From: Bacteroidota bacterium | Lineage (GTDB): Bacteria; Bacteroidota; Bacteroidia; Bacteroidales; JAAUTT01 | Assembly: GCA_021779665.1 (NCBI GenBank) | Contig: JAJYAG010000001.1 | Coordinates: 1-64,000 of the forward strand | DNA length: 64,000 nucleotides | Direction of reading: 5' to 3' | Shown here: positions 1 through 64,000 of the stretch, in pieces | How positions within the stretch are numbered: position 1 is the first letter of the stretch | Layout of the letters: each line of letters starts with the position of its first letter | Made by a program: the position numbers and the translations under genes | The notes under the pieces: generated by a model | Databases searched by the model: none | Seen by the model: only the letters and a program-made list of their open reading frames with translations | Told to the model about the DNA's origin: nothing

Positions 1-174
1 TGAGTTTTCAACAGGCGTAAAAACGCGTTTAACAACACCAATATCCTTGGAAGAGGCTCTTCGGGTCCTCATAGCGGAGGCGGTGGTAATGACAATCCTG
101 TTGGATGGGGGCGGAGCTTCTTTATTCAACTGCAATTCAACCTGAATTATGATCGCAAAATCGATACGCAATAG
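1..174 (+). CDS. C-terminal end of a probable TonB-dependent outer membrane receptor (partial; in-frame TGA at nt 1-3)
   Basis: Frame 1 reads VFNRRKNAFNNTNILGRGSSGPHSGGGGNDNPVGWGRSFFIQLQFNLNYDRKIDTQ*, a beta-barrel-like C-terminus; directly overlaps a HmuY-like gene. Confidence 0.5.
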
Positions 175-1141
175 CATCTTCTTGCTTTTTTTAATCGTGT
201 CTTTCTCAGGGTGCTTTAAAGAAGATACTCCTATTGAGCCTGTTTTAAGAAACGGTATTAAGATCACTCATTCCATTTATGATTACCAGAGTTTTTATGA
301 TTTATCATCCGATTCAATCTTTACAACCCCCAATACCAAATGGGATCTGGCATTCGAATCCTCTGCCACCGGCTGGAGGGTGAGAATTAACTATTCTAAT
401 TTGCAGGGATTATATCGGACTGGAAGCAGTGATTTTGGAGCTGAATCGTATGTAATTGATAACAAAAAGTGGATTTACGACGCCAGTAGCGGAAATCCCG
501 ACTCGACCGCTATTGGAAACTGGCGTGAAGTAACCGGCGACGGACCTCAAATTTATCTTTTAGGAACCTACGATGGTGTTCGGTATCGTCCACACCGTAA
601 ACTTAAGTTTTTGAGTGTGAACGATACGGCTTATAATTTCTCGTTTGCCAACATGAACAATACCGATATTACCTCCGTTACCTTAAAGAAAGATTCGGGG
701 TATAATTTGGTGTATTATTCTCTTTCCAAGAAGGATACAGTTATTGTGGAGCCTGCAAAAAACCGCTGGGACTTGCTTTTTACCCAGTATACAACAACGC
801 TTTTCACAGATGCCGGAGTTCCAACTCCTTACATTGTGCGTGGTGTTTATGTTAACCCGAATAATGTGGCCGTTATGCTCGATACCATCTCCTCCTTTGC
901 TGATATAACTGCGCAAAACATCAATCTTAATAAATTATTTGGTGTACAGGATGTTATTGGGTATGATTGGAAGTCGGTTGAGATAAATCAGTCTGCGAAT
1001 ACAGCCAATTACGCCGTGAGACGTAATTATTCGTACTTAATTCGCGATACAAAAGGCGATTTTTACAAGTTCAGGTTTTTGAGTTATGTGAACGACTCTT
1101 TAAAAGTCGGATATCCCATGTTCGAAAAAGTGAAACTTTAA
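149..1141 (+). CDS. HmuY-like lipoprotein (putative heme-binding)
   Basis: Lipobox FSGC; repeated WDLAF/WDLLF and FYKFRFLSY motifs typical of the HmuY family; overlaps the upstream receptor end by 26 nt. Confidence 0.7.
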   Translation: MIAKSIRNSIFLLFLIVSFSGCFKEDTPIEPVLRNGIKITHSIYDYQSFYDLSSDSIFTTPNTKWDLAFESSATGWRVRINYSNLQGLYRTGSSDFGAESYVIDNKKWIYDASSGNPDSTAIGNWREVTGDGPQIYLLGTYDGVRYRPHRKLKFLSVNDTAYNFSFANMNNTDITSVTLKKDSGYNLVYYSLSKKDTVIVEPAKNRWDLLFTQYTTTLFTDAGVPTPYIVRGVYVNPNNVAVMLDTISSFADITAQNINLNKLFGVQDVIGYDWKSVEINQSANTANYAVRRNYSYLIRDTKGDFYKFRFLSYVNDSLKVGYPMFEKVKL

Positions 1142-1211
1142 AACCTGAAAATTATAGCCGCACGTTATTTTTTGCCTAATTTTATTTCTTTAATCATCAA
1201 CAAAACTTACC

Positions 1212-2894
1212 ATGAAGAAATTAACCCCTATTGTCATAGCCATGATGTTGATGGCTTTGGTTTCATGTACCTCAAAACAGGAAAAGATGGAGAATAAATT
1301 GCGTGAATTTATTACAAAAGTGGAGCCTCAGGTGAAAGCCCTGGTTCAGGAGGCTTCTATTGCCAGCTGGGATGCATCCATTACCGGGAAAGCTGAGGAT
1401 TATAAAAAGTCGGAAGACTCGCAGTTAAAATTAGTAAAGCTTTTTTCCGATACTAATCTTTTTGATGAATTAAAATCGATTAAAGAATCCGGACTTGTTA
1501 AAGATTCTGTCCTGAATCGTCAGATGGAAGTGCTTTACCCTGCATTTCTGAAAAACCAGGTAAAGAAGGAATTACTTGAGAAGGAAATTATCATGAGGTC
1601 GGAACTCGAGAAAAAGTATTCGAACTTCAGAGCCGACCTGAATGGTAAAAAAGTTTCAGATAACGAAATAGAACAGATTCTTACTTCGTCCACCAATTCC
1701 AAAGACCTTGAAGCTGCCTGGAAAGCTCACAAGGCAATCGGGAAAGAGGTATCGCAGGACATCATAGCACTTGTAAAGCTTCGCAATCAGATTGCAAAAG
1801 ATCTGGGCTACGAAAATTATCATACCATGAGCATGATTTTTTCGGAACAGGAACCGAATGAAGTGCTGACCCTTTTTGACGAACTCGATACCCTTACAAA
1901 AGGTTCTTTTGCCGGGTTGAAAAACGATATCGATGAATATTTTGCAAAACGTTATAAACTTCCGAAAGATAAACTGATGCCCTGGCATTATCAGAACAGG
2001 TTCTTTCAGGAAGCTCCGAGGATTTACGATGTAGACCTCGATCAGTTTTATAAGGACAAAGATGTTGTAGCGCTTACCGATCAGTTTTATAAAGGTATAA
2101 ACCTTGATATTGCCGACATTATTAAGAATTCCGACCTTTTTGAAAAACCGGGCAAGAATCAGCATGCCTATTGTACCGATATTGACCATAACGGTGATGT
2201 ACGGGTACTTTGCAATGTTAAGCCAACCATGAACTGGATGAACACGATGCTTCACGAGTATGGGCATGCAGTGTATTCGAAATATTTTGATCCTCAGAAG
2301 CCTTATATTTTAAGGGATGCGGCACATACATTTACAACTGAGGCCATTGCCATGATTATGGGACGCAACGCTACAAATCCACAATGGATGGTCGACATGA
2401 AAATTGTTACTCCCGAACAAAAGGCTGAGATTGCTGAAGTTTGCCAGAAATCATTAAGACTGGAGCAGCTTACTTTTAGTCGCTGGGCACAGGTAATGTA
2501 CCGTTTCGAAAAAGCAATGTATGCAGACCCCGATCAGGACCTTAATGCTTTGTGGTGGAATCTTGTGGAACAATATCAGTTGCTTAAAAAGCCCGAAGGC
2601 CGTAATGAGCCAGACTGGGCTTCGAAAATACATGTTGCCCTTTATCCATGCTACTATCATAATTACCTGATGGGTGAATTATTAGCATCACAGCTGTTTT
2701 ATTATATCTCGGACAATATTCTGAAAAAGCAGGATTACAGCAATGTTAGCTTTGTAAATCATCCCGAAGTAGGTAATTACCTGAAAGAAAAGGTTTTTAT
2801 GCCTGGAATGTTATATAAATGGAACGATATGATTGAACGTGCCACAGGCGAAAAGCTTACAGCAAAATATTATGCAAAGCAGTTTGTAAAGTAG
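1212..2894 (+). CDS. M2-like (ACE-related) zinc metallopeptidase, lipoprotein
   Basis: HEYGHAVY HExxH motif with downstream TTEAIAMIMGR; lipobox ALVSC. Confidence 0.8.
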   Translation: MKKLTPIVIAMMLMALVSCTSKQEKMENKLREFITKVEPQVKALVQEASIASWDASITGKAEDYKKSEDSQLKLVKLFSDTNLFDELKSIKESGLVKDSVLNRQMEVLYPAFLKNQVKKELLEKEIIMRSELEKKYSNFRADLNGKKVSDNEIEQILTSSTNSKDLEAAWKAHKAIGKEVSQDIIALVKLRNQIAKDLGYENYHTMSMIFSEQEPNEVLTLFDELDTLTKGSFAGLKNDIDEYFAKRYKLPKDKLMPWHYQNRFFQEAPRIYDVDLDQFYKDKDVVALTDQFYKGINLDIADIIKNSDLFEKPGKNQHAYCTDIDHNGDVRVLCNVKPTMNWMNTMLHEYGHAVYSKYFDPQKPYILRDAAHTFTTEAIAMIMGRNATNPQWMVDMKIVTPEQKAEIAEVCQKSLRLEQLTFSRWAQVMYRFEKAMYADPDQDLNALWWNLVEQYQLLKKPEGRNEPDWASKIHVALYPCYYHNYLMGELLASQLFYYISDNILKKQDYSNVSFVNHPEVGNYLKEKVFMPGMLYKWNDMIERATGEKLTAKYYAKQFVK

Positions 2895-2902
2895 GAGCTC
2901 AG

Positions 2903-2981
2903 ATTGAACACGAAGACACAAAAGCACAAAGTTTTGAAATCATGAATTATTCTCTGTGTCTATAGTGTCTTCGTGTTCAAT
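2903..2981. terminator. Long hairpin between convergent genes (bidirectional terminator candidate)
   Basis: Perfect 17-bp inverted repeat ATTGAACACGAAGACAC (2903-2919) / GTGTCTTCGTGTTCAAT (2965-2981). Confidence 0.6.
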
Positions 2982-3000
2982 TTCTATATCATACTTATTA

Positions 3001-3831
3001 TTATTTCGGCCCCTTCATTTGCTTTACCTTGATTCCAACCTCCCGGATCAATAGCGGGAAAGCCGGCTCTGTCATATTGTGGCCAAATCCCTGAAGTTCA
3101 AATAACCGTGTGTCTTTATGACCTGTTAGTTTCATCATGCGGGCCATGTAGGCATTTTCTTCGTAACGTCCCAGCATCTCCATTTCTTTGTCGCCTGTTA
3201 TAAGTAGGAGCATTGGAGCATCGGCACGAACATGATAGAGCGGAGCAAATTCGTCGATAATGGGTTGTTTGTCCGAAATTCCACGCTCTTTGCGGATGGT
3301 AAAGTGTGTAATAACCTGCGGACTGAATGGTATCAGCCCTGCAATCCGGTTTGCATCGATATTGTATGCTTTCAGCCATTTTTTGTCCAGTCCCACCATT
3401 AAGTCGAGATATCCTCCGGCCGAATGACCCGAAAGGAAGATCAACGAAGGATCGCCTCCATATTTCTGAATATTGTTGAATACCCAGGCAACAGCAGCTG
3501 CGGCGTCTTCAATAAATTCCGGCGATTTAGCTCTGGGCGACAGTCGGTAATTAGGCGCCACTATGCAGAAACCCTTGTCCTTCAATGTCTGTGGAATTTC
3601 TTTCTGACCTGATGTTAATCCTCCTCCGTGAAACCAGACTATTGTTGCGAAACCTTTGCTGTCCTTCGGAAAATAAATGTCCAGCATGCATCTTTCTTGG
3701 ATGTATTCGTTTCCGGACTTTTGACTTTCATAATAAGGAATATTCTTATCGGTTTGATACTGGATTTCCTGAGCTAATGTTGCTATACTTCCTGTTATCA
3801 GGATCAAAAAGGCAATGGTTAAGTTCTTCAT
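3001..3831 (-). CDS. alpha/beta hydrolase (esterase/lipase)
   Basis: HGGG oxyanion motif, GHSAGG nucleophile elbow, C-terminal GHN; signal peptide. Confidence 0.85.
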   Translation of the reverse strand: MKNLTIAFLILITGSIATLAQEIQYQTDKNIPYYESQKSGNEYIQERCMLDIYFPKDSKGFATIVWFHGGGLTSGQKEIPQTLKDKGFCIVAPNYRLSPRAKSPEFIEDAAAAVAWVFNNIQKYGGDPSLIFLSGHSAGGYLDLMVGLDKKWLKAYNIDANRIAGLIPFSPQVITHFTIRKERGISDKQPIIDEFAPLYHVRADAPMLLLITGDKEMEMLGRYEENAYMARMMKLTGHKDTRLFELQGFGHNMTEPAFPLLIREVGIKVKQMKGPK

Positions 3832-3921
3832 AGAGTTACTTTATGGAAATAAGCTGCTAAAATAAGGTTTTTAAGGATTATGTGTTAATGATTGGATCAA
3901 AGTGCCATTAATTGCAGCCGA

Positions 3922-4287
3922 TCATCCAGGAACTGCAGGCACTTCAATTCTTAAATTGCCTGTACTTTGTGTGAATGTTATATTTATAAAAACGATCCTT
4001 TCGTGCGCCGAATCTGACTTCTCATACTTAATATCATTCAGGCTTAAAAAGCTGTTTAATTTACTGTACAGATCGGGGATTTTCCGTTCTTCAATTTCAA
4101 CCTTCAAACAAACTTCGATATCGGAATACATGTGAAAATCGATGATATAGCCATGGTTATTGACTATATTCTCAATTTCATAAATGGCTGCATTCCGATC
4201 TTTATTGCAATAACCTTTCCAGTAAAGGTTGGTGTTTTTATTCAAAAAAGCCCAGAACTCTTTTTGATCGCTTTCTTCCATAAACAA
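3922..4287 (-). CDS. Hypothetical protein (121 aa)
   Basis: Complete ORF 4 nt downstream of the histidine kinase gene on the same strand; no family recognised. Confidence 0.6.
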   Translation of the reverse strand: MFMEESDQKEFWAFLNKNTNLYWKGYCNKDRNAAIYEIENIVNNHGYIIDFHMYSDIEVCLKVEIEERKIPDLYSKLNSFLSLNDIKYEKSDSAHERIVFINITFTQSTGNLRIEVPAVPG

Positions 4288-4290
4288 GTT

Positions 4291-5454
4291 TTAATTATTG
4301 TTTAACGGAATTGTAAATATAAAATCGCTTCCTTTCCCTAATTCACTTTCGACCCAGATTTTGCCATTATGTTTTTCGATAAATTCCTTGCATATAATTA
4401 AACCTAAACCAGTTCCTTTTTCGCCTTCAGTTCCGTTTTTAGAGTTTTTTTGTTTTAAGTCGAAAAGCTGAGACGCATTTTGGGTATCAATGCCAATACC
4501 ATTGTCCGATACTGTTATGGCTATATTATTTTCGCCTTTCTCGGCAAAAATGTTAATAATGCCATTGCGGTTCGAAAACTTAATAGCATTTGAGATTAGA
4601 TTCCGCAAAACTGTTTTAATCATGTTGTTATCGGCAAAAAGGTTGATGGTTTGAGGTGTTGCTATATTTATTCTTACATTTTTTGCTTCGGCTATAGGTT
4701 TTAAGTTTTCGGTTACCTCATAACATATTTTTAAGAAGTTGTTATGTTCGGGTTTAAAAGGAATCATATCCTGCTGAGTTCTGGACCACTCCAAAAGGTT
4801 TTCCAACAGATTGTAGGCATTTTTTGAGGAAGTATAAAGCTTTTGAGCAAGTTGTTTTCTTTTGGAATCATCCAGTTCATCATAGTTTTCCACAAGAAGT
4901 TCGGTGTGGCCCAGAATGTTGTTAAAAGGATTTCTTAAATCGTGGGCAATAATAGAGAAGAACTTGTCTTTAGTGGCATTTAACTCAATGAGTTTATGCT
5001 CGTTCTCCTTAATCTCAGTAATATCGTAACAGGAGCCGATATAACCCAGAAATGTATTGTCCAGGTCGTAAAAAGGCCGCCCAAAATCTCTGATCCAGCG
5101 GTATTCTCCAGCTTTGTTTTTAAGCCGGTATTCCATTAAAAATGATTGTTGATTATCGAAGGCATTTACATAAATCTGAACACAAAAATCAAAATCATCC
5201 GGATGGACTCCTTCAGCCCAGCCATAACCGAATTCCTGTTCAAAACTACGACCTGTAAATTCAAGCCAGGTTTTATTAAAATAATCGCAGAGCTTATCTA
5301 ACCGCGAACGCCATATCAACGCCGGGAAGTCTTCAAATATTTTCAGGTATAATTCTTTGGCTTTGTTAATTTCGATTTGCTGTTGCTTTAATGTTGCATT
5401 TTCTTCTTCCAGTTCTTTTATCCTTTTTTGAAAATCTAAAATATCACTTTGCAT
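4291..5454 (-). CDS. PAS-domain sensor histidine kinase (soluble)
   Basis: PAS/PAC (WRSRLDKLCDYFNKTWLEFTGRS), HisKA FSIIAHDLRNPFNNILGH, HATPase NLISNAIKFSN...DNGIGID...GTGLGL. Confidence 0.92.
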   Translation of the reverse strand: MQSDILDFQKRIKELEEENATLKQQQIEINKAKELYLKIFEDFPALIWRSRLDKLCDYFNKTWLEFTGRSFEQEFGYGWAEGVHPDDFDFCVQIYVNAFDNQQSFLMEYRLKNKAGEYRWIRDFGRPFYDLDNTFLGYIGSCYDITEIKENEHKLIELNATKDKFFSIIAHDLRNPFNNILGHTELLVENYDELDDSKRKQLAQKLYTSSKNAYNLLENLLEWSRTQQDMIPFKPEHNNFLKICYEVTENLKPIAEAKNVRINIATPQTINLFADNNMIKTVLRNLISNAIKFSNRNGIINIFAEKGENNIAITVSDNGIGIDTQNASQLFDLKQKNSKNGTEGEKGTGLGLIICKEFIEKHNGKIWVESELGKGSDFIFTIPLNNN

Positions 5455-5537
5455 AAAATGGTGTTGTTCATTTTTGACTTAAGTTCTAAGGCTCGTTACT
5501 TAAATTTACAAAAAAAAAGAATAAAGAAAGATGGACT

Positions 5538-6617
5538 TTATTGTTGACTTAAAATAAAAATTCCGTTTTTATCGGTGCCAATCCAGATATTATTGCTATT
5601 ATCGGTTTGAATGGTTGTGATTTTATCGCCAAGTACTATGTTCTCCGGAGCCTGAATCCATGAAGTGCCATTGTAAACATACAATTCGTAGGAGCTGCTT
5701 TTGAGATTCGAAACCCAGCAGTAATTTCTTCGGTCGGCTTTAAGTGCTGTAATGAAAGAAAGTCTGGAATTTGTAAAAGGTGTTTCGAGTTTTCTCCAGG
5801 CGTTGTTCCGGTATTCATAAAGAGAATTTGAGTTATAGCTTGATGAAGACAATGAAAAATCTTCAAATAAATATAAAATTCCTGTTGGCCCGGCCGAAAA
5901 GCTGTTACTCCAGTAAAATGTCCCGCTTTCGGCACCTAAACATTGCCATGTTTGATTTGAAAATTTATAAACGTTTGTTTGATTAACTTTTCCTGAGGTA
6001 GTAATATAAAGAGATCCAGCATGATCTAAAGAGATGTTATAAATAACATGCTGATTCAACGCTGAGTTTTCAGGAGAGTACACTTTAAAGTTTTTCCCAT
6101 CGTACATTACCAAACCTCCCAAATCGAAGGCACAACTTGAAAACCAAACCCTGCCATCCAGCCCCACTTCAACATTGCTTATATAATCACGGGGCAAGCC
6201 GGCATTTGCAACAGTAAACCATGTAAGCCCGTTCAGGGTAAGGTGGCCTAATCCACCTCCGTTGGTGGCAATCCAAAGCGTTTCGTCACCAGCTATTGAA
6301 ATATCCAGAATGGGGAAATCAATGGTAAAAGTTTTTTCGTCCGAACCTTTAAAACGATAAAGTTCCTTTCCCGAAGCTACCCAGGTATTGCCGTTGTAGT
6401 TAGGTTCTATACAATCAATATGCTTTCCTTCCAGTAATCTTCCGGTAACATTGAAACGGACAGCAGCAGAATACTTTTTCAAAGTATCTTCTTTTTTTAT
6501 AAGACTATCCAGTTGAGTTAGATCCGTAGTTTCGGTCTCAGTGCACGATTTTAAAAAAGGGAAAACTATCAGAGCACAAAAAACTCCTCTAAGCGTTAAA
6601 TTTTTCAAAGAGTTCAT
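5538..6617 (-). CDS. Two-component-regulator-type beta-propeller lipoprotein
   Basis: Lipobox LKSC; repeated GNTWVAS/GRVWFSS/NNIWIGTDKNGI motifs; no kinase domain. Confidence 0.75.
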   Translation of the reverse strand: MNSLKNLTLRGVFCALIVFPFLKSCTETETTDLTQLDSLIKKEDTLKKYSAAVRFNVTGRLLEGKHIDCIEPNYNGNTWVASGKELYRFKGSDEKTFTIDFPILDISIAGDETLWIATNGGGLGHLTLNGLTWFTVANAGLPRDYISNVEVGLDGRVWFSSCAFDLGGLVMYDGKNFKVYSPENSALNQHVIYNISLDHAGSLYITTSGKVNQTNVYKFSNQTWQCLGAESGTFYWSNSFSAGPTGILYLFEDFSLSSSSYNSNSLYEYRNNAWRKLETPFTNSRLSFITALKADRRNYCWVSNLKSSSYELYVYNGTSWIQAPENIVLGDKITTIQTDNSNNIWIGTDKNGIFILSQQ

Positions 6618-6891
6618 GACTGGCGGTTTGTAGTTGTATTGTGTTGAAATTTGGATTCATAAACTTAAACTATTTGAAGATGAATGTCAAATAAAAAGAA
6701 TTATTAACAAGAAAGGAGATTTTGAGGTAATGCTTTTAAAAAATGGAATATTTTTCCTCTCTTTGTTCCTGTTTTTGCCCAGTTTAAACTTCGCAGATGG
6801 AGGAGAAAGGATATCAAAAACCTGAAAAATACTGAGTTGTAAATTGAGGATCGTGAATTGAAGAGTTATAAATACATTAAAACATATAATC

Positions 6892-7164
6892 ATGAAAGAA
6901 TATTATGTAACTAAAAGATACGTGGATGCTGATGAAGATGAAGGTTTCCGTGTTGAAAAAATAAAAACAGGCAATAAGGATATTACCAAAAAGATTGATA
7001 CTGAAAACCTGTTTGAAGATGATGATGATCTGATTGAATACCTTTCCGAAGTTTTCGATCAGGATCCTGATGAGATTGAAGTAATTGAAGAAGAACTAAA
7101 AGTTGAGTTTTCAGGTAGTCCTGATAAGCTTGATCCTGATGGCGCCGGAATGATTCAGGGATAA
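6892..7164 (+). CDS. Small acidic hypothetical protein (90 aa)
   Basis: Complete ORF with high Asp/Glu content, followed by a strong hairpin. Confidence 0.6.
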   Translation: MKEYYVTKRYVDADEDEGFRVEKIKTGNKDITKKIDTENLFEDDDDLIEYLSEVFDQDPDEIEVIEEELKVEFSGSPDKLDPDGAGMIQG

Positions 7165-7187
7165 TTTTGATCTTTTTTCGGTAAAAG

Positions 7188-7224
7188 AAAACGGCTGTAA
7201 ACTTTTGAGGTTACAGCCGTTTTT
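7188..7224. terminator. Bidirectional intrinsic terminator
   Basis: AAAACGGCTGTAA-N10-TTACAGCCGTTTT, perfect 13-bp stem with flanking A/T runs. Confidence 0.85.
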
Positions 7225-7244
7225 GTTTCATATCAAAGGTCTGG

Positions 7245-9185
7245 TTACATCTTTTTCAAATAAGCCACATATCCGCCTCCGGGAGCCATTTTGATTTTCA
7301 GAGTTGAATTCTTGTCAACTGTTGTTTTTTCCTGTACAAGTTTTTCGGCATTTACATTGGCATCGGGTGCATCGGAAAAGGTAGCAGCTGAATATTTCCC
7401 TGCATCCAGAAAATCGAGCTTTACATCCAATTCACGGGCATCAGAGTTGGTCATTACTCCAATAAACCAGTCGGAGCCCGACTTACGCACCGACACAATA
7501 TATTTACCCACTTCTCCGGCAGGTATTCGTGTATCGTCCCATTTTGTTGGAACTACTTTCAGGAAATCAATTCCAGGCTGATTGTAATAGTTGTCCGGAT
7601 GATCGCAGACCGTCATTACCGGACTGTCGTAAACAACAAATTTTGCAAGCTCGTTGCAACGCGTATTCATAACATTAGCCGGACTGCCTGTTTTGAATTT
7701 ATCTGGTGTTCGGTTGAGGAATCCTCCGGGGGTATAGTCCATTGGACCGGCTAACATACGTGTATAGGGCAGCGTAACATTATGTTCGGGAGTAACACGG
7801 GTCGACCATTTGGAATACTCATTTCCCATTACACCTTCGCGTGTGATAAAATTTGGATAAGTTCGCTGTAATCCGTCGGGTTTATAAGCACCGTGAAAAT
7901 TAATCAATAGATGATGCTCAGCCGCTGCTTTCACAATCTTATGATACCAGTTCACCATGTCCTGATCGTCGCGATCCATAAAATCGATCTTTACACCTGC
8001 AATGCCCCATTTTTCATATAAGGCAAAGGCCTCTTTGTACTGACGTTCGGCATCGGTATTATAAAGCCATACCCAGCATCGTACGTTCTTTTCTTTGGCA
8101 AACCGCAATACTTCGGGCATATCAACTGCTGGGTTAACACTGGTGATGTCGGCATCGGGCTTGTTAAACTGGCCATACCATTGCCAGTCGATGAGCTGAT
8201 ATGGGAAACCCATATCGGAAGCGAACTGGATATATTTCTTCAAGGTTTCGGTATCCATTTTTACTTCGGCACTCCACCAATGGTCCCAGGCACATTTTCC
8301 TGGTTTAATCCACGATACATCCTCAATTGCACAGGGATCATTCAGATTCATTACGATTTCCGATTCAATCAGCCGGCCTGGCTCCTTGCCAAGTAAAATA
8401 ACCCTCCAGGGGGAAAAGTGATCGTTTTTAACCTGCACTTTCACACCATTTTCATCCTGTTTGGGCCGTGGAGCAAGCTTTGTAAACAGCGAGATACCCG
8501 GCTCATCAGTTGTGATTTTTCTTCCAATGTAAAATGCTGCCCAGTCTTCAATATTGGCTTCAGTAATTGCTGCATAGCATATATCATTTACTTTCACCAA
8601 AAAAGGAAGTCCTATAACACTTTTCTCATTTAAATCGCCAATTTTTCCGGGCCAGAATTCCTTCTCCTGAGAAGTGGTATACGAGCCGTAATTAGCCATC
8701 CAGGCTTCGTGATTTCCTGCAAACCTGAAAGAAGACAATTCCTGTGTAATTTCCCTGTTCGAAAATCCATTCGCCATGGGCAGAAAATACCGAAAGGCAA
8801 CACCATCGTTATAAGCACGGAAATAAAGGGTAAGTTTGCGTTGCGGATATTTTTTCTCCTTTAATTGCAGCGTAACTTCATTGCAGTTATCAACTATTTC
8901 GCTGTGTTTGCTGGCTACAGGAGTCCATTTTTCGTTGACGACTTTCCTGATACTGTCGGTAATTACCATATCGTTACCAAGCAAAGGTTCATTCACAAAT
9001 TGAAAGCCTAAAACGGAAGGCATTATAATTTGTTTTCCTCCAAAAGAAACCGAATAGCTTAACTTTTCGCCGGCAATTATTTCGACTGCAATTTTTTTAT
9101 CGGGCGATGAGAGTTTAACCTTCTGCGCGGAGATGCTGTTAAAAGCAAACAGAATTAAGAAAAAAGCTGTTATTTTGTTCTTCAT
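7245..9185 (-). CDS. Glycoside hydrolase family 97 protein
   Basis: GH97 architecture: N-terminal SSPDKKIAVEI, central GIAGVKIDFMDRDDQ and TREGVMGNEYSKW; signal peptide. Confidence 0.9.
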   Translation of the reverse strand: MKNKITAFFLILFAFNSISAQKVKLSSPDKKIAVEIIAGEKLSYSVSFGGKQIIMPSVLGFQFVNEPLLGNDMVITDSIRKVVNEKWTPVASKHSEIVDNCNEVTLQLKEKKYPQRKLTLYFRAYNDGVAFRYFLPMANGFSNREITQELSSFRFAGNHEAWMANYGSYTTSQEKEFWPGKIGDLNEKSVIGLPFLVKVNDICYAAITEANIEDWAAFYIGRKITTDEPGISLFTKLAPRPKQDENGVKVQVKNDHFSPWRVILLGKEPGRLIESEIVMNLNDPCAIEDVSWIKPGKCAWDHWWSAEVKMDTETLKKYIQFASDMGFPYQLIDWQWYGQFNKPDADITSVNPAVDMPEVLRFAKEKNVRCWVWLYNTDAERQYKEAFALYEKWGIAGVKIDFMDRDDQDMVNWYHKIVKAAAEHHLLINFHGAYKPDGLQRTYPNFITREGVMGNEYSKWSTRVTPEHNVTLPYTRMLAGPMDYTPGGFLNRTPDKFKTGSPANVMNTRCNELAKFVVYDSPVMTVCDHPDNYYNQPGIDFLKVVPTKWDDTRIPAGEVGKYIVSVRKSGSDWFIGVMTNSDARELDVKLDFLDAGKYSAATFSDAPDANVNAEKLVQEKTTVDKNSTLKIKMAPGGGYVAYLKKM

Positions 9186-9301
9186 AGTTAGTTAATTAAG
9201 GTTGATATGCAAATATATTAATAAATGTAATTTATACAATTAACTTTTAAAATTGACAATGTTTGGCTTTTTTATAATTAACCTGAAAAATAAACAGACT
9301 T

Positions 9302-9640
9302 ATGCTGATTGATAAAAGCATTGCAGAACATTATTTCTGGGGCGATAACTGCGAAGGTTGGAGAGTAATCAAATCAGAATTATTAAGTGTGATTGACGAG
9401 GAGATGCCCCCTCAAACACAGGAAAAGTTGCATTATCATGAAAAAGCCTTGCAGATATTTCATATAAAGGAAGGTACTGCAAAATTTGAGATTGATGGTA
9501 AAGTTTTCTTAGCTCAAGCTAACCAGTCAGTAATTATTAATCCGGGTCTTGTTCACCGGATTAGCAATGAAACTGATAACCGGCTAAAGTTCCTGGTTAT
9601 TTCGCAGCCTTCCACGGCAGGAGACCGAATTGAAATATAA
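9302..9640 (+). CDS. Cupin domain protein
   Basis: LHYHEKALQIFHIKEGTAKFEIDGK...VIINPGLVHRISN cupin motifs. Confidence 0.85.
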   Translation: MLIDKSIAEHYFWGDNCEGWRVIKSELLSVIDEEMPPQTQEKLHYHEKALQIFHIKEGTAKFEIDGKVFLAQANQSVIINPGLVHRISNETDNRLKFLVISQPSTAGDRIEI

Positions 9641-9641
9641 A

Positions 9642-9667
9642 AGGCGTAACACTTTCGCGTTACGCCT
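9642..9667. terminator. Hairpin between convergent genes
   Basis: AGGCGTAAC-N8-GTTACGCCT; no strong T-run. Confidence 0.5.
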
Positions 9668-9715
9668 CCAAGGACAAAATTGCATTTAACTCCCTGATTT
9701 CTGGTTATCGCCTAA

Positions 9716-11029
9716 CTAATATAATTTATCGCCTAGTGCTGTTTTTAAACGGTACAAGGCAAGTGAGTAATCTATTTTTGCTTTCAGCAATTGCAGCGAA
9801 CTTTCTGATAACCTGGTTTCTGCATCCAGCAGATCCAGGTTTGTAATTGCACCTGTTTGGTAACTTACCTGTGCAAGCTTATACGCTTCACGGGCCTGTT
9901 CGAGTTGCATTTCGAACTGGTTAATTTTCTTAAAACTTGAATTTTTATTCGATTCGTTCTCAATAACTTCATTAGAAACAGCCCTTTTTGCAAGATCAGT
10001 TTCCAGGGTTGCATTATTGATGTTCGACTGAACAATCGAAAGATTATTTTTCAACCGGTTACCATCAAACACTGGAATTCGCAAACCCAGTCCAACCGAA
10101 AAGTTTGGCTTTATTTTATTGAGTTCGGGTTGATACCCGTTTTTACCTCCTCCGCTTGCCAGAGCCGATAATACTGGGTTATTCTGCGATTTTGTGAGCT
10201 TATACAGTAATCCGGCCAGAGTTTCCTTTTCCTTCGCAAGTTGAATTTCAATGCGGTGTGCATAGGCATAGCTTAACAGAGAATCCTGCTGCAACTCAGG
10301 AATGATAGGATTTTCATTCAGCCGGACACTAGAAGGATTTCCTGCAGGAATGCCCAGCAACGAATTCAAAACAGCGCGTTGGGTTTGCTGCATGTTCTCA
10401 AGATCAGTTTTCTGACTCTCGGTGGTCGAAATTTTTACTTTGGTTGCAAGAATCTCGTAAGAAGTGGCCGATCCGGTGCTTTTTTTCTTTTCTACAAAAG
10501 TAAGATGATCCTGGAGGTTCTTAAGTTCTTCATTTTTAAGACGAATGGCTTCCTGAAGGAAAACCAGGGAATAAAAGCTGTTTACAGTAGCCAGAGCAAG
10601 TTTTTGTTTTGCAAGCTCAATATTCTGGCTGGAGAGATTTTTATTTTCCTTTTCGAGTTTTACATTGTTCGAAGTCTTTCCGAAATCGTAAAGTGTCTGC
10701 CTGTAATTTAAAGAAGCCGAATAATTATTATTTGGATACATCTGGATGTGTCCCAGGTTTGGAATTGTGAAAGAAGGAGCAGGCCCTATGTATGAGTAAT
10801 TGCCGGTTACATCCACATCGGGCAAAAAGCCGGAATGGGCAAGATTAATTTTTGCATCGGCAACATTCAATGCTTCTTCAGCTTCTTTGATAGTTGGATA
10901 ACTGGCAAGCACTTTTTGTATAACTTCGGTTAAAACAAGTGAGTCGCCTGGATTGCTTGTCTGACCGTTTACCTGGTAAAATGCCGTGGAAAAAACTGTC
11001 AGTATTAAAAGATGTATTTTTAAGTTCAT
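9716..11029 (-). CDS. TolC family outer membrane efflux protein
   Basis: Two OEP-like halves (ALNVADAKINLAHSGFLPDV; AREAYKLAQVSYQTGAITNLDLLDAETRLSES), signal peptide, efflux operon context. Confidence 0.92.
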   Translation of the reverse strand: MNLKIHLLILTVFSTAFYQVNGQTSNPGDSLVLTEVIQKVLASYPTIKEAEEALNVADAKINLAHSGFLPDVDVTGNYSYIGPAPSFTIPNLGHIQMYPNNNYSASLNYRQTLYDFGKTSNNVKLEKENKNLSSQNIELAKQKLALATVNSFYSLVFLQEAIRLKNEELKNLQDHLTFVEKKKSTGSATSYEILATKVKISTTESQKTDLENMQQTQRAVLNSLLGIPAGNPSSVRLNENPIIPELQQDSLLSYAYAHRIEIQLAKEKETLAGLLYKLTKSQNNPVLSALASGGGKNGYQPELNKIKPNFSVGLGLRIPVFDGNRLKNNLSIVQSNINNATLETDLAKRAVSNEVIENESNKNSSFKKINQFEMQLEQAREAYKLAQVSYQTGAITNLDLLDAETRLSESSLQLLKAKIDYSLALYRLKTALGDKLY

Positions 11030-11041
11030 ATTTTTTTATTA

Positions 11042-12688
11042 TTAGTCGGCCGCAGCCATTGCCGCGGGATTACCTTGTTCTTTTTCTTTACCCTTTCTCC
11101 GGCCGTGAAGCCAGAAAACCGGAATTCCACCCAGCAGGGTGATCAGGCCTGCAATCAGAAAGTCATCATCAACTGCCTGCACAAAGGCTTCTTTGTTAAC
11201 CTGCGATGAGATTACCATCTGACTTTGACGTGCGGCATTTGCAGGAGCACTACCGGCTTCGCGCTGAATGTAATAACTCATCTGCGTATTGGTAGTTTTA
11301 TATACTTCCGAATTTGACTGCAGGGCTTCACCATAGATCTGGGTATGGTAGTCGACACGGGACGATAGCAGGGTAGCGAGTATTGCAACTCCAAAGCTGC
11401 CTCCCAGCTGTCTGATGATGTTTGTCAATCCTGAGGCCTGAGCCATTTTTTCTCTTGGAATTTCGAGCATCGACATGGTGCTGAGTGCCGTAAAGAGCAC
11501 TCCCATGGCAAATCCTCTGAAATATAGCGCCAGCATGATAAACTTATGCTCCGTTAGAGGCGTGAGAAAACTATTCAGATAAAAGCTGAAAGCCAGAATG
11601 ATAATGCTCAGAAAAACAATAATCTTGGGATTGATTTTATTGCTCAGAAACCCTGAAATGGGAGCCATAATACCCTGGATAATTCCCACAGGAAGAAAGA
11701 CAGCGCCCGACATAATCGCCGTATAGCCCAAAGAGTTCTGTAAATATAGCGGTAGCAGAAAAGTACTTCCAAACATGCCCACGCTGAAGATAAACATGAT
11801 GATATTGGTTATCCCGAAATTGTAATTCTTCAGGAGACTAAGATCTATCAAAGGTTCTTTCACTGTAAGCTCTGTTGTGAGAAAAACAGCAAAAGCAACT
11901 ATCGCGATTGCAAAGCATAACAATACATGCGGTGCTTCCCATCCTCCGGTATTGGTTTGTGCATTTCCTTCGGTAAGTGCATACAGAATCAGCGGAAGAA
12001 ACGTGCTGACGGACAAAAATCCTAAAAAATCGAATCTCTTCTTAACAGGGTGAATGTATTCCTGCTGAATAATTATGGTTGCTATTAATCCCACAATTCC
12101 CACAGGTACATTTACATCGAAAATTAGCTGCCAGTTGAAATTATCCACCAGAAAACCACCAATCAGAGGGCCGAACGAAACGGATGCCGCGGCAGCTATC
12201 GACCAGAAGCCCACTGCAATACCTCTCTGCTCTGGAGGGAATTCCCGGAACACAATGGCCATACCGAGTGGCATGATGGTGCCTGCTCCAAGTCCCTGGA
12301 TTACTCTCGAAATAATTAGCAGGTTCTCATTTCCTGAAATTCCGCAGAGGAACGAACCAATGGTAAAGAGTAGCATTCCCATGAAATACATACGTTTGTA
12401 TCCAAACCTGTCGGATAGCCAGCCCGAGGTTGGCAGTGCTACCGCCAGCGCCAGCATGTAGGCCGTGATAACCCACTCGATTTTGTCGATTCCAACACCG
12501 AACGATGCCATAATTTTAGGCAATCCAACGTTTACAATGGTGGAATCGAGTACCGCCATAAAGGTTCCTATCATTACGTTCGCCAGAATCCACCATTTAT
12601 AACTAGGGTGATTGGGATGATAGGAAGAATCGCGGTTTCGGAGGGCCTTACGAATATGATGTGAAGGTGTAAGTTTCCTTTTTGTCAT
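11042..12688 (-). CDS. DHA2 family MFS multidrug transporter (EmrB/QacA type)
   Basis: MAVLDSTIVNVGLPKI, LSDRFGYKRMY, ~14 hydrophobic segments, adjacent HlyD and TolC. Confidence 0.95.
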   Translation of the reverse strand: MTKRKLTPSHHIRKALRNRDSSYHPNHPSYKWWILANVMIGTFMAVLDSTIVNVGLPKIMASFGVGIDKIEWVITAYMLALAVALPTSGWLSDRFGYKRMYFMGMLLFTIGSFLCGISGNENLLIISRVIQGLGAGTIMPLGMAIVFREFPPEQRGIAVGFWSIAAAASVSFGPLIGGFLVDNFNWQLIFDVNVPVGIVGLIATIIIQQEYIHPVKKRFDFLGFLSVSTFLPLILYALTEGNAQTNTGGWEAPHVLLCFAIAIVAFAVFLTTELTVKEPLIDLSLLKNYNFGITNIIMFIFSVGMFGSTFLLPLYLQNSLGYTAIMSGAVFLPVGIIQGIMAPISGFLSNKINPKIIVFLSIIILAFSFYLNSFLTPLTEHKFIMLALYFRGFAMGVLFTALSTMSMLEIPREKMAQASGLTNIIRQLGGSFGVAILATLLSSRVDYHTQIYGEALQSNSEVYKTTNTQMSYYIQREAGSAPANAARQSQMVISSQVNKEAFVQAVDDDFLIAGLITLLGGIPVFWLHGRRKGKEKEQGNPAAMAAAD

Positions 12689-13695
12689 TATTTAATAATT
12701 TTAACTACAACGGACATGCCGGATAAAAGCTTAACGGGATTTTTCCCATGGTTATCGATGCTGTCGATCGATATTTTTAGTGGTACCCTTTGAGTAACCT
12801 TAGTAAAATTGCCCGAAGCATTGCTGGGCGGTATCAGTGAGAACTGAGCTGCTGTGTTGGATCCGATGGAATACACTTTTCCAAAGAATGTGGCATCCGG
12901 ATTTGCATCAACTTCAAACTTGGCATTCTGCCCATTGTGTATTCCTTTTAGCTTTGTTTCCTCGATAAACACCGACACCCAGAATTTAGTGGCATTTGTA
13001 ACAGTAAGGATAGATTGTCCGGGTTGTGCTATATCGCCCGGTAACAACCAGCGCTTGGCAATAATGCCGTCGATGGGAGCATACAATTTTGTGTTTTTCA
13101 ATTGAGCCGCGCTTACCGATATTTGCGCATCGCTGCTTTCAACCGAAGCTTGGGTGCTCGAAATCTGAGCCCTGGAAACATTCAACTGGGTTTTGGCAGC
13201 ATCGTAGGTTGCCTGAGCCAGTTCATAAGCTTTTTGGGCGTGCTCATATTGTTCTTTGGTAGTAACGCCTCCTTCAAATTGCGTTTTGGCTCTTTGAAGA
13301 TCGTCGGTGGCGCGCTGCAGGTTTATTTCCTGTACTTTGATGCTCTTTTGATCAGCAAGATATTTGGCTTCAAATTGCTGTTTATTTGTCAGTGCCTGGT
13401 TCTTTAGCGAGATCAGCTGCTGCTTTTGTGCATACATCTCGGTTGAATCAAGCTCTGCGAGCAGCATTCCTTTCTTCACTGAATCGCCTTCTTCAACATA
13501 TAGGTGCGAGATTCTTCCTAACACCTTTGAGCCAATGGCCACATGATCCGAATCGATGTAAGCATCGTCGGTGGAAATATATTTGGAATAATTTCTGTAC
13601 CAGAGAATTGATCCAACCAGAACTCCTGCAATCACAATAATTAACGGGATATAAACCTTTTTACCCTTCTTTTTTTCAACTTCCTGATTTTCCAT
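12688..13695 (-). CDS. HlyD family periplasmic adaptor (EmrA type)
   Basis: STDDAYIDSDHVAIGSKVLGRI, coiled-coil, LYAPIDGIIAKRWLLPGD; stop/start overlap with the MFS gene. Confidence 0.94.
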   Translation of the reverse strand: MENQEVEKKKGKKVYIPLIIVIAGVLVGSILWYRNYSKYISTDDAYIDSDHVAIGSKVLGRISHLYVEEGDSVKKGMLLAELDSTEMYAQKQQLISLKNQALTNKQQFEAKYLADQKSIKVQEINLQRATDDLQRAKTQFEGGVTTKEQYEHAQKAYELAQATYDAAKTQLNVSRAQISSTQASVESSDAQISVSAAQLKNTKLYAPIDGIIAKRWLLPGDIAQPGQSILTVTNATKFWVSVFIEETKLKGIHNGQNAKFEVDANPDATFFGKVYSIGSNTAAQFSLIPPSNASGNFTKVTQRVPLKISIDSIDNHGKNPVKLLSGMSVVVKIIK

Positions 13696-13708
13696 TGTAT
13701 ATAAATCT

Positions 13709-14335
13709 TTATTCTTTGATTTTTAAACTCTTAATAAATATGTTGGTGATTTTATTCATCTTGTCGAGGAGCATATCATAATCCTCCTGTTCCACATACA
13801 TCAGGTCTTTATTGTGAAATAACAAACTTCTTACTCCTCGCACCATTTCAAGAAAGAGGGAAGAGGATTCGTAGGTGTTTTCACAAAAAAATAACCCGGT
13901 GTCGACTCCTTGTTTTAATATAATTTCGAGCGAGGCAATTTCTTTCTTCCGGAAATCTGCCAAAACGTCTTCAATTACGGGCTTCATATGCCTGAAATCT
14001 TCCAGACGCAAACGGCTCAGATTGAAAAATGTTCTGAAATAATTGAGCCGTATGGCCATGAATTTCCTGATCATTTTTTCAGGTTCACTGGTTTCTTTGA
14101 TGTTTTTCTCTATCAATTCAAAAAAGGCTTCCTGTTCGTTCTCTATAACTTTTTTATAAAGGTGTTCTTTGTCAGGGAAATAATAATAGAGGGATGCTTT
14201 GGATATGCCAACATCTCTGGCGATTTCGCTCATGGTTGTTTTTTCAAGTCCATATAAGCCAAAGCGCTTTTGAGCCGCACAAATTATTGTGTTGATTTTA
14301 ATTGTATTATCACCGCAATGTGTAACCTGAACCAT
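13709..14335 (-). CDS. TetR/AcrR family transcriptional regulator
   Basis: GLEKTTMSEIARDVGISKASLYYYFPDKEHLY HTH; start moved to MVQVTHCGDN at 14335. Confidence 0.9.
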   Translation of the reverse strand: MVQVTHCGDNTIKINTIICAAQKRFGLYGLEKTTMSEIARDVGISKASLYYYFPDKEHLYKKVIENEQEAFFELIEKNIKETSEPEKMIRKFMAIRLNYFRTFFNLSRLRLEDFRHMKPVIEDVLADFRKKEIASLEIILKQGVDTGLFFCENTYESSSLFLEMVRGVRSLLFHNKDLMYVEQEDYDMLLDKMNKITNIFIKSLKIKE

Positions 14336-14342
14336 TCTTCTT

Positions 14343-14369
14343 TTTGACCATTTTGTTTGAAGGGTCAAA
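14343..14369. promoter_or_regulatory. Candidate TetR operator
   Basis: Inverted repeat TTTGACC-N13-GGTCAAA immediately upstream of the tetR-like start codon. Confidence 0.5.
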
Positions 14370-14408
14370 TTTAAAGATTAATTTCAGATTAAAAGGCGAA
14401 ATTTCAAA

Positions 14409-15569
14409 TTAATTTGTCTGAAGTTTTATTCTTGAGGAAACAATGGTGGTCATTAGTCCTAAAACTGCAATCAATGCAAACGACCAGCGCAGACTCGACA
14501 TTTGAGAGATAAAACCAATTAAAGGCGGGCCTATCAGAAAGCCTGCAAAGCCTATGGAAGCTACGGTGGTGATTGCCACGCCTGGGTTCATGTCTTTTGA
14601 CCTTCCGGCAACACTATAGCATAACGGAACTACCGAAGAGGTACCTAATCCTACAAGCAGGAAACCTATGGTTGCTGTTAGCATATAGGGGAATATTACT
14701 GCTGTAAGTAACCCTGATGCAATGATAATTCCGCTTACTTTTAAAATTTTCTGCACCCCGAATTTAGTCACAAGCCGGTCAGCTGTGAACCTTCCGGCCG
14801 ACATCATAAACATAAATGCGATATATCCCAAACGAACCAGTTCTTTAGGCGGATGAATAATATTTTCGAAGTATATGACGCTCCAATCAAACATGGTACC
14901 CTCGCAAATCATGCTTCCGAAAACAATCATTCCCAAAAAAACAATCTGGCGGCTGGGCTTAAACACTTGCCTTTTCTGTTTTTGCGGAGGATTGGCATCG
15001 CGTGGTAAAATCCAGTTGCGCATAGCGATCATCAGCGAAAAAGTGATGGCATAAACAAGGCAGAAATGGACAAATGGTGTAATATCCAAACTTACCATTA
15101 ACGTAGCGAAAACACCACCAGCAAATCCAGCAAGGCTCCACACTCCATGAAACGAGGCCATAATGCTTCGTCTGTAAAGCCGTTCAACACCAACACCCTG
15201 GGTATTTACAGAGATACCGCACATATTGCCGAACATGCCCATAGCAAATAGTCCCAAAGCCAAATGCCAGGACTCCTTCGCCAAACCAAGCGATATCACC
15301 GCCAAAGGATAAACCAAAATTGCAAAGCGGAGTATTTTCTTGCTGCTGTATTTGCTCACCAGATATCCCGAAAGTCCCATGGCTACAAGCTGACCAATAG
15401 GCAGAGAAAACAGGAGTCCTCCCAGTTGAGCATCATTAAGATGGAGGGTTCGTTTGACATCAGGAATACGGTTTGCCCAACTGGCAAACGTAAACCCCAT
15501 AATAAAAAAGAAGGTGCTTACTGCTATCCTGTAATATTGCCTTGTGGGAAGTGATAAAGAAAAACGCAT
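14409..15569 (-). CDS. MFS transporter
   Basis: ~12 TM segments; FFIMGFTFASWANRIPDVKRTLHLND N-terminus resembling YbjJ-type MFS proteins. Confidence 0.85.
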   Translation of the reverse strand: MRFSLSLPTRQYYRIAVSTFFFIMGFTFASWANRIPDVKRTLHLNDAQLGGLLFSLPIGQLVAMGLSGYLVSKYSSKKILRFAILVYPLAVISLGLAKESWHLALGLFAMGMFGNMCGISVNTQGVGVERLYRRSIMASFHGVWSLAGFAGGVFATLMVSLDITPFVHFCLVYAITFSLMIAMRNWILPRDANPPQKQKRQVFKPSRQIVFLGMIVFGSMICEGTMFDWSVIYFENIIHPPKELVRLGYIAFMFMMSAGRFTADRLVTKFGVQKILKVSGIIIASGLLTAVIFPYMLTATIGFLLVGLGTSSVVPLCYSVAGRSKDMNPGVAITTVASIGFAGFLIGPPLIGFISQMSSLRWSFALIAVLGLMTTIVSSRIKLQTN

Positions 15570-15675
15570 TGAGAAGTTCAGCCTGATGAGTTTGCAAATT
15601 TAATGAAGTAAAAATTTATTGTGAATAAGCACAGCAATTTTGTTTTATATTTTATTTTAGCCTCAAACATTTTGT

Positions 15676-16257
15676 ATGAAGGAAACTGTTACCACGTATT
15701 ATCTTGAAATGAATTCTCCCTCCGAATTTATTCCGACGAAAGGGTTTAAGGAACTGATTGAACTAAAACCCATATCAAAAGATATTTTTCAGCATTGGAT
15801 GCTTTTTGTCGGTGTGGGATTACCATGGCGCTGGTACAGCCGGTTAAAATGGTCTCCTGCCGAATGGGAAGATTATCTGCGGACTAACAATGTGTTAACG
15901 TATCTGGCATTCAGTAAAACGAGTCTGACCGGGTATTTCGAACTCCTTACCGGAGAAAATAATGCTGTTGAAATCAGGTTTTTCGGACTATTCACGTCTA
16001 GCATCGGTAAGGGATTTGGAGGTGCTTTATTATCGCATGCTGTGGATGTTGCCTGGAAATCGGGCGCTGAAAAGGTGTGGCTGCATACATGCACAAGCGA
16101 CCACCAGGCAGCGTTATCAAATTACCAGGCGCGGGGTTTTAAACTGGTAAAGGAAAGTACTGAAGACGAATTTATTCCCGATAAAAAGGAATACCTGAAC
16201 CTTATCCATGACTTTATGGATAATTATATAGATTCTCAAAATACCGGTTTGAAATAG
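15676..16257 (+). CDS. GNAT family N-acetyltransferase
   Basis: GKGFGGALLSHAVDVAWKSGAEKVWLHTCTSDHQAALSNYQARGFKLVKES. Confidence 0.85.
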   Translation: MKETVTTYYLEMNSPSEFIPTKGFKELIELKPISKDIFQHWMLFVGVGLPWRWYSRLKWSPAEWEDYLRTNNVLTYLAFSKTSLTGYFELLTGENNAVEIRFFGLFTSSIGKGFGGALLSHAVDVAWKSGAEKVWLHTCTSDHQAALSNYQARGFKLVKESTEDEFIPDKKEYLNLIHDFMDNYIDSQNTGLK

Positions 16258-16277
16258 GATTTTTCAAACCCGGTTTT
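16244..16277 (+). terminator. Hairpin overlapping the GNAT stop codon
   Basis: CCGGTTTGAAA-TAGGAT-TTTTCAAACCCGG imperfect stem followed by TTTT. Confidence 0.5.
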
Positions 16278-16332
16278 CCGCTAAACTTTGATTATTCTAT
16301 TTTGTTTATAATGCCAAATAAAATTATAAACT

Positions 16333-17436
16333 ATGGAAAATTCTATCATATTCTCAAGTTATTCACTTGGCGGATTATCATTAAAAAACCGGATTGTTAT
16401 GGCACCGATGACCCGTTCGCGTGCTATCGGAAATATTCCAGCCGATATTTCTGTTAATTACTATGCCCAGCGGGCAAATGCCGGTCTGATTATAACTGAA
16501 GGCACATCACCTTCTCCCAATGGGTTGGGTTATGCCCGGATACCGGGAATGTTTAGCGACGATCAGGTGAGCGCGTGGCGCAAAGTTACGGATGCTGTAC
16601 ATCAGCAAGGCGGGTTGATTTTTGTTCAGCTTATGCATACCGGGCGAATTTCGCATGAACACAATTTGCCGGCAAACGCTGAAGTACTGGCTCCATCTGC
16701 TGTTAAACCAAAAGGCAAAATGTTTACTGATGTTGAAGGACTGTTAGAATTTCCTGTGCCTCGTGCCATGTCGGCAGAAGAGCTTGCCCAAACACAGCAG
16801 GAATTCGTTCATGCTGCCAAATGTGCTATAGAAGCTGGTTTCGATGGTGTTGAACTTCATGGTGCCAACGGTTATCTTCTGGAACAGTTTCTTTCTCCAT
16901 TCAGTAATCAGCGTACCGATGATTATGGCGGAAGTATAGAAAACCGCTGCCGTTTTGTGCTTGAAGTGGCTGAAAAAGTTAGCATGGCAATAGGGAAGGA
17001 GCGCCTTGGGATTCGTCTTTCGCCTTACGGTGTTGCCAGCGATATGCCGCATTATCCTGAAATTGAGAAGGAATATACTTATCTGGCTGAAAAACTGAAT
17101 GAACTGCAGATCGCTTATATTCATGTGGTGGATCATAGCAGCATGGGAGCTCCTGAAGTTCCTGTAAGTATTAAAAGGATGTTTCGTGAAAAATTCAAAA
17201 ATACGTTGATATTGTCAGGTGGTTATACCAAAGAAAGAGCTGAGCAGGATCTGGAAGCTGGTCATGCCGACCTGGTTGCCTTTGCAAAGCCCTTCATCAA
17301 CAATCCCGACCTTGTTGAGCGCTTTCGCAACAACTGGCCACTCTCTGATAATCTGGATACTTCAACTTTTTATACTCCCGGAGAAAAAGGATATACCGAT
17401 TATCCAGCCTATAAGGCTTCCACGGTCGATGCTTAA
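16333..17436 (+). CDS. Old yellow enzyme family NADH:flavin oxidoreductase (NemA-like)
   Basis: NRIVMAPMTRSRA, FDGVELHGANGYLLEQFLSPFSNQRTDDYGGSIENR, DLVAFAKPFINNPDL. Confidence 0.93.
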   Translation: MENSIIFSSYSLGGLSLKNRIVMAPMTRSRAIGNIPADISVNYYAQRANAGLIITEGTSPSPNGLGYARIPGMFSDDQVSAWRKVTDAVHQQGGLIFVQLMHTGRISHEHNLPANAEVLAPSAVKPKGKMFTDVEGLLEFPVPRAMSAEELAQTQQEFVHAAKCAIEAGFDGVELHGANGYLLEQFLSPFSNQRTDDYGGSIENRCRFVLEVAEKVSMAIGKERLGIRLSPYGVASDMPHYPEIEKEYTYLAEKLNELQIAYIHVVDHSSMGAPEVPVSIKRMFREKFKNTLILSGGYTKERAEQDLEAGHADLVAFAKPFINNPDLVERFRNNWPLSDNLDTSTFYTPGEKGYTDYPAYKASTVDA

Positions 17437-17600
17437 CAGAATTTTTTGGAATTACGGGTATGCTGATGGCTCTTTATATTATTAAACACTTTTATTGATG
17501 GTATGAAGCTGAGAAAAATCAACTTTAATCTTTTTTGGAAAATGTACTTTTCAAGCTTTAATGATCAATCATTTACAGTTACCTTATAAAACGAAAATCT

Positions 17601-18812
17601 ATGAAATCAGAAGCTTACATTGCTAAAGAAGAAAAGTATGGTGCTCATAATTATCATCCGCTGCCTGTTGTTTTAGAAAGGGGCGAAGGTGTTTTTGTGT
17701 GGGATGTGGAAGGTAAACGTTATTTCGACTTCCTTTCAGCTTATTCGGCAGTTAATCAGGGGCATTGTCATCCGCGCATTATCAATGCCATGATTGAACA
17801 GGCGAAAATACTTACGCTTACTTCAAGGGCTTTTTATAACAATGTGTTGGGCGATTTCGAGGAGTTCATCTCCAAGCTGCTGGGTTACGACCGCGCTCTT
17901 CCCATGAACAGTGGTGCCGAAGCTGACGAAACTGCTCTTAAGCTTTGCCGCAAATGGGCGTATCTGAAAAAAGGTATTCCCGAGAATCAGGCTAAAATCA
18001 TCGTTTGCGAAGGAAATTTCCACGGCCGCACCATTACCATTGTTTCCATGAGTAACGATCCCGATTCTTACAAGGATTTTGGTCCGTTTACGCCTGGTTT
18101 TGAAAAAATTCCTTACAATGATATTCCTGCATTGGAAAAGGCGCTTGCTGATCCTAATGTTGCCGGTTTTCTGGTGGAACCTATTCAGGGTGAAGCTGGT
18201 GTGTTTGTTCCCGATGAAGGTTTTCTGAAAAAAGCTTTCGATTTGTGTAAGTCGAAAAATGTTTTGTTTATTGCCGACGAGGTTCAGACTGGCTTATGCC
18301 GGACAGGAAAAATGCTGGCCTGCGATCACGAAGGTGTTCGCCCCGATATTCTTGTGCTTGGCAAAGCGCTTTCGGGTGGTGCCATGCCGGTAAGTGCTGT
18401 TTTGGCCGACGATGAAATTATGCTTACCATCAAACCTGGTGAACATGGCTCCACTTTTGGTGGTAATCCTCTTGCTTGCCGCGTTGCCATTGAAGCTTTA
18501 AAAGTTTTGGTAGACGAAAAACTTGCTGAAAATGCAAGTCGTTTGGGTGAAATTTTCAGAGCCGAAGTGAGCAAAATTAAATCGGATATGATTGAGCTTG
18601 TTCGTGGTAAGGGTTTATTGAATGCCATTGTAATTAAGCCTAAGAATGGCAAAACAGCATGGGATGTTTGTGTTAAAATGAAGGAAAATGGCTTGCTGGC
18701 CAAACCTACGCACGAGCATATCATCCGGTTTGCTCCACCACTTGTGATTAACGAACAGCAGATTTTTGAGGCTGTTGATATTATTAAAAAATCCCTTGCT
18801 TCGTTTGAGTAG
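17601..18812 (+). CDS. rocD: Ornithine--oxo-acid transaminase
   Basis: Class III aminotransferase; [39 protein letters not shown]...[11 protein letters not shown]. Confidence 0.93.
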
Positions 18813-18828
18813 AAATAATGCAATATTT

Positions 18829-18864
18829 GTCCGGTGAGATTCCGATCTCTACCGGACTTTTTTT
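18829..18864 (+). terminator. Rho-independent terminator after rocD
   Basis: GTCCGGTGAGAT-TCCG-ATCTCTACCGGAC stem followed by TTTTTTT. Confidence 0.85.
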
Positions 18865-18889
18865 ATGTAAAAAAATCAATTTTATTTTT

Positions 18890-20929
18890 ATGTATAACAG
18901 ATTAATAAACAAAGGTTTAATTTTAGGAATGATGGTATGTTGTTTTGCCGCATGTAAAAGCGAGAAGACTTCGCCTCCAGCAATCAATGCAAGCGATTTG
19001 GATGTTTCTGTAAAGCCGCAGGACGATTTTTACAGGTATGCCAATGGAGGATGGATGAAAGCAAATCCCCTTACCGAAGAATTTTCACGTTATGGCTCTT
19101 TCGACAAGTTGCGTGAAGATAACGACAGTATGCTGCACAGTCTTGTGGACGAACTGGCCAAAGGTCAGGGTGAAAGTGGCCCTGTTGCCCGCAAGATAGG
19201 TGATTTCTTTGCTTCGGGTATGGATACCGCTTTAATTGAGAAAGAAGGTATTAAGCCATTGCAACCTTATTTTGATAAGATCGATCAACTTAAGACCAAT
19301 GCTGATGTTCAGAAATTGATTGCTGAGTTTCATAAAATGGGTATTGGCTCATTATTCAATTTTTCTGGCGATATCGACAGCAAAAACAGCGAAATGGTGA
19401 TCGGAACTTTTTACCAGGGTGGTCTTGGTCTTTCCGACCGCGACTATTATGTTAGCAACGAAAAACGTGCTGTTGAAATCCGCACTGAATATGTAAATCA
19501 CCTCCAGCGCATGTTTCAGCTCTTAGGTAATTCAAAGGAAGTTGCTGCTGCAAAGGCCGAAAGGATTATGAAACTTGAAACCCAGCTTGCGTCTTCGTCG
19601 TTTACACGTCTGGAACAACGCGATCCTGAAAAGAATTACAATAAAAAGTCTCTTGCTGAAGTAAAAAAACTTCTTTCTTCATTCGACCTCGATGGTTATT
19701 TCGGAAATATTGGTTTGTCTAATCCAGGCGATCTCAATGTTGCCCAGGTGAAATTCTTCACCGATCTTAATGTTCTTTTCCCAAAAGTAGATATGGAAAC
19801 GTGGAAGGATTACCTGACATGGAATCTTATTCATGGTACTGCCCGTTATGTGAATGCAGATTTCTCCAACGAACATTTTGCTTTTTACGGGAAATTTCTG
19901 TCCGGTCAGCCAAAAGACAAAGCACGCTGGAAAAGAGTGCTTGCTGCTACCGACAATACCATTGGTGAAGCTCTGGGACAAATGTTCGTTAAAAAATATT
20001 TCCCTCCTGAAGCCAAAGAACGTATGCTGAAACTGGTTGAAAATCTGAGGGGAAGTCTTGCCGATCGTATTAAAAACCTCGATTGGATGGGTGATTCGAC
20101 CAAACAAAAAGCTTTGGAAAAACTGGCTGCCATTCGCGTTAAAATAGGCTATCCTGACAAATGGAGAGATTTCAGCGGACTCAATATCGAGCGCAAGGCT
20201 TATGTTTTAAATGTTTTGGAAGGTTCGAAGTTCGAAACCGAATATCAGCTTAAAAAAATTGGTAAACCGGTTGATAAGGACGAGTGGTTTATGACTCCGC
20301 AAACTGTAAATGCTTATTACAGTCCGAATATGAACGAAATCTGCTTCCCTGCAGGTATTCTCCAACCCCCGTTTTTCTTTATGAATGCTGACGATGCTGT
20401 GAATTATGGCGCTATAGGCGTGGTTATCGGTCACGAAATTACCCATGGTTTCGACGATCAGGGCCGTCTGTTTGATAAAGCTGGTAATCTCACCAACTGG
20501 TGGACCGAAGAGGATACCAAACGTTTTAATGAACGTTCTGAAGTGCTTGTAAATCAGTTCAATAACTTTACAGTGCTCGATTCAGTGAAAGCCGATGGTA
20601 AATTGACGTTGGGCGAGAATATAGCCGACCTTGGTGGCTTGAACATATCTTATTATGCTTTGCAAAAATCGCTGAAAGAAAATCCTGCTAAGGAAAAGAT
20701 TGATGGATTTACTCCGGAGCAACGCTTCTTCCTTGCTTATGCTCATGTTTGGGGTCAGAATATCCGTAACGAGGAAATTCTACGCCGTACAAAAGAAGAT
20801 GTTCATTCTCTGGGCGAATTTCGTGTGAATGGTCCTTTGCCCAATTTACCCGAATTTTATGCTGCTTTTGGCATAAAGGAAGGGGATAAGATGTATCTTG
20901 CTCAGGATAAAAGAGCGATAATCTGGTAG
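18890..20929 (+). CDS. M13 family zinc metallopeptidase (neprilysin/PepO-like), lipoprotein
   Basis: VIGHEITHGFDDQGR, ENIADLGGL; lipobox CFAAC. Start set at ATG 18890 because the ORF-track start lies inside the upstream terminator. Confidence 0.93.
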   Translation: MYNRLINKGLILGMMVCCFAACKSEKTSPPAINASDLDVSVKPQDDFYRYANGGWMKANPLTEEFSRYGSFDKLREDNDSMLHSLVDELAKGQGESGPVARKIGDFFASGMDTALIEKEGIKPLQPYFDKIDQLKTNADVQKLIAEFHKMGIGSLFNFSGDIDSKNSEMVIGTFYQGGLGLSDRDYYVSNEKRAVEIRTEYVNHLQRMFQLLGNSKEVAAAKAERIMKLETQLASSSFTRLEQRDPEKNYNKKSLAEVKKLLSSFDLDGYFGNIGLSNPGDLNVAQVKFFTDLNVLFPKVDMETWKDYLTWNLIHGTARYVNADFSNEHFAFYGKFLSGQPKDKARWKRVLAATDNTIGEALGQMFVKKYFPPEAKERMLKLVENLRGSLADRIKNLDWMGDSTKQKALEKLAAIRVKIGYPDKWRDFSGLNIERKAYVLNVLEGSKFETEYQLKKIGKPVDKDEWFMTPQTVNAYYSPNMNEICFPAGILQPPFFFMNADDAVNYGAIGVVIGHEITHGFDDQGRLFDKAGNLTNWWTEEDTKRFNERSEVLVNQFNNFTVLDSVKADGKLTLGENIADLGGLNISYYALQKSLKENPAKEKIDGFTPEQRFFLAYAHVWGQNIRNEEILRRTKEDVHSLGEFRVNGPLPNLPEFYAAFGIKEGDKMYLAQDKRAIIW

Positions 20930-21048
20930 GCGATAGTTTTTAGTGGTTTAGGTATCAGGAAATACAAAGAGTTTTCAACAAAGAGAGATTTTGTATGTTT
21001 ATGTTATCCTAAACACCTAAATTGCTAACGCCTAAACAGCTATACAAA

Positions 21049-21624
21049 ATGGAAACAAATTCATGTCTATGGCCGGGCGAACATCGCCTGGCCATTTTAT
21101 ATCACGATAACGAATGGGGCGTTCCGGTCCACGACGATCGCAAGCATTTCGAATTTTTAGTGCTCGATGCTTTTCAGGCTGGATTGAGCTGGAATACAAT
21201 TCTGAACAAACGCGAAAACTTCCGCACAGCCTTTGATAATTTCGATTATCAAAAAATAGCCGGCTACGACCAGGATAAGGTAGATGAACTGATGAACAAT
21301 GCTGGCATCATTCGTAATAAAGCTAAAATTTTGGCTACCATTTCCAATGCTAAGGCTTTTATGGAAGTGCAGAAGGAGTTTGGCTCCTTCGATAAATTTA
21401 TCTGGGGTTTTGTAAATGGTAAACCAATAATAAACCAACATCAATCCTTACAAAATGCTCCGGCCCGCACTGTGGTTTCTGACACCATGAGTAAAGCTTT
21501 GGTTAAAAGAGGGTTTAAGTTCGTGGGTTCAACCATTTGTTATGCTTATATGCAGGCCGCCGGACTTGTTAACGATCATCTTGTTTCGTGCAATCGTTAT
21601 CACGAAGTGCAGAAATTCTATTAA
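21049..21624 (+). CDS. tag: DNA-3-methyladenine glycosylase I
   Basis: CLWPGEHRLAILYHDNEWGVPVHDDRKHFEFLVLDAFQAGLSW, VGSTICYAYMQAAGLVNDHLVSC. Confidence 0.92.
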   Translation: METNSCLWPGEHRLAILYHDNEWGVPVHDDRKHFEFLVLDAFQAGLSWNTILNKRENFRTAFDNFDYQKIAGYDQDKVDELMNNAGIIRNKAKILATISNAKAFMEVQKEFGSFDKFIWGFVNGKPIINQHQSLQNAPARTVVSDTMSKALVKRGFKFVGSTICYAYMQAAGLVNDHLVSCNRYHEVQKFY

Positions 21625-21696
21625 ATTTGCTTTTTCTCAAAAGGAGGTGAAATAGTCGGTAAAGATTATGGATATTTTCCTGAAAAAAATGAGCAG

Positions 21697-21921
21697 ATGA
21701 ATCATATTGGCAGGTTGATTATAATTATCGGAGTATTTTTCGTTATTGTAGGCGTTGTTGTCTATTTCTGGGGTGATAAATTTTCATGGCTGGGACGTTT
21801 ACCCGGCGATATCCGGGTTGAAAAAGAGAACTTCCGCTTCTATTTTCCTATTACAACTATGATTATCATTAGTGTTGTTGTCAGTCTTCTGATCCGACTC
21901 TTTCAGAGGTTCTTTAATTAA
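21697..21921 (+). CDS. DUF2905 family membrane protein
   Basis: GRLPGDIRVEKENFRFYFPITTMIIISVVVSL. Confidence 0.85.
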   Translation: MNHIGRLIIIIGVFFVIVGVVVYFWGDKFSWLGRLPGDIRVEKENFRFYFPITTMIIISVVVSLLIRLFQRFFN

Positions 21922-22019
21922 CATGAAAACTGCTTATTTCTTCGAAATACCAATTAATTTCACATAATATGTGCCGATAGAATCGGTAATTGGGTCCAAA
22001 ACAATTTAATTATTTTCTG

Positions 22020-22952
22020 ATGAATATTGTATTTCTTGATGCGAAAACAATGGGAGAGGTGCCTAACCTCAAAATGCTTGAAAAGTCAGGCAATTATACT
22101 TCTTACCCTATAACCTTGCCACATGAACGAAAGGAACGTATTAAGACAGCCGATATCGTCATCACCTGCAAAGTGATTATCGACAGGGAGATGATAGATT
22201 CGTGTCCGGGTTTAAAGCTCATTTGTGTGGCCGCAACAGGAACCAATAATGTGGATGTGGAATATGCTCACTCGAAGGGGATTGCTGTAAAAAATGTGGC
22301 TGGCTATTCAAGTGAAAGCGTAGCTCAGCTCACGGTTTCAATGGTGCTGGCTTTGGTTAGCCGTATCGGGTATTACGATAACTTTGTAAAAAGTGGCGAT
22401 TACTCCAGGAGTGACATGTTTACACATTATGGACCCAGGTTTTTCGAGTTGAAAGGTAAAAATCTGGGGATTATCGGTTTGGGTAACATTGGAGCCAGAG
22501 TTGCCGAAATCTTCTCAGCTTTTGGATTGAATATTTTTTACCATTCTGTATCAGGGAAAAATATATCCGATAAGTATAAGCATCTGGATTTAAATAAATT
22601 ATTATCCACATCCGATATAATTACTATACATTGTCCCCTTAACTCTCAAACCAAAAATCTAATCCATAAAGGAAACATTTCTTTGATGAAACCCGATGCA
22701 ATTCTGGTCAATATGGCACGCGGAGGAATTGTAAATGAGAGTGATATTGTTACTGCTTTAAATTCAGGCCAGATTGGTGCTTTCGGAACTGATGTTTTCG
22801 AGAAAGAGCCTATTCCTGCTGATAGTCCGTTTTACCAGCTAAACAGTAAGGATAATGTTATTTTTACTCCTCACATTGCATGGACAAGCGTGGAGGCAAG
22901 GACTCTTCTAATTGAGAAGTTGGTGGATAATATTAAAACCTTTTCAGCCTGA
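22020..22952 (+). CDS. D-2-hydroxyacid dehydrogenase
   Basis: GKNLGIIGLGNIGARVA, IHCPLNSQTKNLI, NMARGGIVNESDI, TPHIAW; start set at ATG 22020. Confidence 0.92.
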   Translation: MNIVFLDAKTMGEVPNLKMLEKSGNYTSYPITLPHERKERIKTADIVITCKVIIDREMIDSCPGLKLICVAATGTNNVDVEYAHSKGIAVKNVAGYSSESVAQLTVSMVLALVSRIGYYDNFVKSGDYSRSDMFTHYGPRFFELKGKNLGIIGLGNIGARVAEIFSAFGLNIFYHSVSGKNISDKYKHLDLNKLLSTSDIITIHCPLNSQTKNLIHKGNISLMKPDAILVNMARGGIVNESDIVTALNSGQIGAFGTDVFEKEPIPADSPFYQLNSKDNVIFTPHIAWTSVEARTLLIEKLVDNIKTFSA

Positions 22953-22999
22953 GTAGTTTAATGTAGTTTATTCTTCGAAAAGTCTTTATCATTTTTAGT

Positions 23000-23368
23000 A
23001 TGCGTGGATTATATGCAATTCTCTTTCTTGTAGTTTCCAATGTATTTATGACATTCGCCTGGTATGGCCATCTGAAATTTAAAGAATGGACATGGTTTAA
23101 ACATACCGGTTTGTTTACCATTATTTTGCTGAGTTGGGGAATGGCCTTTTTTGAATATTGTTTTCAGGTTCCGGCTAACAGAATAGGATTTAAAGGTAAT
23201 GGAGGACCGTTTTCACTAATAGAATTAAAAGTAATTCAGGAGGTTTTAACACTGACGGTTTTTACAATTTTTTCTCTGATTTTCTTTAAAAATGAGACCT
23301 TTAAATGGAATCATTTTGTAGGTTTTATTTTTCTTATACTGGCCGTATATTTTATTTTCAAAAAGTAA
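23000..23368 (+). CDS. DMT family protein (DUF486)
   Basis: NVFMTFAWYGHLKF, WGMAFFEYCFQVPANRIG. Confidence 0.88.
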   Translation: MRGLYAILFLVVSNVFMTFAWYGHLKFKEWTWFKHTGLFTIILLSWGMAFFEYCFQVPANRIGFKGNGGPFSLIELKVIQEVLTLTVFTIFSLIFFKNETFKWNHFVGFIFLILAVYFIFKK

Positions 23369-23506
23369 CGAAGCTTTCTTGTTTTTATTATATTGCAGCG
23401 GTATAATTTTTAATATATTTATACAAATTTGAAAGTACTTTAGAAGAAGTAGTTATTTAGCATTAACATTATTTGGGAAACGAGTGTTTATTATTTGTAA
23501 TGATCT

Positions 23507-23887
23507 ATGATGAATAGCTGGGAAAATAAAAAGATTTTGATTGCTGAGGATGAGGAGACAAACTACTTGTTTATTGAAGCAATTCTTGAGGACACAAAAG
23601 CTGAGTTGTTGTGGGCAAGAAATGGATGTGATGCTGTTGATATTTTTAATAAGCAGAACGACATCGACTTGATCTTAATGGATATCAAGATGCCGGAAAT
23701 GGACGGAATAACTGCCACAAAGCAAATTCGTGAAAAAAACACCACTATTCCTATCATTGCTCAAACGGCATATGCCATGTCGGAAGATAAAACCAAATGT
23801 TTAAATGCCGGATGCGACGATTATTTAACCAAGCCAATCAATCACAAAGTTTTGTTGGCTACCATTGAAAAATATCTTACGCGATAA
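23507..23887 (+). CDS. Stand-alone response regulator (receiver domain only)
   Basis: ILIAEDEETN, LILMDIKMPEMDGITATKQIR, PIIAQTAYAM, CDDYLTKPIN; no output domain. Confidence 0.93.
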   Translation: MMNSWENKKILIAEDEETNYLFIEAILEDTKAELLWARNGCDAVDIFNKQNDIDLILMDIKMPEMDGITATKQIREKNTTIPIIAQTAYAMSEDKTKCLNAGCDDYLTKPINHKVLLATIEKYLTR

Positions 23888-23892
23888 CATAA

Positions 23893-23928
23893 AAAAAGCC
23901 CCCGGAATTCAAATTCCGGGGGCTTTTT
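23893..23928. terminator. Bidirectional intrinsic terminator
   Basis: AAAAAGCCCCCGGAATT-CA-AATTCCGGGGGCTTTTT, 17-bp perfect stem between convergent genes. Confidence 0.95.
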
Positions 23929-23943
23929 GCTTTATCCTGTTTT

Positions 23944-24516
23944 TTAATGATTACAGCTTCCTTCATCTCCACAACCACAGCCATGATTGTCATGTCCGTC
24001 GCCGCAGCCACAACCGCCGCAACCACCTGAATTGTGAATATGTCCATGGTTCAGCTCTTCTTCTGTAGCTTCGCGAACTCCAACAACTGTACCTGCAAAA
24101 AATAAATCTTCATCAGCAAGTGGATGGTTAAAGTCCATTTTTACAGAATTGTCCGATACATTTACAACAATACCATTTAAACGGTTTCCGTCGCCATCCA
24201 TCATGGGAATTGCATTGCCTTCCTTAACCATCTCAGCATCAAACTTTCCGTCAACCATGAAAACGTCTTTAGGAACATCTACGATTGCTTCATCGGACGA
24301 TACTCCGTATGCTTCTTCACTTTTCAGCATAAAATCGAAGGAATCGCCAACCTTTAAACCACTGATATTTGATTCAAATTTCGGAAGAAGATTACCTACA
24401 CCGTATATAAAAGTCAGGGGATTGGAGTCATTGAGTTTCTCAACTATTTCGCCCTCTTTTCCGTCGACACGTAATTCATAAACAAGCGATACAACTTTGT
24501 TTTTTGCTATTTCCAT
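23944..24516 (-). CDS. slyD: FKBP-type peptidyl-prolyl isomerase, SlyD-like, with His/Cys-rich metal-binding tail
   Basis: FIYGVGNLLPKFESNISGLKVGD; C-terminus HGHIHNSGGCGGCGCGDGHDNHGCGCGDEGSCNH. Confidence 0.9.
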   Translation of the reverse strand: MEIAKNKVVSLVYELRVDGKEGEIVEKLNDSNPLTFIYGVGNLLPKFESNISGLKVGDSFDFMLKSEEAYGVSSDEAIVDVPKDVFMVDGKFDAEMVKEGNAIPMMDGDGNRLNGIVVNVSDNSVKMDFNHPLADEDLFFAGTVVGVREATEEELNHGHIHNSGGCGGCGCGDGHDNHGCGCGDEGSCNH

Positions 24517-24727
24517 TTTTACATTTATTTTTAAAAAGTACAAAGAAAACTGTTTCTTACGAAGCAGCCAAATTATTTGGTTTTAAATATTTTTTAAATA
24601 AAAACACAACTACAGTAATATTTGTTCATTGATAAAATCTTAAAACCCGCTTGGTGAAACCTTTTTAAAGATTAATTGTTTGCAATAATAGTTATGATTT
24701 TTCACTAATCCTTATTAATTATTTTCT

Positions 24728-24928
24728 ATGAAAGGCAAAGTAAAATGGTTTGATTCCGCAAAAGGTTATGGTTTCATTCAATCGGACGAGGGCAAAGATA
24801 TTTTTGTCCATTACACTGGTATTGAAAGAGATGGGTTTAAAGCCCTGCAGCAGGGGCAGGAAGTCAGTTTTCAGATAGCTGACGGAAAAAGAGGCCCCCA
24901 GGCAACGAAAGTTAAGATTGTAGATTAG
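24728..24928 (+). CDS. Cold-shock domain protein
   Basis: MKGKVKWFDSAKGYGFIQSDEGKDIFVHYTGI. Confidence 0.96.
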   Translation: MKGKVKWFDSAKGYGFIQSDEGKDIFVHYTGIERDGFKALQQGQEVSFQIADGKRGPQATKVKIVD

Positions 24929-24982
24929 TAGAGATAATAGTGTTGATAGATATAAATTCCCGCAATCTTTTGTGACTCATAC

Positions 24983-25006
24983 AAAATGCCCTGAAAAGGG
25001 CATTTT
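24983..25006. terminator. Bidirectional terminator
   Basis: AAAATGCCCT-GAAA-AGGGCATTTT perfect 10-bp stem with tetraloop. Confidence 0.9.
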
Positions 25007-25008
25007 TG

Positions 25009-25608
25009 TTAAAAATCAAAACCTATTTTAAAAATCGGATTGGAATAAGGTGAATTGGTTGTTTCATTGAGGTTCCACATAATTAGCATATAAATACTGG
25101 ACCGTCTTCCGATTGCTTGTTTTATACCTCCTCCAACCAAAAAACTTTCAATCCAAAACCTTCCGTCCGGAGGATAGTTAGGATATTCAAAGTGTTTTCT
25201 TTCCAGGCTTAATTGTTCATATTCCGCTTGTCCAATAATTGAAATGCCGTTTCCAATACCGAAGGTTGCTCCCATATCCTTAATTAATGCTAACCGGGTA
25301 AAGAGGTTAAAGCCGTAAATGTGCGTTTCAATAGGAGCTACAGGGAATCCGTAATAATTGTAGGTGGTTTTTTTGTTATAGTATTCATAAGTAATTCCCA
25401 CACCAGCACTCCAGCGCGGATAAATGTAATACCCTACATGAGGGGACACTTCAATATCGGTTATGGTTCCAAACTGAAGTCCAACATTCCCTCCAACATA
25501 CATGCGGTCCCATAATTTTGGCTTTTCTTTCTTGGGTTGCTGGGCCAAAACAGTGGCAGAAAAAATCAGACTTAAAAATATTGTAAAATATATGTTATTG
25601 ATTTTCAT
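25009..25608 (-). CDS. Outer membrane beta-barrel-like protein
   Basis: Signal peptide; MYVGGNVGLQFGTITDIEVSPHVGYYIYPRWSAGVGITYEY; C-terminal FKIGFDF. Confidence 0.75.
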   Translation of the reverse strand: MKINNIYFTIFLSLIFSATVLAQQPKKEKPKLWDRMYVGGNVGLQFGTITDIEVSPHVGYYIYPRWSAGVGITYEYYNKKTTYNYYGFPVAPIETHIYGFNLFTRLALIKDMGATFGIGNGISIIGQAEYEQLSLERKHFEYPNYPPDGRFWIESFLVGGGIKQAIGRRSSIYMLIMWNLNETTNSPYSNPIFKIGFDF

Positions 25609-25812
25609 TTTATTTAAAATTTTTAATTCTTCAGAAAATATAAATAACTTTATTTAATGAAACTTAATGCCATTTTATATTTTTTTGTAATTTACATGGT
25701 GTAAAAATAGTGAAAAACATATACGAAAGATATATTGTTTGGAGCATTCTTTACAAAATGAATACCAGAAAAAACCTGCTTAGAGGTTAGGTTTGTATTA
25801 ATAAAAATTTTA

Positions 25813-26523
25813 ATGAACGTAGTTATAACAGGAGCCAGTCGGGGGATAGGTTTTCAACTGGCACAGCATTTTGCCCGTTCAGGTGCAAAGAAGATTATAG
25901 GAATTTCCCGCAACTATAAGCAATTGTGCAGCTTAAAGGAAATTTGCCATGAAAAATATCCGCAAACGGAGTTTTTAGCTGTTGCTTACGATCTTCAGGG
26001 TATCATGCAGAATGAGCCTCAGTTGGCAGGACTTATCAAGCAGAATCTCAGCTCTGTTGATATTCTTGTTAATAATGCAGGACTTTTAAATCCAAAGCCA
26101 TTCGAAAGTGCCTCTGCCGATGATATCATGCGCATTTTCAATGTCAATTATTATGGGCCTGCGCTCCTTACCAAAAACCTGATGCCCCTTTTAAAAGCTG
26201 CGCATGGTCATGTTGTTAATATCACAAGCATGGGAGGTTTCCAGGGAAGTGCAAAATTCAAAGGACTTTCTCATTATAGCGCAAGCAAAGCTGCACTCAC
26301 AGTCCTGACTGAATGTCTGGCAGAGGAATATAAAAGTGAAGGCGTCTCTTTTAACGCGTTGGCCTTGGGTTCGGTGCAAACCGAAATGCTTGAAGAAGCT
26401 TTTCCCGGCATAACAGCCCCCTTAAAACCTGAAGAAGTCGCTGAATTTATTGTCGATTTTGCTATAAATGGAAAGAAGTACTTTAACGGGAAGGTACTAC
26501 CAGTATCTATTTCAACACCTTAG
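25813..26523 (+). CDS. SDR family oxidoreductase
   Basis: TGASRGIG, NNAG, YSASKAAL. Confidence 0.93.
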   Translation: MNVVITGASRGIGFQLAQHFARSGAKKIIGISRNYKQLCSLKEICHEKYPQTEFLAVAYDLQGIMQNEPQLAGLIKQNLSSVDILVNNAGLLNPKPFESASADDIMRIFNVNYYGPALLTKNLMPLLKAAHGHVVNITSMGGFQGSAKFKGLSHYSASKAALTVLTECLAEEYKSEGVSFNALALGSVQTEMLEEAFPGITAPLKPEEVAEFIVDFAINGKKYFNGKVLPVSISTP

Positions 26524-27596
26524 ACGTAAACTTTAATTTCGGTCTCATGCATTAAAACCCGATAGGCATTTAATGCAAGCGCCCGCATTTCATCTTCTCC
26601 GGGATAGATAAAAACCGGTGCGATAAAATGTATTTTTTTGGTGATATAATCCATTAAGGTTTTATTGTGAGCTAATCCTCCGGTAATCAAAATATTATCA
26701 ACTTCCCCGTTAAGCACAGCAGCCATAGCTCCTATGTATTTTGAAATCTGATAACCTAAGGTGTTTTGCAATAGCAAGGCCTGGGGATCACCTTCTTTGG
26801 CTTTAGCCTCTATAACCATCGCATCATTGGTGCCAAAATAGGCAACAAAACCACCCTCGCCGGTAACCATTTTTTTGAGGGTATCCTGCGTATATTCACC
26901 GCTAAAACAAGCTTTGATTAAATCGCCGACCGGCAAAGTGCCGCTGCGTTCGGGCGAAAGCGGTCCCTCTCCATCGAGTGCCTGGTTTACGTCTATGACT
27001 TTCCCTTTCAGGTGGGCTCCTACGGAAACGCCACCTCCAAGATGTGCAACAATTAAATTAAGTTCTTCGTAATGTTTTCCTATACTTTTTGCATGGATAC
27101 GGGCTGTCGCTTTTTGGTTAAGCGCATGAAAAACAGAGCGCCGCGTAAATTGCGGTAACCCGGTAAGCCGTGCTTCGTTGCAAAGCTCGTCCACCACAAC
27201 CGGATCGGCAATATAGGCTTTGGCTCCGGGAAGTTCCCTGGCAATATCATCGGCAATTAATGCTCCCAGGTTGCTGGCATGCTCTCCATACTGGCACGAC
27301 AGCAAATCATTTTTCATGGGTTTATTAACCTCGTAAACACCTGATGGAATAGGTTTTAACAAACCGCCACGTCCTATGACGATTTCAATTTTTTCAATAT
27401 TGACCCCGGCACTTTTAAGTTCGGAGAGTATAATTGCCTTACGGAAAGAAAATTGATTGATAACGTTTGGAAAGTTCTTTAGCTCTTCTGAAGTGTGTTT
27501 AATATTTTTTACAAATACCGACTTAATATTGTCGTATACAGCAATTTTGGTTGAAGTAGAACCTGGGTTAATAGCTAGTATAAGCCTGTTTTCCAT
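26520..27596 (-). CDS. buk: Butyrate kinase
   Basis: LAINPGSTSTKIAVYD, AHLGGGVSVGAHLKGKVIDVNQALDGEGPLSPERSG; downstream of ptb-like gene. Confidence 0.92.
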   Translation of the reverse strand: MENRLILAINPGSTSTKIAVYDNIKSVFVKNIKHTSEELKNFPNVINQFSFRKAIILSELKSAGVNIEKIEIVIGRGGLLKPIPSGVYEVNKPMKNDLLSCQYGEHASNLGALIADDIARELPGAKAYIADPVVVDELCNEARLTGLPQFTRRSVFHALNQKATARIHAKSIGKHYEELNLIVAHLGGGVSVGAHLKGKVIDVNQALDGEGPLSPERSGTLPVGDLIKACFSGEYTQDTLKKMVTGEGGFVAYFGTNDAMVIEAKAKEGDPQALLLQNTLGYQISKYIGAMAAVLNGEVDNILITGGLAHNKTLMDYITKKIHFIAPVFIYPGEDEMRALALNAYRVLMHETEIKVYV

Positions 27597-27600
27597 TAAA

Positions 27601-28497
27601 TTATGTCAATAATGTTGCTAAGGCTATCGAATATAGTTTACTTTCCTCTGTATCGGCTCTTGATGTGAGTACCACCGGAACACTGGCTCCAACAACTACT
27701 GCTGCTGTTTTGGCTCCACCCAGGAATATAAGTGATTTATATAAAACATTACCGGCATCTAGATTATGGACTACAAGCAAATCGGCATCTCCGGCCACAT
27801 CACTTATAATTCCCTTGTGTTCTGCAGCTTCCCTGGATACGGCATTATCTAAAGCAAGCGGACCATCTACCATACAGCCTTTAATCTGGCCTCTCCGGTT
27901 CATGGTTGCCAGAATAGCCGCATGTTCTGTCGATTCTATTTTACTGTTAACTGTCTCAACAGGACAAACCATGGCTACCTTGGGAACAGGGCATCCTAAC
28001 TTGTGAAAGACCTCGGCAGCATTTGAGATCAGACTGATTTTTTCATCCAGGGTAGGTGCAATATTCATTGCAGCATCTGTTAACCCTAAAATTTTATGAT
28101 AATGCATGGTCTGAAAAAGTGCTACATGACTTAAAACCTGACTTTTTCTGATGCCTTTTTCTTTGTCGAGTATTGCTTTTAGCAGGGCAGCTGTGGAAAC
28201 AAAGCCTTTCATGAGAAGTTCTGCTTTTTTTTCTTTTACAAGCTGAACAGCAAGTCGGGCAGACTCAGCCGGGTCATTCTCGGGGATAAGCTTAAATCCT
28301 GAAATATCGAAATCTATTTTTTTGCAATAGTCTTCAATTTTGTTTTTATTACCTATAAACAAAGGCTCAATAATGCCTTCCTTCACGCCATCATGAATTG
28401 CTGATATAACTGCTTCATCTTCTGCAGCAGCAACGGCAATGATTTTTTTTCGTTGTTTCTTCGATTCGTTTAATAATGATTCAAAATTTGATATCAT
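27601..28497 (-). CDS. ptb: Phosphate acyl(butyryl)transferase
   Basis: PTA/PTB family; KVAMVCPVETVNSKIESTEHAAIL, MVDGPLALDNAVS; adjacent to buk. Confidence 0.88.
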   Translation of the reverse strand: MISNFESLLNESKKQRKKIIAVAAAEDEAVISAIHDGVKEGIIEPLFIGNKNKIEDYCKKIDFDISGFKLIPENDPAESARLAVQLVKEKKAELLMKGFVSTAALLKAILDKEKGIRKSQVLSHVALFQTMHYHKILGLTDAAMNIAPTLDEKISLISNAAEVFHKLGCPVPKVAMVCPVETVNSKIESTEHAAILATMNRRGQIKGCMVDGPLALDNAVSREAAEHKGIISDVAGDADLLVVHNLDAGNVLYKSLIFLGGAKTAAVVVGASVPVVLTSRADTEESKLYSIALATLLT

Positions 28498-28506
28498 AAT
28501 AGTATT

Positions 28507-29736
28507 TTAGTAATCGATCTTATAGCCCTGGTTTTTCATGTTTTCAAGAATATCCATTGTGTCCTGGGCTATAATAAGTTCTTCATTCGTAGGTACAACC
28601 AAAACTTTTACCCGTGAGTGTTCTTTTGTAAGCACCATTTCTTCGCCGCGCAATCCGTTATTCCTGTCATAATCGAAATCTATCCCCAGGAATTCCAATC
28701 CCTTTACTACTTCACTGCGGGTGTAATCCGAATTCTCGCCAATACCCCCGGTAAATATAATCATATCCAAACCGCCCATTGCTGCGGCATACGAACCGAT
28801 ATACTTTCTGATGCGGTAGTGATACATATTAAGTCCCAGCTTAGCCCTTTCGTTCCCTTCGTATGCGGCTGTCATTATTTCGCGCATATCGGATGAAACA
28901 CCTGTGATGCCTAGCATGCCGCTATGTTTGTTTATCAACGTGTTAGCTGTGCTTATGTCAAGTTCCTCTTTCATCATCAGATAGGTGAGTACACCCAGAT
29001 CGAGGTCACCGCTGCGGGTTCCCATAATTAACCCTTCCACAGGCGTAAGTCCCATGGAGGTATCGATTGAAACTCCATTACTGATGGCTGCCACTGAGGC
29101 TCCATTGCCCAAGTGACAGGTGATTATTTTCATGTCTTTCTTATTCATGCCAACCATTTCGGCACCGCGCTGCGAAACATAGCGGTGGCTGGTTCCATGA
29201 AAACCGTAACGTCTTATTCCATATTTTTTATATAGCGGGAAGGGTATTGCATACATGTAAGCATAATCGGGCATGGTTTGATGAAATGCCGTATCGAACA
29301 CACTTACCTGGGGAATATTGGGCAACAAAGCCTGCATGGCAAATATCCCCTTGAGGTTTGGCGGATTGTGGAGCGGGGCCAGATCGATACATTCTTCAAG
29401 CATCCTGATAACCTCATCGGTAATGAGTACGCTGGAATTAAATTTTTCGCCTCCATGCACCACGCGGTGACCAACAGCATCTATTTCTTCGAAATTGGAA
29501 ATACTCCCATGTTTTACCGAAGTGAGGATTCCCAAAACATATTCGATACCCGACTGATGATCGTATATATCTCCTTCAAGCAGAAGCTTATCGCCATCAA
29601 TTCGTTCATTTTTAATAAAAGATCCGTGTAAGCCGATTTTCTCAACAACACCTTTTGCAAGGACTTGTCGCGAAGCCATGTCGAATAGCTGATATTTGAT
29701 GGATGAACTTCCGCAGTTTAATACAATTATTTTCAT
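28507..29736 (-). CDS. ackA: Acetate kinase
   Basis: LNCGSSSIKYQLFDM, HRVVHGG, RRYGFHGTSHRYVS, TCHLGNGASV. Confidence 0.96.
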   Translation of the reverse strand: MKIIVLNCGSSSIKYQLFDMASRQVLAKGVVEKIGLHGSFIKNERIDGDKLLLEGDIYDHQSGIEYVLGILTSVKHGSISNFEEIDAVGHRVVHGGEKFNSSVLITDEVIRMLEECIDLAPLHNPPNLKGIFAMQALLPNIPQVSVFDTAFHQTMPDYAYMYAIPFPLYKKYGIRRYGFHGTSHRYVSQRGAEMVGMNKKDMKIITCHLGNGASVAAISNGVSIDTSMGLTPVEGLIMGTRSGDLDLGVLTYLMMKEELDISTANTLINKHSGMLGITGVSSDMREIMTAAYEGNERAKLGLNMYHYRIRKYIGSYAAAMGGLDMIIFTGGIGENSDYTRSEVVKGLEFLGIDFDYDRNNGLRGEEMVLTKEHSRVKVLVVPTNEELIIAQDTMDILENMKNQGYKIDY

Positions 29737-29746
29737 TATCTGAATG

Positions 29747-30706
29747 TCATTTTATTTCTGTGCAGGTTATATTCTGCGAAACTTTAGTGTCATGTTCATA
29801 TTTGTAGAAACCTTTTCCGGTTTTACGACCCAGGTTGTTGGCGCGCACAAGCCTCTTGATAATAGGTGAGGCTTTGAATTTCTGCAATCCAAATTCCTGG
29901 TAAAGGTTGTCCATATATTTTAATATTTTATCGAGGCCAATTCTGTCGGCCAGCTCAAATGGACCAAACTGAAGACCGTAGCCTATTTTCATGGTGTCGT
30001 CAATGTTTTCGATAGAGCCGACTCCTTCCATTAATACTTCACAGGCTTCGTTTATGAGCGTAACTATCAGTCGGGTACTTATGTTACCAGGTGATTCATT
30101 TACGGTGACTACCTTTTTGCCGATCATTTTGGCAAAGCGACAAACAAAGTCATACGCTTCCTCGCTGGTCCTCAATCCCTTAACTACTTCAACAACTTTT
30201 ACAGTGGGAGGGATCATAAAATGAAGTCCTACGGCTCGTTCCGGAAATTTAAGCGTTGACGAGAGGTCCGATATCATCAGGGTGGAGATATTGGAGGTGA
30301 TAACAGCGTCAGCCGAAACATGCTCTTCAATTTTCCTGAAAACTTCTTTTCTTAACTCCAGAGATGTTCCTGGCCTGTTGGAACTTATGGTCTCCATCAC
30401 AAGGTTGCATTCGGCAATTTTGCTGTAATCGGTTGTGCCCTGAATTCTCGAAAGTATTGCTCTTTTCTCACTCTCGGTCAAACCCCAGCGATCGATAATC
30501 ATATCGAGCTGCTGACTAATATCGAGAAAAATTTCCTTAACTCTTTCTTCACTAACATCAACAAAAACCACATCAATTCCCGATTGGCTGATAATTCTTG
30601 CTATCTCCTGGCCAACCGAACCACAACCCACAATGCCTACTTTACGAAGGCTTTCCTTCTTCCGCAGTTTCTCGTTAAGTGCGTAATCTTCTAAAACTTC
30701 CGACAT
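29747..30706 (-). CDS. 3-hydroxyacyl-CoA dehydrogenase family protein
   Basis: VGIVGCGSVGQEIARI Rossmann; HFMIPPTVKVVEVV; C-terminal GRKTGKGFYKY. Confidence 0.88.
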   Translation of the reverse strand: MSEVLEDYALNEKLRKKESLRKVGIVGCGSVGQEIARIISQSGIDVVFVDVSEERVKEIFLDISQQLDMIIDRWGLTESEKRAILSRIQGTTDYSKIAECNLVMETISSNRPGTSLELRKEVFRKIEEHVSADAVITSNISTLMISDLSSTLKFPERAVGLHFMIPPTVKVVEVVKGLRTSEEAYDFVCRFAKMIGKKVVTVNESPGNISTRLIVTLINEACEVLMEGVGSIENIDDTMKIGYGLQFGPFELADRIGLDKILKYMDNLYQEFGLQKFKASPIIKRLVRANNLGRKTGKGFYKYEHDTKVSQNITCTEIK

Positions 30707-30724
30707 TTTAACTTCTATATTTAT

Positions 30725-31726
30725 TTAAATACCAGCTGCCTGGTTTACTGTTATTGCTATCAGATTCACAATATCGTCTACCGAGCAACCTCTCGACAAG
30801 TCGTTGATAGGAGCAGCCATACCCTGCAAAATAGGGCCAACTGCTTCAGCATCAGCCAAGCGTTGCACCAGCTTGTAGCAAATATTCCCGGTTTGAAGAT
30901 CGGGGAATACCAGAACGTTGGCATTACCGGCAATCTCACTTCCAGGGGCTTTACTTTTCCCGATCGACTCAATGATTGCTGCATCAGCCTGCAGTTCTCC
31001 GTCAATTTTAAGTGATGGATCCATCTGCCTGGCAATTTGAGTGGCGCTGATTACTTTATCAACAAGCTCATGCTTTGCACTTCCTTTAGTTGAGAAACTC
31101 AGCATGGCAATCCTGGGTTCGAATCCGGCAATGGCTCGGGTGGTTTTTGCTGTGGCGACTGCGATCTGGGCGAGTTCCTGATCGGTAGGATTGGGATGAA
31201 CTGCACAGTCGGCAAATACCATTATTCCATTGTTACCAAACGATTTGTTTTTCAATATCATAATAAACGCTCCCGAAACCACCGATATACCTGGCAAGGT
31301 TTTAACATATTGAAAGGCAGGACGTAATACATCTCCGGTTGCATTCATCGCTCCGGCAACTTCTCCGTCGGCATCTCCGCTTTTAATCATGATAGTTGCC
31401 AGATACAGCGGATCTTCCACAAGCTTTTGAGCGTTGGAAAGTGTAAGCCCTTTCGACTTACGCAATTCTACCATCAAATTGATGTATTGTTCTTTTTTAT
31501 AATGTGTTATAGGATCGACAATTTCGGCTTCGGAAATGTATTTTAAATCCCACTGCTTTGCCAGTTCGAAAATTTTTGAAGGATTTCCGACGAGCGAAAT
31601 CCGGGCAATTTTTTCCCGGATAACCTGATTTGCGGCTTTAAGGGTGCGTTCTTCCGTTCCTTCAGGCAAAACTATGCGTTTGTTCTGAAGTTTTGCTTTT
31701 TCTTTAATACTGTCGAGCAATTCCAT
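30725..31726 (-). CDS. pta: Phosphate acetyltransferase
   Basis: LPEGTEERTLKAA, DGEVAGAMNATGDVLRPA, VFADCAVHPNPT, AAPINDLSRGCSVDDIVN. Confidence 0.96.
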   Translation of the reverse strand: MELLDSIKEKAKLQNKRIVLPEGTEERTLKAANQVIREKIARISLVGNPSKIFELAKQWDLKYISEAEIVDPITHYKKEQYINLMVELRKSKGLTLSNAQKLVEDPLYLATIMIKSGDADGEVAGAMNATGDVLRPAFQYVKTLPGISVVSGAFIMILKNKSFGNNGIMVFADCAVHPNPTDQELAQIAVATAKTTRAIAGFEPRIAMLSFSTKGSAKHELVDKVISATQIARQMDPSLKIDGELQADAAIIESIGKSKAPGSEIAGNANVLVFPDLQTGNICYKLVQRLADAEAVGPILQGMAAPINDLSRGCSVDDIVNLIAITVNQAAGI

Positions 31727-31986
31727 GATTCAAAAATTTTCAATTAAGTTTCATTACTGAGATGAAATTTCAGCTGCGGTTCAGGTATCAAAGATAATAT
31801 TCCTGCAGCGTATAAATTCCCTGAATCCGATATTTTCGAATAATATTCTTTAACATATCCGTTAATGATTTTATTCATATCGTTTAATTTAAGCAATTAA
31901 ACGCTGAAATCAAAATTCATTTTGAGAACGATGATCCTGCTGTTAGTTTTAATGATCCCGAACCCTGTTTAGTTGATTCAAAATTT

Positions 31987-31994
31987 TATCTTTG
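31987..31994 (+). promoter_or_regulatory. Candidate Bacteroidetes -7 box
   Basis: TATCTTTG matches TAnnTTTG, 21 nt upstream of ATG 32016. Confidence 0.5.
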
Positions 31995-32015
31995 CGGTTA
32001 TTTTATTTAAAAAGA

Positions 32016-34949
32016 ATGAACCTGGAACAAAAGATTTCTCAGCTTGATAAAACCCTGAAAGGTAAAATTTATTCCGACAGAGTTGCTAAAATCCTATATG
32101 CCACCGATGCTTCTGCTTATCGCGAATTTCCGCTGGCCGTGGCTATTCCCGAAGATGATGAAGATATTAGTAAAATAATAAATTTTGCCAGGGAAGAAAA
32201 GCTAAGTCTTATTCCCCGTGGAGCAGGAACTTCTCTGGCGGGACAAGTGGTTGGCAATGGTATTGTGGTCGACATTTCACGGAATTTCAGGAAGATCCTG
32301 AAAGTGGATGAAGCCAATCACTCGGTTACGGTTCAGCCGGGTGTTGTGCTGGATGAGTTAAATCTTTACTTAAAGAAATACAATTTATTTTTTGGTCCGG
32401 AAACATCCACATCTAACCGTTGTGTGATGGGTGGGATGCTTGGCAATAACTCCTGTGGTTCTCACTCAATAATTTACGGAAGCACGCGCGATCATATCAA
32501 TAGTGTCAAGGCTTTTCTGAGCGATGGTTCTTTTACTGAGTTTACCGATGTTACTGCCCAGGAATTTGAAAATAAACTCCGTGGCAATTCTTTTGAATCG
32601 CATCTTTACAGAAGTCATTTCGATATTTTAAAGAACCCGGCCAATCAGGAGTCGATTCGCCGCGAATTTCCCGATCCTGAAATTCGTCGCCGTAATAACG
32701 GTTATGCCATTGATGTACTTTTGGAAACCGATCCTTTTACAGGAAATAAAATTCCTTTCAATTTTTCAAAACTTCTTGCCGGCTCTGAAGGAACACTGGC
32801 GATGGCTACTGAGATGGTTCTCAACCTTGTACCCGTTCCTCCAAAGGAAAAAGCTGTAATCTGTGTGCATCTCAACACCGTTATGGAGGCTTTGTATGCA
32901 AATTTAATTGCGCTTAAATACGCTCCGGGTGCTGTAGAGTTAATGGACTCCATAATATTGAACTGTACGAAAGATAATATTTCTCAGCGCCGCAACCGCT
33001 TCTTTGTTCAGGGCGATCCCGGTGCTTTGCTGATTGTGGAGTTTGCCCGCGAAACGAAAGAGGAGATTCTCGAAATTCAGGTCAGTCTTGAGCGGGAACT
33101 CAGGGCAAATAATTTGGGATATCACTTTCCGGTTTTATTTGGTTCCGATATTGCGAAAGTTTGGGCTCTGAGAAAATCAGGACTTGGAGTTTTATCCAAC
33201 ATACCGGGCGATGCTAAACCTGTTTCGGTGATTGAGGATACTGCAGTTCACCCGCGCGATTTACCAGCTTATATTACCGATTTTAATGAGCTGCTCAAAA
33301 AACATAAACTCGAATGTGTGTTTCATGCGCATGTGGGTTCAGGTGAGTTGCACCTGCGACCTGTACTGAACCTGAAAGATCCGAAAGATGTGCAGATATT
33401 CCGCACCTTGGCTTTGGAGACAGCTCAGCTTGTTAAAAAATACCATGGTAGTCTGAGTGGTGAACATGGGGATGGTCGTTTGCGTGGCGAATTTTTGCCT
33501 GTGATGATAGGCGAGCAGAATTACGAGCTTGTGAAGCAGGTAAAAAAGATCTGGGATCCGGAGAATTTGTTTAATGCAAATAAGATTGTTGATACACCGG
33601 CCATGAATAGTTCACTGAGGTATAATCCCGGTGAGCCTGTAAAAAAGATTGAAACCTATTTTGATTACTCATCAACCCAGGGTATAATGGGTGCTGTTGA
33701 GAATTGCAACGGGAGTGCCGATTGTCGTAAGACTGAAGTAATAGGCGGAGTGATGTGTCCCAGTTATATGGCCACGCGCGACGAAAATTCCACAACACGC
33801 GCAAGGGCCAATATTTTAAGGGAATATCTGACCCGGTCGGATAAGGTTAATCCTTTTGATCATAAGGAAATCGGACAGGTGCTCGATCTTTGTATTTCGT
33901 GCAAAGGTTGCAAAAGTGAATGTCCGTCGAACGTTGATATGGCTAAATTGAAAGCTGAATATCTGCAGCATTATTATGATGCCAACGGAGTTCCACTACG
34001 CAGCTGGCTTGTGGGAAATATTAATAAGTTCAACAAGCTTGCAAGCGCTGTCCCTTCGATGTATAATTATATGATGAACAAGTCTCCTCTTGCAAAACCT
34101 ATTAAAAACTTTATTGGTTTCAGCGAAAAGAGAATGTTACCGGCTTTGGCTCCTCAGACATTTAAAAAGTGGTTAGGGAAAAATCTCGATCAGCTCAATG
34201 CTAATCTTTCGGGCGATTCCAGGACCATTTGTTTGTTTGTAGATGAATTTACAAACTACAACGATGTGGAAGTCGGGGTTAAATGTGTGAAACTTCTGAA
34301 TAAACTGGGTTACAAAGTTATCACATCAACACATAAGGAAAGCGGGCGCACTTATCTGTCGAAAGGTCTACTAAAAAAAGCCCGTGCTTTAGCCGAGTAT
34401 AATGTGAAATCGCTTCATACGCTGGTGGCTCAGAATATTCCTTTAGTGGGAATAGAGCCTTCATGTATTTTAACCTTCCGCGATGAATATCCGGAGCTGG
34501 TAACGACGCCTTTCAGGAGTCAGGCCAAAGAATTATCCAAAAATGTATATCTCATCGAGGAGTTCCTGAGTAAAGAATTTGAAGACGGAAGGATAGATGT
34601 TTCCAAATTTAGCCGCCAGGAGAAGATAATTAAATTCCATGGACACTGCCAGCAAAAAGCTATTGTTTCCACAACGCCGACTCAAAAGATGCTTTCGATA
34701 CCGCAGAATTTTAAAGTCAGTGAAATTAAATCGGGCTGCTGTGGGATGGCTGGATCATTCGGATATGAAAAAGAACATTACGATGTATCGATGAAAATCG
34801 GGGAGCTGGTACTTTTCCCCGAAGTAAGAAATTCGGACGATAACACCATTATTGCTGCGCCAGGAACGAGTTGCCGCCATCATATTGCCGATGGAACAGG
34901 GAAAAAGGCCGTCCATCCGATAGAAGTTCTTTACGATGCATTAGCATAA
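32016..34949 (+). CDS. FAD-binding and (Fe-S)-binding oxidoreductase (D-lactate/glycolate dehydrogenase type fusion)
   Basis: FAD_binding_4 (PRGAGTSLAGQVVGNGIVVD), GEHGDGRLRGEFLP, CISCKGCKSECPSNVDM, KSGCCGMAGSFGYEKEHYDVS; start set at ATG 32016. Confidence 0.92.
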   Translation: MNLEQKISQLDKTLKGKIYSDRVAKILYATDASAYREFPLAVAIPEDDEDISKIINFAREEKLSLIPRGAGTSLAGQVVGNGIVVDISRNFRKILKVDEANHSVTVQPGVVLDELNLYLKKYNLFFGPETSTSNRCVMGGMLGNNSCGSHSIIYGSTRDHINSVKAFLSDGSFTEFTDVTAQEFENKLRGNSFESHLYRSHFDILKNPANQESIRREFPDPEIRRRNNGYAIDVLLETDPFTGNKIPFNFSKLLAGSEGTLAMATEMVLNLVPVPPKEKAVICVHLNTVMEALYANLIALKYAPGAVELMDSIILNCTKDNISQRRNRFFVQGDPGALLIVEFARETKEEILEIQVSLERELRANNLGYHFPVLFGSDIAKVWALRKSGLGVLSNIPGDAKPVSVIEDTAVHPRDLPAYITDFNELLKKHKLECVFHAHVGSGELHLRPVLNLKDPKDVQIFRTLALETAQLVKKYHGSLSGEHGDGRLRGEFLPVMIGEQNYELVKQVKKIWDPENLFNANKIVDTPAMNSSLRYNPGEPVKKIETYFDYSSTQGIMGAVENCNGSADCRKTEVIGGVMCPSYMATRDENSTTRARANILREYLTRSDKVNPFDHKEIGQVLDLCISCKGCKSECPSNVDMAKLKAEYLQHYYDANGVPLRSWLVGNINKFNKLASAVPSMYNYMMNKSPLAKPIKNFIGFSEKRMLPALAPQTFKKWLGKNLDQLNANLSGDSRTICLFVDEFTNYNDVEVGVKCVKLLNKLGYKVITSTHKESGRTYLSKGLLKKARALAEYNVKSLHTLVAQNIPLVGIEPSCILTFRDEYPELVTTPFRSQAKELSKNVYLIEEFLSKEFEDGRIDVSKFSRQEKIIKFHGHCQQKAIVSTTPTQKMLSIPQNFKVSEIKSGCCGMAGSFGYEKEHYDVSMKIGELVLFPEVRNSDDNTIIAAPGTSCRHHIADGTGKKAVHPIEVLYDALA

Positions 34950-34972
34950 GAAATTTACTTATATGATACATG

Positions 34973-35005
34973 AATCCACAGAGTTTAAAATTCTGTGGAT
35001 TTTTT
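34973..35005 (+). terminator. Rho-independent terminator
   Basis: AATCCACAGA-N9-TCTGTGGATT followed by TTTT. Confidence 0.85.
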
Positions 35006-35223
35006 GTTTTCTGTTGGTTACATATACAAATAAATTAGTTCCAAAAGTAAACAATAAACATTAACATGAGTTTACAAAAGTTAAATCTCCTACCGATTTA
35101 CAAAAATGAACAGTAAATCTCACCCACACTGAAGCTTACTTTTGTAAATTATTAATCCTACTTATTTTAAACACATAAATTATTGTTTACCAATAATTTA
35201 TATAACATATGTTAAGTTTATAT

Positions 35224-35243
35224 TTATGTTTTTATAAACATAA
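35224..35243. repeat. Perfect inverted repeat in AT-rich intergenic region
   Basis: TTATGTTT-ttat-AAACATAA. Confidence 0.5.
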
Positions 35244-35686
35244 TTGTATTAATTCCGGTATTTACCTTAAATCTCGTGTTTTTAACAAAATAACATCCTT
35301 TAAACCATAAATTTACATTAATTAATTAAACATAAATATCAATTATATACTTTTAGCTAAGCTTTGTTATATTTCTAAATGAATGAATAATAAAGGTCAA
35401 AACAAGGAGATAATCGCGTTATTTCGCTCATAAAAGGCCCATTCAGTATCATATTAACCCTATATCCATTATCCTCTCAGGATTATAAGGAAAAACTTGT
35501 AACGACAGCTTAGCAATTACCTAATATACGGTCATTTCATTAATTTTAAGGTTCAGGTTAATCCTTTTTCAGTTTTTCGGAGTTAAGATTCTATACTTCT
35601 TGATTTACAAAAGAACACAACTAACTCCATATACAAATGTAAATTAATAAGTATTGACATTTGTGTTTTGAATTCACTTTTGTTTG

Positions 35687-35702
35687 TTTTACATTTGTAA
35701 AA
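35687..35702. promoter_or_regulatory. TTTTACA-TT-TGTAAAA inverted repeat overlapping a -7 box and the XRE start codon
   Basis: Contains TACATTTG (35690-35697), preceded by TTTG (35667-35670) at 19-bp spacing. Confidence 0.55.
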
Positions 35703-36145
35703 TGAAGGACAGGATTCAAAAATTCATTAACAAAGAAGGCATTTCGCCAGCCCATTTTGCCGACGAAATTGGGGTACAGCGTTCCAGTGTGTCTCATATC
35801 CTGTCGGGCCGTAATAATCCAAGCTTTGATTTTATACAGAAGATTCTTGATCGGTATAAAAATTTGAATGCCGAATGGCTGATTATGGGAATTGGTGATA
35901 TGTATAAAAAAGTCGAAAAGAATATTTCTTTTATTACTGAACCTAATCGCAGGGAAATTTCTCCCCAGCAGAAAGATTTATTTGCAGAAAGCAATACGGT
36001 TAAATCCGAGCCGCCTCCTGTTTATGCTCCCGAGAAAGAAAAGATTACCGAAAAGATTCTGGAAGCTTCTGTAAACAAATCGGTTGAAAAAATTATTGTA
36101 TTTTATTCCGATAAAACTTTCGTGGAGTTTAGACCTTCATCATAA
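35702..36145 (+). CDS. XRE family (helix-turn-helix) transcriptional regulator
   Basis: ISPAHFADEIGVQRSSVSHILSGRNNPSFDFIQKIL; start set at ATG 35702. Confidence 0.9.
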   Translation: MKDRIQKFINKEGISPAHFADEIGVQRSSVSHILSGRNNPSFDFIQKILDRYKNLNAEWLIMGIGDMYKKVEKNISFITEPNRREISPQQKDLFAESNTVKSEPPPVYAPEKEKITEKILEASVNKSVEKIIVFYSDKTFVEFRPSS

Positions 36146-36152
36146 GGTTTAT

Positions 36153-36160
36153 TATCTTTG
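36153..36160 (+). promoter_or_regulatory. Candidate Bacteroidetes -7 box for pyrD
   Basis: TATCTTTG, only 8 nt before the pyrD ATG. Confidence 0.5.
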
Positions 36161-36168
36161 CGGCAAAA

Positions 36169-37200
36169 ATGTATAAAGCTTTTATCCGTCCTCTGTTCTT
36201 CAAAATGGATCCCGAAAAAGTTCACCACCTGGTGGTCGGGGCCATGAAATTCGCCCATCGTATTCCTTTTGCCGGTTCTGTTTTAAAAAGCACTTTTTCA
36301 GTAAGTCATCCTTCTTTGGAAAGAGAAGTTTTTGGTCTTAAATTTAAGAATCCTGTGGGATTGGCTGCCGGATTCGATAAAAATGCCGAGGTTTATAAAG
36401 AATTCAGCAGTCTTGGTTTTTCTTTTATCGAAATTGGTACGGTTACTCCTAAACCACAGCCCGGTAATCCTAAAAAAAGATTGTTCCGATTACCTGCCGA
36501 CAAGGCGTTGATTAATCGCATGGGTTTTAATAACCTGGGTGTGGATGAAGCTGTTAAGAACTTAAAAAAGCGTAAAGATTTTTCCATTATCATTGGTGGA
36601 AATATCGGTAAAAATACGGCAACTGCTAATGAGGATGCCGTTAACGATTATGTAACTTGCTTTAACCGTCTTTACGATTATGCCGATTATTTTGTTGTCA
36701 ATGTAAGTTGTCCCAACATTTCCAACTTAAGCAAACTGCAAAATAAGGATTCTCTGCTGGAAATTTTATCGGCAATCACCCAAGAACGGCTGCAGAAAGC
36801 TGTTCGTAAGCCTGTTTTATTAAAAATTTCGCCCGACTTAAACTTCGGACAGATTGATGAAGTGCTTGAAATTGTTTCGGCTACTGGCATCGATGGCATT
36901 GTTGCAACCAATACCACCATTTCACGCCAGGATCTTTTAACACCTTCCTCAACAGTAGAGGCTCTCGGAAACGGGGGCTTAAGCGGTAAACCTCTTTCTT
37001 CGCGTTCAACAGAGATCATACGTTATATTGCTCAGAAAACGGGTGGAAAATTGCCGGTGATTGCAGTGGGAGGGATCTTCACTGCCGAAGATGCGCTCGA
37101 AAAATTAAAAGCTGGCGCTTCTCTTGTACAGCTTTATACAGGATTTATCTACGAGGGCCCAATGTTGGCTAAAAAAATCTGTAAAAAACTGTTATCGTAA
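36169..37200 (+). CDS. pyrD: Quinone-dependent dihydroorotate dehydrogenase
   Basis: FKNPVGLAAGFDKNAE, NRMGFNNLG, NVSCPN, ATNTTISR, GGLSGKPL, AVGGI. Confidence 0.96.
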   Translation: MYKAFIRPLFFKMDPEKVHHLVVGAMKFAHRIPFAGSVLKSTFSVSHPSLEREVFGLKFKNPVGLAAGFDKNAEVYKEFSSLGFSFIEIGTVTPKPQPGNPKKRLFRLPADKALINRMGFNNLGVDEAVKNLKKRKDFSIIIGGNIGKNTATANEDAVNDYVTCFNRLYDYADYFVVNVSCPNISNLSKLQNKDSLLEILSAITQERLQKAVRKPVLLKISPDLNFGQIDEVLEIVSATGIDGIVATNTTISRQDLLTPSSTVEALGNGGLSGKPLSSRSTEIIRYIAQKTGGKLPVIAVGGIFTAEDALEKLKAGASLVQLYTGFIYEGPMLAKKICKKLLS

Positions 37201-37287
37201 TTTCAAACTTTGTTTTGAAAAAACACGTATGCGCTGAATATTATTAGAGGCAGACTAAACAGCTGCTTTATTACTAATATTTTATTT

Positions 37288-38670
37288 ATGAAACCCAAAA
37301 CCTATTTCTGTCTTTGCCTGGCATTGCCATTCTGTTTGGGAATGTCGGGGCAGACCAAAAACCTGGTACAAAATCCAAGTTTCGAGATCTACGAAAAATG
37401 CCCGGTTGACCATACTCCCTTCGACAAATCGCATAAGCTGATTCCCGGCTGGACGTATCCTACTTATGCCACGCCCGATTATTTTCACCGATGCAGTCCT
37501 GGACAGGTTAAGGTTCCTGGTAACTTTGCGGGTGTTAGCGAACCCACCTCTGGCGATGCTTATATGGGCGCCATTTTAACCGGAACGGAACGCGATTACC
37601 GTGAGTATTTTCAGGGAACACTCTCAGAGCCCATGGAAAAAGGAAAAATGTATTGTGTTACTTTTAATTACCGGTTGGCTTCCATGTCGATGTTTGCAGT
37701 AGACCAGCTAAGCTTGTTTTTTGTCGACCTTAAAGTAGAATCTACAATTAAGGCGAACTTAGCTGTTGAACCCCAGATGAATAACACTCCGGGATTATTT
37801 CTGGATAACATCGAGGACTGGAACCAGTATTGTCAGGTATACACTGCCAAAGGGGGAGAGCGTTATTTTGTGGTCGGTAACTTCAAAAACTACGACAACA
37901 CAAATTATGTAGTTACTGATAAGAATGTATCGAACCTGCGCGACAAAAAGTATGCTTATTACTTTTTCGACGACTTTAGTGTGAAGCCCCTCGAAAATTG
38001 TAACGATTGTCCCTGCGTGCCCCAAAACATGGATGTTGTGGTTATGGATTCATCGTTTACGGGAGGTTTGGATCTCCGCACCGGCGTTTTTAAAGGCAGG
38101 GTTGACGATGGTAGAATCTCTCTCGGCATACAAGGAGGCACTGCTCCTTACGCTGTTACCTGGTCGAATAAAATGACCGGAGCATCTTTAAGCGGCTTAC
38201 CAGCAGGAGATTACTCCTATACAGTTAAAGATCTTTACAATTGCACTGCTAAAGGAAAAGTTATTTTCAAACAACCTGAAGTTCAGGTGGATACTGTTTC
38301 CGATAATCTCATGAATATCCAGGAAGGGGCTGCTATAGTTCTTAAGAACATCTTTTTTGAATACAATAAAACAACTTTGCTACCGGCCTCATTTCCGGAG
38401 TTGAACAAAGTAGTAAGCTTCATTAAAGAAACTGATGCTAAATTAATCGAAATATCAGGACATACCGACAGCGATGGCGCTGACACTTACAATAAAACCT
38501 TAAGTCAGGGCCGTGCCAAATCGGTTGTCAATTACCTTGTTTCGCAGGGTATAGAGCCTGCCCGCCTTATTGCTGTAGGTTATGGAGAATCCAGACCGGT
38601 TGATACCAACCTGACAGCAGCCGGCAAATCGCAAAACCGAAGGGTTGAATTTTTGCTTAAAAAGAAATAA
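37288..38670 (+). CDS. OmpA family protein with N-terminal Bacteroidetes-type domain and SprB-like repeat
   Basis: NLVQNPSFEIYEKCP..., GGTAPYAVTWSNKMTGASLSGLPAGDYSYTVKD, OmpA ISGHTDSDGADTYNKTLSQGRAKSVVNYL. Confidence 0.9.
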   Translation: MKPKTYFCLCLALPFCLGMSGQTKNLVQNPSFEIYEKCPVDHTPFDKSHKLIPGWTYPTYATPDYFHRCSPGQVKVPGNFAGVSEPTSGDAYMGAILTGTERDYREYFQGTLSEPMEKGKMYCVTFNYRLASMSMFAVDQLSLFFVDLKVESTIKANLAVEPQMNNTPGLFLDNIEDWNQYCQVYTAKGGERYFVVGNFKNYDNTNYVVTDKNVSNLRDKKYAYYFFDDFSVKPLENCNDCPCVPQNMDVVVMDSSFTGGLDLRTGVFKGRVDDGRISLGIQGGTAPYAVTWSNKMTGASLSGLPAGDYSYTVKDLYNCTAKGKVIFKQPEVQVDTVSDNLMNIQEGAAIVLKNIFFEYNKTTLLPASFPELNKVVSFIKETDAKLIEISGHTDSDGADTYNKTLSQGRAKSVVNYLVSQGIEPARLIAVGYGESRPVDTNLTAAGKSQNRRVEFLLKKK

Positions 38671-38679
38671 TTCAAACTA

Positions 38680-40662
38680 TTGATTATGAAAATATTAATA
38701 TGTACATTTCTGTTTTTTATTTCTTTTAACCTATGCGCCCAAAAGGCAGAAAAAGGTTTTAAAAATCTCGAGAAAGAAGACCTGATAAAAGCAGAGGAAT
38801 CTTTTCTGAAAGTACTTGCTGAAGATACCACTAACTGTGCGGCTCAATTCGGGATGTCGCTCATTCTATCGCACGATAAAAATCCTTCCCGGGATTACTT
38901 TAAGGCGTGGGACTATTATCTCCTTGCTAAAAAGAACATCAAAAAGCTCAGTGATGATGATAACGCTTTGTTAAAGGATTTTTTTACGATGCGCGATGCA
39001 GAGCGCCGGAATAGGACTATTCAGTATAATCTGGAGTTTGAGGAGAAAATTATTGAAGACAAGCTTATCAGGTATGTACGCGAAGAAAATAATCTCGCTG
39101 TAGCCGAGAAGTTTATAGCGGTTTATCCTAACTCCAAGTTTTATGAAAATGTGGTTCATATACGCAATCACCTCGAATTTAGAAAAGCTGAAAAAGCTAA
39201 TACTCTCGAAGCCTATAACGATTTTTTAAAGCGATATCCGCAAGCTGCACAGGTAAACGAGGCCATAACTGCCCGCAACGAACTTGCCTATGAAAAAGCC
39301 AGAAAGTCAAATTCAATTGAAGCTTTGGATGAATTTATAAGAGAATACCCCAAAGCTTATCATTACTACGATGCTATCAAGCAACGCGACCAGCTCGCCT
39401 TTGATTTTGCAAAAAAGCAAAATACCATTGAGGCTTTTGAGAATTTTATGGCTAAATATCCGGCATCGTTGCATATTCCTGCAGCAAAGGTTATCCAGCG
39501 TAAACTGCTTTACGACAAAGCCAAACAGGTGAATACGCTCGAAGCTTACAATGCTTTTATCCAAAAGTATCCCGATGGGGAATTCTTTGTGGATATTTTC
39601 AACTTAAAAACCAATGTACTCGGGCAAAATATGCTTGCTGATGCCCAGGGTAATAAAGAAATGGTAAAATGGATCAAAGGCTTTGACTCGGAAGAAAAAA
39701 ACGACAGTGCTGGCGGAATTTCGCTTACCACAGAAAACAGAATAGTTTTCTCAGGAACGCGTCACAGGCTCTCTGGTGAGGGAACTGAAGCCTGGGTGAT
39801 TTGTGCTGACGCGGATGGTAAAACTATCTGGAATAAATCTTATGGTTCTGCTACCTATAATGAGGTCAAATTTCAAACAACAACTCCTAAGGGAGATATT
39901 CTCCTGGGTGGATGGAATGCGCTTTATTCTGATTCGGTTTCGCGCAAAAGCTGGCTTTTCGAAATTACCCCGGCTGGCAATGGTAAGTGGGAACGCAATA
40001 TGGACGTAAAAGGAATCGAATCGGTATATACTGCCACAACCGGCGATATTTTCGTTTCAGGGTACAATAACAACGACTCAGTCCAGGCGATTTTATACCT
40101 GTCCCGTCTGAACGGTGATTATCAGAAACTCTGGAGTCGTGATTATTTAAAACCGGGTATTCTGGGTTCTTTTGCAGTTACTGCAAGTCAGAATCTTGTA
40201 ATGGGAGCGGGGATCTGGGTCTGGAAAACCGATCCTCAGGGTTATATCCTGTGGGAAAAAGTTTTACCGGTCACCGATAGTATCATTTCAACATATCTGT
40301 TCCCCGGCGGCATGTTTTACTTGGCCGGAACCAGAAATAACTCTCCTTATCTGATGCGCATGAATGAGCAGGGGGTGATTTCGTGGGAAAAAGATTTTTC
40401 GGAAATGACTGGTTTACATTTCGATTTTGCGGCTCCGTTACCTGATAAAACGATTTTAACCCGTTTTCAGGGGGATGGAATTCTGGGATTCCTTGTTTTA
40501 TCCGACAAGGGGGATATTCTGAAGGAATTAAGGTTTTCTCAGGTTTCGGCTCCTGCCTTTGGTTCAGTTGCCATAAATACTTCAGGAGAAATTTTTACAG
40601 TATTTACAAAATATAATTTTTCGAATAGCGAAATTGTTGTATGTAAAATAGTTACTAAGTAA
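38680..40662 (+). CDS. Secreted repeat protein with C-terminal propeller-like domain
   Basis: Signal peptide; four consecutive ~37-aa repeats (xYxKAxKxNTxEAYxxFxxxYP...xxRxxL); C-terminal GDILLGGW/GDIFVSGYN strands. Confidence 0.8.
   Translation: MIMKILICTFLFFISFNLCAQKAEKGFKNLEKEDLIKAEESFLKVLAEDTTNCAAQFGMSLILSHDKNPSRDYFKAWDYYLLAKKNIKKLSDDDNALLKDFFTMRDAERRNRTIQYNLEFEEKIIEDKLIRYVREENNLAVAEKFIAVYPNSKFYENVVHIRNHLEFRKAEKANTLEAYNDFLKRYPQAAQVNEAITARNELAYEKARKSNSIEALDEFIREYPKAYHYYDAIKQRDQLAFDFAKKQNTIEAFENFMAKYPASLHIPAAKVIQRKLLYDKAKQVNTLEAYNAFIQKYPDGEFFVDIFNLKTNVLGQNMLADAQGNKEMVKWIKGFDSEEKNDSAGGISLTTENRIVFSGTRHRLSGEGTEAWVICADADGKTIWNKSYGSATYNEVKFQTTTPKGDILLGGWNALYSDSVSRKSWLFEITPAGNGKWERNMDVKGIESVYTATTGDIFVSGYNNNDSVQAILYLSRLNGDYQKLWSRDYLKPGILGSFAVTASQNLVMGAGIWVWKTDPQGYILWEKVLPVTDSIISTYLFPGGMFYLAGTRNNSPYLMRMNEQGVISWEKDFSEMTGLHFDFAAPLPDKTILTRFQGDGILGFLVLSDKGDILKELRFSQVSAPAFGSVAINTSGEIFTVFTKYNFSNSEIVVCKIVTK
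39175..39617 (+). repeat. ~37-aa (111 bp) protein repeats, four units
   Basis: EFRKAEKANTLEAYNDFLKRYP / AYEKARKSNSIEALDEFIREYP / AFDFAKKQNTIEAFENFMAKYP / LYDKAKQVNTLEAYNAFIQKYP. Confidence 0.85.
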
Positions 40663-40777
40663 AAGACTTACTCAAACATGATGAAAGTCATTTTTTTATT
40701 AACATTTGTTTGAAATTATAGAATATCCCTTTATATTTGAAACCGTCGCATATTTGAATTATTTCGTTTATGCTGTT

Positions 40778-40799
40778 AAGCTTACCTCAAAGTAAGCTT
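40778..40799. terminator. Hairpin upstream of the lyase gene
   Basis: AAGCTTAC-N6-GTAAGCTT. Confidence 0.4.
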
Positions 40800-40842
40800 T
40801 AATTTATTAATAGAGCTAACTCCTAATTTTTTTTATCAGTTT

Positions 40843-42306
40843 ATGGACAACACACAATCAGTTAAAGTTAAATTTTACAGTGGGGAAGATTTGCCTTTGG
40901 AATTACACAAGGTGAGAATCGTACAAAAGCTTCATCTCAGACCTATTGATCAAAGGTTAAAAGCAATGAATGAAGCTGGTTATAATACTTTTCTTCTGAC
41001 AACCAACGATGTTTATCTCGATATGCTTACCGACAGTGGTACCAACGCTATGAGCGACAACCAGCTTGCTTCTATGTTGCAGGCCGACGATGCTTATGCC
41101 GGTTCGCAGAGTTATACAAAAATGGAAAAAGCGATCCAGGAAGTTTTCGGAAAAAAGTATGTGTTACCGGTACACCAGGGACGTGCTGCCGAAAATATCA
41201 TATCGCAGGTATTCATTAAAAAAGGTGATGTAATTCCTATGAATTACCACTTTACCACTACTAAAGCTCACATGGAGCTTAACGGAGGTACAATCTTCGA
41301 AATTTATACCGACGAAGCTTTAAAGATTAAGAGCAATGTTCCTTTTAAAGGAAATATCGATATCAATAAGTTAAAAGGAATTATTGATAAATACGGAGCA
41401 AGCAAAGTTCCTTTTATCCGTCTGGAAGCTTCTACAAACCTTATTGGTGGTCAGCCTTTTTCAATTCAGAACATGAGAGATGTTCGCAAGGTAGCTGATC
41501 AGCATGGAATTATGGTGGTGATGGATGCCAGTCTGATAGGGGAGAACGCTTATTTTATCAAACAACGGGAAGAAGAGTTCATGCAAAAATCGATCGCTGA
41601 AATTCTGCTTACCATGTGCGACCTTGTGGATGTGGTTTATTTCTCCAGTCGCAAGGTTAGTTCCACAAGAGGTGGCGGGATATGTACCAACCGTGAGGAT
41701 TGCTATAGCAAAATGCGCGATTTAATTCCTTTGTACGAAGGCTTTTTAACTTACGGAGGTATGTCGATTCGCGAAATTGAAGCCATGGCCGTTGGTTTAC
41801 GCGAAACTACCGATGAAACTGTTATCAACCAATCGCCTTCATTTATTGCTCACCTTGTAGGAGAGCTTGAAAAATTAAACATACCGGTAGTTACACCAGC
41901 CGGAGCTTTGGGATGCCACCTTGATGCCATGGGCTTTTTACCACATATTCCGCAGAAGGAATATCCGGCAGGAGCTTTGGCAGCAGCTTTCTATATCATT
42001 TCCGGATGCCGCGGAATGGAACGTGGAACTATTTCAAGTGTAAGAGACGAACACGGGGATGACGTGCTTGCAGATGTTGAACTGCTGCGTTTAGCATTCC
42101 CCAGAAGAGTATTTACTTTGTCACAAACCAGATACGCTCTCGACAGGTTACATTGGTTATTTGAAAACCGTAATCTGGTGGGAGGTTTGAAATTTATTGA
42201 AGAACCTGCTGTATTGCGATTCTTTAATGGTAGGCTTGCACCTACCAGCAACTGGCCCGAGAAGCTTGTTGCGAAGTTCAAGCAGGATTTTGGGGACAGT
42301 TTATAG
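40843..42306 (+). CDS. Tyrosine phenol-lyase/tryptophanase family PLP-dependent beta-eliminating lyase (divergent)
   Basis: LTDSGTNAMSD, DDAYAGSQSY, PVHQGRAAEN, GGQPFSIQNMRDVR, ENAYFIKQRE, CRGMERGTIS, FPRRVFT, LRFFNGRL. Confidence 0.88.
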   Translation: MDNTQSVKVKFYSGEDLPLELHKVRIVQKLHLRPIDQRLKAMNEAGYNTFLLTTNDVYLDMLTDSGTNAMSDNQLASMLQADDAYAGSQSYTKMEKAIQEVFGKKYVLPVHQGRAAENIISQVFIKKGDVIPMNYHFTTTKAHMELNGGTIFEIYTDEALKIKSNVPFKGNIDINKLKGIIDKYGASKVPFIRLEASTNLIGGQPFSIQNMRDVRKVADQHGIMVVMDASLIGENAYFIKQREEEFMQKSIAEILLTMCDLVDVVYFSSRKVSSTRGGGICTNREDCYSKMRDLIPLYEGFLTYGGMSIREIEAMAVGLRETTDETVINQSPSFIAHLVGELEKLNIPVVTPAGALGCHLDAMGFLPHIPQKEYPAGALAAAFYIISGCRGMERGTISSVRDEHGDDVLADVELLRLAFPRRVFTLSQTRYALDRLHWLFENRNLVGGLKFIEEPAVLRFFNGRLAPTSNWPEKLVAKFKQDFGDSL

Positions 42307-42327
42307 TAATTATTCCAAGTCCTTTGT

Positions 42328-42360
42328 CACCCTTTCCGTGCAGCCCGGAAAGGGTGTTTT
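42328..42360 (+). terminator. Rho-independent terminator after the lyase gene
   Basis: CACCCTTTCCG-TGCAGCC-CGGAAAGGGTG stem followed by TTTT. Confidence 0.88.
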
Positions 42361-42400
42361 CTTTTATATCAGTTTTAGTGATAACTTTAGGCAAAAAAGT

Positions 42401-42799
42401 ATGGAACTGAATCTGACAACTCCGGCGTTATTTTTCTCGGCTATTTCGTTGATTTTACTTGCTTATACCAATCGCTTTTTATCGCTGGCCCAGCTTGTGC
42501 GAAGCCTCCACGCACAATACAAAACAGAACCAACTACAAGGGTATTGGGGCAGATAAAAAATCTGAGAAAAAGGCTACATCTGATAAGGACTATGCAGAT
42601 TGCAGGTTTGACAAGCCTTTTATTGTGTGTTCTTTGTATGTTTTTGATTTATATCAGGGCTATGATTGTTGCCGAGATTACTTTTGGAATTGCAATGGTT
42701 TTGTTGATTATTTCGCTGGCTTTTTCGGTGTGGGAAATTCAAATATCAGTAAAAGCGCTCGATTTGCACTTGTCCGATATAGAAGACACTGAGTTATGA
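42401..42799 (+). CDS. DUF2721 family membrane protein
   Basis: MELNLTTPALFFSAISLILLAYTNRFLSLAQLVRSLH; start set at ATG 42401. Confidence 0.8.
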   Translation: MELNLTTPALFFSAISLILLAYTNRFLSLAQLVRSLHAQYKTEPTTRVLGQIKNLRKRLHLIRTMQIAGLTSLLLCVLCMFLIYIRAMIVAEITFGIAMVLLIISLAFSVWEIQISVKALDLHLSDIEDTEL

Positions 42800-42809
42800 T
42801 TTCAGTGTC

Positions 42810-43187
42810 TCAGTCGCCCACATATTCGGCTGTTTCGTAGAACTGGAAAGGTAAATCAATGAGTTGCATCACTTCTTTGCCAAAATCCAGGTTATCTTCA
42901 TCGCCTTCTTCGTAGTACCATTTAACGAGACAACTTTTTATATTCCTGTTATTTTTAGCTTGCTGCAGAAATTTGCTGATCTGCTGAGAACTGCTGCTAT
43001 TCATATAGTCGAGACAAACTGTTATGCAGATATTCTCTAGGTAGCAGTTATCAATCCATAAGTGCAGCGGATCATAAAACTTGGCGGTATCCTCAGGAAG
43101 AGACCTTCCTTTAATCAGCAGATTTCCATCCATTAAGAATTTAACTTCCGGTGTGCTTTTAGTGGGAGCCAGTATAAGTTGTTCCAT
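42810..43187 (-). CDS. SiaC-like (DUF1987) regulatory phosphoprotein, paralog 1
   Basis: STPEVKFLMDGNLLIKGRSLPEDTAKFYDPLHLWIDN, LDYMNSSSSQQI, WYYEEGDEDNLDFGKE. Confidence 0.88.
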   Translation of the reverse strand: MEQLILAPTKSTPEVKFLMDGNLLIKGRSLPEDTAKFYDPLHLWIDNCYLENICITVCLDYMNSSSSQQISKFLQQAKNNRNIKSCLVKWYYEEGDEDNLDFGKEVMQLIDLPFQFYETAEYVGD

Positions 43188-43324
43188 TTAACGTGTATTA
43201 GGTTTATTGCGCAATAACAGTTACAATACGAAATAGAATTGTAATAGTTAAAATTATTATTGAAAAAAAGAGAAATTCGGGGTTGGATAATATGTTGTAT
43301 TTCTTTTTTGAGAAAACGAACATA

Positions 43325-43699
43325 TTAATCAGGAACTTCGGCATATTCGTAAAAATTAAAATTTATTTTGGTTAACGATTCAAACTCTTTGCCTGTTTCG
43401 AATGATTCATCATCGCCTTCTTCATAATGCCAGTTTACTGATTTTGCCTTGACAACAGGATTTTCGTTAAGAAGACATAGTAACGAATAAACCTGTTTGG
43501 AGCTGCTTGTATTGAGATATTCCAGCTTCAGATTCAATGTAACTGTTTCACAATCGCAATCTTTAATCCAGTCGAGTACCGGAGTGTAAAAACCAACGGG
43601 ATCTTCCGGTAAAGACCGTCCATGAATAAAAAGTTCTCCATTAGGATTGAAATTTACTTTTGGCGTGGCTTTCGATTCTTCTATAAATAAAGATTTCAT
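43325..43699 (-). CDS. SiaC-like (DUF1987) regulatory phosphoprotein, paralog 2
   Basis: ATPKVNFNPNGELFIHGRSLPEDPVGFYTPVLDWIKD, LEYLNTSSSKQV, WHYEEGDDESFETGKE; start set at MKSLFIEES. Confidence 0.88.
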   Translation of the reverse strand: MKSLFIEESKATPKVNFNPNGELFIHGRSLPEDPVGFYTPVLDWIKDCDCETVTLNLKLEYLNTSSSKQVYSLLCLLNENPVVKAKSVNWHYEEGDDESFETGKEFESLTKINFNFYEYAEVPD

Positions 43700-43917
43700 T
43701 GTTTCTGTTTTTTTAATGCTCTTAACGATGTTGGTTGGGAAAAGATTCATCCGTTTGATAAGTGGTTGAAATGTTCTGACAAAAGTTAAATTCCCGTTTT
43801 TGAAAATTTATTCACGGGATTTTTTAAGCTACCTAATTGTTATATAATTTATATTATGTTAAATAGAAATAATAAAAATAAAGGGAGAAATTATTACTCC
43901 TCCCTTTATTAATTTGA

Positions 43918-45213
43918 TTAGCCTTTCAGCTCTTTCAATTTCTGATTTACTATTTCTAACTTATCGTTCATTTTTAAACGATAATACAAAGCTTTTAAGG
44001 TTTCAAGCGGAGAAACTTCTTTTGGATTCAACTCACTTGCTTTTTCCATGTAAGGAATAGCTTTTTTGAATTGTTCTTCGGCAGCCGCTTTTTTCTCAAG
44101 ATATTTCTTGTTATCGTTTTCATTTACTGCATCTTCCATCATTTTTACAGCAGTGTTGTAATATACAACAGCCGCATTATAATATGCGTCGAAGTATGTA
44201 GGATCAATTTCAATTGATTTGTCATATGCAGCTATTGCGTTTTCGGCCTGTCCCATTTTATCGTAAAGAGTTCCTTCAGCGAAATAGAACGATTTGTTGT
44301 TCGGATCGCTTGCTTTTGCTTTTGATAAATACTCAAGAGCTTCGGAACTTTGTCCTTTTACAAGATAATAGTTAATTAACTCTATCAAAATGGAAACGTT
44401 ATCAGGATATTTCTGGAAACCTTGTTGTAATGAAGCCAGAGCCTGAGCGGAATCGCCGGTAGCGGAATAAGCCTTGTTAAGGTCAAGATAGATCGAAGGT
44501 GAATTATATTTCATATCGAGGGCCTTCTTGAAGTATTTGATTGCTTCAGCTGGTTTTCCTGCTTCAGACGCTGTTACTCCGGTGTAATAAGTAATAAGAG
44601 TGTCCGATACATTTACAAGGGGATTTTCGCTGATTTCAACCATCGATTTGAAAGCTTCGTGCGATTTGGCAAAATCTTTCAGGTTGTATTCGTTTAACGC
44701 CTGTTTTTCGAATTTGCTTTTAAGTTCTTTTAATCCTTCAGTAATTTTCTTTTTCAATTTACCATCCTTATCCAGTTCAGTTGCTTTGTTATAACTATTT
44801 AAAGCTTCTTTTAAAGGTTGTGGATGAATTACCTGAGTTTCCTGCCAGCTTTTAACATTTCCGCCTTCAACGTTCACGATTATTCGGTCGTAAACATACT
44901 GTTCAACAACAGCATTGTTCATTTCTACTTTTTTAATTTCCTTAGGATCCTTGTAAAAAAGCTTTAACTCGTGAACTGGCATTGAATTACGCAGCATTTG
45001 TGTATTAACTTCAAAAATATCCTGGAAAAGTTTTGCTCTTTCAATCCATGTTTTCGGATCAGCTCCTTTTTTAGGATCCTGAATGGTCTGATCACTTTTT
45101 TGCATTTTTTTCTCCAGTGCATTGTAATTAAGCGCGGCTCCACCCTCTGCCTGGGCTATCAGGTTAACGAAGCTTACAACTATCAATGCCAATAACAATG
45201 ATATACGTTTCAT
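43918..45213 (-). CDS. Tetratricopeptide repeat protein
   Basis: Signal peptide; multiple TPRs (FYFAEGTLYDKMGQAENAIAAYDKSIEIDPTYFDAYYNAAVVYYN). Confidence 0.92.
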   Translation of the reverse strand: MKRISLLLALIVVSFVNLIAQAEGGAALNYNALEKKMQKSDQTIQDPKKGADPKTWIERAKLFQDIFEVNTQMLRNSMPVHELKLFYKDPKEIKKVEMNNAVVEQYVYDRIIVNVEGGNVKSWQETQVIHPQPLKEALNSYNKATELDKDGKLKKKITEGLKELKSKFEKQALNEYNLKDFAKSHEAFKSMVEISENPLVNVSDTLITYYTGVTASEAGKPAEAIKYFKKALDMKYNSPSIYLDLNKAYSATGDSAQALASLQQGFQKYPDNVSILIELINYYLVKGQSSEALEYLSKAKASDPNNKSFYFAEGTLYDKMGQAENAIAAYDKSIEIDPTYFDAYYNAAVVYYNTAVKMMEDAVNENDNKKYLEKKAAAEEQFKKAIPYMEKASELNPKEVSPLETLKALYYRLKMNDKLEIVNQKLKELKG

Positions 45214-45308
45214 GATGAGATGATTTTGGTTTAATTCGTTTTTAATCAGTGTGCAAATTTAAAAATTATATTATTTCTTAAACTCTTATAGCAAAAAAAA
45301 GGCCGAAA

Positions 45309-47816
45309 TTACTCTGTGGGTGAATCATTTTCATTAACTATCTGATCCTCACCGGCGTTTTCTGCCTGAATTTCTTCAGATTTAGCAACGTTAGTTACTG
45401 CGGCAATGGCGTCATTGTTTCTCAAATTGATAACTTTTACACCCTGTGTTGCTCTTCCTGCCAAACGGATATCCGAAATTGGCAATCGGATTGTGATACC
45501 CGATTTTGTGATAATCATAAGATCATCACTGTCGGTTACACCCTTGATTGCAATTAATTTTCCTGTTTTTTCGGTAATATTCAGCGTCTTAACACCCTTA
45601 CCGCTTCGGTTTGTAACACGGTAATCTTCTATCTTGGAGCGTTTACCATATCCTCTCTCGGCAATGACAAGGATTTCGGTTTGCGGATTATCAACACAAA
45701 CTATTCCTACAACCTTATCGTCTTCATCCTCAGAGAGACGGATAGCCCGAACTCCTGAAGCTGTTCTGCCTACGGCACGTATGGCACTTTCGTTAAAGCG
45801 GATGGCTCTCCCCGACCGGATTGCAACTAAAATTTCATTACTACCGTCAGTCAGTTTAGCATCTATCAGGTTATCACCATCTTTGAAGGTTATCGCTACA
45901 ATACCATTCTGTCGAGGTCTTGAGAAATCCGACAACTCCATCTTTTTAATGATACCATTTTTTGTACAAAGAACAACAAAATGGTTTTGGGTATAATCCG
46001 GATCGGCCAGATTCTTAACATTTATAAAAGCACGCACAGCATCATCCTGATCGATATTCAGCATATTCTGAATGGCCCGTCCTTTCGAATCTTTGGCGCC
46101 CTCAGGAACATCGTACACTTTCAGCCAGAAGCATTTCCCTTTTTCTGTAAAGAAAAGAATGTAATTATGCATGGTTGCCGAAAACATGTGTTCCAGGTAA
46201 TCTTCATCACGCGTTCTGCTGCCACGGGAACCGACTCCTCCCCTGCTTTGAGTCCTGAATTCGGATAACGGAGTACGTTTTATGTATCCAAGGTTTGAGA
46301 TGGTAATCACCATTTCATCGTCGGCATAAAAGTCTTCAGGATTAAATTCTTCGGCATTGCGAACAATTTCAGTGCGTCTTTCGTCGCCATATTTTTGTTT
46401 GAGCTCTGCAAGTTCATCTTTTATGATCTGCATTCTCAATTGCTCATCGGCTAATACCTGGCGTAAATATTCAATTAACTTCATCAGCTCGGCATACTCT
46501 TCCTTGATCTTATCGCGTTCAAGACCAGTAAGTCTCTGCAATCTCATTTCAAGTATCGCTTTAGCCTGAATTTCGGTCAGGTTAAAGGTCTGCATCAGTC
46601 CGTCCTTGGCTTCGTCGGGAGTCTTGGATGCACGGATGAGTGCAATTACTTCATCCAGATGATCCAGGGCTATTAGCAAACCTTCCAGGATATGAGCTTT
46701 CTTTTCGGCCTGGTCCAGATCGTACTGGGTACGTTTTATCACCACTTCGTGGCGGTGCTGCACGTAATAATGAACGAGCTGCTTGAGATTGAGCGTTTTT
46801 GGACGACCATTCACCAATGCAATATTATTTACATTGAATGAATTCTGCAGCTGTGTGTACTTGTAAAGATTGTTTAAAACGACATTTGCACGGGCTTCTC
46901 TTTTAAGGATGATCACGATACGCATCCCTGAGCGGTCCGATTCGTCGTTGATGTATGAAATTCCTTCTATTTTCTTTTCGTTGATCAGGTCGGCCGTCTT
47001 TTTAATGAGTTCGGCCTTATTCACCATATAAGGAATTTCGGTGATAACGATTTTATCTCTTCCTGAAGAGGTTACTTCAACCTCGGAACGGGCACGAACT
47101 ACAATACGACCGCGTCCGGTTTCATAAGCCTCTTTAACACCTTGATAACCATATATTATAGCGCCTGTTGGAAAATCAGGAGCTTTAACATGTTTCATCA
47201 ACTCTTCGATGGTTATTTCGTTGTTGTCGATATAGGCAACAATAGCATCGCAAACTTCCCTTAAATTGTGCGGAGGCATGTTGGTTGCCATACCTACTGC
47301 AATACCCGAGGTACCATTTACAAGCAGGTTGGGCACTTTTGCAGGAAGTACTTTTGGTTCTTCCAGCGAGTCGTCGAAGTTAAGCTGAAAATCGACCGTG
47401 TTTTTGTCAATATCAGCGAGCATTTCTTCGGCAATTTTGCGCATACGGGCTTCGGTATAACGCATGGCCGCCGGACTGTCGCCGTCTACGGAACCAAAGT
47501 TACCCTGGCCGTCGACCATCATGTAACGGAGTGACCATGGCTGAGCCATACGAACCATGGCGTCGTAAACGGAGGTGTCACCGTGCGGGTGATACTTACC
47601 AAGTACCTCTCCTACAATTCTTGCTGATTTTTTATAAGGCCTGTTCGAAAATACACCTAATTCTGACATTCCGAATAAAACCCTCCGATGAACAGGTTTA
47701 AGACCATCCCTGACATCAGGTAAAGCACGGGAAACAATAACCGACATCGAATAATCGATGTAAGCCGATTTCATTTCCTCCTCAATATTAATTCGAATAA
47801 TACGTTCTTCTTCCAT
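45309..47816 (-). CDS. gyrA: DNA gyrase subunit A
   Basis: [52 protein letters not shown]-terminal propeller. Confidence 0.97.
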
Positions 47817-48027
47817 TCTTAAAATTTGTTTTCGCTTAGAAATCAAGCATATACAATATATCCAAAGTTTACTAAAGTAGGTATTTTTTACCTAACTGTG
47901 GCTAATTGCGAAACTAATTTATTAACATCTTATTGTTTAAAATTGCGAACTTTTTTGTTACTATATTTGTATTAGATTTGTAATTTAGATACAACGAAAT
48001 TGCTTCGAAATTTAAGAAAGGCATTTT

Positions 48028-50571
48028 ATGGATGCAAAATTTTCACAACGCATTAAAGACGTATTGAATTATAGCCGTGAGGAAGCTTTACGTCTTGGGC
48101 ATAATACCATTTCCACTGAACATTTGTTTTTGGGCATTTTACGTGACGGAGAAGGTGATGCTATCGAGGTATTGTTATCGCTTGGAGCTGACTTGTATGA
48201 AATTCGGAAAACTATTGAGACCAGAATAAAACCCGAAAGATATATTCCTGTTAAAGAAAACGATAATATACCTTTGTTAAAGTCGGCCGACAGGGTTTTA
48301 AAATTAGTACACCTTGAAGCACGTTCGTTCAAATCGGAGTTTGTGGATACCGGTCATTTACTGCTTGCAATTTTAAAGGATGAAAAAGCCTTTGTAACCC
48401 AAGTTTTAAACGAGTTAAACATTGATTATTTTACTGTGAAAGAGGAATTAGAAAGTTATGATATAGAATCACGCTCCGATTTCCCCGGTGGAGGAAATGA
48501 GGACGATGATGATGATGCCCGGGGTGGCCAGTTTGGCCAGAATAAACCCGGAGGTGGAGCTCCCCAGCCTGGAAAATCAGGATCGGAAACCCCGGTACTC
48601 GACAATTTTGGCGTTGATTTGACCAAAGCTGCCGAAGAAAACCGTCTCGATCCCATTGTAGGCCGTGAAAAGGAAATTGAGCGTCTTGCCCAGATTCTCA
48701 GCCGTCGTAAGAAAAACAACCCCATTCTTATAGGAGAACCTGGTGTTGGGAAATCGGCGATAGTTGAAGGGCTTGCTCTAAGAATCATTCAACGTAAAGT
48801 TTCGCGCGTTCTTTTCGGAAAACGCGTTGTAACCCTTGATCTGGCTTCGATTGTAGCCGGTACTAAATACCGCGGACAATTTGAAGAGCGCATGAAGGCC
48901 ATCCTGAATGAACTGGCAAAGAACAACAATGTGATTTTGTTCATCGACGAAATTCACACCATTGTCGGAGCTGGTGGCGCAACAGGATCGCTCGATGCTG
49001 CCAATATGTTGAAACCGGCCCTTGCCCGTGGCGAAATACAGTGTATTGGAGCTACAACTCTTGATGAGTACCGCCAGCATATTGAAAAAGATGGAGCTTT
49101 GGAACGCCGTTTCCAGAAAGTAATGGTTGAACCGACTTCTGCTGAGGAAACTGTTGAAATTCTGAATAACATTAAGGAGCGTTACGAAGAGCATCATAAT
49201 GTTTTTTATACTCCCGAAGCTATTCAGGCGTGCGTAAAGCTGACTGAAAGATATATCTCCGACAGGCATCTGCCTGACAAGGCAATTGATGCACTGGATG
49301 AGTCGGGTTCCCGTGTACACATTTCGAACATTGTAGTTCCCGAAAGAATTCTCGATCTGGAAAAATATATCGAAGAAGCAAAGAAAGAAAAAATAAAAGC
49401 GGTTAAAAATCAAAACTTTGAAAAGGCCGCAAGCTTCCGCGATAAAGAAAAGGAATTACTGGAACGGCTTGAAGATGAAAAAGTTAAATGGGAAAAGGAA
49501 CTGGCTAAAAACCGTGTAACTGTAGATGAAGAAAAAGTTGCCGAAGTAGTAGCTATGATGACCGGCGTTCCCGTTCAGCGTATTGCGCAGGCCGAAGGTA
49601 TCCGGTTGTTGAAAATGCACGAAACCATTAAAGGCAGTGTAATCGGTCAGGATGAAGCCATTGAAAAGGTTGTAAAAAGTATCCAGCGTAACCGCGCCGG
49701 GTTGAAAGATCCGAATAAACCCATTGGTACATTTATTTTCCTTGGACCTACCGGTGTGGGAAAAACACAGCTTGCAAAAGTACTTGCCAGATATCTCTTC
49801 GATTCAACGGATAACCTGATCCGCATCGACATGAGTGAATACATGGAGAAATTCAGCGTTTCACGTCTTGTTGGAGCGCCTCCGGGTTACATTGGTTACG
49901 AAGAAGGTGGTCAGCTTACCGAAAAAGTTCGCCGCAGACCTTATTCCGTTGTGCTGCTTGATGAAATAGAAAAAGCACATCCGGATGTATTCCATATTTT
50001 GCTCCAGGTGCTTGATGAAGGTCAGTTAACGGATAGTCTTGGCCGTCGTGTTGACTTTAAGAATACCATTATTATTATGACCTCCAACATTGGTACTCGC
50101 CAGTTAAAGGATTTCGGTCAAGGAGTTGGTTTTAATACTGCAGCTAAACAAGCACAGAATAACGAATACGCTAAAAGCGTTATTCAAAGCGCGTTAAAGA
50201 AGGCTTTTGCTCCCGAATTTTTAAACCGTATCGATGATGTGATCATGTTCAACACCTTATCAAAAGCTGAAATTTTCAAGATTATTGATATTGAGCTGAA
50301 AGGTTTGTTCGACAGGGTATCGGCATTGGGTTATCAGATCAAGATCACCCCTTCTGCAAAAGAATTCCTCACGGATAAAGGCTTTGATATCAATTTCGGC
50401 GCAAGACCTCTGAAAAGAGCTATCCAGAAGTACCTGGAAGATCCTATGGCCGAAGTGATCATCAAATCTTCCCTTGCTGAAGGTGATATAATCAATGTTG
50501 GGTATAATAAGAAAAAGGAAAGTCTTAATATTAAAGTCTCAAAAGGACATATGGAAGTTGAAGAAAATTAA
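48028..50571 (+). CDS. clpC: ATP-dependent Clp protease ATP-binding subunit ClpC
   Basis: Clp_N repeats, two AAA+ domains ([30 protein letters not shown]), UVR-like coiled coil. Confidence 0.96.
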
Positions 50572-50590
50572 TTATTAACAACATAAACAA

Positions 50591-50626
50591 AAAACCTCTG
50601 GAGATTGCTTCAGAGGTCTTTTTTTG
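50591..50626 (+). terminator. Rho-independent terminator after clpC
   Basis: ACCTCTG-N10-CAGAGGT followed by CTTTTTTTG. Confidence 0.88.
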
Positions 50627-50630
50627 TTTT

Positions 50631-50716
50631 GAAGTCCACAGTCCTCAAAGACGAGTTTTTTGGTTCAAGTCTGAATTTATATTGGCTGTGGACAGTAGAC
50701 CGTGGTCTGTCGACTA
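50631..50716. repeat. Intergenic word-repeat element
   Basis: GTCCACAG (50634-50641) / CTGTGGAC (50686-50693) plus GTCCTCAAAGACGA and AGACCGTGGTCTGTCGACT, shared vocabulary with 62982-63282. Confidence 0.6.
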
Positions 50717-50751
50717 TATTTATTAGCTAAACGCCTTTATATGAGTTCAAT

Positions 50752-52062
50752 TCAGATCACTTCCCCAAAAAGGTCATATTCAGTTGCATCAATAATTTTT
50801 ACATTATAAAAGTTCCCGGCAACCAGCTTTATATCGCTTTTTTCAATCAAAACTTCATTGTCGACTTCCGGAGAGTCGAATTCAGTGCGGCCAATATAAA
50901 ACTCATCCTCTTCCCTATCGACAATCACCCTGAAAGTCGAGCCAACCTTCGCCTGGTTATGCTGTAAAGAAATTTCCTGCTGGATATCCATTAACTCCTC
51001 TACACGGGCTTCTTTGACTTTATCAGGAACATTATCCTTAAATTGACGATGAGCGTGCGTATTTTCCTCGTGCGAATAAGGGAAAATCCCTAACCGGTCG
51101 AAGCGTGCTTCCTGAATAAAAGCTTTCAGTTCTTCAAAATCGCTTTCTGTTTCTTCAGGGAAGCCAGTCAGTAAAGTAGTTCGGATGGCAATCCCTTTAA
51201 CTTCAGCTTTGAGCTTTGCAATAAGTTTTACAATCTCATCCTTGCTTGAGCTGCGACGCATTTTCAACAACACCGAATTAGAAATGTGCTGAATAGGAAT
51301 ATCCAGGTATTTGCAAACTTTGGGGTTGTTTTTGATTTCAAGAATCAGATCCTCGGGGAATTTATGAGGATAAGCATAATGCAGACGAATCCACTCAATC
51401 CCCTCAATTTTAGATAACTCCTGAATAAGCTTTGTAATCTCCTGCTTTTTATAAAGGTCAAGACCATAATAAGTAAGATCCTGAGCAATCAGGATCAGCT
51501 CCTTTACTCCTTTTGCGGCAAGCTGGGCAGCTTCTGCTGTAAGCTCCTCAATGGGGCGCGAAATATGTTTTCCACGAATCAACGGTATAGCGCAAAAAGC
51601 ACAGGTCCGGTCGCAACCTTCCGACACCTTTAAATACGCAAAATGCGGTAAGGTAGTCTGTTTGCGGGTTCCAATAAGTTCATCCCGATATTCCGTTCCC
51701 AGCACTTTCAACACCTGAGGCAAAGAATTCACACCAAAAAACTGGTTTACTTCAGGAATTTCCTTTTCGAGATCTTTTTTATATCGTTCAGCCAAACAGC
51801 CTATTACATACAAATTTTCAATTTTTCCTTTAACTTTTGCCTTTGCAAATTGCAAAATTGTATCCACCGATTCTTCTTTTGCATCCTTGATAAAACCGCA
51901 AGTGTTGATAACCACCGTCTTAGCCTTTGTGGATGAAGAGTCGTGCATCAGTGTAAACCCGGATGCTTCGAGTTGGCCCATCAGCTTTTCGGAGTCTACC
52001 AGGTTTTTGGAGCATCCCAAAGTGACGAGATTTATAAGTTTTCGTTTGGTATTATATGCCAT
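50752..52062 (-). CDS. rimO: Ribosomal protein S12 methylthiotransferase
   Basis: TLGCSKNLVDSEKLMGQLE, CDRTCAFCAIPLIRGKHISR, LTGFPEETESDF. Confidence 0.96.
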   Translation of the reverse strand: MAYNTKRKLINLVTLGCSKNLVDSEKLMGQLEASGFTLMHDSSSTKAKTVVINTCGFIKDAKEESVDTILQFAKAKVKGKIENLYVIGCLAERYKKDLEKEIPEVNQFFGVNSLPQVLKVLGTEYRDELIGTRKQTTLPHFAYLKVSEGCDRTCAFCAIPLIRGKHISRPIEELTAEAAQLAAKGVKELILIAQDLTYYGLDLYKKQEITKLIQELSKIEGIEWIRLHYAYPHKFPEDLILEIKNNPKVCKYLDIPIQHISNSVLLKMRRSSSKDEIVKLIAKLKAEVKGIAIRTTLLTGFPEETESDFEELKAFIQEARFDRLGIFPYSHEENTHAHRQFKDNVPDKVKEARVEELMDIQQEISLQHNQAKVGSTFRVIVDREEDEFYIGRTEFDSPEVDNEVLIEKSDIKLVAGNFYNVKIIDATEYDLFGEVI

Positions 52063-52100
52063 TTATAAGTATGAAATGTGAGGTATGAAGTATGGAATAT

Positions 52101-52140
52101 GAGTCCATGGCTAATAGCTGATGGACCATAGAAAACAGCC
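52101..52140. repeat. Intergenic word-repeat element
   Basis: GAGTCCATGGCTAATAGCTGATGGACCATAG, resembles GATAGTCCATTGTCCATGGCCAATAAC at 63090 and 63199. Confidence 0.5.
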
Positions 52141-52157
52141 GAAATGCAAAAAGCTTA

Positions 52158-53117
52158 TTACATCTCGGTGAAAAGGGAATTCACAAATTCGGTTTTATTA
52201 AAGAGAAGGAGGTCGTCCATAGTTTCGCCAACGCCAATATAGCGCACCGGAATCTTGAACTGATCGGAAATACCTATAACCACTCCCCCTTTGGCGGTGC
52301 CGTCGAGTTTTGTGAGTGCCATAGCTGTAACATCGGTTGCCAGGGTGAATTGCTTGGCCTGTTCGAAGGCATTCTGGCCTGTGGAACCGTCCAAAATAAG
52401 GAGAACTTCATGCGGGGCATCCGGAACAACCTTTTGCATCACCTTTTTGATTTTGCTCAGCTCATTCATCAGGTTTACCTTGTTATGAAGACGACCGGCA
52501 GTGTCGATAATCACCACATCGGCATCGTTTGCAACGGCAGAATTCAACGTATCGAAAGCCACAGAAGCAGGATCGGCACCCATAGTTTGTTTCACAATTT
52601 CAACACCCACACGCTGCGACCAGATCACAAGCTGATCAATAGCAGCTGCACGGAATGTATCGGCGGCACCAAGATAAACTTTCTTACCCGCTTTTTTAAA
52701 ATTATAAGCCAGTTTCCCGATGGTTGTTGTTTTACCAACACCATTCACCCCAACTACCATAATCACGTAAGGCTTTTTGGTTAACAGAGAGGCAAAATCA
52801 GTAACATCGGTAGTATTATTCTCGTTCAGCAGTCGTGCAATTTCTTCTTTAAGTATACCGTTTAGTTCGTTTGTACTCATGTATTTATCACGAGCTACTC
52901 TTTCTTCAATCCGGCGAATAATTTTCAGGGTTGTTTCAACACCAACATCAGAAGTTATCAAAACCTCTTCGAGATTGTCGAGCACTTCGTCGTCAACTTT
53001 CGATTTACCAACTATAGCACGGGAAATCTTTTTAAGAACACTATCCTTGGTTTTTTCGAGACCTTTGTCCAGCGTTTCCTTTTCTTTTTTCGGGCGGGAA
53101 AAAAAGTTAAATGCCAT
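52158..53117 (-). CDS. ftsY: Signal recognition particle receptor
   Basis: VVGVNGVGKTTTIGKLA, DTFRAAAIDQL, IDTAGRLHNK, LTKLDGTAKGG. Confidence 0.97.
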   Translation of the reverse strand: MAFNFFSRPKKEKETLDKGLEKTKDSVLKKISRAIVGKSKVDDEVLDNLEEVLITSDVGVETTLKIIRRIEERVARDKYMSTNELNGILKEEIARLLNENNTTDVTDFASLLTKKPYVIMVVGVNGVGKTTTIGKLAYNFKKAGKKVYLGAADTFRAAAIDQLVIWSQRVGVEIVKQTMGADPASVAFDTLNSAVANDADVVIIDTAGRLHNKVNLMNELSKIKKVMQKVVPDAPHEVLLILDGSTGQNAFEQAKQFTLATDVTAMALTKLDGTAKGGVVIGISDQFKIPVRYIGVGETMDDLLLFNKTEFVNSLFTEM

Positions 53118-53196
53118 TTTTTATCCTCCTATAATAGAAAAAAAGCCTTCTCCCATAGAAGAAAGCTTTTCTGTACTTATATAATTCCAATCAAAT

Positions 53197-53355
53197 TTAT
53201 TTTTTAGCGAGGAAGTCTTTTACTTCTTCAGTAGGAACGATTTCTTCAACGAAACCGTATGATCCGGTTTTTTCGGATTTAACCATTTTAATAACTTTAG
53301 CAACTCCTTTACCTACACCTTTTTGTTTCAGCGTTGCAACTACTTTCTTTGCCAT
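53197..53355 (-). CDS. DUF4295 family small protein (52 aa)
   Basis: MAKKVVATLKQKGVGKGVAKVIKMVKSEKTGSYGFVEEIVPTEEVKDFLAKK; below the ORF-track length cut-off; next to rpmG/rpmB as usual in Bacteroidetes. Confidence 0.92.
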   Translation of the reverse strand: MAKKVVATLKQKGVGKGVAKVIKMVKSEKTGSYGFVEEIVPTEEVKDFLAKK

Positions 53356-53363
53356 AGTCTAGA

Positions 53364-53546
53364 TTATTTAATTTCTTTATGAACTGTTACTTTCTTGAGA
53401 ATTGGGTTATATTTTTTCAATTCCAAACGCTCAGTAGTATTCTTTTTGTTTTTGGTTGTGATGTAACGGGAAGTTCCTGGCATTCCACTGTCTTTGTGCT
53501 CAGTGCATTCCATAATAACCTGAACCCTGTTTCCTTTTTTTGCCAT
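53364..53546 (-). CDS. rpmG: 50S ribosomal protein L33
   Basis: [18 protein letters not shown]...[22 protein letters not shown]. Confidence 0.97.
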
Positions 53547-53558
53547 GATGATAAATTT

Positions 53559-53801
53559 TTAATATTCCCTAATAAATCCTTTTTCTTTTGCTTCTTTCAA
53601 TGCAGGTAACAAACCTTTTTTCGAGATGGTTTTAATTCCTGCTGCGGTTACTTTTAACGTAATCCAACGGTTTTCGTCTTCAAGGAAAAACTTCTTAGAA
53701 AATAAATTTGGCTCGTATGTTCTCTTTGTTCTCCTTTTAGAGTGCGAAACATTGTTTCCCATCATCACACCCTTCCCGGTTATTTGACAAATCTTAGACA
53801 T
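53559..53801 (-). CDS. rpmB: 50S ribosomal protein L28
   Basis: MSKICQITGKGVMMGNNVSHSKRRTKRTYEPNL. Confidence 0.97.
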   Translation of the reverse strand: MSKICQITGKGVMMGNNVSHSKRRTKRTYEPNLFSKKFFLEDENRWITLKVTAAGIKTISKKGLLPALKEAKEKGFIREY

Positions 53802-53898
53802 GTTGTTTTTTAATTAATTCCACGTTTGTAAATCAGGTCGCAAAAGTCGTTATAAAAATTTAATTCACCAAATTTTCTGAAAAATTTTTCAACTTTTT

Positions 53899-55152
53899 TT
53901 AAACAACCTGTAAATCCTTTAAAACCTGCAGCCGGAGCATGTTTAAGGCCGATACTGTTGCGCGCGTAATATTTCTTTCGCGGTTATCGCCGTACAAAAA
54001 TCTCGACGAAACAACATCCTTGCCATTAAAAACAGCAATCCACACGGTGCCGACAGGTTTTTCGGCAGAACCTCCATCAGGACCTGCAATTCCTGAAATG
54101 CCAATGCCATAATCGGATCCGAATTTTACAGCCACATTCCTGGCCATTTCTTCTACAACCTCTCTGGAGACAGCGCCATTTTCCTCCAGGGCTTTTTGGC
54201 TTACACCAAGAACAGACTTTTTGATTTCGTTCGAATACGCAACCACTCCCCCATGGAAATAACCGGAGCTTCCGGGCATTAACGTGAGCAAATGGGCAAT
54301 ATTTCCGCCTGTACAACTTTCGGCTACAGCTAAAGTTTTTTTATTGTTCAACAGAAGTTTACCAATAACTATTTCAACTTTTACATCATCATCAAAGAAC
54401 AGCTTCTCACCTAAAACAGGTTTTAGTAAATCAAACTGAGCAATTACTTCGTTTTCCAGATCAGCCTTTTCTTTACCTGAAGCAGAAATACGGAGACGGA
54501 TAATACCCGGTGATGGCAGATAAGCAAGCTTCATATGCGGCGGCAAAGCATTTTCCCAGGAAGCAATGCTCAAAGCAAGTGCCGACTCGGCAATGCCGTG
54601 CACCATCAATGTTTTGTGAACGATTGAAGGAGTTTTAAAGTAAGCTTTTACAGCTGGCAAAATCTCGTTTTCCATCATCATAATCATTTCGAATGGAACA
54701 CCAGGCATTGAGACCAGCACTTTTCCATTTTTCTCGAACCACATGCCGGCAGCGGTTCCGCAGGCATTGGGCATAACTTTGCATAATTCGGGTAACTCAG
54801 CCTGTTTTACATTGAGCTGGTTCATCGGAACATTGCGCTGGCCCAGCAAATTTGTTACGTGAGCCATTACAGCTTCATTCAATTTGAGTGGGGAATTAAA
54901 ATATTCCGCCAATGTATGTTTGGTGATGTCATCTTTGGTTGGTCCCAAACCGCCTGTCATCAGGATCAAATCGGCCCGCGAAAAGGACTCATCCAAAGCA
55001 TTTATGATCTCCTGTTTGTTGTCTGAAACAGAAACAATTCTGTTCACTCTTATGCCGATTGTATTTAACTGTTGTCCCATCCAGGCAGAGTTTGTGTCTA
55101 CAATCTGTCCGATTAAAATTTCGTCGCCTATGGTGATTATATCTGCCTGCAT
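53899..55152 (-). CDS. cinA: CinA-like competence/damage-inducible protein
   Basis: IITIGDEILIGQIVDTNSAWMG, MTGGLGPTKDDIT, AESCTGGNIAHLLT, GIAGPDGGS. Confidence 0.95.
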   Translation of the reverse strand: MQADIITIGDEILIGQIVDTNSAWMGQQLNTIGIRVNRIVSVSDNKQEIINALDESFSRADLILMTGGLGPTKDDITKHTLAEYFNSPLKLNEAVMAHVTNLLGQRNVPMNQLNVKQAELPELCKVMPNACGTAAGMWFEKNGKVLVSMPGVPFEMIMMMENEILPAVKAYFKTPSIVHKTLMVHGIAESALALSIASWENALPPHMKLAYLPSPGIIRLRISASGKEKADLENEVIAQFDLLKPVLGEKLFFDDDVKVEIVIGKLLLNNKKTLAVAESCTGGNIAHLLTLMPGSSGYFHGGVVAYSNEIKKSVLGVSQKALEENGAVSREVVEEMARNVAVKFGSDYGIGISGIAGPDGGSAEKPVGTVWIAVFNGKDVVSSRFLYGDNRERNITRATVSALNMLRLQVLKDLQVV

Positions 55153-55251
55153 ATTTAGGAATTTAGGATTTTAGCTTTAGGCTTTAGGAAAATGAAAACA
55201 TTAACACTAATCCTAAAATAAAAAAGGTTGCCGGAACAACCTTAACTTTTG

Positions 55252-55324
55252 AGCGGAAAACGGGACTCGAACCCGCGACCCTAACCTTGGGAAGGTTATG
55301 CTCTACCAACTGAGCTAATTCCGC
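55252..55324 (-). tRNA. tRNA-Gly (anticodon CCC)
   Basis: Reverse complement GCGGAATTAGCTCAGTTGGTAGAGCATAACCTTCCCAAGGTTAGGGTCGCGGGTTCGAGTCCCGTTTTCCGCT; anticodon loop TTCCCAA. Confidence 0.95.
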
Positions 55325-55386
55325 GTATAATTGTCGCAAAAATAATGTGTTTTGATTAAACACCTAACAAATTTGCCAATTTATTT

Positions 55387-55463
55387 TGGAGCCTCTCAGG
55401 GGACTTGAACCCCCGACCTGCTGTTTACGAAACAGCTGCTCTAACCGACTGAGCTAAAGAGGC
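55387..55463 (-). tRNA. tRNA-Thr (anticodon CGT), CCA encoded
   Basis: Reverse complement GCCTCTTTAGCTCAGTCGGTTAGAGCAGCTGTTTCGTAAACAGCAGGTCGGGGGTTCAAGTCCCCTGAGAGGCTCCA; anticodon loop TTCGTAA. Confidence 0.95.
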
Positions 55464-55563
55464 GATTTATTACCAAGTTTTTAGTAGTAAGTCGTAAGAC
55501 GAATACATATTCATACTACTATCGCAAAAATAACAATAGCACGTTATTTCTGCAACTGAAATA

Positions 55564-56871
55564 TCATATTCTGTTTAAAGCTCTGATTCTTTGCAGCAGG
55601 GTTGGATGTGAATAATGAAAAAACACATACCACGGATGCGGATTCAGATTACTTAGATTATTTACAGATAAATTTTTAAGGGCTGTTATCAGATTATTTG
55701 CTCCAGCATGGTTGCCAGCAAAAGCATCCGCTTCATACTCATATTTCCTGGAAAGAACATTTAATAGCAATCCCATTATTGTTGAAATTGGACTGTAAAG
55801 TATTCCAAATGCTATGGCTCCGATGTGAAAACTGGGTTGCTCCACACCCAACGCCTGAGATAAAGCCGGCTCTTTAATGAAAAGTGATAAGATAAATAAA
55901 GTCAGCCCTGTTTGAAAAAATGAAATTGCGAGGTTTTTATAAGTATGCTTACGTTTATAATGTCCTATTTCGTGAGCAAGCACAGCAACAATTTCACGAA
56001 TTGTCATTTCTTTGATAAGGGTGTCGTAAAGAACTATACGCTTTTTGCTTCCAAGTCCTGTAAAATAAGCATTTGCTTTGGACGACCGCTTGGAGCCATC
56101 AATCTTATAAATATTGGTGAGTTTAAAATCCAGCTTTTCAGCAAGGTTATTAATAGCATCCTTCAGTTCTCCTTCTTCCAAAGGAGTTTGTTTGTTGAAT
56201 AAAGGCACAATAAGGTTAGAGTAAAACATACTCATAAAAACCATGAAAGCAGTAACCAATCCCCACGCATAGAGCCAGAAATATTCCGTCGTCCGGTAAT
56301 AGAACCAAAGCACTAATCCCAGGATTATTCCACCCAGGATTATGGAAAGGAATAAACCTTTGATTTTATCGAGAATAAAAGTTTTAGGAGTAGTCGTGTT
56401 GAAACCGAATTTTTCTTCGATTACAAAAGTGTGGTAAACACCAAAGGGTGTGTTAATGATATCGGAAGCGAGCCCCAGAATTCCGAAGAAAATCAGTCCC
56501 TTGAGGATGAGGTTGCTGGTTATTGAGCCTGCCCAGGAATCGACAAGCGCAAAGCCTCCAAAAAAGAACATCAGCAAAATCAGAATAAAGGAAAAAGTGC
56601 TGGTAACGTTATCGAATCTGGAATTCACCTTATCATAATCAATTGCTTTCTGAAGTTTTTCGGCGTCGTAGATTCCATGAAGTTCCTGAGGAAGAGGTTT
56701 CTCCCTGTTTTTGCCGTTGAGATAGTTTAAAACTCTGTCGAGCAGATAATCGAAAACAAGAATGGCAATAAGGATAAAGAAAATTACATTATACATATAA
56801 ATTGTTTTTACAAAAGTAGAAAAAGAATCAATTAATTGAATAGACCACAGACCCTGGAACACAGACGACAC
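55564..56871 (-). CDS. M48 family metallopeptidase (Ste24/CAAX protease-like)
   Basis: VLAHEIGHYKRKHTYKN, EYEADAFAG, multiple TM segments. Confidence 0.93.
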   Translation of the reverse strand: MSSVFQGLWSIQLIDSFSTFVKTIYMYNVIFFILIAILVFDYLLDRVLNYLNGKNREKPLPQELHGIYDAEKLQKAIDYDKVNSRFDNVTSTFSFILILLMFFFGGFALVDSWAGSITSNLILKGLIFFGILGLASDIINTPFGVYHTFVIEEKFGFNTTTPKTFILDKIKGLFLSIILGGIILGLVLWFYYRTTEYFWLYAWGLVTAFMVFMSMFYSNLIVPLFNKQTPLEEGELKDAINNLAEKLDFKLTNIYKIDGSKRSSKANAYFTGLGSKKRIVLYDTLIKEMTIREIVAVLAHEIGHYKRKHTYKNLAISFFQTGLTLFILSLFIKEPALSQALGVEQPSFHIGAIAFGILYSPISTIMGLLLNVLSRKYEYEADAFAGNHAGANNLITALKNLSVNNLSNLNPHPWYVFFHYSHPTLLQRIRALNRI

Positions 56872-56887
56872 CCAACACCCAACACAA
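56841..56887. repeat. Intergenic word-repeat element
   Basis: TAGACCACAGACCCTGGAACACAGACGACACCCAACACCCAACAC, resembles AGACCACAGACGACGGTCCTCAGACGAC near 63034-63061. Confidence 0.45.
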
Positions 56888-56891
56888 TAAA

Positions 56892-57884
56892 TTAATTCAA
56901 TTGCCAGTCGAGAGCTGCTTTATCGAGCTTTCGCACTCTTAACTTTTCAATATAACCCTTAGTAAGTTCTGTTTTTTTGACATTATAGGATGAGTCGGCC
57001 ATCGTATAGGCATTTACTACGTCATCTTTTAACTCGTAAGCAATTGCCAGATTATGAAGGTTCATCATTGTTATGTTTCTGCTCATTTTTTCCTTTCCAA
57101 ATTGTTGAAGAACATGAATAGCACTGTCTAATTTGCTTTCCTGTATAAAGTTATACGCCTGGTTAAATTGTTTCTTTCCGTAATAATAATAACGCGACTG
57201 TTCGGTCCAGTATGGCGCCAGGTAGTGAGCATAAGCCTCACCTGCTTTAATTCCGCTTTCAATTCTGGCTTCTCCGGCTGTGGGAAGACTTGTATCGAGC
57301 ATCCAGATAGTAGGTTGAGGGGGCCAAAAAAGCGTATCTTCCAAAAGGTAGTTGTCAATTATCTGCATCGTTTTTCTGTCGTAAGTGCGGCAACCAATTT
57401 TGTGAATGATGCCATACAGATAAAAAGGCGTCTGATATCGTTGTCTTTGGGTGATAATTGTATCGTTTATATAAACCGAATCGGGCAATATAACCAATCC
57501 ATTCTCCTTTTTTCTTAATTTTAAATCTTTGAGCAGAGACAGAAGACTGTCGGAAGATACCATGGCAAATTCTGTTTCCTGAAATATGGGTGATTTTTCG
57601 AGGTTTTCCTTTAGCGACTGCAAAAAATGAAGCGATGTGGTAGCATAAGGCTGATCGAGGGTGTCGAGGTTATATATCGCGTTGGGATTGTCGCAAAACT
57701 CACAATGGATATCTATTTTTTCGATTCCTGTTCCTAATTTGATTTGGCCGGGCCTCATCGCCTGAAAGTCTATGCTCTTGTATGTTATGCACGAATAAAT
57801 AGTTCCAAGAACCATTATTAAAACAGATAATTTGAATATCGAAGTTAACTCGACCTTCAGGATGTTTTGGGTAAAATTTGACAT
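56892..57884 (-). CDS. DUF6340-like lipoprotein, paralog 4
   Basis: SCITYKSIDFQAMRPGQIKLG; IDIHCEFCDNP; C-terminus YELKDDVVNAYTMADSS...RKLDKAALDWQLN. Confidence 0.75.
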   Translation of the reverse strand: MSNFTQNILKVELTSIFKLSVLIMVLGTIYSCITYKSIDFQAMRPGQIKLGTGIEKIDIHCEFCDNPNAIYNLDTLDQPYATTSLHFLQSLKENLEKSPIFQETEFAMVSSDSLLSLLKDLKLRKKENGLVILPDSVYINDTIITQRQRYQTPFYLYGIIHKIGCRTYDRKTMQIIDNYLLEDTLFWPPQPTIWMLDTSLPTAGEARIESGIKAGEAYAHYLAPYWTEQSRYYYYGKKQFNQAYNFIQESKLDSAIHVLQQFGKEKMSRNITMMNLHNLAIAYELKDDVVNAYTMADSSYNVKKTELTKGYIEKLRVRKLDKAALDWQLN

Positions 57885-57997
57885 ATTTTCAGCAAATAGC
57901 AGGTAATTTCACAAAAATATTTATTCATCAGGAATGAGCAATTTTAATATTTTTTTTCAAGTATACTTCTCCAGCCATCAATCCTATAAAGCTACAT

Positions 57998-58945
57998 TCA
58001 ATTAATCTGCCAATCGAGAGCAGTTTTATCCAGCTTTCGAGTTCTTAATTCTTCCAAATATATATTGTCCGCTTGGGTTTTCCTTATCGTGTTTGCAGAA
58101 TCGGCCATGGAATAAGCATTTTTTAAATCATCTTTTAACTCGTAAATAACAGCCATATTATGAAATTTCCTATTTGTCATTTTTCTGCCATATTTCGTAC
58201 CACCTTCTTGTAAAATATTAAATGCACTATCTAAGCTATTTACTTGCAGTTTTTTATAAGCAGAATTAAACCTTTTACTTCCAGAGTAAAATATTCTTGT
58301 TTCATCAGTCCAGTATGGAGCTAAATAATGGGCATAATCTTCACCAGCATTTATGGCCGTTTCAATCAGAATATTATCCGGAGGTGATAAACTTGATTCG
58401 CGTTTTAAAAGAACTTGTGGCGGCCAATAAGCGGTATCTTCAAGCAAATAATTATCAACGATCTGGATGGAGTTTCTATCGTAAGTCCGACAGCCTAATT
58501 TGTAAATTATCTTATAATAATAGGTAGATTTATCGTAATCGTGAATTACGTTGGAGTGTTCTAAGTATATAGAATCGAGTAAGATCACATATGCGTTTTC
58601 CTGCGTTCTTTTTGAATAATCTTTCAAAAGCTGCAAAAGACTATCGGAAGAGCACATAATAAAAACCGTATTTTTAAAAATTGGTGATTTTTCGAGGTTT
58701 TCCCTGAGAGACTTCAAAAAGTGCAGTGAAACAATTGCTTTATCATTTTCACTGTTGCTAAGTAAAGTCATTTTTTCAGGATTCATGCAATATTCACAAT
58801 GAATATAAATTTTATCGGGAATGCTTTCAAGTTTGACTTTTGCGGGTCGTAAAGCCTGAAATTCAATTTTTTTGGAGCTGATACAGGAAATCATTATTCC
58901 AAAAGAAATTATATTAAATACAATGAAAGTGAATATTTTAGTCAT
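57998..58945 (-). CDS. DUF6340-like lipoprotein, paralog 3
   Basis: SCISSKKIEFQALRPAKVKLE; IYIHCEYCMNP; C-terminus YELKDDLKNAYSMADSA...RKLDKTALDWQIN. Confidence 0.75.
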   Translation of the reverse strand: MTKIFTFIVFNIISFGIMISCISSKKIEFQALRPAKVKLESIPDKIYIHCEYCMNPEKMTLLSNSENDKAIVSLHFLKSLRENLEKSPIFKNTVFIMCSSDSLLQLLKDYSKRTQENAYVILLDSIYLEHSNVIHDYDKSTYYYKIIYKLGCRTYDRNSIQIVDNYLLEDTAYWPPQVLLKRESSLSPPDNILIETAINAGEDYAHYLAPYWTDETRIFYSGSKRFNSAYKKLQVNSLDSAFNILQEGGTKYGRKMTNRKFHNMAVIYELKDDLKNAYSMADSANTIRKTQADNIYLEELRTRKLDKTALDWQIN

Positions 58946-58966
58946 TAGAAAACCGCGTGTTAAATT

Positions 58967-59875
58967 TCACTTTAACTGCCAGTCCAGAACTTCTTTGTCC
59001 AGTTTTCTTTTGTAAAGAATCTGGCAATATTCCCTTGAAAGTTCGTTATCCTGAATTTTTAAAGAAGAATCGGCAAGCGTATAAGCCTTCTCGAAGTCAT
59101 CCTTTAACTCATAAATGATCGCCATATTATACAAAGCTTTCACGCGGCATTCCGGATCGCGGGCTTTTTTATCATAACAATCTTCCAAGACCTTCAGTGC
59201 GTTGTCCAGCTCATTTTTTTGGATCATCTTATAAGCTTTGGAAAAAGTTCCTGTTTGATAATAATACTTCCGTGAAATGTCTCTCCAGTGCGGAACAATA
59301 TAATCAGAACATTCCTTTGCAGCTTGTTCGCAAACGGAAATGCTGGCCTGTATCCTGTCAAAAACTGACAACCCGTTTTCGAGATAAGTATTTTGAAACC
59401 AGATGGTATCTTTTCTGAAACTCTTTTTCACCGTTACGTGGCGACTCTTACTATAAACCGAGTAACCGAACTGTGATGCAACACCATATATAAAATCGTT
59501 ACGGTAGGCTTTTTTCACCTGATCGAACCGCATGGTATCAACCAAAATAAGTATTCCCGGACTCTTTTTTTTGAAGCTCAATAAACTATCGTGATCGAGA
59601 ATACGGATTCTCGTTCTATAAAGCTGCGGAGTTTCTTCAAGATTTTGCTTTAGTGTCCTGGAAAACTTTACATGCGAAAATGGAATGATGTCTCGTTTGT
59701 TGGAAACCCAAAGATCTTTCTGGCTGATCTCTTTGCAGTAAATATAAATATTACTGAAATCGTCTCCGACATTGATCATGGCAGGTTTTAACACCTGAAA
59801 TTCAATGTTTTTAGTAGAAACACAAGAAGAGAGGCTTCCGATAAAAATCATCAGAAGCCAAAGGTTTTTTAACAA
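58967..59875 (-). CDS. DUF6340-like lipoprotein, paralog 2 (probable TTG start at 59875)
   Basis: SCVSTKNIEFQVLKPAMINVG; C-terminus YELKDDFEKAYTLADSS...RKLDKEVLDWQLK; TTG start gives a short lipoprotein signal and avoids overlap with the upstream gene. Confidence 0.7.
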   Translation of the reverse strand: MLKNLWLLMIFIGSLSSCVSTKNIEFQVLKPAMINVGDDFSNIYIYCKEISQKDLWVSNKRDIIPFSHVKFSRTLKQNLEETPQLYRTRIRILDHDSLLSFKKKSPGILILVDTMRFDQVKKAYRNDFIYGVASQFGYSVYSKSRHVTVKKSFRKDTIWFQNTYLENGLSVFDRIQASISVCEQAAKECSDYIVPHWRDISRKYYYQTGTFSKAYKMIQKNELDNALKVLEDCYDKKARDPECRVKALYNMAIIYELKDDFEKAYTLADSSLKIQDNELSREYCQILYKRKLDKEVLDWQLK

Positions 59876-59882
59876 ATGATTT

Positions 59883-60920
59883 TTATTCGCGCTGCATTTG
59901 CTGATCGAGCCTTTCCTGATCACGTAGTCGTTGCTGAAGAATGTTGGCATAATATCGTCCTTTTTTGTTGTTATACTTGGTGTACGATTTTCTAGCCCAA
60001 TCCAAAGCTTTTTCCAAATTCCCCTCCAATTCCTCTGCTAAAGCCATATTATAACAAGCGTTACCTGCTATTTCGGGGTCGCTTGCATTTACATATTTTT
60101 CCCATATATGAGCGGCTCCCTGCCAATCGCCCGATTTACCGTATCTGTCGGCAGTTTTGAAGTCGTTATTTCCTTTTTTGTAATAATACCGCGAAACGTT
60201 AATCCACATCGGACTTATGCGGTGAGCGTATTGCGACCCGGCATAAAATCCGGCATCAGCAACGGCATTGTCCAGAAATGGCAACCCGGCCTCAGCTTTT
60301 TTACGTGCCTCGTTTGCACTGGACCAGCTACGGCTATCGGCATAGATATTCTGATCTATCACACGTTTGTCGGCGGGAAAATAAATCCGCCATCCGGTTT
60401 CAACATCCACCCTTAAAGTAGCCAAAAATTCAGTGTACTTAATTACCCTTTCACCTTCTTTTCGTTCCACCTGTCGCTCTCCAACTTTAACCGCATTATT
60501 TGAATCGAAAACATCGAGAGTAATCAAGGCGTCAGCCTGATTCTGCCTGCATATATCTTCAACCACTTTCCAGTCGAGAACCGGAGGAAACTCGCGTGTT
60601 CCTGTCCCCCTCAGATCAACATTGGCAGGAGCTACAGCTTTGTAGCGAGGCGACTGGTTTAAACTGGACATTACACCTTTAATACATTCTTCGGCTCCCC
60701 GGCGGTCGGCTAAGATAGCTTCTCCGGTAATAGCCCCTTCAAGAATGTTTTTGAAACGCTCGCTTTTTGCAGGAAGACTACGGTTAATAAAAACAAGATT
60801 ATTGATGCGGCTCGGAATTGTTATTTGAGCAGGTTTAAGCACATTTACAGTAACATACGTTGTTTTACATGCTGTAAAAATTAAAAAGAAGGCAGCTAAA
60901 AAGAGTAAATTTTTTTTCAT
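59883..60920 (-). CDS. DUF6340-like lipoprotein, paralog 1
   Basis: FTACKTTYVTVNVLKPAQITIPSRINNLVFINRS; QADALITLDVFDS; TPR-like C-terminus. Confidence 0.82.
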   Translation of the reverse strand: MKKNLLFLAAFFLIFTACKTTYVTVNVLKPAQITIPSRINNLVFINRSLPAKSERFKNILEGAITGEAILADRRGAEECIKGVMSSLNQSPRYKAVAPANVDLRGTGTREFPPVLDWKVVEDICRQNQADALITLDVFDSNNAVKVGERQVERKEGERVIKYTEFLATLRVDVETGWRIYFPADKRVIDQNIYADSRSWSSANEARKKAEAGLPFLDNAVADAGFYAGSQYAHRISPMWINVSRYYYKKGNNDFKTADRYGKSGDWQGAAHIWEKYVNASDPEIAGNACYNMALAEELEGNLEKALDWARKSYTKYNNKKGRYYANILQQRLRDQERLDQQMQRE

Positions 60921-61027
60921 CGTAATAGGTTTTGTACGTTGAATTTAATAATAATTTTATTGAATTCAACAACCACTTGCGTGCAGTTAGTACGTTATCA
61001 AAAATAGTGCCGCGCTAAAACATAAAA

Positions 61028-61049
61028 AAAACCGGCTCGGGGCCGGTTC
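61028..61049 (-). terminator. Terminator downstream of fabG
   Basis: AACCGGC-N5-GCCGGTT with A-run on + (T-run on -). Confidence 0.85.
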
Positions 61050-61054
61050 TGTAA

Positions 61055-61801
61055 TTATCCTTTCATACCACCGCAAACCTGCAGCACCTGTCCCGTAACA
61101 TACGACGACAATTCGCTGCCAAGGAAAAGGCAGATGTTTGCAACATCTTCAGGAGTACCGCCGCGACGGAGTGCAATTTTTTCGGTCCAGGCTTTTTTAA
61201 CATCTTCGGGTAAAACGCCGGTCATTTCGGTGATAATAAATCCCGGAGCAATAGCATTCACTCGGATGTTACGGGTTCCAACTTCCTGGGCAACCGACTT
61301 AGTGAAACCAATAATACCAGCTTTTGAAGCCGAATAGTTAGCCTGATTTGCATTACCATTCACACCAACAATAGAGCTCATATTGATAATGCTTCCATTA
61401 CCCTGTTTCCACATAACAGGCTGAACTGCTTTTGTAAAGTTGAAAACCGATTTAAGGTTAACAGCAATAACAGCATCCCATTGATCTTCAGTCATTCTTT
61501 TCAGAGCTGTATCTTTGGTTATACCGGCATTGTTGATGAGGATATCAATTTTACCGAAGTCGGCAACAATTTTATTAATTACTTCCTGAGTATCGTTAAA
61601 GTTAGCAGCATTGGAAGCATAACCTTTGGCCTGAACGCCATACGAAGCAAGTTCTTTCTCAACTTCCTGGGCTTTTTCATCATACACCAGGTCGGTAAAA
61701 GCCACATTGGCTCCTTCGCTGGCAAACTTAACGGCTATTGCTTTTCCAATCCCCCGGGCTGCACCGGTGATAACAGCAGTTTTTCCTTCTAAAAGCTTCA
61801 T
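61055..61801 (-). CDS. fabG: 3-oxoacyl-ACP reductase
   Basis: GKTAVITGAARGIGKAIA, NNAGITKDTALKRMTEDQWDAVI, YSASKAGIIGFTKSVAQE; start set at MKLLEGKT. Confidence 0.94.
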   Translation of the reverse strand: MKLLEGKTAVITGAARGIGKAIAVKFASEGANVAFTDLVYDEKAQEVEKELASYGVQAKGYASNAANFNDTQEVINKIVADFGKIDILINNAGITKDTALKRMTEDQWDAVIAVNLKSVFNFTKAVQPVMWKQGNGSIINMSSIVGVNGNANQANYSASKAGIIGFTKSVAQEVGTRNIRVNAIAPGFIITEMTGVLPEDVKKAWTEKIALRRGGTPEDVANICLFLGSELSSYVTGQVLQVCGGMKG

Positions 61802-61987
61802 TTCTTTGTTTTTTAGATTTATGTCGGGCAAAATAACTAAAGATTATTTTGAAATCAAAATGAAATTTAGAGGCTATAGTTATAGAAATATAGGCTGAAG
61901 AGGTTTACCCCAGCTATTTTATTTTCAAAACCATTTGCGAAGTATATGATGCTTATGGCCTGAAAAAGGAGTTATTAAAAATAAGGA

Positions 61988-62019
61988 GCGCAAATGACTC
62001 CTGGGAGTCGAATTTGCGC
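61988..62019 (-). terminator. Hairpin downstream of sucD
   Basis: GCGCAAAT GACTCC / GGAGTC ATTTGCGC. Confidence 0.6.
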
Positions 62020-62027
62020 ATATGCAT

Positions 62028-62903
62028 TTATTTCTTTTTTAGCAACTCGTACATGGTAGAACCTATTTCGGCCGGAGATACCACCACGTGAATGCCGCAT
62101 TCGCGCATAATTTTCATTTTGGCTTCAGCAGTATCGGCCTTCCCTCCTATTATGGCACCGGCATGTCCCATACGGCGGCCTTTGGGAGCTGTTTGACCAG
62201 CGATGAAACCAACCACAGGTTTTGTTCCGTTTTCTTTAATCCAGTAAGCGGCATCGGTTTCCATGTTTCCCCCAATTTCGCCAATCATGATGATACCTTC
62301 GGTTCCGGGATCTGCCATAAATAATTTTATAGCATCAAGGGTTGATGTGCCCACAATGGGATCACCGCCTATACCAATACAGGTCGATTGTCCCAAGCCG
62401 GTTTTTGTGATCTGATCTACCGCTTCGTAGGTCAAGGTACCGGAGCGTGAAACGATGCCGACGGTGCCCGGATTATGAATAAAACCTGGCATGATACCGA
62501 TTTTAGCCTCGCCCGGAGTAATGATTCCCGGGCAGTTAGGACCGATGAGTCTTGCTTTTTTGTCCGAAAGGTAATTCTTTACCGTTACCATGTCCTGTAC
62601 CGGGATACCTTCGGTAATAGCTACCACAAGTTCTATTCCTGCATTGGCTGCTTCCATAATGGCATCGGCGGCAAACGCAGGAGGCACAAATATTAACGAA
62701 ACATTGGCACCAGTGGCTTTAACGGCATCTTCAACCGTATCGAATACAGGTCTGTCCAGATGCGCGGTTCCGCCTTTACCCGGCGTAACGCCTCCTACAA
62801 CGTTTGTTCCATATTCGATCATTTGTGAGGCATGAAAAGTTCCTTCGCTGCCTGTAAAACCTTGCACTAATACTTTGGATTGACTGTTAACCAGAACACT
62901 CAT
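62028..62903 (-). CDS. sucD: Succinate--CoA ligase alpha subunit
   Basis: [41 protein letters not shown]. Confidence 0.96.
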
Positions 62904-62981
62904 AGATAAATCTTTTATAACAATAGCTAAAATACGCTTTTTTCATGTTTATTGTTCAATGAGGTGTTGTGAAACATTGGG

Positions 62982-63057
62982 AGACCACCACAGTCGACGG
63001 TCGACACACGTCAGACGACAGTAATACAGGGGAAGACCACAGACGACGGTCCTCAGA
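62982..63057. repeat. Degenerate leading part of the word-repeat array
   Basis: AGACCACCACAGTCGACGGTCGACACACGTCAGACGACAGTAATACAG then AGACCACAGACGACGGTCCTCAGACGACAGTAATACAG. Confidence 0.7.
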
Positions 63058-63282
63058 CGACAGTAATACAGAATATAGGTCGATAGCAGATAGTCCATTG
63101 TCCATGGCCAATAACAAATGTATGCATTTAGCTGTGGTCTGACGTCCGTGGACCGTGGACTTTAGTCGACTGTAATACAGAATACAGGTCGATAGCCGAT
63201 AGTCCATTGTCCATGGCCAATAACCAAAGACAAATGTTTGTATTTAGCTGTGGTCTGACGTCCGTGGACCGTCGACTTTCTT
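63058..63282. repeat. Two near-identical tandem copies of a ~109-116 bp intergenic repeat
   Basis: C(A/T)GTAATACAGAATA(T/C)AGGTCGATAGC(A/C)GATAGTCCATTGTCCATGGCCAATAA...CATTTAGCTGTGGTCTGACGTCCGTGGACCGT(G/C)GACTTT; copy 2 carries a short insertion. Confidence 0.92.
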
Positions 63283-64000
63283 AAATCTTTACAAATATCT
63301 TCCTGACATACATATACCACAATAATCCAAACAGAACCAGAAATCCGCCGGCATATCTTATAAAATCGTACCAATTGCCCGTATACTGTTCCAAACCACG
63401 AATGAAGATATCGGAAACATGCCTGAAATCGAATAAATGAGCGGCTACGTAAGCCACAATAGCATTCGCTCCAATGATAATGAAGAATTTGCTCCATGCT
63501 TTGAGATTCCAAACATCGATAATCAGATAAAACACTGTTAGCAATAACAGGCTGAAACTACCGGCATACAGCACAAACGATCCTGTCCAGATGTGCTTGA
63601 TGATAGGATGTACCGGATGCCATATAATAGCAAGCAGGTAACAGATAGCAGCAAAAATCAGCAGATAACCAACTTTACGATACTTTGTGAAATCCGACCG
63701 CAGCAGGTATCCGGCAAAAACTCCAAGCATGGTGGTAGCCCCAAAATTCAGACTGCTTAAAATCCAGCTGTAAGTTGTTCCATCCTGAAAAGAACCGAGC
63801 AACATTTTATCAATATAAATAGCAGCATTATTGTCAGGAAGATAAATACCTGCAGTTTCACCTGTAGGAAGAAAAGCCATTACCAGCCAGTATATAAGCA
63901 TCAGCGAAACAGTCGCAATTATCTGTCCAATAGCTTTAACGTACAATATCAGTAAAGAAGATATAAAATATCCTGCGGCTATTGCCTGTAAGGTGTTGCT
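63281..64000 (-). CDS. DUF5009/NagX-like membrane protein (heparan-alpha-glucosaminide N-acetyltransferase-like), truncated by window end
   Basis: Frame open to nt 64000 (SNTLQAIAAGYFISSLLILYVKAIGQ...); multiple TM; GTTYSWILSSLNFGATTMLGVFAGYLL. Confidence 0.78.
   Translation of the reverse strand, partial: SNTLQAIAAGYFISSLLILYVKAIGQIIATVSLMLIYWLVMAFLPTGETAGIYLPDNNAAIYIDKMLLGSFQDGTTYSWILSSLNFGATTMLGVFAGYLLRSDFTKYRKVGYLLIFAAICYLLAIIWHPVHPIIKHIWTGSFVLYAGSFSLLLLTVFYLIIDVWNLKAWSKFFIIIGANAIVAYVAAHLFDFRHVSDIFIRGLEQYTGNWYDFIRYAGGFLVLFGLLWYMYVRKIFVKI

Follow-up and report, generated by a model that had tools for sequence, protein, structure and literature searches.

What is the tandem array that lies between sucD and the gene upstream of it in this Bacteroidota contig, and where did it come from? 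The window, by which we mean the whole 64-kb stretch of DNA analysed, had been described from its letters as holding a tandem intergenic array of self-complementary words here. TRF confirmed the array at 63058-63279 with period 109, 2.0 copies and 88% matches, and found no other tandem array in the window. The self-complementarity is real, as the 40-nt arms 62982-63021 and 63132-63171 are 78% complementary, and 62992-63021 is 87% complementary to 63248-63277. The word CTGACGTCCGTGGACCGT, allowing up to 3 mismatches, occurs four times in the window, every time inside the array, with 0.01 occurrences expected. The gene context was also as first read: the SucD gene (PF02629/PF00549) occupies 62028-62903 on the minus strand, the array is intergenic, and its final arm ends at 63277, only 3 nt from the stop codon (63281-63283) of the next gene. 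Four options had been offered for the array, with no choice among them: a structured RNA, a terminator, a protein-binding array or a passively spreading repeat. The evidence below favours a spreading dispersed repeat, and we consider it probable that its building blocks are gene-less (MITE-like) relatives of IVP/IVS elements, piled up behind a stop codon.

The preliminary description took a stretch of about 110 bp as the unit. Tandem copies of 109 and 116 bp do exist, but they are not the basic unit, as the hierarchy runs from heptad to four-heptad arm to unit. Over 62978-63282 the self-match is 0.48 at lag 7, while at other lags, leaving aside 14, 21 and 28, it ranges from 0.15 to 0.31. Each arm consists of four heptads of the form GWCSWYR followed by RGC or RGT, about 30 bp in all, and position 6 of the heptad is C in A-type arms and T in B-type blocks. 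The order of the parts in the array is F1, F2, B1, R1, truncated arm, B2, R2 (Table 1), hence what looks like a unit of 109/116 bp is a B block together with a reverse A arm, duplicated locally.

Table 1. Arms, blocks and duplications of the array, further arms in the window, and example copies of a MITE associated with heptad words.
Feature	Position	Strand	Remarks
Composite array of inverted heptad arms	62982..63281	.	between sucD and upstream gene
A arm F1	62992..63021	+	GTCGACG GTCGACA CACGTCA GACGACA + G; profile score 40.0 bits
A arm F2	63034..63063	+	GACCACA GACGACG GTCCTCA GACGACA + G; 43.1 bits; exact pattern match
B block 1	63079..63109	+	T-type heptads GTCGATA GCAGATA GTCCATT GTCCATG GCC
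A arm R1	63132..63161	-	GTCCACG GTCCACG GACGTCA GACCACA + G; profile score 47.7 bits; exact pattern match
Truncated A arm	63164..63172	+	single heptad remaining, AGTCGACTG; seen in sequence
B block 2	63188..63218	+	GTCGATA GCCGATA GTCCATT GTCCATG GCC; exact B pattern
A arm R2, outermost	63248..63277	-	48.0 bits; 3 nt from stop 63281-63283 of upstream gene
Two tandem 109/116-bp duplications (B block + reverse A arm)	63058..63279	.	TRF
Further A arm outside array	50686..50715	-	40.4 bits; exact pattern match
Degenerate A-arm-like block outside array	56842..56871	+	weak, 24.0 bits
~217-bp MITE, example copies	L100:13878-14094, L072:10801-11016, L249:5334-5548		own genome

To see how far the repeat extends, the array was compared with its own 6.94-Mb genome by BLASTN, which gave 66 matches. 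Together with the further arms in the window these show the repeat to be dispersed well beyond the sucD locus, and no link of the unit to a known IS or MITE was found. Outside its own genome the array gave no match in the plasmid and phage DNA searched. A search of 40 relatives, including four from the same genus, likewise gave nothing at E<0.001. It is absent from the sucD neighbourhood of the closest species, although this region is rearranged there, and in the same-genus genomes the genes neighbouring sucD differ.

The arms themselves number in the hundreds in the genome and are mostly intergenic and stop-proximal; exact matches to the A-type pattern at the fixed G/C positions amount to 128 genome-wide. 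A typical element has a forward arm, a loop and a reverse arm and measures 70-110 bp overall, and one further locus (C89) holds a tandem pile similar to that in the window. Chains of at least four GWC words in 1.06 Mb were found 70 times at lag 7 and 0 or 1 times at each other lag from 4 to 15. In 2.3 Mb of the genome, some stretches of which were picked for containing matches so that no density is drawn from them, we counted 42 runs of three heptads, 127 of four, 5 of five and none longer, while the reversed control gave 10 threes and no fours. As heptanucleotide repeats are common bacterial SSRs (PMC4692102, PMC4679880), slipped-strand expansion of such a repeat followed by decay might come to mind. 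This distribution of run lengths is the opposite of that left by slippage, and the arms occur as inverted pairs, which makes slippage barely credible as the origin.

The variable positions of the heptad also follow a pattern. When the search pattern left these positions open, the 85 distinct arms recovered across the genome had 95-99% A/T at W positions and mostly 80-100% C/G at S positions, and between close arm pairs 80 of the 109 changes at S were C<->G and 45 of the 46 at W were A<->T. Such two-base exchange is not ordinary mutational decay from one ancestor. We suggest constraint by a recogniser which would read weak or strong base pairs at these positions. One could therefore picture an array of sites for a DNA-binding protein, serving the nucleoid, segregation or uptake, which would read the fixed G/C positions and the weak/strong code through the minor groove, and the fixed length of four heptads would suit a defined binding unit. 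We find this reading decidedly unlikely: the words in relatives are species-specific and the repeat is nearly absent from same-genus genomes, an uncommon pattern for a site that organises the chromosome; no candidate protein emerged; and the reader could also be a protein of the element itself, as in the explanation we prefer. It should be noted that our model does not account for the restriction of each variable position to two bases. In the A arms of the genome the A/T, C/G and A/G alphabets persist in highly diverged copies, with mismatches between the arms of an element.

Next we consider placement. Of 94 element clusters 71 could be assigned to a gap between two ORFs, 25 of them in convergent, 42 in co-directional and 4 in divergent gaps, against a background of 128 convergent, 591 co-directional and 210 divergent among the 929 intergenic gaps of at least 60 bp. 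In 43 cases a cluster end lay no more than 12 nt from a stop codon, compared with 22.9 +/- 2.6 under random placement in the same gaps; ORFs were taken by a simple longest-ORF rule, and individual distances are approximate. Many copies thus sit near ORF 3' ends and few between divergent genes, as is typical of REP/BIME elements, and REPs are known to lie less than 20 bp from ORF 3' ends in convergent and co-directional gaps and rarely in divergent ones (PMC3733652). A search of the own-genome DNA examined for empty sites with joined flanks gave no clean one, the matches being mainly a nested MITE and other repeats.

Both strands of the elements form strong hairpins (mean z about -5), and with a distribution equal to that of REPs this could point to a transcribed, REP/BIME-like 3'-end hairpin under selection, which would protect mRNA ends, damp translation or limit read-through; ribosome stalling has been reported at REPs that lie no more than 15 nt from a stop codon (PMC12306157). 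The details of the hairpins speak against it. Among 30 arm pairs the agreement between arms at W, S and R positions was not above chance, and at some positions it was below, e.g. 0.29 versus 0.50 at S5. An anticorrelation at W24, S5 and S26 reaches z of about -2 per position, was noticed post hoc and is not claimed. At discordant purine positions the sense strand would hold 19 A-C and 10 G-U pairs, i.e. no preference for the wobble pair, and in just 6 of 16 elements did the sense strand fold more stably than its complement. Since the arms do not covary and the sense strand shows no G-U preference, selection on RNA pairing is not supported. Rfam gave no match above threshold, and no sense-strand intrinsic terminator was found within the array. 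Further, the element is not conserved beside sucD in the nearest species, and selection against harmful insertions predicts the observed distribution equally well. As to a REP-associated transposase, no arm of at least 10 bits was present in the examined flanks of the eight Y1_Tnp loci of the genome, and neither end of the consensus from 108 A blocks carries a GTAG or CGTC tag. A REP-like function of the array is on the whole unlikely.

We then looked for an autonomous element with the same arms. Among arms 0.4-6 kb apart there were only three neighbours in +- orientation, and one of these, a 560-bp relative at C65:12-614, has an IVP gene at 170-523 between A-type arms (forward at 12-40 and 57-85, reverse at 586-614). 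The gene belongs to PF05635 (23S_rRNA_IVP/S23, four-helix-bundle; E 4e-33) and TIGR02436, with PDB relatives 2gsc and 2rld. The window array has no PF05635 ORF inside and its same-armed relative has one, hence we file the array as a gene-less relative and not as an IVS. There are five PF05635 genes in this genome; among those whose flanks were examined, that at C65 is bracketed by A arms and that at C9 by 8/16-bp words. The C9 gene (L098:12604-13258) lies between inverted arrays of TTAGCACA/TTATCTAA with period 8/16 rather than 7. The loops of the gene-less elements in this genome gave no clear IVP remnant. In another Bacteroidales MAG (L140:2459-2700) heptad arms surround a short ORF that starts like an IVP N-terminus (MAIEFRNLTVYKRK) and then stops; read by eye this looks like an internally deleted IVP element in another species, and it is the best decayed intermediate we have.

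The bracketing extends far beyond this genome. We compared 27 IVP loci, 24 from plasmids together with C65, C9 and L264; the plasmid loci were chosen by protein similarity alone, irrespective of repeats, but for C65 and L264 it was the repeats that led to the locus. The best flank period was 7 or 14 in 24 of the 27 upstream and 23 of the 27 downstream, both flanks were strongly 7-periodic in 20, and the flanks were inverted in 21. The loci come from six phyla (Cyanobacteria, Bacteroidota, Spirochaetota, Chloroflexota, Bacillota and Alphaproteobacteria), and the hosts beyond Cyanobacteria and Bacteroidota are Treponema, Candidatus Chlorohelix, Monoglobus and Azospirillum. By the same two-sided test 14 of 1,610 ORFs in our own heptad-rich genome pass, the C65 IVP gene among them; neighbouring genes on the plasmids give a weaker contrast, with 5 of 13 passing on one side and none inverted. 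In the other genomes G170 (two genes), G041 and G166 the distance between an IVP gene and AGTC heptads is 29-61 bp, which makes at least four such genes versus 0.2 expected within 500 bp, a count made post hoc. The arms at IVP loci elsewhere hold from about 3 to more than 10 heptads and are not strictly of four. The Azospirillum locus (L344) has 4+4 heptads, and its surroundings, read by eye, we take to be 23S rRNA; on that reading one of the 27 loci is a classical 23S rRNA intervening sequence. No IVP relative was confirmed in viral contigs. Several IVP genes were seen inside defence operons with no gene broken (L333 and L336; L350; L346, L351, L352 and L353), between cas6/cas4 of type I-D CRISPR, hsdS/hsdR, or helicase/methylase genes. 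At G439:C6:181208-181516 a PF05635 match falls within an open frame of 544 aa, and is possibly fused to another domain.

We infer common descent of the gene-less and gene-bearing forms in this genome. An intact element would then consist of an inverted array of about four 7-bp words, an S23/IVP gene (PF05635, about 120 aa) and the inverted array again, with 23S rRNA intervening sequences as the case resident in rRNA. Several hundred 30-bp arms would persist without the gene, whether in inverted pairs of 70-110 bp, singly or in tandem piles, much like MITEs beside an autonomous transposon. They favour sites right past stop codons, where insertion in transcribed DNA may do least harm. Mobilisation would presumably occur in trans, with the IVP protein recognising the heptad arms or their hairpin and a further enzyme, perhaps host recombination or a reverse transcriptase, supplying the chemistry. 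For the latter partnership Avd of the diversity-generating retroelements offers an analogue.

The bracketing alone does not give the direction of events, and the heptad hairpins might be primary, with IVP genes as cargo that entered their loops. That other elements do enter heptads is demonstrated by a second MITE of about 217 bp (AGGCTATGTTG...CAACAGAGCCT): nearly all of its 23 copies in the own-genome DNA examined are in or beside heptad words, hence the heptad arrays are its target. We nevertheless find it very unlikely that the IVP genes arrived in this way, as each IVP locus carries its own words on both sides, and arms are present also in the 23S rRNA cases (L344; Coxiella, PMC4990558), where an intergenic heptad array would not be expected.

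Four-heptad inverted elements of the same kind were also found in distant Bacteroidota, namely Chryseosolibacter (13 fours and 1 three), Algoriphagus, Chryseolinea, Cnuella and others. The search pattern for these loci required at least about 3.4 heptads, so that their length is bounded from below and not from above. The AGTC-heptad pattern occurs in 54 of 396 Bacteroidota genomes, some of the matches being longer tandem runs. The control pattern, the heptad read backwards, is frequent in some Bacteroidota, among them G238 (228 matches), G182 and G024, and we take this to reflect other heptad word families in those genomes.

Dispersed heptamer repeats have been reported with neither function nor mechanism known (PMC4692102, PMC4679880), and we found no open-access paper in which intergenic heptamers of this dispersed kind are connected with S23/IVP genes; a description elsewhere is possible. 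Further, we speculate, with somewhat less than even confidence, that S23/IVP genes define a cross-phylum class of mobile elements with inverted four-heptad termini. The heptamers of Bacteroidota, Cyanobacteria and Xanthomonas and the 23S rRNA IVS would be its gene-less or rRNA-resident forms, and the pentameric four-helix protein would recognise the arms and be the agent of their spread, possibly together with a reverse transcriptase in the manner of Avd. If this is true, three puzzles unite, namely the origin of heptamer repeats, the mobility of the 23S rRNA IVS and the role of the S23/four-helix-bundle proteins, and each repeat family is predicted to have a cognate pair of an IVP protein and its heptad word. 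It would also argue against the G-quadruplex as the general cause of heptamer repeats in fours.

Among known systems, REP/BIME with RAYT (PMC3733652) resemble our elements in being short, palindromic and present in many copies beside ORF 3' ends, as dimers and tandem clusters, but the consensus of our arms lacks the GTAG/CGTC tag, and no arm neighbours a RAYT gene in the flanks examined. The TAACTGA repeats of Beggiatoaceae, Cyanobacteria and Bacteroidetes (PMC4679880) are likewise dispersed intergenic heptamers in the same phyla, but they are mostly direct, stand right before start codons and use a single fixed word. Of the published repeats, the Xanthomonas GGGAATC family comes closest in organisation, being mostly of four units, with 70-75 inverted pairs and near the preceding ORF (PMC4692102). 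Like the elements described here, the GGGAATC and GGGGA(C/T)T repeats of Xanthomonas and Nostoc are intergenic heptamers in fours and inverted pairs, rare between divergent ORFs (PMC4692102). For GGGAATC the four units were tied to G-quadruplexes (PMC4692102), which is not the reason for four units here since our degenerate GWCSWYR words have no G-runs, and no associated gene was named in that paper. With the 23S rRNA IVS that carries an S23p/IVP ORF, as in Coxiella burnetii (PMC4990558), the window array differs in having no ORF and in lying between genes in mRNA-coding regions with hundreds of divergent copies, where the classical IVS sits within 23S rRNA and is cut out by RNase III. The two share inverted termini of about 28 bp, four heptads and the capacity to form a hairpin, and the IVS is likewise selfish and sporadic in distribution, with ORF-deleted forms. 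In Coxiella the terminal stem is 28 bp, three GACAGAT and one GACAGAA precede the S23p ORF, and one strain has a 176-bp deletion in the IVS ORF (PMC4990558).
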